DNA of 41,180 nucleotides from NCBI GenBank assembly GCA_902636165.1, contig CACPQV010000004.1, positions 1 to 41,180 of the forward strand, given 5' to 3'. Below, piece by piece: positions 1 through 41,180 of this stretch; positions within the stretch are counted from its first letter, which is position 1, and each line of letters begins with the position of its first letter. The translations under genes were made by a program, and so were the position numbers. The notes beneath the pieces were generated by a model. It searched no databases. It worked only from the letters and a program-made list of their open reading frames with translations, and was not told where the DNA came from. This DNA is from an uncultured Pelagibacteraceae bacterium. Lineage in GTDB: Bacteria > Pseudomonadota > Alphaproteobacteria > Pelagibacterales > Pelagibacteraceae.

Positions 1-1
1 A

Positions 2-2134
2 CTTTTTCTTGAACTATACGAAAAAGGTTTAGTTTACAGAAAAGAGAGTTATGTGAACTGGGATCCTGTAGATAAGACAGTTCTAGCAAATGAACAAGTT
101 ATAGATGGTAAGGGGTGGAGATCAGGTGCCTCTGTAGAAAGAAAAAAACTTAGTCAATGGTTTTTTAAAATTTCAAATTTTTCTGAGGAATTATTAAAGG
201 GTCTTGATGATCTTGACGAGTGGCCTGACAAAGTTAAAATCATGCAAAAAAATTGGATTGGTAAATCTTATGGGTGTGAAATTAATTTTCAGATTGAAGG
301 CTCAGATAAGGTTAAGGAAATAAAATGTTATACAACACGACCCGATACCCTATTTGGTTTCTCCTTTTTGGCATTATCAGTTGATCATCCACTATCAAAA
401 ATCTATGAAAATGAAAAAGAATTTTTAGATTTTAGAGATAATTGTTCAAAAACAGGAACTACAGAAGAATCTATTGCTCAAGCAGAAAAAATTGGATTCA
501 AGACAAATTTATTAGCTTTAAACCCTTTAGATAATTCTAAAAAAGTTCCAGTTTATTTTGCAAACTTTGTATTAATGGATTATGGCTTTGGTGCTGTCTT
601 TGGTTGTCCTGCTCATGATCAAAGAGATTTTGACTTTGCGAAAAAATATAATTTAGATATCATAACAGTTGTAAAGCCTAAAGATGAAAAGGATAACTTT
701 ACAGTTTCTAAAGAGGCTTATGCTGGCGATGGTGTTTTAATAAATTCAAAATTTTTAAATGGTCTTTCGGTTCCTGAAGAGTCAATAAAAAAAACGATTG
801 AAATTTTAGAAGAAAAAAAAATTGGAAATCAAAAGATTAATTTTAGACTTAAAGATTGGGGTATCTCAAGACAAAGATATTGGGGTTGCCCTATACCAAT
901 TGCTTACAATAAAAAAAATGAAATACAAAAAATTCCTTTTAAAGACCTACCAGTTTTACTACCTGAAAATGTTGACATGAACACCAACGGAAATCCTCTT
1001 GATGCAATTGATGAATGGAAATATGTTACAATTAATGGAGAAAAATGTAGGCGTGAAACTGATACCTTAGATACTTTTGTAGACTCCTCATGGTATTTTC
1101 TGAGATTTTGCTCATCAAATGAAAAAAATTTAAGTTTTAATAAAAAAGATTTAGAATATTGGATGCCAGTAGATCAATATATTGGTGGAGTTGAACATGC
1201 TATTTTACACTTGTTATATTCAAGATTTTTCACTCGAGCTATAAGCTTCAATAACGAAAAATTTGACATAAAAGAACCTTTCAAAGGTTTATTTACACAA
1301 GGAATGGTCTGTCATCAAACTTATAAAGATAAGAATGATAATTGGCTAAGTCCTGATGAGGTATCAAGTGAAGATGGAAAAAAATTCTTTATTAAAAAAA
1401 ATCCTGAAAAAATTGTTTCAGTAGGACCTTCAGAATCTATGTCCAAATCTAAAAAAAATACAATAGATCCAGAAAAGATGATTGAAGCATATGGGGCTGA
1501 TGCAGTAAGATTATTCATATTATCTGATAGTCCACCAGAAAAAGATATTCAATGGTCAGAAAATGGGATGACTTCATCCTTTAAATTTATTCAAAAATTT
1601 TGGACAATGAGTAATAAAATTATTGATATAACAGAAGAGAAAAAAGAAAACTTTAACAATGATTTAGAAATTTTTACAAATCAGGCAATTGATAGAATAA
1701 ACTTTGCCTTAGAGAAATTTAGATACAATGTAATTATTGCAGTTTTTCACGAAATTTATTCTTTTTATAAAAAAATTTCAGAAGATGAAAAAAACTATGA
1801 AAATCTTTTTATTAATTTTGAAAAAGTTTTAATAATGTTTTTACCTATAGCACCACATGTTGCAAGCGAATGCTTAGGTAAAATGCAAAAAAATATTAGT
1901 GATGTGAAATGGCCTCAGATCAAACCTGAATATTTAAAAACTAATAAAAAATTGATAGTTGTACAGGTCAACGGAAGAAAACGAGCGACAATTGAAGTAG
2001 AAAAGGAAATATCTGAGGATCAATTAATATCAAAGATAAAAGAAAAAAAAATAATAGAAAAATACATAAATCAAAAACAAATAATTAAAACTATTTATAT
2101 TCAAAACAAACTAATTAATATTATAATTAAATGA
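2..2134 (+). CDS. leuS: Leucyl-tRNA synthetase, 3' portion (5' end outside window)
   Basis: Frame is open from base 2 ([33 protein letters not shown]); HIGH-class editing domain, 'TRPDTLFG', '[13 protein letters not shown]', '[12 protein letters not shown]' KMSKS motif. Confidence 0.97.
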
Positions 2135-2583
2135 TGAAAAAAAAATTAATTTTTATTTTATTTTTTTTAACTAGTTGCGGCTTTGAGCCAATATATTCTA
2201 GTAAAAATTCAAATGATTTTGTTTTTAAAAAAATCGAGACCATAGGAGAAAAAACAATAAATAGACGTATAATTTCGGCTATTTCTGCAAAAGAAAATAA
2301 CATTGATTTTTCTCATAAAAAATTAATTTTAGAAAACGAAAAAAATATAATTGAAACCTCAAAAAATACAAAAGGTCAGCCAGATTCTTTTAAAATGGCT
2401 ATTAAGTTCAAAATTACTTTAATAGATAACAAAAATAATTCTTCTGAAAAAATATTTTATGAAGAATTTTCATATAAGAACAAAGATAATAAATTTGATT
2501 TGTCAGAGTATGAAATTAAACTTGAAAATGATTTGATTGACAAGATAATTGAAGATCTAATCATTTACTTCAATATTCAATGA
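2131..2583 (+). CDS. lptE: LPS-assembly lipoprotein LptE-like
   Basis: Lipoprotein signal '[20 protein letters not shown]' with lipobox; lies between leuS and holA as in other proteobacteria. Confidence 0.85.
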
Positions 2584-3575
2584 TAATCAAAGCTTTTGAA
2601 CTTGAGAAAAAAAATCTTTTAAATCAAAAATTTTTTTTATTTTATGGAAGTAATAAAGGTTTAATAGATGAAACTTTAAATAAAACAATAAAACCGTTAG
2701 TTCCATCTAACATATTTCGATACGATGAAAATGATATAATTAGAAATGCTGAAGCATTTGAAGAAAATTTATCTAATAAATCTTTTTTTGAAGACAAAAA
2801 ACTAATTATAATATCTAGAGTTACGGATAAACTATATAAATTATTAATAAATATTGTAGAGAGAAATTACGAAGGAATAATCATAGTATTAATAGCTGGA
2901 GTCTTAGAAAAAAAATCAAAAATTAGAAATTTATTCGAAAAGGACAAAGGATTATTTTGTGTTCCATTTTACGAAGATAATTATCAATCCTTAAATTTTG
3001 TAGCTCAAAAATTTTTAAAAGAAAAAAAAATTTCTGTATCGCAAGAAAACATCAACTTAATTATAGAGAGATCTGCTAATGATAGAATTAATCTTTATAA
3101 TGAATTGAGTAAGATAGAACTTTTCTCTAAAAATAAAAAAATAATTGATCAAAAAAGTATTCTTGAATTAACAAATTTGAGTGAAAATTTTAGTATTTCA
3201 GAACTTTTAGATAATACGCTGATAAAGAATAAGAAAAAAGTATTTAATATACTAAATGAAAATATTTTTGTTAATGAAGATAATATTTTGATATTAAGAA
3301 CTTTCTCAAATAAATTAAAACGTTTGTTGAAAATCAAATATCAATCTAAGAATGAAATAAACTTAGATAAAATAATAAATTCATATAGACCTCCAATTTT
3401 TTGGAAAGAAAAAGATATAGTTAAAAAACAATTAGGGATTTGGAATTTAAATAAAATTAAAAACCTTATTGTTAAAATTAATGATATTGAATTATTGGTC
3501 AAAAAGTATCCTAACTCTTCAACAAATATTTTGATAAACTTTCTTCTAGAACAAACTGCAGAAACTAATAATTAG
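2580..3575 (+). CDS. holA: DNA polymerase III delta subunit
   Basis: N-terminal 'FFLFYGSNKGLIDETLNK' and overall HolA-like layout; leuS-lptE-holA synteny. Confidence 0.88.
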   Translation: MIIKAFELEKKNLLNQKFFLFYGSNKGLIDETLNKTIKPLVPSNIFRYDENDIIRNAEAFEENLSNKSFFEDKKLIIISRVTDKLYKLLINIVERNYEGIIIVLIAGVLEKKSKIRNLFEKDKGLFCVPFYEDNYQSLNFVAQKFLKEKKISVSQENINLIIERSANDRINLYNELSKIELFSKNKKIIDQKSILELTNLSENFSISELLDNTLIKNKKKVFNILNENIFVNEDNILILRTFSNKLKRLLKIKYQSKNEINLDKIINSYRPPIFWKEKDIVKKQLGIWNLNKIKNLIVKINDIELLVKKYPNSSTNILINFLLEQTAETNN

Positions 3576-4407
3576 TTTTTATAATATCAATTATTTTATT
3601 TAATTGGTCTAAGTCGTGATATTTAAACATTATAGTACCTTTATTTTTTTTGTCATTTTTAATCTTTACATTTAAACCAGTTTTTTCCGAAATAATTTCC
3701 TCGAGACTTGTAATATTAGGGTCTATTTGATGACGCTTGTTGGCTGATTTTCTTTTAAATATTTTAACAAAATTTTCCGTTTGCCTTACTGAAAGTTTCT
3801 TTTCAACTATTTTTTCAGCAATAAAATCAGCATTACTTAGACCAACTAATATTTTAGCATGACCAGCGCTGATTTTTTTTTCTTCAATAAATTTAAGAAC
3901 TAAAGATGGTAACGTTAATAGTCTTAGTGAATTGGTTATATAACTTCTACTTTTTCCAATAAATTTTGACACTTTCTCTTGATCGTATGCAAATTCATCT
4001 ATCAATCTTTTATAACCTTGTGCTTCCTCCAAGGGATTTAGATCATGTCTCTGAACATTTTCAACAATTGCAAATTCTAAAGATTTAAGATCGTCGGCGT
4101 CCGTAACAACCACAGGAATTTCGTGAAGTCCTGCTTTTTGAGCTGCCAACCATCTTCTTTCTCCTGCGATAATCTCATATTTGGAATTATTTGTTTCAGA
4201 TTTTCTAACTATTATTGGTTGTATAATACCGCGTTCCTTAATTGAATTAACTAAATCATTTAAGTTTTCTTCATCAAAATTTTTTCTAGGTTGATATTTG
4301 TTTGGAACTATCTCAGCTAATTTTAAATTATTTGTTTTATTCTCTACCTTAGTTTCACCAATTAAAGAAGATAATCCTCTTCCTAATCCTTTTTTTATTT
4401 TGTTCAT
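3565..4407 (-). CDS. parB: Chromosome partitioning protein ParB
   Basis: 'KKGLGRGLSSLIGE', 'PNKYQPRKNFDEENLNDLVNSIKERGIIQPIIVR', 'IAGERRWLAAQKAGLHEIPV', HTH 'SAGHAKILVGL'. Confidence 0.98.
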   Translation of the reverse strand: MNKIKKGLGRGLSSLIGETKVENKTNNLKLAEIVPNKYQPRKNFDEENLNDLVNSIKERGIIQPIIVRKSETNNSKYEIIAGERRWLAAQKAGLHEIPVVVTDADDLKSLEFAIVENVQRHDLNPLEEAQGYKRLIDEFAYDQEKVSKFIGKSRSYITNSLRLLTLPSLVLKFIEEKKISAGHAKILVGLSNADFIAEKIVEKKLSVRQTENFVKIFKRKSANKRHQIDPNITSLEEIISEKTGLNVKIKNDKKNKGTIMFKYHDLDQLNKIIDIIKTNY

Positions 4408-5201
4408 TATGCTGCACTCCCAATTTTATTTTCCTGTTCTATAAACTCGTCAGTAAAACTATAATAAGATTTGCTGCCTGGGCAATTTTTATCATAAATT
4501 AAGACTGGAATTCCATGTGATGGAGCTTCAGATAATCTTACGTTTCTAGGTATTACCGTTTGGTAAACTTTATCTTTAAAATAATCTCTTGCTTCTTGTT
4601 CAACCTGTGATGAAAGTTTGTTTCTTCGATCATACATAGTCAAAAGTATGCCCTGAATTTCTAATTCAGGATTCAAATTAGTTTTAATTCTCTCAATTGT
4701 TTTCATTAGTTGTGTAAGTCCCTCCAATGCAAAAAATTCCGTTTGAAGCGGCACCAACAATGAATTAGATGATACCAAGGCCATTACCGTTAATAAGCTT
4801 AAAGAAGGAGGACAATCTATAAGAATATAATCATATAATCCTCTAGAATCGTTTAAAAACGGGGTTAATTTAGTCTTTAATATGAAAGCTCTATCGCTAT
4901 CACCTGCAGTCTCAACTTCCAATCCGGAGAGATCTACATTGGATGGTATTAAATCTAGATTTTGAAAGTCTGTTTTTTTTATTACTCTTGAAATAGACAT
5001 TGTTCCATTAAGAATTCCATAAATAGTTTGATCAGATTGAGAGGTGTTGGATAATCCTAATCCTGTGGTAGCATTTCCTTGAGGGTCTAGATCAATTACT
5101 AAAATTTTCTTACCAAGTTGGGATAACGCCGACGCTAAATTAATTACAGTTGTTGTTTTTCCAACTCCACCTTTTTGATTTAAAATTGAAATTATTTTCA
5201 T
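4407..5201 (-). CDS. parA: Chromosome partitioning ATPase ParA
   Basis: Deviant Walker A 'LNQKGGVGKTTTVINLASAL'; 'DPQGNATTGLG'; adjacent to parB. Confidence 0.98.
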   Translation of the reverse strand: MKIISILNQKGGVGKTTTVINLASALSQLGKKILVIDLDPQGNATTGLGLSNTSQSDQTIYGILNGTMSISRVIKKTDFQNLDLIPSNVDLSGLEVETAGDSDRAFILKTKLTPFLNDSRGLYDYILIDCPPSLSLLTVMALVSSNSLLVPLQTEFFALEGLTQLMKTIERIKTNLNPELEIQGILLTMYDRRNKLSSQVEQEARDYFKDKVYQTVIPRNVRLSEAPSHGIPVLIYDKNCPGSKSYYSFTDEFIEQENKIGSAA

Positions 5202-5845
5202 GAAATCTTTTTTTTAATTTTTTTGATGTTTAATATAAACGAGTCGCTGTTAGTTAAACTTTTTTTTTCTTCATAATCTAAATCCCACTCTTGAAGTGTT
5301 TCATTAAGAATTTTTCTCCCACTACTTCCCATAAAAAAAATAATATTTTTATATTTTTTAAAATTTTCATTTACCAAGCTTAAAATCACAGGCATTGGCT
5401 TAAACGCCCTGGACATAATTGTTCCTGTTTCAATATTTTTAAGTGAAAAAATATCTTTCTGAATTATTTTTGTATTTAAATTTAATTTTTTTGAAACTTC
5501 TCTAAGGAAAGCACATTTGTGGTAGCTTTTTTCATAAAGGTTTACTTTTAAATCATTTTTAATTTTTTTCATCACTATGGCCACTATTAATCCTGGCATT
5601 CCACCTCCTGTACCTAAATCTGTGGTTGTATTGCAATTTAAATCAACAAAATCAATGATTTGCGCCGAATCTATTATATGGCGCTCTCTTATTGCCTCCT
5701 TTTCATACATTTTTTTACTTATAATATTAATTTTCTGATTTTTTTCCTGTATCATCGAAATTAAGCTCTCAAGCTCATTACAAGTTTCACGTGAAACATT
5801 TAAATTAGAAATTTTAGAATAAAAATTTAAAATTAAGTTATCCAT
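5198..5845 (-). CDS. rsmG: 16S rRNA (guanine527-N7)-methyltransferase RsmG/GidB
   Basis: 'DLGTGGGMPGLIVAI' SAM motif, 'ERHIIDSAQI', 'MSRAFKPM'; between parA and mnmG. Confidence 0.96.
   Translation of the reverse strand: MDNLILNFYSKISNLNVSRETCNELESLISMIQEKNQKINIISKKMYEKEAIRERHIIDSAQIIDFVDLNCNTTTDLGTGGGMPGLIVAIVMKKIKNDLKVNLYEKSYHKCAFLREVSKKLNLNTKIIQKDIFSLKNIETGTIMSRAFKPMPVILSLVNENFKKYKNIIFFMGSSGRKILNETLQEWDLDYEEKKSLTNSDSFILNIKKIKKKIS
5783..5798. promoter_or_regulatory. parS centromere-like site (AGTTTCACGTGAAACA)
   Basis: Perfect 14-bp palindrome GTTTCACGTGAAAC (5784-5797), 15/16 match to the parS consensus TGTTTCACGTGAAACA; inside the 5' part of rsmG ('NVSRETC'), next to parAB. Confidence 0.93.
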
Positions 5846-7716
5846 TAAGCTATATGCTTAATAGACTTTCTTTTGACGTGTGACAACAAAATATATACGG
5901 CTGCAGGAGTTATTCCATCGATTCTTAAAGCCTGACCCATAGTTTTAGGCCTTATTTCTTTGAATTTGGCTTTTACCTCATTAGAAAGACCTGAAAATTG
6001 ATCATAATCAATGTTATCTGGTATTGTTAAATTTTCATCTCGTTTAAAAGCTAAAATATCGGCCTTTTGTTTCTTTAAATATCCTCTGTAATGAGAGTTA
6101 ATCTCAATCTGCTCATCAATATCATTGCCATAATCAGGGATTTGAGGCCATATATTCCTAATTTTTGTCATATCAACACTTTTTTGGGTTAGAATTTCCT
6201 CTGCTGATCTAAAAACACCGTCTTTCGCTATTTTTATTCCAAATTTATCTGCCTTAGAGGGTGAAATGTTTAAATTAGACATTTGAAGAGATATTTTGCT
6301 TAATTTATCAAATTTATCCTCAAATAGTTGTTTTCTAATTTTTGATATTAAACCAATTTTAATTCCTTTGTGGGTAAGCCTTAAGTCTGCATTATCTGAC
6401 CTTAGACTTAGTCTGTATTCTGCTCGTGATGTAAACATTCTATAAGGCTCTGCAACACCTTTTGTAATTAAATCATCTATCATAACGCCAATGTAAGCAT
6501 CTGATCTATCTAAAATAAAAGGCTCCATATTCTTAAGGGATAGAGCAGCATTAATTCCTGCTATAAGGCCTTGAGCAGCTGCTTCCTCATAACCTGTAGT
6601 TCCATTAATTTGACCAGCAAGATAAAGATTTTTTATTTTTTTTGTCTCCAGTGTTAAAAAGAGCTCTCTAGGGTCAATATAATCATATTCTATAGCATAT
6701 CCTGGTCTGATTATTTTTACGTTTTCTAAACCGCTGATATTGTTGAGTATTTCATGTTGCACAACCTCAGGTAGTGATGTTGATATACCATTAGGGTAAA
6801 TAGTATGGTCATTTAGTCCCTCAGGCTCGAGAAATATTTGATGTCTTGTCTTATCAGCGAATTTTACTATTTTATCTTCGATAGACGGACAATATCTAGG
6901 ACCAACACCTTGTATGCTTCCGGAATACATTGCACTTTTAGATAAATTCTTTTCTATTATTTTATGAACCTTTTCGTTTGTATAAGTCATCGAACAAGAC
7001 ACTTGTTTATTTAAATTTTTTTTAGTCAGAAAAGAAAAAAAATATGGATCTTCATCGGCAAACTGTTTTTCCAAATTTTCAAAATTAATTGTTCTAGAAT
7101 CTAATCTAGGAGGTGTGCCTGTTTTCAATCTTCCAATTTTGAAATTATACTTTTTTAATTGTTCACTTAAACCTGTACTCGGTTTTTCATTAAATCGCCC
7201 AGCAGGAGTTCTTTCATCACCTATATGTATCAAACCATTCAAAAAAGTGCCCGTTGTTAAGATTAACTTGTTACAACTCACTTTGTTACCTTTAAGTGTT
7301 ATAAACCCACTTATTTGGTTTTTTTCAAAAATAAACTCAATTACAGGATCTGAAAAAATGCTTAAATTACAGTAGTTTACAAGTTTTTCTTGCATATATT
7401 TACGATATAATGATCTGTCAGACTGAGTTCTCGGTCCTCTAACTGCAGGTCCTCTACTTCTATTTAATAATCTAAATTGTATTCCAGACTTGTCTGCTAC
7501 CTCTCCCATAACACCATCTAGAGCATCAATTTCTCTAACTAGGTGACCCTTGCCTAAACCACCTATAGCTGGATTACAGGACATTTCTCCTATTGTATTT
7601 TTGTTATGTGTAAACAAAGCGGTATTTGCACCAAGCCTTGCTGAGGCCGCTGCTGCTTCACAACCAGCATGACCGCCTCCGATAACAATTACATCAAATC
7701 GCAAATCTTTTTTCAT
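5845..7716 (-). CDS. mnmG: tRNA uridine-5-carboxymethylaminomethyl modification enzyme MnmG/GidA
   Basis: '[22 protein letters not shown]', '[23 protein letters not shown]', '[21 protein letters not shown]'-type motifs. Confidence 0.98.
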
Positions 7717-7831
7717 GAGCTAAATTTATATTCGATTATAATATTTACAAGATTTCTATTTTTTTTTAAAAAAGGTCTTATTTACCGACGAAAATCAAAA
7801 AAAATATCAAAAAAGCCCTATAAAACGACAA

Positions 7832-9163
7832 TTATTTTCCAATGCAAAAATCATTGAAAATACTACCTAATATCTCCTCTACATCAACTTTACCAACAAT
7901 CATACCTAGTTGTCTTGTTGCTAACCTTAAATCCTCAGCACCTTTATCAAAATCTTTTTTATCATTTTTGTCTGAAAAATTTTTCAAATGTTCAACACAC
8001 TGTAGCAAATGTTGTCTATGCCTTTCTCTTGTAATTAAGATATCTTCCTCTGATATAAATTTATCTTCTAAGTGGTTTTTTATTTTAGAAATTAATTTAT
8101 CAATATTTAAATTGTCTTTTAGTGAAATCAAAACATGATTAAATTTAGAGACTTCGGGGTCTAATTTTTTTTTCAACAGATCTGATTTATTAATTACTAG
8201 AATTGCGTCTTTTTTTAATAAATCATTCAAAAATCCCCTAAAATCGGTACTTTTAGCATCAACTACAACCAATTTCAAATCGGCATTTTCGGCTTTTTTA
8301 AGTGATAACTTTATTCCTTTTTTTTCAATTTCATCTTTTGAGTCTCTAATACCTGCTGTGTCAGAAATAATAACTGGATATCCGTCTAAATTTAGATGAG
8401 TTTCAACAACATCTCTAGTTGTGCCAGCTATTTCAGATACAATTGCAACCTCTCTGTTTGACAAGTTATTTAATAGACTAGATTTACCTGCATTAGTTGG
8501 TCCTACTATTGCAATTTTAAAACCTTCGCGAATTATTTCACCAACCTTTTGATCATTCAGAATTTTATTAATATCATTTATTACACTAAAGGAATCTTCT
8601 TTAATTTTTTTTAAATTTTCCTCAGGTAGATCCTCTTCGGGGAAATCTATTTTTGCCTCAACAATTGTCAAAATTTTTAACAATCTTTCCCTCAGTTCGT
8701 TAAATTTCGCTGAAGATCTTCCTCTCATGATTTTTACAGCTTGTAATCTTTGGATTTCAGTTTCAGCAGATATTAAGTCTGCTATACTCTCGGCTTTAAG
8801 CAAATTTATTTTTCCATTTTGAAATGCAAGCTTTGTAAATTCTCCTGGCTCAGCTAATCTACAATTTTTAACTTTTGAAATCTCGTTTTGAACAGCCAAA
8901 ACTACAGCCTTTCCTCCATGTACATGAATTTCGGCCATATCCTCTCCTGTGTAGCTCTCAGGGCCTGGAAACCATATAATTATACCTTCGTCTATTAGCT
9001 CAGAAGTGTTAATATTGTTTATTTTTCGAAGGGTAGCCACTCTTGGCTGTGAGATTTCTTTTCCTGTAAGTGACGTTATCACATTAGATGCTTCAGAGCC
9101 AGAAATTCTGATAATCGCGACGCCGGAAACTCCTGGACCTGATGATAGGGCATAAATAGTCAT
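7832..9163 (-). CDS. mnmE: tRNA modification GTPase MnmE/TrmE
   Basis: G1 'GPTNAGKSSLLN', G3 'DTAGIR', G4 'NKSD', C-terminal 'FCIGK' motif. Confidence 0.98.
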   Translation of the reverse strand: MTIYALSSGPGVSGVAIIRISGSEASNVITSLTGKEISQPRVATLRKINNINTSELIDEGIIIWFPGPESYTGEDMAEIHVHGGKAVVLAVQNEISKVKNCRLAEPGEFTKLAFQNGKINLLKAESIADLISAETEIQRLQAVKIMRGRSSAKFNELRERLLKILTIVEAKIDFPEEDLPEENLKKIKEDSFSVINDINKILNDQKVGEIIREGFKIAIVGPTNAGKSSLLNNLSNREVAIVSEIAGTTRDVVETHLNLDGYPVIISDTAGIRDSKDEIEKKGIKLSLKKAENADLKLVVVDAKSTDFRGFLNDLLKKDAILVINKSDLLKKKLDPEVSKFNHVLISLKDNLNIDKLISKIKNHLEDKFISEEDILITRERHRQHLLQCVEHLKNFSDKNDKKDFDKGAEDLRLATRQLGMIVGKVDVEEILGSIFNDFCIGK

Positions 9164-9204
9164 AAAATATTATAACTTCTATTCAGCAATATTGGAAAAC
9201 TTAA

Positions 9205-10473
9205 TTAAGCTGGTTTGTTCATTGAATTAAAGAACTCAGCGTTATTTTTTGTGTCTTTTAACTTGGAACTAATGAATTCTATTGCATCCATTGTACCCAT
9301 TGGAGCAATTATTCTTCTAAGTACATTCATTTTTTGTAAATCATTTTTATCAAACAATAATTCCTCTCTTCTTGTCCCTGATTTAGTGATGTCTATTGCT
9401 GGGTAAATTCTTTTGTCTGCAATTTTCCTATCAAGAACAGTTTCGCTATTACCCGTTCCTTTAAATTCTTCAAATATAACTTCATCCATTCTACTTCCTG
9501 TGTCGATCAAAGCTGTAGAGATAATTGTTAGAGACCCACCTTCTTCAATATTTCTAGCTGCTCCAAAGAATCTTTTGGGTCTCTGTAAAGCATTAGCGTC
9601 AACACCGCCAGTTAAGACTTTACCCGAACTTGGTATAACTGCATTATATGCTCTACCGAGTCTTGTTATAGAATCTAATAAAATAACAACATCCTTTTTA
9701 TGCTCGGTCAATCTCTTAGCTTTTTCAATTACCATTTCAGCAACAGCTACATGACGTTGTGCTGGCTCATCAAAAGTTGAGCTTATTACCTCCCCTTTAA
9801 CAGTTCTCTGCATATCTGTAACCTCTTCAGGTCTCTCATCAATTAACAAAACAATTAAATAACATTCAGGATAATTTTTTGCTATTGAGTTAGCTATGCT
9901 CTGCAAGATCATTGTTTTACCAGCCTTAGGAGGTGAAATAATAATTGATCTTTGACCTTTACCAATGGGACTAACTAAATCTATAAGTCTTGGGGTTAAA
10001 TCTTGTTTTTTGTCAGGTTTAATTTGTTCAACTTCCATAACAAGTTGCTTATCAGGATATAAAGGAGTTAAGTTATCAAATGCTATTTTATGTCTAGATT
10101 TATCAGGTTCTTCAAAATTTATTTTACTGACCTGCAATAATGCAAAATATCTTTCCCCTTCTTTTGGTGCTCTAACTGGCCCTTCAACTGTATCACCTGT
10201 TCGCAATCCAAATTTTCTGATCTGACTCGGGCTAACATAGATATCATCTGGACCTGGGAGATAATTTGACTCCATTGCTCTTAAAAAACCAAAACCATCT
10301 TGAAGTAATTGAAGCACCCCTGCTCCGGTTATTTCCTCTTTTTCCGCAACTTTTTTCAAAATAGCAAAAAGGATTTCCTGTTTTCTTAAAGTACTTGCAT
10401 TTTCAATACCAAGCTCTTCTGCTTGAGTAATAAGTTGTTCAGATGATTTTAATTTTAGTTCTTGTATGTTCAT
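9205..10473 (-). CDS. rho: Transcription termination factor Rho
   Basis: '[45 protein letters not shown]', '[14 protein letters not shown]', '[11 protein letters not shown]'. Confidence 0.99.
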
Positions 10474-10479
10474 GAGGTA

Positions 10480-10499
10480 ATTATTAAGGACTTAATAAT
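10480..10499. repeat. Perfect 9-bp inverted repeat in the rho leader (ATTATTAAG-GA-CTTAATAAT)
   Basis: Read directly; starts 6 bp upstream of the rho ATG on the minus strand. Confidence 0.8.
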
Positions 10500-10535
10500 A
10501 GATTTAATATATATATAAATTATAATTATTCAACC

Positions 10536-10973
10536 CTAGATAGGTTTAAAAATTACAACAAAAATGATCAAAATTAGCAATAAAGTGGGAATTTCATTTA
10601 TATATCTGAAAAATTTATGAGAATGACTGTTCATATCTGTTTTAAATTGACCCAAAACTTTTCCAAGATAAAAATGGTATAAAGTTAGAACTACTACAAA
10701 AAATAGTTTTAAAATCATCCATTTTTGCCCTAACTGACTAAAACCTATTTCATGAATTAATAATAGCCCAAATATCCAAGACAACGTCATTGCTGGAGTC
10801 ATTATGTAAAAGAACAATTTTTTTTCCATAACTTTAAATACCTCTGATACTAATTGTTTGTCATTGTTTTGTGAATGATAAACAAAAATTCTTGGAAGAT
10901 ATAAAAGACCAGCCATCCAAGAAATTACAGCTATCAAATGAAGAGATTTAAAAAGTAAATAAGTGTTCATCAA
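10536..10973 (-). CDS. hemJ: HemJ-type protoporphyrinogen IX oxidase (integral membrane)
   Basis: 'LFKSLHLIAVISWMAGLLYLPRIFVYH' with conserved His and multiple TM segments; adjacent to hemH and hemE. Confidence 0.9.
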   Translation of the reverse strand: MMNTYLLFKSLHLIAVISWMAGLLYLPRIFVYHSQNNDKQLVSEVFKVMEKKLFFYIMTPAMTLSWIFGLLLIHEIGFSQLGQKWMILKLFFVVVLTLYHFYLGKVLGQFKTDMNSHSHKFFRYINEIPTLLLILIIFVVIFKPI

Positions 10974-11972
10974 TTATATATTTTTTTGAATTAAAGATTT
11001 TAAGAGTGCTATATGATCATCACTGTCATTTAAACACGGAACCATATCAAAATTTTCTCCGCCTGACTTTAGAAAACTTTCTTTACCTTGAATAAGTATT
11101 TCTTCTAAAGTTTCTACACAATCTGAGGAAAAGCCAGGACATATTGCCAGGACATTTTTTTTACCTTCACTTGGCAATTTCTCTAGGGTTTTGTCTGTAT
11201 AAGGCTCAAGCCATTTTTGAGGACCAAACCTTGATTGAAAAGTTGTTTTAAGTTCTATGGAATTAAACTTTTCAGAAATTAATCGTGTAGTTTTTTGACA
11301 ATAGCAATGATAAGGATCTCCTTTATCAAAGTATTTTTGGGGTATGCCATGATAGGATACTAATATTAGGTCTGGCTCCCAATTTATTTGGTTTATCTTG
11401 TTGTTTAATGAGTTAACTAACGCGTCAATGTAAAGGGGGTGTGATTCGTAGTGCGGTATTATTTTAATTGATGGTTGCCACCTCATACTCATTAATGTCC
11501 TATACACTTCATCGCAAACAGTAGCTGTTGTTGCAGCGGCATATTGTGGGTATAGTGGAAGTATAATTAAGTTTTCACAACCTTTTTCCTGTAGATTTAT
11601 TATTTTACTTTTAATACTTGGGTTGCCATATCTCATAGCATAATCAACAATTACATTTTTTTCAGATATTGAATTTGATAATTTATCTGCTTGCTTTTGA
11701 GTATAATAAAGTAATGGTGAAATATTTTCCTTTTTCATCCAAATTTCCTTATAAGCCTTAGCAGTTTTTGATGGCCTTAAATTTAAAATAAAAACATTTA
11801 AAATGACTTGCCAAAGTAAAGGATTAACTTCTATAACTCTTTTGTCAGAAAGAAATTCTTTCAAATATTTTCTAATGTCAAACCAACTTGTTGAGTCTGG
11901 AGTTCCTAAATTAATTATTAAAACACCTGTTTTACCAAACTTTACTGGTGGATGATTCAAGTCTTTTGTCAT
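10974..11972 (-). CDS. hemH: Ferrochelatase
   Basis: 'GVLIINLGTPDS', 'ILVSYHGIPQKYFDKGDPYHCYCQKT', 'CPGFSSDCVETLEEI'. Confidence 0.98.
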   Translation of the reverse strand: MTKDLNHPPVKFGKTGVLIINLGTPDSTSWFDIRKYLKEFLSDKRVIEVNPLLWQVILNVFILNLRPSKTAKAYKEIWMKKENISPLLYYTQKQADKLSNSISEKNVIVDYAMRYGNPSIKSKIINLQEKGCENLIILPLYPQYAAATTATVCDEVYRTLMSMRWQPSIKIIPHYESHPLYIDALVNSLNNKINQINWEPDLILVSYHGIPQKYFDKGDPYHCYCQKTTRLISEKFNSIELKTTFQSRFGPQKWLEPYTDKTLEKLPSEGKKNVLAICPGFSSDCVETLEEILIQGKESFLKSGGENFDMVPCLNDSDDHIALLKSLIQKNI

Positions 11973-12973
11973 TAATAATTTTTTACAGTTTTAACTAAAT
12001 ATTCCATTAAATTTGGATCTGTTTGTGGCAATACCCCGTGACCTAAATTAAAAATATATGGATGATTTTTAAAAATATCTAAATATTTAAATATTTCTTT
12101 TTTTAAAGTTTCCTTGTCAGTAAGTAAAATTTTTGGATCCATGCCTCCTTGAACGGGAATAGTTATTTCTTTTTCAATTTTAGACGGACTAACTTCGTAA
12201 TCAATACAAATCACATCTGGTTTAACAATTTCACAATATTTTTTATAATCTTTTACCCCTCTTGGAAAACATATTGCTGGAATTTTTAATGACTTTATAA
12301 ATCTTACCAGGGTATGCGTGGGTTTATAGACGTAAAAATCAAGATCTTTCTCATCTAATAATCCTGCCCAACTATCAAATATTTGGATTATTTCAGCTCC
12401 GTTATCAACTTGATTTTTAATATGAACCATCAAAAATTTTTCTATAATTTTTAATGTTTGTTGAATTAAAATTTTATCTTTAAAAAAATTATTATTAAGA
12501 TTAAACTTTGGTGATTGTTTATTAATCATATAAACTAATAATGTCCAGGGCGCCCCTACAAAACCAATGGTGTTTTTATTTTTTGTAAGCTTATTATTTT
12601 TAACTAAATTAATTGCTTTATAAACTGGACTAATTTTAGAAGTAAACTCACTTTCAGTTATTTTAGATAGATCATTTAAATTTAAATCAGCAAGAATAGG
12701 TCCAAAATTTTTTTTAAACTCAACTTTTTGTTTACAACCATAAGGCAATATCAAAATATCTGAAAATATAATTGCAGCGTCTAAATTAAATCTTTTTAAC
12801 GGCTGAAGCGTTATTTCAGCTGCTAGAGTAGGATTTAAACACAATTTTATAAAATCTGGATTAGTTTTTCTTATTTCTCTAAATTCTGGTAAATATCTAC
12901 CTGCTTGTCTCATAATCCAAACAGGATTTACTGAAGTCCTTTTATTAATTATTACTTCTTCAATTGGTGTCAT
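11972..12973 (-). CDS. hemE: Uroporphyrinogen decarboxylase
   Basis: 'PVWIMRQAGRYLPEFREIR', 'FSDILILP', 'GFVGAPWTLL', 'LGHGVLPQTDP'. Confidence 0.98.
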   Translation of the reverse strand: MTPIEEVIINKRTSVNPVWIMRQAGRYLPEFREIRKTNPDFIKLCLNPTLAAEITLQPLKRFNLDAAIIFSDILILPYGCKQKVEFKKNFGPILADLNLNDLSKITESEFTSKISPVYKAINLVKNNKLTKNKNTIGFVGAPWTLLVYMINKQSPKFNLNNNFFKDKILIQQTLKIIEKFLMVHIKNQVDNGAEIIQIFDSWAGLLDEKDLDFYVYKPTHTLVRFIKSLKIPAICFPRGVKDYKKYCEIVKPDVICIDYEVSPSKIEKEITIPVQGGMDPKILLTDKETLKKEIFKYLDIFKNHPYIFNLGHGVLPQTDPNLMEYLVKTVKNY

Positions 12974-13254
12974 ATTAATAATTAAATATATTTAATTATA
13001 TTAGTATTAGAAGATGTGAATATTGTTGATTAAATTTTATAAACATCTTTTAAACAATTTATTAACATTTAAATCTATTTATTTCTTAAATATATATGAA
13101 AAATTGAAGCTTATTCATAACTTACGAAATTTTATTAAAATTTTATACATATGTTTAATAATGTTAATAAAAGCCTGGTTTTACAACATAAATTTAAAAA
13201 TATTAAAATTGATAAAAATAATTTAAATAATAAAAAGTTATTAACAGTTAATAC
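12974..13254. other. Candidate chromosomal replication origin (oriC)
   Basis: Very AT-rich 281 bp gap between divergent hemE and ppsR/DUF299; DnaA-box-like 9-mers (ATATTCACA minus strand 13015-13023; TTATTCATA 13111-13119; TTATTAACA at 13059-13067, 13238-13246 and, minus strand, 13162-13170); genes on both sides point away from it; parAB, parS, rsmG and mnmG nearby. Confidence 0.8.
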
Positions 13255-14079
13255 ATGACAAATACATATCAAATTTATCTAATATCTGATTCAACAGGTG
13301 AAACATTAGATAGAATTTTTACAGCTATTAAAGCTCAATTTAAGAATATCAATTACAAGATCCACACTTATTCTTTTACAAGAACAGAAAATCAAATATC
13401 TAAAATTTTGATAGATGCAGAAAAATATTCAGATTCTATAATTTTATACTCAATAGTTGATAGCAATTTAGCAAAGTATTTGGCAAAAATGAGTAATGGT
13501 AAAAATATTCCATGCTTTGGAGTTTTAGGAGATTTAATATTGAGCTTCTCAAAACTTTTAAATCAAAAAGCTTCACATGAACCTAGTGGTCAATATGCTT
13601 TGAATGAAGAATATTACAAAAGAATTGCAGCAATACAGTTCACAATGAATCATGATGATGGTAATTTGGTAAAAGAACTAAACAAATCAGATATTATTTT
13701 ACTTGGTGTAAGCAGGACAAGTAAAACACCTACATCTATCTATTTGGCAAACAAAGGTTTCAAAACATCTAATATTCCTTTAGTAAATGAAAATTCAATT
13801 CCTAAATCTTTAAAAGAGAATCCAAAATTAGCATGTGTTGTAGGTTTAAATACAGAACCTGATAGATTGGTTGATATAAGAAAGAATAGAATGAATTCAC
13901 TTAAAGAAACTGAAAATAAAGCTTATACAGATATAGAAAGAATTAAAAAAGAGATAGAAGAAGCCAAAAATACTTTTAAAAAATATAAATGGCCAACAAT
14001 TGATGTTACAAGAAAATCAGTTGAAGAAACTGCAGCTTCGATAATCAAGATATACGAAATATACAAACAAAATGGTTGA
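13255..14079 (+). CDS. ppsR: Pyruvate,phosphate dikinase/PEP synthase regulatory kinase-phosphorylase (DUF299)
   Basis: 'IYLISDSTGETLDRIFTAIKAQF', 'DIILLGVSRTSKTPTSIYLANKGFKTSNIPLV' P-loop. Confidence 0.95.
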   Translation: MTNTYQIYLISDSTGETLDRIFTAIKAQFKNINYKIHTYSFTRTENQISKILIDAEKYSDSIILYSIVDSNLAKYLAKMSNGKNIPCFGVLGDLILSFSKLLNQKASHEPSGQYALNEEYYKRIAAIQFTMNHDDGNLVKELNKSDIILLGVSRTSKTPTSIYLANKGFKTSNIPLVNENSIPKSLKENPKLACVVGLNTEPDRLVDIRKNRMNSLKETENKAYTDIERIKKEIEEAKNTFKKYKWPTIDVTRKSVEETAASIIKIYEIYKQNG

Positions 14080-14662
14080 TTTGATACTCGCTTCCAAAAG
14101 CAAAGTAAGAAAAAAAATACTTGATGAAAACAATATACTTGCTCGAGTTGAGCCCTCAAACATTGATGAAAATATAATCAAAAACAGTTTATTAAAAGAA
14201 AACGCAACCCCGACAATTATTTCAAAAAACTTGGCTGAGTTAAAAGCAAATAAAATAAGTCAAAAATATAGAGATACTTTTGTACTAGGAGCTGATAGTG
14301 TTATTGACTTAGAGGGTCAGCTTATATCAAAACCAGAAAGTAGAGATGCAGCTTTCGAAATTCTTAAGAAACTAAATGGTAATAAACATAATTTAGTTAG
14401 TTCTGTTTGTATTTCAAAAAATGGATCAATGATTTGGAATTATTCAGATAAAGCTACACTTATTATGAAAAATTTTACCAATGATGAATTAAAAAAGTAT
14501 TTATCTAAGATTTCAAATGAAGCTTTATATGCTTATAATGTTTATCAGATAGAAGGAGAGGGTAGAAAATTGTTCTCAAGTATTGAAGGTGATGAAAATA
14601 CGATAATGGGTCTTCCAATCAAGAAACTAAAAGAATATTTAAATAACCATAAATCAACATGA
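14072..14662 (+). CDS. maf: Maf family nucleotide pyrophosphatase
   Basis: 'LILASKSKVRKKIL', 'FVLGADSVID', 'GDENTIMGLPIKKLKEYL'. Confidence 0.93.
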   Translation: MVDLILASKSKVRKKILDENNILARVEPSNIDENIIKNSLLKENATPTIISKNLAELKANKISQKYRDTFVLGADSVIDLEGQLISKPESRDAAFEILKKLNGNKHNLVSSVCISKNGSMIWNYSDKATLIMKNFTNDELKKYLSKISNEALYAYNVYQIEGEGRKLFSSIEGDENTIMGLPIKKLKEYLNNHKST

Positions 14663-15471
14663 AAAAATATTTAGTAGTAGGCAATCCTATAGAACATTCA
14701 CTATCACCCAAATTACACAATTACTGGATTAAAATTAATAAAATTAATGCTATTTATGAAAAAAAAAAATTAAATGAAAGTCAAATAAAAAATTTAATTT
14801 ACGAAGTTAAAGATAAAAAAATAAGTGGTCTAAATGTGACAGTTCCTTTCAAGCAGAAAGTAATACCCTATTTAGATGAAATAACTCCGGAAGCAAAGGA
14901 GACGCAATCTGTAAATACAATATATCTTGGGAGCAACGGGACTGTTGGAGATAATACCGATATTGATGGTTTCCAAGCAAGCCTTGCAGACACGGGTTTG
15001 GTGGGAAAATCTTCCTTTGATTTTAAAGATAAAGATATTTTTATTTTAGGTGCTGGTGGAGTGGTACCATCAATTATTTTTGCACTTACAAGATTGAAGG
15101 CCAAGAGTATAATAATAAGTAATAGAACTAGACAAAAAGCTGAAAATTTAAAGAAAATTTTTCATCATATAAATATTGTAGATTGGGGAGTGATACCCAA
15201 CTTTGATATGATTATAAACGCTACAAGCATTGGATTAAAAATTGAAGATAGAATTGATTTTGATTTTTCCAATGTAAAAAATAAATTTTTTTACGATGTA
15301 ATATATAATCCAAGCGAAACTAATTTTTTAAAAACTGGAAAAAAATTTAGCAATAAAATTTGCAATGGTAAATGGATGTTTATTTATCAGGCATATTACG
15401 CTTTTAAGATATGGCATAACTTTTTTCCAATAATAGATGATGATGTAATAAAACTTTTAAACGATGATTAA
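14659..15471 (+). CDS. aroE: Shikimate dehydrogenase
   Basis: 'YLVVGNPIEHSLSPKLHNYW', 'GLNVTVPFKQKVIPYLD', 'FILGAGGVVPSIIFAL'. Confidence 0.97.
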   Translation: MKKYLVVGNPIEHSLSPKLHNYWIKINKINAIYEKKKLNESQIKNLIYEVKDKKISGLNVTVPFKQKVIPYLDEITPEAKETQSVNTIYLGSNGTVGDNTDIDGFQASLADTGLVGKSSFDFKDKDIFILGAGGVVPSIIFALTRLKAKSIIISNRTRQKAENLKKIFHHINIVDWGVIPNFDMIINATSIGLKIEDRIDFDFSNVKNKFFYDVIYNPSETNFLKTGKKFSNKICNGKWMFIYQAYYAFKIWHNFFPIIDDDVIKLLNDD

Positions 15472-16033
15472 AATTGGAATTTTAGGTGATATTGGATCCG
15501 GGAAAAGTTATGTGGCTCGTAGTTTTGGTTACCCAGTGTTTGATGCTGATAAAGAGGTCAGCAAATTATATAAAACTAATAAAAAAATTTTTAAAAAATT
15601 AAAAAAGATTTTACCAAAATATTTTGGGAAATTTCCTATAGAAAAATATCAAGTTTTAAGCGCAATTCTTGATAAAAAAGAGAATCTGTCAAAAATCGTT
15701 AAAATTATTCATAAAGAAGTAAAAGAAAAAATGAGGATTTTCCTTAAAAAAAATACCCACAAAAAAATTGTTATATTAGATATACCACTTTTATTAGAAA
15801 ATAAGATTAATAATAAAAATTATATTCTCATTTTTGTTCAATCTAAAAAATCTGAAGTTTTAAAAAGACTAAAAAAAAGAAAAAATTTTAATCAAGATAT
15901 TTTAAATAAATTTAAAAAAATTCAACTTCCACTTGACTATAAAAGAAAGAAATCAAACTTTATTATCAAGAATGATTTTAGTAAAGTAACTGTTAAAAAA
16001 TTTGTAAAAGATATTAAAAAAAAAATTTCTTAA
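15464..16033 (+). CDS. coaE: Dephospho-CoA kinase
   Basis: 'KIGILGDIGSGKSYVARSFGYPVFDADKEV', 'ILDIPLLLENK'. Confidence 0.94.
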   Translation: MIKIGILGDIGSGKSYVARSFGYPVFDADKEVSKLYKTNKKIFKKLKKILPKYFGKFPIEKYQVLSAILDKKENLSKIVKIIHKEVKEKMRIFLKKNTHKKIVILDIPLLLENKINNKNYILIFVQSKKSEVLKRLKKRKNFNQDILNKFKKIQLPLDYKRKKSNFIIKNDFSKVTVKKFVKDIKKKIS

Positions 16034-16698
16034 TGAAGGAAATAGTATTAGATACAGAGACTACCGGACTATCTGTTAAAGATGGCCATAGAATTGTTGA
16101 GATTGGGTGTGTCGAATTAGATAATCTAATTCCAACAAAAAATAATTTTCATTATTATCTAAATCCTGAAAGAAAAGTTTCTGAAAAAGCTCTTGAAGTT
16201 CATGGGTATACAGATGAATTCTTATCAGACAAAAAGAAATTTAGTGAGATTGCTGACGAATTTTTGAATTTCATCAGAGATAAAAGACTTATTATTCATA
16301 ATGCTGATTTTGACTTATCACATTTAAATAATGAGTTAAAAAAATTTGGTCACGAACCATTAAAAAATGAGATTGTTGATACCATAGTGCTGGCTAGAGA
16401 TAAATTTCCTGGTTCTCAAATAAGTTTAGATGCTCTCTGCAAAAGATATAAAATCGATAATTCAAAAAGAATTCGACATTCTGCTTTAATAGATTGTGAG
16501 TTACTAGCAAAAGTTTACATAAATTTGATTGATCAAAAAGAACCAACACTAGACTTTCAATCTCAAGAAAAAAATGAAAATGACATTAATCGTAAAAATC
16601 ATTTATATTTTAAAAAAATAGTTCAACCATCAGAGTATGAAAAATTAAATCATGCAAAGTATTTAAAGAGTAGTTTAAAAAAAAATTATTTTAATTAA
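16033..16698 (+). CDS. dnaQ: DNA polymerase III epsilon subunit (3'-5' exonuclease)
   Basis: 'KEIVLDTETTGLSVKDGHRIVEIGCVEL', 'LIIHNADFDLSHLN', 'RHSALIDCELLAKVY'. Confidence 0.97.
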   Translation: MKEIVLDTETTGLSVKDGHRIVEIGCVELDNLIPTKNNFHYYLNPERKVSEKALEVHGYTDEFLSDKKKFSEIADEFLNFIRDKRLIIHNADFDLSHLNNELKKFGHEPLKNEIVDTIVLARDKFPGSQISLDALCKRYKIDNSKRIRHSALIDCELLAKVYINLIDQKEPTLDFQSQEKNENDINRKNHLYFKKIVQPSEYEKLNHAKYLKSSLKKNYFN

Positions 16699-17113
16699 AT
16701 CTTTGATTGTATAGTTTTTCAAAATCAATTTTTTTTTCAAACTTTATCTCAGGATAGCCTGAATTATGTAGCAAGTCTAAAAATGATTTTTCTAAATCTG
16801 GATAAATTTCTTTTTGAACATCACATAATATAATTTTTTGTAAATCTTTTTTTTCCTTAATTTTATCATTTATTCTAACAATAGTAGCAAAAATAATTTC
16901 GAAGTGAGATTTTTTACTATTTTCATCTTTGTCTTCAAATTTAAGTGTAGTATTAATCTCAACCATTTTATTTTTTAATGCTTTTGAGGTTATATCTATA
17001 TTTAGTTGGTATTTAGATATATAATCTTTTACAAAAAGAAAAGTTTCTATGTCTGATGTTTCGCTAGACATATCTTTTATAAATTTCCCTAAAATTTTAT
17101 AATTTTCTGTCAT
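16691..17113 (-). CDS. secB: Protein-export chaperone SecB-like
   Basis: 'KFIKDMSSET', overall SecB-like length and C-terminal half; next to fxsA as in many alphaproteobacteria. Confidence 0.8.
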   Translation of the reverse strand: MTENYKILGKFIKDMSSETSDIETFLFVKDYISKYQLNIDITSKALKNKMVEINTTLKFEDKDENSKKSHFEIIFATIVRINDKIKEKKDLQKIILCDVQKEIYPDLEKSFLDLLHNSGYPEIKFEKKIDFEKLYNQRFN

Positions 17114-17522
17114 TATCGTCCTCTAAATCTTCATACTCTCCATCTATATAAGTTTTTTTTTGTGTCGATTTGTTTTTAAATTTTTTTGTAAATTTTCCTA
17201 ATATAATTTTTCTAGTAAGAGGTAATATTAATAAAAAACCTATCAGGTCAGTTGCAAATCCTGGAATGATTAAAAGAAGTGAGGCAAAGGCAATACTAGC
17301 GCCTGAAACTATTTCATATGCTGGAACCTCATTCTTAATTAGCTGATTAATACCTGACCTCAACGTATTTAGACCCTCATACCTTGCATAAAAAACCCCT
17401 GTTATTGCAGTTATGAATATAAGGGAAATTGTATTAAAAGCCCCAATTTGTGAGCCAATTTTTATAAAAAGATAAATTTCAACAATTGGAACCAAAATAA
17501 TTGTTAATAAAACTGTGTTCAT
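17097..17522 (-). CDS. fxsA: FxsA family membrane protein
   Basis: 'PIVEIYLFIKIGSQIGAFNTISLIFITAITGVFYARYEGLNTL', 'LLIIPGFATDLIGFLLILP'. Confidence 0.92.
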   Translation of the reverse strand: MNTVLLTIILVPIVEIYLFIKIGSQIGAFNTISLIFITAITGVFYARYEGLNTLRSGINQLIKNEVPAYEIVSGASIAFASLLLIIPGFATDLIGFLLILPLTRKIILGKFTKKFKNKSTQKKTYIDGEYEDLEDDNDRKL

Positions 17523-17584
17523 TTGTCTTTAATGTAATTGCTAGTTGAAATTAATCAACATAGTAATTAAGTTAATAAGACTTT

Positions 17585-18181
17585 ATGAATTATAGTTTTG
17601 AGTATATCGATATCATATTACTAGCAATGATTGCTGGCTTTATTTTTTTAAGATTAAGAGGGATTTTGGGAAAAAGAACGGGTTTTGAAGGTAAAGCAGC
17701 ACCTCAATTTGAGGAAATTTTAAAGAATATAGATCCAGAAATTAAAACTAAAAAAAGAGAGAAGTTTGATGATGAGGCTCAAAAGGAATTTTTAAATGGA
17801 GCTAAAATTGCTTATGAGACTATCATCACGGATTTTAGCGATAATGACAACAAACTTGTTAAAAGTAAGCCTCTTTTAAGTAAAAAAATTGAAAATCAAT
17901 TCAACGATGCTTTAAAAGAGAGAAACGAAAGAGGACATTTTGCAGAAATTACATTTATCGGTGTAAATTCCGCAAACATTAAAGAACATAAAAAAAATAA
18001 TAGTTTTCTCGAGGTTACGGTCGAATTTGTTGGTGAAGTAATTACTTGCATCAGAGATAAAAATAAAAAAATTATATCTGGATCACCAGATAAAATTAAA
18101 AAGATATATGATACTTGGGTTTTTTCAAGAGATACAAAATCAAATAATCCTAATTGGTTACTAATAGATATTTTAACATAA
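17585..18181 (+). CDS. Tim44/TimA-like domain membrane-anchored protein
   Basis: 'EYIDIILLAMIAGFIFLRLRGILGKRTGFEG' plus C-terminal Tim44-like domain; position next to secB/fxsA. Confidence 0.88.
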   Translation: MNYSFEYIDIILLAMIAGFIFLRLRGILGKRTGFEGKAAPQFEEILKNIDPEIKTKKREKFDDEAQKEFLNGAKIAYETIITDFSDNDNKLVKSKPLLSKKIENQFNDALKERNERGHFAEITFIGVNSANIKEHKKNNSFLEVTVEFVGEVITCIRDKNKKIISGSPDKIKKIYDTWVFSRDTKSNNPNWLLIDILT

Positions 18182-18607
18182 TTGACCAATAAAATTTCAG
18201 ATAAAGACAAAAAAGATTGGGAAAATTTTTTGTCTAAAAAAGAAAATTTACCAGATAAAGACACTAAAGAACTCTATAAAAATAGAGTAAAAAATAGAAT
18301 ATTTGATTTACATGGGTACACATTAGATGATGCTAATAAGAAAATAAAAGAAATTATAAAGGATTCATATAATCAAAATTTTTCGAAGTTAACAATTGTT
18401 ACTGGTAAAGGTATCCATTCAGACAATGAAAAAAACCCTTATGTTTCAAAAAAGATGAGTATTTTGAAATATTCAGTTCCAGAATATATTAAAAATGATA
18501 TTGAATTAATGAAAATGATTAATGAGATAAAAGACGCTAATGAGGAAGATGGTGGAAGTGGCGCCTTTTATATAATTCTTAAAAAAAATTTACAAAATAA
18601 ATTTTGA
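18182..18607 (+). CDS. Smr (MutS2 C-terminal-like) domain protein, TTG start
   Basis: '[19 protein letters not shown]', '[12 protein letters not shown]', '[12 protein letters not shown]'. Frame starts at TTG directly after the previous stop. Confidence 0.9.
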
Positions 18608-19963
18608 TAAATCAGTATCTTTGACAAGACTGTCTAAATTTTTATTAATATATTCTTTATCAATTATTATTTTTTCACCTGAACGATCAGTTGCTGTAAA
18701 GCTTATATCATCTAAAATTTTTTCAATGATTGTATGTAATCTTCTTGCTCCAATATTTTCAACTGTAGCATTAACTTCAGAAGCTATCTTAGCGATGGTT
18801 TCAATACCATCATCTGAAAATTCTAATTCGACATTTTCTGTGCCAAGTAATGCCACGTATTGTTTAATAAGGCTGTAGTCAGGCTCTTTTAAAATTCTTT
18901 TAAAATCATCACTTGTTAATGCTTCCAATTCTACTCTTATAGGCAATCTTCCTTGTAACTCAGGAAGTAAATCAGAGGGTTTTGCAAGTTGGAAAGCTCC
19001 AGAAGCTATAAATAAAATATGATCAGTTTTAATTGGTCCATATTTTGTATTTACAGTTGTACCTTCAATTAAGGGAAGTAAATCTCTTTGTACCCCTTCT
19101 CTTGAAACATCACCCCCAACTCTATCTGTTCTTCCAGAAATTTTATCGATTTCATCCAAAAATACTATTCCATTATTTTCTGTAGAGATTTTTGCAGCTT
19201 TAACAATTTTATCTTGCTCTATCAATTTATCTGATTCATCATTTATCAGTATTTCATGAGACTCTTTTACTGTCATTTTCCTCTTTTTTTCTTTGCTCCC
19301 CATTGATTTACCAAGCATTTCTCCAATATTAATCATGCCCACATTTGCACCAGGCATTCCTGGTATTTCAAAAGACGTACTATTTCCTCCAGCATCACTT
19401 ACAGCTATCTCAATTTCATTGTCATCTAAATCACCATTTCTCAGTCTTTTTCTAAAACTTTCTCTTGTAGCTAAACTTGCTTTTTTACCTACAAGCGCAT
19501 CTAGAACTTTTTCCTCAGCAAGTTTTTGTGCTTTGGCTTGTACTTCTTTTCTTTTTTTAATTTTTTCCATCGAAATAGCTATTTCTATTAAATCTCTTAC
19601 AATTTGTTCCACATCTCTTCCCACATATCCAACCTCTGTAAATCTTGTTGCTTCTACTTTTACAAATGGTGCTTCAGCAAGTTTAGATAATCTTCTAGAT
19701 ATTTCAGTTTTACCAACTCCAGTTGGTCCAATCATAAGAATATTCTTAGGAAGAACCTCATTTTTCATTTCACCTTTAAGAGCTTGTCTTCTCCATCTAT
19801 TTCTGAGCGCAACTGCTACAGCTTTTTTAGCTTTATTTTGACCCACAACAAATCTATCTAATTCTGAAACTATTTCTCTAGGAGATAATGAGCTAACTAA
19901 GTTTTCATTATCTTTCGAATTTTTATCTTTTGGAACTAAAGGTGTAACGTTTGATTTTTCCAT
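18590..19963 (-). CDS. hslU: ATP-dependent protease ATPase subunit HslU
   Basis: '[34 protein letters not shown]', '[17 protein letters not shown]'-type Walker A, '[11 protein letters not shown]'. Confidence 0.99.
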
Positions 19964-20478
19964 TATATTTTTTCAACCTTAATGTTATTGTTTGTGAAAA
20001 CACATATTTCCGATGCAACCTCAATAGCTTTTTTGGCTACTTCTTCTGCACTCATTTCTGTACCCATCAAAACTTTTCCAGCTGCTAAAGCATAATTTCC
20101 ACCTGATCCAATTCCAATCACATCACCTTCAGGTTCTAATACATCTCCAGTACCAGAAATAATATAACTATTTTCTTTATCCCCAATAGCCATTAGTGCC
20201 TCTAACCTTCTTAAATATTTATCTGTTCGCCAATCTTTAGCTAACTCAACAGCTGCTCTTGATAAGTTTCCAGCATGTTTTTCTATTTTTGCCTCCAACC
20301 TTTCAAATAAGGTTAGAGCATCTGCTGTCGAGCCAGCAAAACCAGCTACCACATCTCTCTTTTCAATTTTTCTGACTTTTGAGGCAGTGCTTTTGACTAC
20401 AGTGTTCCCCATACTAACTTGACCATCGCCAGCAACTACTACTTCATTGTTTTTTCTTACTAATACAATTGTTGTCAT
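19963..20478 (-). CDS. hslV: ATP-dependent protease peptidase subunit HslV
   Basis: '[29 protein letters not shown]', '[18 protein letters not shown]'. Confidence 0.99.
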
Positions 20479-20529
20479 ATTCTTTAAATGGATACTAAAT
20501 CTAATAGTTCAAGCCCAGGTTTAGTATTA

Positions 20530-20558
20530 TTGCCATATTTCAATAATATATGTATACC
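20530..20558 (+). promoter_or_regulatory. Putative sigma70-type promoter of the hisBHA genes (TTGCCA-17-TATACC, TG-extended)
   Basis: -35 TTGCCA at 20530-20535, 17 bp spacer, TG then TATACC at 20553-20558, 11 bp before the hisB ATG. Confidence 0.45.
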
Positions 20559-20569
20559 TATTTTTAATT

Positions 20570-21160
20570 ATGAAGCGAAAAGGAAAAGTCAGTAGAAAGA
20601 CAAAAGAAACTAGTATCAGTGTTGATATAAATATTGATGGGAAGGGTAAATACAAAATTGACACAGGCATAGGTTTTTTAAACCACATGCTTGAACAACT
20701 ATCCAAACATTCTTCAATAGATATGAATATAAAAGCCAAAGGTGATACTCATATTGATTTACACCACACCACTGAAGATACTGGAATTGCTATTGGTGAA
20801 GCTTTAAAAAAAGCTTTAAGGAAATCTGTTGGTATTAGAAGATACGCTCATGCGATGATACCAATGGACGAAACTTTGTCTCGTGTAGCAATTGATATTT
20901 CAAATAGACCTTATTTAATTTGGAAAGTTAATTTAAAAGTTGAGAAACTTGGGGAAATGGACACTGAACTTTTTAAAGAGTGGTTTCAAGCTTTTTCACA
21001 AGCAGCTGGAATTACTTTACATGTCGAAAATATTTATGGAGACAATAGCCACCATATTATTGAATCTTGTTATAAAGGGTTAGCAAGATCTTTAAGAACA
21101 GCATTAGAAATAGACCCAAGGAATAAAAAAACAATTCCTTCTACTAAAGGTTCTTTATAA
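20570..21160 (+). CDS. hisB: Imidazoleglycerol-phosphate dehydratase
   Basis: '[17 protein letters not shown]', '[19 protein letters not shown]', '[18 protein letters not shown]'. Confidence 0.98.
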
Positions 21161-21165
21161 ATTTA

Positions 21166-21792
21166 ATGAATGTCACAATTGTTGATTATAAATCGGGCAA
21201 TATAAGTTCTGTAATAAACTCTTTTAAAGAAGTTTCCAAAGATAAAATAACTATCGAGGTTACCTCAGATTTAAATAAGATAAAATCAAGTGATAAAGTA
21301 GTTTTACCAGGGCAGGGCTCATTTAAAAGTTGTGTGGATGCCTTGAATAAAATTAAAGGTCTTACAGACATTTTAAATGAATTTGCAATAAATAACAAAA
21401 AACCTTTACTTGGAATTTGTGTAGGTTTGCAGATGTTTGCTGATGTTGGTTATGAAGAAACCGAAACTAAAGGCTTAGGATGGATTCCAGGAAAAGTTTC
21501 CAAAATAAATAACCAGAATGGTAAGTATAAACTTCCTCATATCGGTTGGAATCAAATCAACATTGTCAAAGATAGTAAAATTTTTAAAGATATAGAAAAT
21601 AATTCTCATATGTATTTTGTTCATAGTTATGAATTTGTGCCAGATGATAAAAAAGTGATTTCATCAACGACAGATTACTCATCAAATATTGTCTGTTCTA
21701 TTGAAAAAGAAAATATTTTTGGAACCCAATTTCATCCAGAGAAGAGTGATAAGATTGGGCTTAAAATAATTAATAATTTCATAAATTTGTAA
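21166..21792 (+). CDS. hisH: Imidazole glycerol phosphate synthase glutamine amidotransferase subunit
   Basis: 'VTIVDYKSGNISSV', 'LPGQGSF', 'GICVGLQMF', 'GTQFHPEKS'. Confidence 0.98.
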   Translation: MNVTIVDYKSGNISSVINSFKEVSKDKITIEVTSDLNKIKSSDKVVLPGQGSFKSCVDALNKIKGLTDILNEFAINNKKPLLGICVGLQMFADVGYEETETKGLGWIPGKVSKINNQNGKYKLPHIGWNQINIVKDSKIFKDIENNSHMYFVHSYEFVPDDKKVISSTTDYSSNIVCSIEKENIFGTQFHPEKSDKIGLKIINNFINL

Positions 21793-21793
21793 G

Positions 21794-22507
21794 ATGAAAA
21801 TATTTCCTGCAATAGATATTAAAGATAAAAAATGTGTAAGATTAGTAAAAGGAGATTTTGATAATAAAACTGAGTATGAAATGTCTCCAATTGAACAAGC
21901 TGGAAAATACAAAGATCATGGATTTAAAAATTTACACATAGTTGATTTAGATGGTGCTTTAACTGGTGAAACAGTAAATTTAGATATTATTCAGGATATA
22001 GTCGGTAAATTTGATTTAAAGGTTGAGGTAGGTGGTGGTATTAGAAATTCTGATAGTATTCAAAAATATATTGAAGCTGGCGTTGATAAAGTAATTTTAG
22101 GAAGTGCTGCTATTAAAGATAAAAAATTTTTAAAAGAATCATGTGAAAAATTTCCAAATAAAATTGCTTTAAGTTTAGATGCTAAAGATGGTTATCTATC
22201 AGTATCTGGATGGAAGGAAAATTCTAACATATTAACTTTAGACTATCTGATGGAAGTAAATAATTTTGGATTAAGTAGAGTGATTTATACTGATATCAAT
22301 CGCGATGGAACAAAAAAAGGGCCAAATTTTGAAAAGGCCAAGAAATTAGCTGATATTTCCAATTGTCCTGTCGTCATATCCGGTGGAGTTTCATCATTAG
22401 ATGATATTAAAAATGCGAAAACTTTAAAAAATATCGAGGGGATAATAGTTGGAAAAGCACTGTATGATAATGATCTTAAATTAGAGGACTTAATAAATGA
22501 AATATAA
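21794..22507 (+). CDS. hisA: Phosphoribosylformimino-5-aminoimidazole carboxamide ribotide isomerase
   Basis: 'IFPAIDIKDKKCVRLVKGDF', 'HIVDLDGAL', 'KVEVGGGIRN'. Confidence 0.98.
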   Translation: MKIFPAIDIKDKKCVRLVKGDFDNKTEYEMSPIEQAGKYKDHGFKNLHIVDLDGALTGETVNLDIIQDIVGKFDLKVEVGGGIRNSDSIQKYIEAGVDKVILGSAAIKDKKFLKESCEKFPNKIALSLDAKDGYLSVSGWKENSNILTLDYLMEVNNFGLSRVIYTDINRDGTKKGPNFEKAKKLADISNCPVVISGGVSSLDDIKNAKTLKNIEGIIVGKALYDNDLKLEDLINEI

Positions 22508-22518
22508 ATTTTAATTAT

Positions 22519-23487
22519 TCAAATTTTTTTACTTATTTTTAGTAAATACTTAAAAATATCCATTGAATTAGATAGAATTTTATCATTCACATCTTTAGGG
22601 TCGTATGAATTCTTATTTACAAAATTATTTTTTGAGTCTTGAGTATCTATATCTAAAATTTTACAAAATCTTCTAAAGTAATTCTCATCTTCACACATTA
22701 ATTCATAATTCAAAAAATAAACACTCTTGTTGTTTTCAAATTTATTCACTGCAGAAAGATAGAACAAGTACCATTGCTCTATCCAATGATTGATATTATT
22801 TGTGTCATGAAATTTATTAGGTTGTCGTCTAAATTTGTAACCAAGACCGAATTCATGATGACCTATCGAATTCATATACTCTAATATAAATTTATTTTTT
22901 TTTTGTTTTGATTTGATATTTGAATGTTGCCTTAACAATGAATTAGATTGTTGAACTGGGTCTCTAAAAGGTACTACAAGAATCATATTTGGAAATATTC
23001 TAAAAAGAGTTTCAAACTCGTCAAATATATTATTATTTTTACTTAAATATCTATCTTTAGTTGTTTTAAATAATATCAAATTAATATAATCCACAACATG
23101 CAAATTAAATTCATTACTGTAAGTTAAAAAAAATAGATTATCTAATGCTTCAGGGGAACTTAAACTAATTTCGATACCATCATCATGAATTCTTTTAAAA
23201 AATTTATTTATATTTTTTTTTTTAAAATTTGAATAAAAATTAGGAGCTAATAAAAAAGGTGAATCACTATAGGTAAGAGAGCCAAACTTATTAGTGTTAT
23301 GTAAAAAAATAGTTAATATAGACGAACCAGATCTAGGAAGCCCCGAAACAAAAATATGTTTATTATTTTGAAATTGAGTTGTTTTATTTAAATAAAGTAT
23401 CTTTTCAAATTCAAAAAAAAATTTATTTAAAAGTTTATTTTTTGTTATCAGGTTATGTAGCAGTCTTTCGGAAAGACTAAATTCCAT
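22519..23487 (-). CDS. PAPS-dependent sulfotransferase family protein
   Basis: 5'-PSB-like loop 'HIFVSGLPRSGSSILTIFLHNT' and 3'-phosphate-binding-like 'ILVVPFRDPVQQSNSLLRQHSN'. Confidence 0.85.
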   Translation of the reverse strand: MEFSLSERLLHNLITKNKLLNKFFFEFEKILYLNKTTQFQNNKHIFVSGLPRSGSSILTIFLHNTNKFGSLTYSDSPFLLAPNFYSNFKKKNINKFFKRIHDDGIEISLSSPEALDNLFFLTYSNEFNLHVVDYINLILFKTTKDRYLSKNNNIFDEFETLFRIFPNMILVVPFRDPVQQSNSLLRQHSNIKSKQKKNKFILEYMNSIGHHEFGLGYKFRRQPNKFHDTNNINHWIEQWYLFYLSAVNKFENNKSVYFLNYELMCEDENYFRRFCKILDIDTQDSKNNFVNKNSYDPKDVNDKILSNSMDIFKYLLKISKKI

Positions 23488-23731
23488 CTTTTTTATTATC
23501 TTTTGTAATAGACTTCTTTTTTTTTATTTTAGTAAATAATTTTCTCAAAGGATACAAAATTAAACCGGCCACAAATATTAAAAAAATTACAACATACAGA
23601 ATACCCTGACCGATAAGAGGTATAAGGGGAGCAAGTCCTAAATAAGCATGACTATGGTTTGTTGAAAAAAAAAATAAGTATAATATTAATAATAAAAGTT
23701 TAAAATTTTTTATGAAATTGATTGACATCAT
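23477..23731 (-). CDS. Small hydrophobic membrane protein, overlapping the sulfotransferase start
   Basis: 84 aa; N-terminal signal-like segment ('LLLLILYLFFFSTNHSHA'), second TM 'GILYVVIFLIFVAGLILYPL', Lys-rich tail; overlaps the sulfotransferase ORF by 11 bp. Confidence 0.6.
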   Translation of the reverse strand: MMSINFIKNFKLLLLILYLFFFSTNHSHAYLGLAPLIPLIGQGILYVVIFLIFVAGLILYPLRKLFTKIKKKKSITKDNKKDGI

Positions 23732-25118
23732 TCTAAAGTATTTTTTTTATATATCTTTAGGTGTTACTTTAGTTTTTATAGGTTGGCTAATTGAGCATGT
23801 CAATGTCAAAATACAACAATTTGATTTCATCAATTTTGCTTTTTATTTAAAAATATTAATCATAATTTTTTTTTCGTTAATTTTGATCAAGTTTAAAAAT
23901 AATTTGATTATTTTTTTCTTTTTTTTATATCTGACAGGATCGTTCATATATCAATCAAATACTTTAAATATCAATAGTAAATTAACTTTAATTTTAAAAC
24001 AGACTATTTTCAAAGTTTCATTTGTAAATAAGATAAAAAAAACTTTCACAGTTGGTCAACCGGTTGGTCAATTAAAGATTGATGATTTAATCATAAATGA
24101 AGAATTTAAAGATCAAATTATTATTAGAAAAGAGGGTTTTGAAAACGTTTACGTTTTAGATTCTCAAAAAAAAGTACTTTATGAAATTTTTGATACTGTG
24201 ACTAAAGATGATAAAATTTTACCAATATATATTAAAAAGATTAATAATTTAGAATATGAGCTTTTATATTATAATTTAAGCACATTATCTAAGGTAAGGT
24301 TAAATTCTAATTTTAAAATTATAGAAATTTTCTGGAAAAAAGAATTTGATTTTTATTTTCATCATTGGGGGGATATATTTGAAAATAAACTTTTTATACC
24401 AACTAGTAGACCAAGATCTTATCCTATAAAAGGACAAAAAAAATTCTCTAATAATTTTAAAGATTGCAATGACAGCTTATTTCCATACGAAACTGTTGAT
24501 GTTATTGATTTAAAAGATGGATCACATCTTAAAACTTTTAATCTTTTTATTGATTTATGGAAAATCAAAGAATTAAATAACAAGCAATATAATTTTTCAT
24601 GCTCAGACCCATTACATCTAAACGATGTAAGAGTTATAAAAAATTTAAACGAAAAAGATAATTTTTTTAATTCAAATATTGGAGATATCTTTGTAAGTTT
24701 TGCATCATTAGACTTAGTTGTTTTATATGATCAAAAAAATGAGATAAAAAATTATTTTGTTGGTAATATGGTTAGACAACATAGCCCAAGAATAATGAAT
24801 AATAACAAAATTTTAGTATTTGATAATTTAGGATCGGATAGAATATATGGTAAATCTAGAATAGTTTCATTCGATACAGAAACAAAAAAATTGTCAGGCT
24901 TATATGAGGGTGATATTCAAAACTCTTTTGAGAGCGAAATTGCGGGCAGATTACAAATTTATAATGATAAAATTTATGTAAACTCATCTACTGAGTCCAA
25001 ATTATTTGAACTAGATTGTAAAGAAAATGAAATATTAAATGGCTGTATAAGAAAGAGTATTTTAAGTATACCTAATTTAAGTGGTGAAACCTTTTTATTA
25101 GAGGTAATTGAAAATTAA
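23712..25118 (+). CDS. Membrane-anchored arylsulfotransferase (ASST)-like beta-propeller protein
   Basis: Three N-terminal TM-like segments, then ASST-like blocks: 'FYFHHWGDIFENKLFIPTSRP', 'DPLHLNDVRVI...GDIFVSFASLDLVVLYD', 'RQHSPRIMNNNKILVFDNLGSDRIYGKSRIVSFD'. Confidence 0.65.
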   Translation: MKLIDIILKYFFYISLGVTLVFIGWLIEHVNVKIQQFDFINFAFYLKILIIIFFSLILIKFKNNLIIFFFFLYLTGSFIYQSNTLNINSKLTLILKQTIFKVSFVNKIKKTFTVGQPVGQLKIDDLIINEEFKDQIIIRKEGFENVYVLDSQKKVLYEIFDTVTKDDKILPIYIKKINNLEYELLYYNLSTLSKVRLNSNFKIIEIFWKKEFDFYFHHWGDIFENKLFIPTSRPRSYPIKGQKKFSNNFKDCNDSLFPYETVDVIDLKDGSHLKTFNLFIDLWKIKELNNKQYNFSCSDPLHLNDVRVIKNLNEKDNFFNSNIGDIFVSFASLDLVVLYDQKNEIKNYFVGNMVRQHSPRIMNNNKILVFDNLGSDRIYGKSRIVSFDTETKKLSGLYEGDIQNSFESEIAGRLQIYNDKIYVNSSTESKLFELDCKENEILNGCIRKSILSIPNLSGETFLLEVIEN

Positions 25119-25874
25119 ATGCTTAAATGTAGGATCATTCCTTGTTTGGATGTAAAAAATGGTCGTGTAGTGAAAGGTCAAAATTTTGTTGATTTGAAAG
25201 ATGCTGGCGACCCTGTAGAGCAAGCCCAAGCTTATAGCAATGGAGGTGCTGATGAAATTTGCTTTCTTGATATAACTGCCTCAAATGAAAATAGAGATAC
25301 TATTTACAATGTTGTAGAAAAAACATCAAAAAAATGTTTTGTGCCATTAACTGTAGGAGGAGGAGTTAGAAATGTTGATGACATAAGTAAATTATTAAAT
25401 TGTGGAGCTGATAAAGTATCAATAAATACTGCAGCTGTAGAAAATCTAAAAATCATTTCCGACAGTTCAAAAAAATTTGGATCTCAATGTATTGTAGTCG
25501 CAATTGATGCAAAAAAAAATGGAGATATATGGGAAGTTTACACACATGGTGGAAGGAAAAATAGTGGAATAGATGCTCTAAAATACGCTACACAAGCACA
25601 GGAAAATGGTGCGGGGGAATTATTAGTTACCTCAATGGATAGAGACGGAACACAAGCTGGATATGATATAAAACTTTTATCTGATGTGTCCTCCAGAGTG
25701 AACATTCCACTTATTGCATCAGGAGGAGTTGGTAATTTGGAACACTTTGTTGATGGAATTAAACTAGGCAAGGCAAGTGCAGTTCTAGCTGCATCCATAT
25801 TTCATTATGGAAAACATACAATAAAAGAAGCTAAGGAATATTTGGACTCCAAAGGAATACCTGTTAGAATTTAG
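25119..25874 (+). CDS. hisF: Imidazole glycerol phosphate synthase cyclase subunit
   Basis: '[32 protein letters not shown]', '[14 protein letters not shown]', '[11 protein letters not shown]'. Confidence 0.99.
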
Positions 25875-25875
25875 T

Positions 25876-26148
25876 ATGCTAAATACTTTAGAAAGTTTAT
25901 TTAATCTTGCGCGCGAAAGAAAAAAATCTCCTGTAAGGGGATCTTACACAAATAAACTTCTTAGTGATAAATCTTTCAGTAAAGAAAAAGTACAAGAAGA
26001 AATAAAAGAACTTATCGAAGCTGTAGAAAATAACTCAAATGAAATTCATGAGGCTGCAGATGTTTTTTACCATTTAATAATGTATCTTGAAGCAAACGAT
26101 GTAAATATAGAAGATGTAATGAATGAATTAAATAAAAGAAAAAAATGA
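25876..26148 (+). CDS. hisE: Phosphoribosyl-ATP pyrophosphatase
   Basis: 'LESLFNLARERKKSPVRGSYTNKLL', 'EEIKELIEA', 'HEAADVFYHLIMYLEA'. Confidence 0.96.
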   Translation: MLNTLESLFNLARERKKSPVRGSYTNKLLSDKSFSKEKVQEEIKELIEAVENNSNEIHEAADVFYHLIMYLEANDVNIEDVMNELNKRKK

Positions 26149-26510
26149 GTTACGACGACAATAATATTTTTGCAAAAATTTTAAGGAGTGAAATTTCCTG
26201 TAAAAAAATTTATGAGGATAACTTTGTGTTATCATTTTATGATATAAACCCACAGAAAAAAATTCATGCACTAATAATTCCTAAAGGAAAATATATTGAT
26301 CTTGATGATTTTAGTCAAAAAGCATCTTCAGAAGAAATTGTTGGTTTAATAAAGGGGATTAATATTGTTGCAAAAAAATTAGGTATGTCAGTTGATACTG
26401 GTAAAGGATACAGAGCATTAGCAAATATTAGTGAACATGGTGGTCAAGAAGTTCCACATTTACATTTTCACTTATTCGGTGGTGAAAATGTTGGTAAAAT
26501 GGTCGAGTGA
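26145..26510 (+). CDS. HIT (histidine triad) family protein
   Basis: 'NIFAKILRSEISCKKIYED', C-terminal 'GGQEVPHLHFHLFGG' triad. Confidence 0.97.
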   Translation: MSYDDNNIFAKILRSEISCKKIYEDNFVLSFYDINPQKKIHALIIPKGKYIDLDDFSQKASSEEIVGLIKGINIVAKKLGMSVDTGKGYRALANISEHGGQEVPHLHFHLFGGENVGKMVE

Positions 26511-27010
26511 AAAAAGAAATAGAAAGAAATTATTTAGAAATCAGTTCTTTAAATGATTTAAATGATACTAAAATTCGCCCAGACGGTTATAGGGTTGAGT
26601 TCGTAAATCCCTCAAATTTTCAAATTAATAAATTTTTTTATAAAAATGTTGGAAAAAAGCACAAATGGGTTGATCGATTGGTCTGGACTGAAAAACAATG
26701 GATACAATACGCTTCTGATGTAAAAGTAAAAACTTTTGTTTTAAAAAAAGGTGAGGATTTAGCTGGTTATTTCGAATTAATATTACATTCAGATAAGAAT
26801 GAAATAGAAATTGCATATCTTGGTTTACTTGAGGAATACCAAAATAAAAAATTAGGTTCTTATTTGTTGTCCTCAGCGATAAAAAATTCGTTTAATCAAA
26901 ATCCAAAAAGGGTGTGGGTGCATACTTGCTCTCTTGATCACAAAAACGCTCTTATAAACTACATTTCAAGAGGGATGAAAATTTTTAAAAAAGAGACTAT
27001 TATCATCTAG
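26507..27010 (+). CDS. GNAT family N-acetyltransferase (GTG start overlapping the HIT stop)
   Basis: 'LAGYFELILHSDKNEIEIAYLGLLEEYQNKKLGSYLLSSAI', 'VWVHTCSLDHKNALINYISRGMKIFKKE'. Confidence 0.9.
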   Translation: MKKEIERNYLEISSLNDLNDTKIRPDGYRVEFVNPSNFQINKFFYKNVGKKHKWVDRLVWTEKQWIQYASDVKVKTFVLKKGEDLAGYFELILHSDKNEIEIAYLGLLEEYQNKKLGSYLLSSAIKNSFNQNPKRVWVHTCSLDHKNALINYISRGMKIFKKETIII

Positions 27011-27012
27011 AG

Positions 27013-27570
27013 TCAATTTTGAGCAGGTAATTTAAACAAACTTTTATCTAGGATTTGATTTTTAATTATTGAGTCTAAATAAGTAATATTTAAATTTTGA
27101 TATATATCTAATAATTGCCAACCTACTATATTGTAAGTTTCCCTATCAAAAAATATATTAATTTCATTATCATTTTGATTAAAATTAAAATGAATATATT
27201 TTTTGTTTACAATTCTTTCTTTTGCATTTGAAATTCTTTTTAACAAGAAATTTTTATCAAGAATATAATTAAGAGAAGTTTTTTCTAGAGGATAGATATA
27301 ATAACTTGTTAAAGTTTTAATGACTAATGATTTTCCATTTGAAACTAAAATTTTATTATTCTTTAAATCATATTTACAAAAAATTTTCTTTGGATACTTT
27401 ATTGCACATTTCCCCCTTTCTTTTTTACCATTAATATTTTGTTCAAATTGAAATGTTAAGCTATTTATTTCTTTTAAGTTATTAATTACATTTTCTTTAA
27501 TAGCTCCAAAAGCGTTTGTAGTTATTATAAAAAAAATAAATATTAAAAATCTTTTATTTAAGAACATCAC
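27013..27570 (-). CDS. lolA: Outer-membrane lipoprotein carrier protein LolA-like
   Basis: Signal peptide; 'LKEINSLTFQFEQNINGKKERGKCAIKYPKKIFCKYD'; located next to ftsK. Confidence 0.87.
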   Translation of the reverse strand: MMFLNKRFLIFIFFIITTNAFGAIKENVINNLKEINSLTFQFEQNINGKKERGKCAIKYPKKIFCKYDLKNNKILVSNGKSLVIKTLTSYYIYPLEKTSLNYILDKNFLLKRISNAKERIVNKKYIHFNFNQNDNEINIFFDRETYNIVGWQLLDIYQNLNITYLDSIIKNQILDKSLFKLPAQN

Positions 27571-29668
27571 GTTTTCCTACATGATTGGCTTTGCTTACAA
27601 TTCCATCAGATTCCATCATATCAATTATCCTTGCAGCACGATTATATCCAATTTGCAGTTTGCGTTGTAAAAATGATGTTGAAGCTTTTCCCTCAGATTT
27701 AATGATTTCAATAGCAGTTTGATAAAGTTCATCTCTTTCATTCTGTTTAAAATTACCCTCATTTATCTCTTTTTCATCTGCAAAATTTAATATTTCATCA
27801 ACATAATCTGGTTCAGCCTGTGATCTAAGAAAGTTGTTTATTTTTTCAATTTCATCGTCTGAAACAAATGGTGCATGAATTCTAACAATACGATTGGCTG
27901 ATGACATATACAACATATCACCCTTACCTAATAATTGTTCTGCACCTTGCTCACCTAATATAGTTCTACTGTCAATTTTAGAAGTAACCTGGAATGATAT
28001 TCTCGTAGGGAAATTAGCTTTAATTGTACCTGTGATAACATCAACACTAGGTCTTTGAGTTGCCATTATTATATGAATTCCTGCTGCTCGAGCCATTTGA
28101 GATAATTTTTGTATATAATTCTCTATTTCCTTACCGGCAACTAACATCAAGTCGGACATTTCGTCAACCACAACAACAATGTATGGCATAGGAAGTTTAT
28201 GTTTATTATTATAGCCATCTATATTTCTAACTCCCTCTTTGGTCATTAATCTATATCTACTTTCCATTTCTTTCACAACCCAGCCTAATACTGATGCAGC
28301 TTTTTTCGCTTCAGTTATTACTGGACAGATTAAATGTGGAACACCTTCATATGTTGAAAGTTCTAACATTTTAGGATCAATTAAAATAAATTTACATTTT
28401 TCTGGTGAGTGACGATACAATAAAGAGAGAATTATTGTATTAATACAAACAGATTTACCTGACCCAGTTGTGCCGGCAATTAATAAATGAGGCATTGACG
28501 ATAAATCTCCAATTATAGGTCTACCAGAGATATTTTTTCCTAAAGCGATTGGTAATTTAATTTCCTTTTTTTTAAAGTTTTGATCATTCAAAATTTCGCT
28601 CAAATAGACATTTTCCCTAGACGCATTTGGTAATTCGATGCCAATTGTATTACTTCCAGGAATTGTAGATATACGAGCAGACTCCGAACTTGTATTTCTT
28701 GCAATGTCATCTGAAAGATTAATAATTTTTGAAACCTTAATTCCTGCAGCAGGTTCAAATTCATTTAGAGTAACGACAGGACCATGACTAACTTTTTTAA
28801 TACTACCGTTTACACCAAAATCTAAAAGAATTTTTTCTAAAAAAGCAGTATCACTTTCATTATTTTTGTTAGATTTTTCCTTACCTTTTTTTGGTGGAAA
28901 TTTTAGTAATTCTATTGATGGAAATTCAAAGTTTGTTTTATTGATTTGATTTTTCTCAGCTTTTATAAACGGCAGGTCCTCTTGAATAAGATTTTTAATC
29001 TCTTCTTGAGGAATATATTCATTAATAATCTCATTTTCTTTTGTATAATTTCTCTCTTTTGTTTTGAAAAGATTAATTAAAAAAAGATAAAAACTTTTTA
29101 CATTGAAATTGATACTTACAAAAAACAAGATAATTGTACTTATAGATAAAAAGAAAAAGAAAAAATCTTGATAAGAAATAATTAAATTATTAAAAAATAC
29201 CTGGTTTAGATAATTTCCAATAAAACCCCCATTTCCGTGAATATTTAATGTAAATGAATTTTGATAAAAATAAGCTAAAAATAATGAACCTAATAATGAA
29301 TATAATACTACATAAAAAATTTTTTGAATTATTAAAAAAATATTTTTTTTTTTAAAAATAAAGAAACCTGTAAAAAAGATTGAGAGAGGCACTAAGTATG
29401 ATACAAGACCTATTGATTGAAAAAAAAGGTCTGATATATAACTGCCTCTAAACCCAATCAAATTTTTAATTTCTGTATTTTCAGGGAAGATAAAATTGGG
29501 ATCCTCTGGAGAATATGATATTAAAGATAAAAAGAGAATAAATCCTAAGAAGCAAAAAATTAAACCACTTATTTCTACTAATTTTTTAATTACAAGATTT
29601 ACTATTGAATTTGTTATTTTTTTTATATCCATTACTGACGACTCACAATTTATACTTTGTATCATCAT
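27554..29668 (-). CDS. ftsK: DNA translocase FtsK (start may be internal ATG at 29632)
   Basis: N-terminal TM segments; 'LLIAGTTGSGKSVCINTIILSLLYR', 'DPKMLELSTYEGVPHLICPVITEAKKA', C-terminal winged-helix gamma domain 'ASTSFLQRKLQIGYNRAARIIDMMESDGIV'. Confidence 0.98.
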   Translation of the reverse strand: MMIQSINCESSVMDIKKITNSIVNLVIKKLVEISGLIFCFLGFILFLSLISYSPEDPNFIFPENTEIKNLIGFRGSYISDLFFQSIGLVSYLVPLSIFFTGFFIFKKKNIFLIIQKIFYVVLYSLLGSLFLAYFYQNSFTLNIHGNGGFIGNYLNQVFFNNLIISYQDFFFFFLSISTIILFFVSINFNVKSFYLFLINLFKTKERNYTKENEIINEYIPQEEIKNLIQEDLPFIKAEKNQINKTNFEFPSIELLKFPPKKGKEKSNKNNESDTAFLEKILLDFGVNGSIKKVSHGPVVTLNEFEPAAGIKVSKIINLSDDIARNTSSESARISTIPGSNTIGIELPNASRENVYLSEILNDQNFKKKEIKLPIALGKNISGRPIIGDLSSMPHLLIAGTTGSGKSVCINTIILSLLYRHSPEKCKFILIDPKMLELSTYEGVPHLICPVITEAKKAASVLGWVVKEMESRYRLMTKEGVRNIDGYNNKHKLPMPYIVVVVDEMSDLMLVAGKEIENYIQKLSQMARAAGIHIIMATQRPSVDVITGTIKANFPTRISFQVTSKIDSRTILGEQGAEQLLGKGDMLYMSSANRIVRIHAPFVSDDEIEKINNFLRSQAEPDYVDEILNFADEKEINEGNFKQNERDELYQTAIEIIKSEGKASTSFLQRKLQIGYNRAARIIDMMESDGIVSKANHVGKRDVLK

Positions 29669-29695
29669 ATTTTTATTGTTAAAATTAAAAATATT

Positions 29696-30760
29696 ATGAA
29701 AGTTTGTATTGTTGGAGATGGTTTAGTAAGTTTGTCGTTAGCTAAGGCTATAATTAATCAAGGAATTAAAGTTGACCTTATCTTAGACAAAAATTCGAAA
29801 AAAATTAATAAATTTAGAACAATTGGAATTTCTAAGCATAATATTGATTTTTTTAATAATAACATTTTAGATATAAAAAAAAACTTATGGAAAATAAATC
29901 AAATTGAAATTTACAGTGATAGCTTAAAAAGTGAAAAACTATTAGATTTTAAAAGAAAAAAAGTTCCATTGTTTTCAATTATTCAAAATTATAAATTATA
30001 CAACATCCTGTTTAAATCACTTAATGAAAGCATGTTGTTTAAGAGAAAGATAAATAAATCAGTTAATTTTCATGAAAACTATAATTTAGTTATAAACTGT
30101 GATCCAAATAATTTTATTACAAAAAAATATTTTTCAAATAAATTTTTTAAAGATTATTTCAGTTTTGCTTACACAACTATAATTGAACATAAGAAAATAA
30201 CCAATAATACTGCAGTTCAGATCTTTACTAAACAGGGTCCACTAGCTTTTTTGCCAATATCAAATAAAAAAACATCAATAGTTTTTTCATTGAGAGGAGA
30301 AAAAAAAATTAATCTGGGTGATTTTATTAAGACTTATAATACTAAATATTCAAATATAAAGATAAATCAAGTTTCATATTTTAAATTGTCCTCAATGAAT
30401 TTAAGAAATTATCATTTTGAAAAAATTTTAGCATTTGGTGAGTTATTGCACAAACTGCATCCTTTAGCAGGTCAAGGATTTAATATGTCAATAAGAGATA
30501 TTAAAATTTTGTTAGATCTAATAAAAAAAAAAATAGAACTTGGAATTGAGTTAGATGGCTCAATTTGCAAAGATTTTGAAAAAAAAGTAAAACATAAAAA
30601 TTTTGTTTTTTCCCAAAGTATCGATTTAATTTATGAATTATTCAATATTGAAAGTAAAACAAATAATTCATTAATTTCTAAGTCGGCCCAGTTTTTAGGA
30701 AAAAAAAATTATATAAACAATTTTTTTTCTAAATATGCAGATATTGGAATAGATATTTAA
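29696..30760 (+). CDS. UbiH/UbiF-like FAD-dependent hydroxylase
   Basis: Start set to ATG 29696; 'KVCIVGDGLVSLSLAKAIINQG' Rossmann motif; 'ILAFGELLHKLHPLAGQGFNMSIRDIKIL' FAD-binding motif. Confidence 0.85.
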   Translation: MKVCIVGDGLVSLSLAKAIINQGIKVDLILDKNSKKINKFRTIGISKHNIDFFNNNILDIKKNLWKINQIEIYSDSLKSEKLLDFKRKKVPLFSIIQNYKLYNILFKSLNESMLFKRKINKSVNFHENYNLVINCDPNNFITKKYFSNKFFKDYFSFAYTTIIEHKKITNNTAVQIFTKQGPLAFLPISNKKTSIVFSLRGEKKINLGDFIKTYNTKYSNIKINQVSYFKLSSMNLRNYHFEKILAFGELLHKLHPLAGQGFNMSIRDIKILLDLIKKKIELGIELDGSICKDFEKKVKHKNFVFSQSIDLIYELFNIESKTNNSLISKSAQFLGKKNYINNFFSKYADIGIDI

Positions 30761-30762
30761 AA

Positions 30763-31398
30763 TTACTGTAAAGTAGTATTATTATATTGATCAAATACGT
30801 AAGTAGTTAATATTTCCGATATTTTTGCTTTTCTTGCACTTAAATTTTTTGTTTCAAGTAATACTTGTTTTTCCTCTAATGTAAAGGGAGAAGCCATTGC
30901 TAAAGCATTTATAGTTTCATCTAAACTTTGTTTTTCTAATTCTTTCCAATTTACTATAAATCCTCTTTTTTCAAATAATGTCCTTAAATTTTTAAAGATT
31001 AATTCTAAATCAGAAAATTTTAAATCCTCTTTTTTTTCATTTAGATCTTCCATATATTTATCAAATGAGATGCGAAATTCTCTGTATTTTTTTTCTGAAA
31101 AAATTTCGTCAATTATTTCAAATCGTATTATTCCTCTAAGCTCAATTAAAAATCTTGAGTCAGTTGTTTCCTTGAAACCGACTATTTTTCCTAAACAACC
31201 AATTTTATGTAGTTCAATATCTTTTTCATCATTATAAGTATTTTTTGGCTGGACCATACCAATTAACTTATTTGATTTCATACTATCATTTATCATATCA
31301 ACATATCTTGGCTCAAATATATTCAATGGAACTGATGTTTTTGGAAATATAATAAAGTTACTTAAAGGAAAAACTGGTATGTTATTTGGAAGATTCAT
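30763..31398 (-). CDS. LON N-terminal substrate-binding domain protein
   Basis: 'NIPVFPLSNFIIFPKTSVPLNIFEPRYVDMINDSMKSNKLIGMVQP', 'GCLGKIVGFKETTDSRFLIELRGIIRF'. Confidence 0.95.
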   Translation of the reverse strand: MNLPNNIPVFPLSNFIIFPKTSVPLNIFEPRYVDMINDSMKSNKLIGMVQPKNTYNDEKDIELHKIGCLGKIVGFKETTDSRFLIELRGIIRFEIIDEIFSEKKYREFRISFDKYMEDLNEKKEDLKFSDLELIFKNLRTLFEKRGFIVNWKELEKQSLDETINALAMASPFTLEEKQVLLETKNLSARKAKISEILTTYVFDQYNNTTLQ

Positions 31399-31453
31399 AT
31401 TTAGTAATATTATATATAATTGTTATTAATTACCAAAATAAAAATTATAACAA

Positions 31454-32908
31454 ATGCCAGGTCAATTAGAAGCAATCAAAAAAGCCTCATTTTTTATTGA
31501 AAATAAAAAATATAATGAAGCAAAAAAAATTCTCCTAGAATTCGCGGAAAATAATAAAAATATAAAGCTAGATATAAAATTCTTTTTTACCATGTATTTA
31601 GTATCAAATGGATTAAAAGATATAAAAAACTCTAAAAGATATCTCGAAAAATGTTTAAAGATTGATGATAAAAATCATATAGCGTTGAATAATTTAGCGA
31701 ATATATATTTAAAAGAGGGAAATTTAATTAAAGCTGAAAAATTTTATTTAAAAGCATTAAATTTAAATAAAAATTATTTATTAGCTATAGTTAATTTAGC
31801 AATATTATATCAAGATACTGGAAAGTTAGATAAGTCAAAAAGATTTTATTTGAGAGCAATTGAATTAGCCCCAAAAAGGATATCTCTATATTTTAATTTA
31901 AGTAGAATAGATGAAAATTTCATAGATGATGAAAAAATAAATTATTTAATCAAATTGTTAAAAAGTGAAAAAAAAGAATTTTCTGAGTTGTCATATGGTT
32001 ATTTTATACTAGCTAATTATGAGAGAAAGAAAAAAAATTTTGACTCTGAGATGAACTACTTAAAAAGGGCTAATGACTATAATTTTCAATCAAGAAAATT
32101 AGCAAATCAAGAAACATTGAATTATTGGAATAATATAATTGTTAAAAAATACAACAATTTAAATTTTGTTAATAAAAAAAAAAATACTATTTTTGAAAAA
32201 ATTAATCCATTATTTATATTTGGATTACCAAGATCAGGTTCCACAATAACAGAAGTTTTGTTAAGATCTAATAATGATATTTATTCTTTTGGAGAAGCAA
32301 GTATCTTTAATGGTATCATTGCAAATATTTTTAGAAAGAACGAAAAAAGTGATATCAATTTAGAATTTGTAGGAGATAAAGTATACAAAATTTTTTTAGC
32401 AAGAAATTTTGATATGAAAAAAAATCGCTTTATAGATAAATCATTAGAAAATTTTTTTTATATAGATGTAATTTTAAAAATTTTTCCCAATGCAAAATTT
32501 ATTAATACTACAAGGAATATAGAAGACAATATTTTTGCAATTTACAAACAAACTCTAAGTAAGATTTCTTGGACACATTCTATTGAGGATATTTTGAGAT
32601 ACATGGATAATTATTTTAAAGTTATAGATTATTTTATTAAAAAATATCCAGATAAAATTTTTACTTTAAAACTAGAAGATTTATCATCAAAACCTAAGGA
32701 AATTACAAAAAAACTTTATAACTTTTGTGATTTAATTTGGACAGACGAGGTACTAGAGTTTCATAAAAAGAAAGATGTACTTATTTCAACTGCAAGCAAT
32801 ATTCAGGTAAGAGATAAAATTCAAAAATATGATTTTGACAGATATAAGCCATATAAAATTCTGTTAAGAAATTTTTTAGATCAATATAATTGGTTACCTA
32901 AAAAGTAA
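31454..32908 (+). CDS. TPR-repeat protein with C-terminal sulfotransferase domain
   Basis: TPR units ('HIALNNLANIYLKEGNLIKAEKFYLKALNLNKNYLLAIVNLAILYQDTGKLDKSKRFYLRAIELAP'); 'LFIFGLPRSGSTITEVLLRSN'; 'AKFINTTRNIEDNIFAIYKQ'. Confidence 0.93.
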   Translation: MPGQLEAIKKASFFIENKKYNEAKKILLEFAENNKNIKLDIKFFFTMYLVSNGLKDIKNSKRYLEKCLKIDDKNHIALNNLANIYLKEGNLIKAEKFYLKALNLNKNYLLAIVNLAILYQDTGKLDKSKRFYLRAIELAPKRISLYFNLSRIDENFIDDEKINYLIKLLKSEKKEFSELSYGYFILANYERKKKNFDSEMNYLKRANDYNFQSRKLANQETLNYWNNIIVKKYNNLNFVNKKKNTIFEKINPLFIFGLPRSGSTITEVLLRSNNDIYSFGEASIFNGIIANIFRKNEKSDINLEFVGDKVYKIFLARNFDMKKNRFIDKSLENFFYIDVILKIFPNAKFINTTRNIEDNIFAIYKQTLSKISWTHSIEDILRYMDNYFKVIDYFIKKYPDKIFTLKLEDLSSKPKEITKKLYNFCDLIWTDEVLEFHKKKDVLISTASNIQVRDKIQKYDFDRYKPYKILLRNFLDQYNWLPKK

Positions 32909-32920
32909 TTTTATTTATAC

Positions 32921-32949
32921 TTGCCAAAAAAAGAAACGTTATTTATAAT
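32921..32949 (+). promoter_or_regulatory. sigma70-type promoter of tRNA-Gly (TTGCCA-17-TATAAT)
   Basis: -35 TTGCCA 32921-32926, exact 17-bp spacer, -10 TATAAT 32944-32949, 13 bp before the tRNA. Confidence 0.75.
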
Positions 32950-32962
32950 TATTTCTTTATAA

Positions 32963-33037
32963 GCGGGCATAGCTCAGTGGTAGAGCGTCTCGTTGCCAAC
33001 GAGAAGGTCGAGGGTTCGACCCCCTTTGCCCGCTCCA
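32963..33037 (+). tRNA. tRNA-Gly (anticodon GCC), CCA encoded
   Basis: GCGGGCATAGCTCAGTGGTAGAGCGTCTCGTTGCCAACGAGAAGGTCGAGGGTTCGACCCCCTTTGCCCGCTCCA: acceptor GCGGGCA/TGCCCGC, D-arm, anticodon stem CTCGT/ACGAG with loop TGCCA, T-loop GGTTCGACCCC. Confidence 0.97.
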
Positions 33038-33051
33038 TTGGTTTTAAATTT

Positions 33052-33396
33052 ATGAATGATTTATTAGAAAAAAAATGTGTTCCTTGTGAGGGTGGTATAT
33101 CTGCTTTCGATATATCTGAAATTCACAAATATCAAAAAAAAGTTGATGGATGGGACATAGCTCAGGACGATAAAAAAAATTATATTTTAGAAAAAAAATT
33201 CAAATTTAAAAATTTTTTAGAAAGTCAAAATTTTGTGAATAAAGTTGGAGAAGTTTCAGAAAAAGAGGGTCATCACCCAGATATTTTTTTTGGATGGGGT
33301 TATGCAAAAATTAACATAACAACACATGCTATAAATGGCTTATCTGAAAATGATTTTATTTTAGCAGCTAAAATTGATAAAATACTTAGTGTTTAA
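33052..33396 (+). CDS. Pterin-4a-carbinolamine dehydratase (PCD/DCoH) family protein
   Basis: Start set to ATG 33052 because the listed ORF runs into the tRNA; 'LLEKKCVPCEGG', 'EKEGHHPDIFFGWGYAKINITTHAINGLSENDFILAAKID'. Confidence 0.95.
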   Translation: MNDLLEKKCVPCEGGISAFDISEIHKYQKKVDGWDIAQDDKKNYILEKKFKFKNFLESQNFVNKVGEVSEKEGHHPDIFFGWGYAKINITTHAINGLSENDFILAAKIDKILSV

Positions 33397-34939
33397 AGTG
33401 CCTTGTTTTAGAGAAAATTAATATCGTATTTGTTTTATCTGCAAATTTTATTATTTCTTTGTCTCTAATTGATCCGCTTGGTTGGATTACAGCAGAGACA
33501 CCGGATTGTATCAATTTTTCAATACCATCAACAAATGGAAAAAAAGCATCAGATGCTGCAACAATTTCTTTTTCATTTTTTTTGAACTTTTTCATTTTCT
33601 CTATGGCAATTTTACAACTATCGAGTCTACTTGGTTGACCAGAGCCAATACCAATCGTTGTCTTGTTACTGGCTAGTACAATTGCATTTGATTTAACATT
33701 ACGACAAACATTGAATGCAAATAATAAATTATCTAATTGTGATTTGTTTGGCTTTTTCTTAGAAACAATTTTAAAATTATTTTTTTTAAAAAAAATATTA
33801 TCTTTTGATTGAATCAAGAATGAGTTTTCAGCTGAGTTTACTTGAAAAATTTCATTATTTTTGTAATTTGTTGAGTCTATGATTCTCAGATTTTTTTTTA
33901 ATTTTAATAATTTAAGCGCACTCGGTTCAAAACCATTTGCTATGATTACTTCTAAAAAAGTTTTACATAATTCATTAGCTAAATTTTTATTGACTCTAAA
34001 ATTAAAAAAAACAATTCCTCCAAATGCGCTTATAGGATCACATTCGAGCGCAGATTTATAACTATCAATTTTATTTTTTAAAATAGAAACTCCACATGGA
34101 TTAGCGTGTTTAATGATAACTGTGCCTCTATTTTTTGGTAAATTTTTAGATATTGCTAAAGCAGAAAAAATATCATTATAATTGTTATAGCTTAAATGCT
34201 TGCCATGAATTTTTTTTAAATCGAAATTTTTATTTTTTGAATAAATTGCAGAAATTTGATGGGGATTTTCCCCATATCTTAATTTTTCAATTAGATTTCC
34301 ATAAATAATTTTTTTATCTGTAAAGTTTTTATTTGTTAAGGATTCAAAGTAATTTGCAATAACAGAATCATAATATGCGCTTTCATTGAATGCTAATTGA
34401 GACAATTTTTTTCTAAAGTCTAATGTTGTTGCACCCTTAAATTTTTTTAATTGATTAATCAGATCGGCGTATTGTCCAATTGAGGTTATTACTGTAACAT
34501 CATAATAATTTTTTGCAGCACTTCTAACTAACGCAGGGCCCCCAATATCAATTTTTTCAATTATCTTATTATGATTTTTTGTTGTCTCTAAAGTTTTTTC
34601 AAAAGGATAAAAGTTTACAATTATTAAATCTATATTTTGAAAATTATTAATTTTGATTTCGTTTTTATGAGATTTATTATTTCTTTTATTAAGTATCCCA
34701 GCGTGAATTTTCGGATGAAGCGTTTTTACCCGGCCATCAAGAATTTCATTAAAACCTGTAAAATCGGAAACATCAATACAATCATAACCTAATCTTTTTA
34801 TTGTTTTATATGTGCCACCAGAGCTAATTAGTTGAATCTTATTTTTTTTCAAAGTTTCTAATAAATCTCTTAGATTTGATTTATCTGAAATTGAAATCAA
34901 AGCAGTTTTTATTTTTTTCATATTTTTTTTATTTTCCAT
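33386..34939 (-). CDS. purH: Bifunctional AICAR transformylase/IMP cyclohydrolase (alternative start 34921)
   Basis: 'KTALISISDKSNLRDLLETL', 'DGRVKTLHPKIHAGIL', 'LRYGENPHQ', 'KHANPCGVS', 'IGSGQPSRLDS'. Confidence 0.98.
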   Translation of the reverse strand: MENKKNMKKIKTALISISDKSNLRDLLETLKKNKIQLISSGGTYKTIKRLGYDCIDVSDFTGFNEILDGRVKTLHPKIHAGILNKRNNKSHKNEIKINNFQNIDLIIVNFYPFEKTLETTKNHNKIIEKIDIGGPALVRSAAKNYYDVTVITSIGQYADLINQLKKFKGATTLDFRKKLSQLAFNESAYYDSVIANYFESLTNKNFTDKKIIYGNLIEKLRYGENPHQISAIYSKNKNFDLKKIHGKHLSYNNYNDIFSALAISKNLPKNRGTVIIKHANPCGVSILKNKIDSYKSALECDPISAFGGIVFFNFRVNKNLANELCKTFLEVIIANGFEPSALKLLKLKKNLRIIDSTNYKNNEIFQVNSAENSFLIQSKDNIFFKKNNFKIVSKKKPNKSQLDNLLFAFNVCRNVKSNAIVLASNKTTIGIGSGQPSRLDSCKIAIEKMKKFKKNEKEIVAASDAFFPFVDGIEKLIQSGVSAVIQPSGSIRDKEIIKFADKTNTILIFSKTRHFKH

Positions 34940-36525
34940 TTAATATTTTCTGTTTCGTTATTTGAAATTCCAGAAACGAATATATTTTGATTATCTGTAT
35001 ATGAATTTTTATTTCCAAAATATAAACCGTTATCAATATTTATATCATAATTATCACATGTAAATTTCCAACCCTCGTCATCTAATTCTATAAGTATTGA
35101 TTTACCATCTTGGGTTTTCATAAGTTTTACGTCTGGTTCAACGTGAAATCGAATGTCAAATTTGTAATTCCTATTTACTTTTTTTTGTATCATATCATAA
35201 CCCACGAAAATTTCTTGTTCAGGAAAAAATTCAATATTTCTCTCGTGGATAATGTCATATTTTTTTTGGTATCCATCATGAGAAACACTAATTTTCCAAT
35301 AATTTTTTTCAAAAACCATCTCTTTTTTTGTAATTCTTAAACCTTTATTCACTAAAAACGAGTTATGAACATTCTTAAATTTACAAGAAGAATTATCATC
35401 TATAACCAATGTATTTTGAGCAGCAGTTGATTTTGATAATTTATTTAATTTAAGATTTCTTTTGCTGTGATAACCACAATTACTAATTAATTTTTTACCA
35501 TTAGAGATTATTTCAAAAGACAATGCACCCGATTGATATTCTTTAGAGAAAAAGTAATTTGGTGACGGACCTGCATCCATAGTAAGACACATTTTTTTAT
35601 TTCTTAAAATTATATACCCCCCATAATCTTGATTATCATTTCTGAATTTATAACCCAGTCTTTTGAGATAATTATCAAAATCAATGTTTTCAGAAATATT
35701 GTTTCCATTGTAAAGTAGATCACTTTTTATATTTTGCCAAACAAAAGCATAACCTTGACCAAGGTAATAAATTGTTTCATCAATATGCTCTGGAATATTA
35801 TTTTGAGATTCTTTGAACCATTCTCTGATTAAGATAAAATATTTTAAATAAAATATTAATTGCTTAATACTCCTTGATTTAGGAAAACCAGAATTATCAA
35901 GAGTTATTTTAGATATCTTTTTTAATAAATTTAAGCCGTAAGATAAGTATTTTTTGTCATTATTGAAACAAAGCCCGACTAAAATAATTGATGCACAACC
36001 AATCATTTTATCTTCTATAAATTTTGATCTATTTATCTCATTAATCAGATGATTTGTTTGTTTTTGAATTATAATATTAAAATCAGTTTTGTATTGGTCT
36101 CTACTTTCTTCATAAGTGAGATCATGATTTGACAGCCAAGCAATAATTCTTTTTGCAGTTAAATCAAAATTCCAAGTTTTTGAGTTATATTTATGATTAT
36201 GCGCTATCCAATTTTTAATAACAGATTGAGTATTTTCTTTTGAAGACTTCAAGTCTAAACTAAAAAGCCAATAAAAGTTATTCAATTTTCTAAAATCTTT
36301 TTTGTTGACTAATTTAACATCCCAAATTTTATTTAATGCAAAGTCTTCAATTTTGATTTTTTTTTTCTGATATTTTATTAATGAAGAAAGTAAATGGGGG
36401 CTTGGTTTATAAATTAAATTCTGATTATGAATTCTTGAAATTTTTTTATTGTACAGGCTGGAATGTAAGTACAATTCACGTAATTTATTAAAAATATTAA
36501 AAAAAAATTGATTTATGTAAATCAT
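34918..36525 (-). CDS. Heparinase II/III-family protein
   Basis: 'WNFDLTAKRIIAWLSNHDL', 'YGGYIILRNKKMCLTMDAGPSPNYFFSKEYQSGALSFEIISNGKKLISNCGY', 'STAAQNTLVIDD'; next to purH. Confidence 0.92.
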   Translation of the reverse strand: MIYINQFFFNIFNKLRELYLHSSLYNKKISRIHNQNLIYKPSPHLLSSLIKYQKKKIKIEDFALNKIWDVKLVNKKDFRKLNNFYWLFSLDLKSSKENTQSVIKNWIAHNHKYNSKTWNFDLTAKRIIAWLSNHDLTYEESRDQYKTDFNIIIQKQTNHLINEINRSKFIEDKMIGCASIILVGLCFNNDKKYLSYGLNLLKKISKITLDNSGFPKSRSIKQLIFYLKYFILIREWFKESQNNIPEHIDETIYYLGQGYAFVWQNIKSDLLYNGNNISENIDFDNYLKRLGYKFRNDNQDYGGYIILRNKKMCLTMDAGPSPNYFFSKEYQSGALSFEIISNGKKLISNCGYHSKRNLKLNKLSKSTAAQNTLVIDDNSSCKFKNVHNSFLVNKGLRITKKEMVFEKNYWKISVSHDGYQKKYDIIHERNIEFFPEQEIFVGYDMIQKKVNRNYKFDIRFHVEPDVKLMKTQDGKSILIELDDEGWKFTCDNYDINIDNGLYFGNKNSYTDNQNIFVSGISNNETENIKWKIKKI

Positions 36526-36529
36526 GAAA

Positions 36530-37189
36530 TTATTTCGATTTTAATAATTCAATATTTTTTTTTATATCTCCATTATTACTTTTAAAAATTGTTGTTCCAG
36601 AAACTAATATGTTTGCTCCTGCTTTTATTGCTTCTTTTGAATTATCAAAATTAATGCCTCCATCAATTTCAATATCAAAATTGAGATCTTTATTTTTCTG
36701 TATTTCTTTGAGCTCTTTAATTTTTACTAAAACCTCAGGCATAAATTTTTGTCCACCAAAACCAGGGTTAACACTCATAATAAGAATTAAGTCAATTTTA
36801 TCTAAATATTCTTTAATAACATCAACTTTAGTCTCAGGATTTAAGGAAACCCCAACTTTTTTGTTAAATTCTTTTATCTTTAAGATGGATGAATTTAGAT
36901 CTTCAGTAGCTTCTGGATGAATAGTAATAATATCTGCACCAGCATCAGAATATGCCTCTATGTATTTATGCACTGGAGAAATCATTAAATGAACATCAAA
37001 TATCATTGATGATTGTTTTTTTAAGGCTTTTATAACCGGAGGCCCGATAGTTAAATTCGGAACAAAATGCCCATCCATTACATCTACATGAATCATGTCA
37101 GCCCCAGCATCTTCTAAACGTTTTATTTCATTACCTAATTGGCTAAAATCAGCAGATAAAATTGATGGTGATATTTGTATTTTTTTCAT
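36530..37189 (-). CDS. rpe: Ribulose-phosphate 3-epimerase
   Basis: 'ISPSILSADFSQLGNEIKRLEDAGADMIHVDVMDGHFVPNLTIGPPVI', 'LIMSVNPGFGGQKFMPEVL', 'IEIDGGIN'. Confidence 0.99.
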   Translation of the reverse strand: MKKIQISPSILSADFSQLGNEIKRLEDAGADMIHVDVMDGHFVPNLTIGPPVIKALKKQSSMIFDVHLMISPVHKYIEAYSDAGADIITIHPEATEDLNSSILKIKEFNKKVGVSLNPETKVDVIKEYLDKIDLILIMSVNPGFGGQKFMPEVLVKIKELKEIQKNKDLNFDIEIDGGINFDNSKEAIKAGANILVSGTTIFKSNNGDIKKNIELLKSK

Positions 37190-37216
37190 TGATAGCTAAA
37201 TTACTAGTATCAATTT

Positions 37217-37573
37217 TTAAAATTTAATTGAATTAAAAAATTGATAAATTTGTCTCGAAATTTCGCTTTCTAAAGGAAAAGATAACATTCCCATTACAGA
37301 ATATCCCAAAATCCATGGCATTAAATAAAATCTTATCATAAAGAAAAACCAAGCAACATATAGTGGAACTATTGGTTGAATAATAAATTCGGGTGTAATT
37401 GGTTTGAAAATACGCAGTAACGGATTGGTAAATTTTACGAACACTTTCATGAAAAAAAATTGAGAGTCCTCTTTTTGAAAAATATTCATTGCTACTCTCC
37501 CGATTAATGTCCACATTATTACCCCAAGTATATAGTCAATGATATACACCATTGGGTGAAAATTAGCCGACAT
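37217..37573 (-). CDS. YggT-like integral membrane protein
   Basis: 'VYIIDYILGVIMWTLIGRVAMNIF...FVKFTNPLLRIFKPITPEFIIQPIVPLYVAWFFFMIRFYL' resembles the YggT repeat. Confidence 0.7.
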   Translation of the reverse strand: MSANFHPMVYIIDYILGVIMWTLIGRVAMNIFQKEDSQFFFMKVFVKFTNPLLRIFKPITPEFIIQPIVPLYVAWFFFMIRFYLMPWILGYSVMGMLSFPLESEISRQIYQFFNSIKF

Positions 37574-37605
37574 TTAGAATTTATATTGGAAAAAGACTTG
37601 AATTA

Positions 37606-37631
37606 AAAGGGGCGAAATTAATCGCCCCTTT
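37606..37631 (-). terminator. Intrinsic terminator-like hairpin downstream of the actP-like gene
   Basis: Perfect 10-bp stem AAAGGGGCGA-AATTAA-TCGCCCCTTT; on the minus strand followed by TAATT; 11 bp past the symporter stop. Confidence 0.85.
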
Positions 37632-37641
37632 AAATAATTAT

Positions 37642-39456
37642 TTAGTGTTGTTTGCCAAGGATCGATTTACCTGACGGTACACGAACCTCATCAACCATTT
37701 TTTGCGTTGCAGCACTAGGTTCTGAAGTCATTAAACTGACCACCACCATAGCTACTAAGCTGACAGCTGAACCAAAGATACCAAATGTTAACTGCGTAAT
37801 ACCTAAGAATCCACTTCCGCCGTTTCTTACCCAAATTAGGTAACCAGCACCAGAAATTAATCCTAAAGCCATACCAGCTATAGCACCTTCTCTGTTAGCT
37901 CTCTTCCACCATACACCAAGTACAAGTGGGAAGAATAATCCAGACATCGCAAAGTCAAAAGCCCAGATTACCGAACCTAAGATACCTTGAATCTCAAGAG
38001 CTGCGATTGTTGCTCCAGCAAAACCAATTACTACAAGTAGTACCCTTGCAACAACTAGTCTCTTAGCAGTCTCAGCTTTCGGATCGATGATCTTATAGTA
38101 AACATCGTGTGAGATTGCGTTTGCAATTGCTAGAATCAAACCATCCGCTGTTGACATGGCAGCAGCCATACCTCCAGCAGCAACTAGACCTGAGATTACG
38201 TATGGTAATCCAGCTATTTCCGGAGTTGCTAACACAACGGCTTTACCACCCATGAAAAACTCATTTAATTCAAGAGTTCCATTTCCGTTAAAGTCGCTTA
38301 CAAACATTAAGTTTGCTTGGTTCCAGTTTTGATACCAATCTATCGCTTGAACTTCTGAAATTGATTTACCAATAATACCTGTTGGTAATGACGGATCAAT
38401 CAATGACAACTTAGATAGTGTCGCTAACATTGGAGCAGAAGAATAAAGTAGGAAGATAAAGAATAATGACCAACCTACTGATTTTCTAGCTGCTTTTACA
38501 CTTGGAGTAGTAAAATATCTCATCATAACATGAGGCAATGAAGCTGTTCCCATCATCATCGCTAATGCTAGTGAAATAAATGCCCAAGGTGATGCGTTCA
38601 CTGCTGAATGAGCTTTAGTTATTCCAGCCAAACCTTTTGGTACTTCTTTTAGATTTTCAGCAGAGTTTTTGACAAAACCAAACTGAGCCTCTAATTCAGC
38701 TATTCTGGAAACTTCATCAGCTAACATGAAGTGAGGGAAGAAACCCGCACCCATTTTGTTACTGATCCAGAATACTGGTAATAAGTAAGCTATGATTAGT
38801 ACGATATATTGAGCTACCTGTGTCCAAGTTACACCTCTCATACCACCAAGCATTGAACAAAGTAAGATACTTATAAGTCCAACGTATACAGCGTATTGGA
38901 ATGGAATATCAAGTGCAACAGATGCAATTGTACCTGTGGCGTTAATTTGTGCAGTCACATAAGTAAATGATGCAACAGTTAAAACAACCACTGCCATGAA
39001 TCTACTTAAATTACCACCGTATCTTGTACCAATAAAATCTGGAACTGTGTAGCAGCCAAATTTTCTTAAGTAGGGAGCAAGTAACGATGCGACTAATACA
39101 TATCCACCAGTCCAACCTACAAGTAGTGCCATATAACCGTAACCTTTAAAGTAAATACCACCCGCCATTGCAACGAATGAAGCGCCAGACATCCAGTCTG
39201 CTGCTGTCGCCATTCCGTTGAAAACGGTCGGTACCTGTCTTCCAGCTACGTAATAAGCATCAGCTTGAGCTGTACGTGATAGATAACCAATTATAGCATA
39301 GATGGCTACTGTGAAGGCAACGAAACAAATACCAATTGTTTTCGCTGTCATACCCATCTGCTCGGCAATTGACATAATGATTATGAAACCTAAAAATCCT
39401 CCTGTATAGATTCCATAAACCTTAGGTAAATTGTCTATAAAATTACCTTTAATCAT
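37642..39456 (-). CDS. Sodium:solute symporter, ActP/VC_2705-like (probable acetate or monocarboxylate uptake)
   Basis: 'YYVAGRQVPTVFNGMATAADWMSGASFVAMAGGIYFKGYGYMALLVGWTGGYVLVASLLAPYLRKFG', 'GLVAAGGMAAAMSTADGLILAIANAISHD'; next to acs. Confidence 0.95.
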   Translation of the reverse strand: MIKGNFIDNLPKVYGIYTGGFLGFIIIMSIAEQMGMTAKTIGICFVAFTVAIYAIIGYLSRTAQADAYYVAGRQVPTVFNGMATAADWMSGASFVAMAGGIYFKGYGYMALLVGWTGGYVLVASLLAPYLRKFGCYTVPDFIGTRYGGNLSRFMAVVVLTVASFTYVTAQINATGTIASVALDIPFQYAVYVGLISILLCSMLGGMRGVTWTQVAQYIVLIIAYLLPVFWISNKMGAGFFPHFMLADEVSRIAELEAQFGFVKNSAENLKEVPKGLAGITKAHSAVNASPWAFISLALAMMMGTASLPHVMMRYFTTPSVKAARKSVGWSLFFIFLLYSSAPMLATLSKLSLIDPSLPTGIIGKSISEVQAIDWYQNWNQANLMFVSDFNGNGTLELNEFFMGGKAVVLATPEIAGLPYVISGLVAAGGMAAAMSTADGLILAIANAISHDVYYKIIDPKAETAKRLVVARVLLVVIGFAGATIAALEIQGILGSVIWAFDFAMSGLFFPLVLGVWWKRANREGAIAGMALGLISGAGYLIWVRNGGSGFLGITQLTFGIFGSAVSLVAMVVVSLMTSEPSAATQKMVDEVRVPSGKSILGKQH

Positions 39457-39716
39457 TAGTCATCTCCTCTTTCACTAAAGCCGAATTCCTCGTCAATTTT
39501 TTCCTGTCTATTTGCAAACCAGAAAATAAGGATTACAAAAATTCCAAGAGAACCTTGACATGTGAACCAATAAGTTAATGGATAACCAAATGGTCCCGTA
39601 ACTTCGTTCATTTCAGCCCCAAATAGGAAGATGCCAATCGAGAAAACAAACCAAATTGCTAAAGTCATCATTAGCAAACCTTTGGATTTTTCCCAGTGTT
39701 GTTGTTGTTTTGACAT
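39456..39716 (-). CDS. Small subunit of sodium:solute symporter (DUF4212-like)
   Basis: 'QQHWEKSKGLLMMTLAIWFVFSIGIFLFGAEMNEVTGPFGYPLTYWFTCQGSLGIFVILIFWFANRQEKIDEEFG'; overlaps the symporter start. Confidence 0.93.
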   Translation of the reverse strand: MSKQQQHWEKSKGLLMMTLAIWFVFSIGIFLFGAEMNEVTGPFGYPLTYWFTCQGSLGIFVILIFWFANRQEKIDEEFGFSERGDD

Positions 39717-39820
39717 TTATACCTCTCTCTTTTTAGTTATAACTGGCCAAAACCATAACCATTATAAAATAGATTTAAAGTGTTAAAATTGGTACATTTA
39801 TAAGCGTTTTCTAGTTATAA

Positions 39821-40465
39821 GTGTCAAAAATAGGGCTTTTTATGGGAAAATACAAATTAACGTGGAGAGATCTATCTTGGCACGATTTTAAAACTTATCT
39901 GTTTGCTATGTTTAAAGCTTTTATCCCAAAGGGAAAAATTAGCAATTTAGATCAACTTGAAACTTTTATTCAGACAAAATCTGCCTGGGTAAGTCAAGTA
40001 ACACTTTATGGTTATCTTAAAACTAGAATGGGAACAAGGTATGTTCTTCATTTTGAAAATGATACATTTATGGACTCAGTAAACTTGGCAAAATGGAATA
40101 TTTACGCAGTAGCTCTTCAAGATTTAACTTTTTTTACATTTTCAAAATTAAAAGTAAACTTTGATTATCAAGATACCGCGAAAGCAAAAGAAATTTTTTT
40201 AAAAATTTTAGATGATGAAACTTCAAATAAAATGCCCATCCCTATCATAGAAAACGCAAAAAAAAGCTTTGATGAAAGATTGCAAAAGATTAATTGGGAC
40301 AATTATCATAATGATCTACCGTTTAATCCCAGTGCTTTATCATTATACAAGTGGGCTCCAATTGCAGAAGATTTAAAAAGTTTAGATCGTAAAATAGTTC
40401 TTAACTCAGTAATTTTAAAATGGGGTGTTGTTAAAAAAGAATTTAATGAAAGAATAAAATTTTAA
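39821..40465 (+). CDS. Conserved-looking protein of unknown function (start GTG 39821 or ATG 39842)
   Basis: Intact 214-aa ORF with alphaproteobacterial-type composition; no motif I can name. Located between the symporter pair and acs. Confidence 0.75.
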
Positions 40466-41180
40466 ATATTTTTTCTATTCTCTACTAAACTGTCAACTAC
40501 AGTTGGATCAGCTAGTGTTGTTGTGTCACCTAATTGTCCGTGCTCATTAGCAGCAATTTTTCTTAAAATTCTTCTCATAATTTTTCCTGATCTTGTTTTA
40601 GGAAGACCAGGTGAAAAATGAATTAGATCTGGTGTAGCTAGTGGACCTATTTGTTTTCTTACCCAAAGTTTTAAATCTCTTTCTAGTTCACCTGACTCTG
40701 CTTCTCCTGCATTTAAAGTAACATAACAATATAGACCGTTTCCCTTAATATCATGAGGATAGCCTACAACGGCTGCTTCAGCGACTTTCGGATGTGCAAC
40801 AAAAGCACTTTCAATTTCTGCAGTCCCAAGATTATGTCCAGATACAATAATTACATCATCTACTCTTCCAGTTATCCAATAATATCCATCTTTATCTCTT
40901 CTACACCCATCACCAGTAAAATATTTTCCGTCGAATTGAGAAAAATAAGTATCTATAAATCTTTGATGATCACCGTAAACAGTTCTCATTTGTCCAGGCC
41001 AAGATTGTGAGATACAAAGTCTTCCCTCTCCAGCACCTTTAATTTCTTTTCCTTCTTTATTGACTATTACAGGCTTGATACCATAAAAAGGTTTTGTAGC
41101 TGAACCTGGTTTTAGAGGAATAGCCCCAGTTTGCGGTGCAATTAATATACCTCCAGTTTCAGTTTGCCACCAAGTATCGA
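40462..41180 (-). CDS. acs: Acetyl-CoA synthetase, C-terminal portion (N-terminus outside window)
   Basis: Frame is open to the window edge: '[39 protein letters not shown]...[37 protein letters not shown]...[18 protein letters not shown]'. Confidence 0.98.

Follow-up and report, generated by a model that had tools for sequence, protein, structure and literature searches.

Locus and conservation of the hemE-ppsR gap

The window, that is the whole stretch of 41,180 nucleotides that was analyzed, comes from an uncultured bacterium whose closest named relatives are single-cell and metagenome assemblies of Pelagibacteraceae (SAR11). A block of leftward-reading genes (3565-12973; parB to hemE, including hemH, hemJ, rho, mnmE, mnmG, rsmG and parA) and a block of rightward-reading genes (13255-16698; ppsR, maf, aroE, coaE and dnaQ) are separated by a gap of 281 bp, whereas the second-largest intergenic gap of the window measures 115 bp. 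The GC content of the hemE-ppsR gap is 12.8% (87% A+T), compared to 28% for the window as a whole. The length, the extreme AT-richness and the divergent gene blocks had been described in an earlier note on this DNA and, after the composition and strands were rechecked, the description proved exact to the base. An Rfam scan of the gap returned no RNA. The features of the locus are as follows:

3565-4407, minus strand: parB (TIGR00180, above cut-off)
4407-5201, minus strand: parA-family partition ATPase, adjoining parB (ParA/RepA-family matches below the equivalog cut-offs)
5783-5798, no strand: parS-like centromere site AGTTTCACGTGAAACA, inside the start of rsmG and 7.2 kb left of the gap
11972-12973, minus strand: hemE, left boundary gene (TIGR01464, above cut-off)
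12974-13254, no strand: candidate oriC, the AT-rich hemE-ppsR gap of 281 bp (composition, conservation and skew switch of relatives)
13255-14079, plus strand: ppsR/DUF299 (RP001, COG1806), right boundary gene (NF003742, above cut-off)

The origins of Caulobacter and Rickettsia are located at the hemE-COG1806 junction (PMC1914354), in agreement with the earlier note, which had placed them between hemE and RP001(DUF299). In the window and in its relatives the gap occupies this position between hemE and COG1806/DUF299 (ppsR), and its AT content exceeds the genome average, which is a further criterion for alphaproteobacterial hemE-COG1806 origins. The assembly that contains the window comprises 661 kb in 50 contigs and is 55% complete, and skew and other genome-wide tests were therefore performed on relatives. 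The main reference was G012, a genome of the same genus that is complete in one contig of 1,343,202 bp.

The divergent hemE-ppsR gap was kept in 110 of 110 related loci (30 from genomes of the same genus and 80 others that contain ppsR), with a length of 261-285 bp, mostly 281-282 bp, and a GC content of 13-20%. The 108 distinct gaps among them were used for counts; because these gaps share ancestry, the counts are not independent events and the shuffles only exclude composition as a cause.

Eight conserved DnaA-box-like sites

When the 108 gaps were aligned, the predicted boxes fell on eight position-conserved sites, named S1 to S8:

13015-13023, minus strand: predicted DnaA box S1; ATATTCACA in the window, whereas 54 of the 108 gaps have a perfect TTATTCACA
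13037-13045, plus strand: predicted DnaA box S2; TTATAAACA, at most one mismatch from TTATNCACA, first of the tandem three
13048-13056, plus strand: predicted DnaA box S3; TTTTAAACA in the window, TTATAAACA in 29 gaps
13059-13067, plus strand: predicted DnaA box S4; TTATTAACA (61 of 108 gaps)
13111-13119, plus strand: predicted weak DnaA box S5; TTATTCATA in the window
13143-13151, plus strand: predicted weak DnaA box S6; TTATACATA in the window, at most one mismatch from TTATNCACA; TTATACACA or TTATTCACA in some relatives
13162-13170, minus strand: predicted DnaA box S7; TTATTAACA (64 of 108 gaps; TTATTCACA in 6)
13238-13246, plus strand: predicted DnaA box S8; TTATTAACA in 30 of 108 gaps, TTATACACA in 15

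S2, S3 and S4 are in tandem with a pitch of exactly 11 bp. The earlier note had listed five 9-mers, each of which was recovered at its position and on its strand, and had proposed that their conservation be checked in relatives. All five are orthologous sites whose positions are kept across the 108 distinct gaps; the list was incomplete in that S2, S3 and S6 had been missed.

Of the 30 copies of TTATTAACA in the entire 661-kb assembly, three lie in the window gap, whereas dinucleotide shuffles of the gap contain 0.06 on average and never as many as three in 2000 trials. At most one mismatch separates seven 9-mers of the gap from TTATNCACA (0.71 expected; not reached in any of 1000 shuffles), and none of the boxes of the window gap matches TTATNCACA exactly. 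Over the 108 gaps, TTATTAACA occurs 186 times (7.4 in shuffles), TTATNCACA 86 times (4.1) and TTATNAACA 262 times (17.7), so that DnaA-box-like 9-mers are ∼15-25 times commoner than in shuffled sequence. No excess over shuffles was found in the same gaps for TTATNGACA (3 vs 2.1) and TTATNTACA (21 vs 17.9), and the enrichment is therefore specific at position 6. An A+T content of 87% could be thought to generate such 9-mers by chance alone, but the shuffle counts for the window and for the 108 gaps, together with the conservation of position, refute this explanation, which we consider vanishingly improbable.

In the complete G012 genome the gap is the sole 300-bp stretch with at least three TTATN[C/A]ACA sites, and the same was found in 400-kb pieces of two further relatives, G061 and G062. 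Two clusters of looser matches in G012, at 1,324,394 and 1,290,827, were rejected as candidates: both map within or next to ordinary genes (the latter between what we take, from the translations, to be tsaD and hemC), contain fewer strict boxes and fall outside the interval of the T-A skew switch described below.

A further conserved word, around TTGAAGCTTATTA at 13103-13116 of the window gap, was observed when the gaps of the relatives (L005-L182) were compared; it overlaps the weak site S5 in one group of them and is absent from others, for example from G012. Its core TTGAAGC is present in 69 of 108 gaps, with ∼1 expected.

TTATTAACA as a probable variant of the DnaA box

Among the relatives, the same sites carry TTATTAACA in some gaps and the canonical boxes TTATTCACA or TTATACACA in others, with repeated exchange between them. 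On a tree of the hemE and ppsR proteins, the exchange of A and C at position 6 requires at least 3-8 changes per site. The position is mostly A at S3, S4 and S7 and mostly C at S1. The DNA-binding domain of SAR11 DnaA aligned over its full length with domain IV of E. coli DnaA (1j1v), and the RDHTT contact segment is retained.

Because of the exchange with TTATTCACA and TTATACACA at the same positions, TTATTAACA is best read as a variant of the DnaA box, with the form TTATN[C/A]ACA, and a single protein that tolerates both A and C, namely DnaA, would be the simplest account of it. The earlier note had left open whether TTATTAACA is a site for DnaA or for another initiator; the former is supported and an additional initiator is not needed. 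Binding by a separate origin-binding protein, such as a repressor competing with DnaA, was also considered and is judged unlikely. It would agree with the A at position 6, where known high-affinity boxes have C (table in PMC4285127), with the unchanged contact segment of DnaA and with the division between S3, S4 and S7, which mostly have A, and S1, which mostly has C. However, A and C interchange at the same sites with the remaining conserved positions of the 9-mer unchanged, the seven other informative positions agree with the DnaA box, and a third class, with G or T at position 6, is not enriched in the gaps. As the RDHTT segment is the same as in E. coli and does not point to a new specificity, TTATTAACA is likelier to be a DnaA box of lower affinity than the target of a DnaA with altered specificity.

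Position of the probable replication origin

The raw cumulative GC skew of G012 was weak, with a broad trough that was lowest 29 kb away from the gap. This was too flat to place an origin, and it was replaced by the skew at fourfold-degenerate sites, corrected for coding-strand bias. The T-A skew of G012 then switched directly ahead of hemE, whose first coordinate is 1,260,947 and which borders the gap; the switch is one gene away from the gap. The bootstrap 5-95% interval of the switch (1,254,781-1,272,833; 18 kb) contains the gap at 1,261,949-1,262,209, although it may be somewhat narrow since the bootstrap treats genes as independent. In the 400 kb around the gaps of G061 and G062, the T-A switch was 8 kb and 10 kb off, with wide intervals that contain the gap. 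The fourfold GC skew and the gene orientation of G012 were noisier; their point estimates were 26-57 kb off, and their intervals contain the gap. A switch in strand composition, another criterion for a hemE-COG1806 origin, is thus present in the T-A skew of G012; G061 and G062 agree with it at lower precision. The skew check that the earlier note had called for, run here in relatives, therefore came out in favor of the gap.

The partition locus lies close by. The consensus parS GTTTCACGTGAAAC occurs as a single copy in the complete G012 genome, 7.5 kb from the gap, and once each in the 400 kb taken from G061 and from G062, ∼8 kb from the respective gap.

Conservation of the gap, enrichment of boxes and the T-A skew switch of relatives support the reading of the gap as oriC that the earlier note had put forward, and the sequence comparisons lead us to assign a probability of about 0.93 to the gap being the chromosome origin of this SAR11 bacterium. 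Alternatively, the gap could be a divergent promoter region of hemE and ppsR, with DnaA or some other regulator controlling transcription from it, and the origin could lie elsewhere, for instance near dnaA. The promoters of both genes must indeed fit inside the gap, a TTTACA-18-TAAAAT match directed toward ppsR is present at 13180-13209, and the gap contains conserved words beyond the boxes (TTGAAGC, see above, and GTTTTAC). Against this, the 90% interval of the T-A switch does not include dnaA of G012 (1,198,372-1,199,793), no TTATN[C/A]ACA was found in the 598 bp upstream of that gene, the box cluster is unique in the G012 genome, and the number and order of the sites would exceed what a simple promoter needs. 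We therefore hold a promoter with a distant origin to be very improbable. The word GTTTTAC at 13178-13184, found in 82 of 108 gaps (9 expected), may be part of the ppsR promoter.

Predicted unwinding side and mode of initiation

The flank of S1 defines a further feature of the gap:

12974-13014, no strand: probable unwinding region (DUE) with a DnaA-trio-like 3-nt rhythm beside S1 (conserved flank, putative function)

On the strand of S1, the 3' flank has T at positions 6, 9 and 15 in 91-92% of the 108 gaps, and partly at positions 12 and 18. The run of trios after S1 has a mean length of 3.12, compared to 1.99 in shuffled flanks, and reaches four or more in 31% of the gaps compared to 11%. 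In the window, the flank reads CTA ATA CTA ATA following 4 nt. The DnaA-box/DnaA-trio pattern consists of 3'-NAN-5' repeats near a box (PMC8287927), and at least three such trinucleotides are present within 16 bp of the DnaA box, which is a weak test in DNA this rich in A+T. The flank of S6 has a longer trio run, but one confounded by the conserved S7 box that occupies it. Because of the conserved trio-like rhythm beside the first box, the left arm of the gap, adjacent to hemE, is the likely site of unwinding.

The arrangement suggests the following mode of initiation. DnaA would bind the approximately eight 9-mers of the form TTATN[C/A]ACA, with S1, the site nearest to the consensus in most relatives, as the likely anchor. 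From S1 a DnaA filament would probably run over the trio-like DNA into the AT-rich left arm beside hemE, where the duplex would be opened for helicase loading. S2-S4, with their 11-bp pitch, and S5-S8, mostly of the TTATTAACA type, are probably sites of lower affinity that would be filled cooperatively and so set the timing of initiation. Segregation of the origin would involve parS, 7 kb to the left, with ParA and ParB.

CtrA, IHF and other regulators

The window gap has no CtrA site TTAA-N7-TTAA, and the 108 gaps together have 78, close to the number expected by chance (61 ± 9 (sd)); neither CtrA nor GANTC sites are enriched or depleted in the gaps. Response regulators of G012 were gathered with PF00486, which yielded four proteins. 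None of these reached the curated CtrA cut-off, the best scoring 133.5 bits compared to 350 for a model that is built on Rhodobacter-type CtrA and could miss a diverged CtrA; this best candidate is better explained as PhoB. The cell-cycle repressor CtrA, which controls the origin in Caulobacter, appears to be absent from SAR11. GcrA was present in four of five genomes tested and a CcrM homolog is known from SAR11 (PMC3973325), so that part of the Caulobacter circuit remains. Across the G012 genome, GANTC, the CcrM site, is more than 2-fold depleted (1642 vs 3764 expected), which is consistent with an active CcrM in SAR11; in view of this genome-wide depletion no meaning is attached to GANTC in the gap.

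The IHF-type motif WATCAANNNNTTR was found in 25 of 108 gaps (8-9 expected), the window gap being without it, and the looser WATCAN5WTR was at chance level. Proteins of the HU/IHF family are present. At 1,244,375 in G012 (the L188 genome), 18 kb from the origin, a short protein combines a winged-helix output domain with a degenerate receiver. It was common to all five genomes searched, and by its score it is not CtrA.

Comparison with known origins

Cori of Caulobacter crescentus and the origin of Rickettsia prowazekii share with the SAR11 gap both flanking genes, the AT-rich gap, the DnaA boxes and the nearby parA and parB. The Caulobacter parS cluster lies on the left arm, ∼8 kb from the origin (PMC5815017), similar to the 7.2 kb in the window. 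At least five copies are present in Caulobacter, in contrast to the one consensus copy of G012. Cori contains five CtrA sites and an IHF site, whereas neither consensus was found in the window gap. CtrA sites are not part of every alphaproteobacterial origin and are absent in E. ruminantium (PMC1914354). The high-affinity box of Caulobacter is TGATCCACA (PMC4285127), while that of SAR11 would be TTATTCACA, accompanied by many TTATTAACA.

The predicted layout of the SAR11 gap resembles that of E. coli oriC, in which a strong box likewise faces an AT-rich arm where unwinding occurs, weaker boxes form arrays, and the outermost box is turned the other way (S1 on the minus and S8 on the plus strand; compare R1 and R4). 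Boxes in the E. coli arrays are spaced by 2 bp, as they are between S2 and S4 here. Unlike in E. coli, the SAR11 boxes vary at position 6, and the flanking genes differ. The basal unwinding system of Bacillus subtilis resembles the S1 flank in its succession of a box, a spacer of ∼4 nt, trinucleotides and AT-rich DNA, and in the conserved middle T of the trios on the box strand (middle A opposite). The SAR11 trios, however, are degenerate (ATA/CTA) and do not mainly follow the 3'-GAT-5' consensus, and S1 is not directly abutted by a second strong box.

The location of the gap is the known alphaproteobacterial one; the new details are the variant boxes and the seeming absence of CtrA. We tentatively propose, at slightly less than even odds, that the SAR11 origin is streamlined and CtrA-free, that most of its DnaA sites are of the form TTATNAACA, a variant at position 6 that exchanges freely with the classical box, and that timing rests on weak boxes instead of CtrA. 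If so, replication timing in a very abundant ocean bacterium would depend on weak DnaA boxes and not on the CtrA repressor. Having variant boxes and apparently no CtrA control, SAR11 makes replication timing with a minimal regulatory set testable in a free-living alphaproteobacterium, and the 280-bp gap offers a target for DnaA-binding tests and for replicating plasmids of SAR11. SAR11 bacteria are among the most numerous organisms of the ocean, and how fast they grow there is difficult to measure; with a conserved origin, peak-to-trough estimates of growth and the layout of genomes would gain a fixed coordinate. A search of the open literature, with subscription papers and DoriC outside its scope, found no paper describing a SAR11 origin; an earlier automatic prediction, for example in DoriC, is likely.

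In a second family of the same order (f2; G037-G060), ppsR was not found in 24 genomes, and the 400 kb around hemE of G037 contain no cluster of three boxes. The origin of this family may have been relocated or may be built on other boxes. Most of its genomes have one recurring box ∼345 bp upstream of the QAGR motif of hemE.
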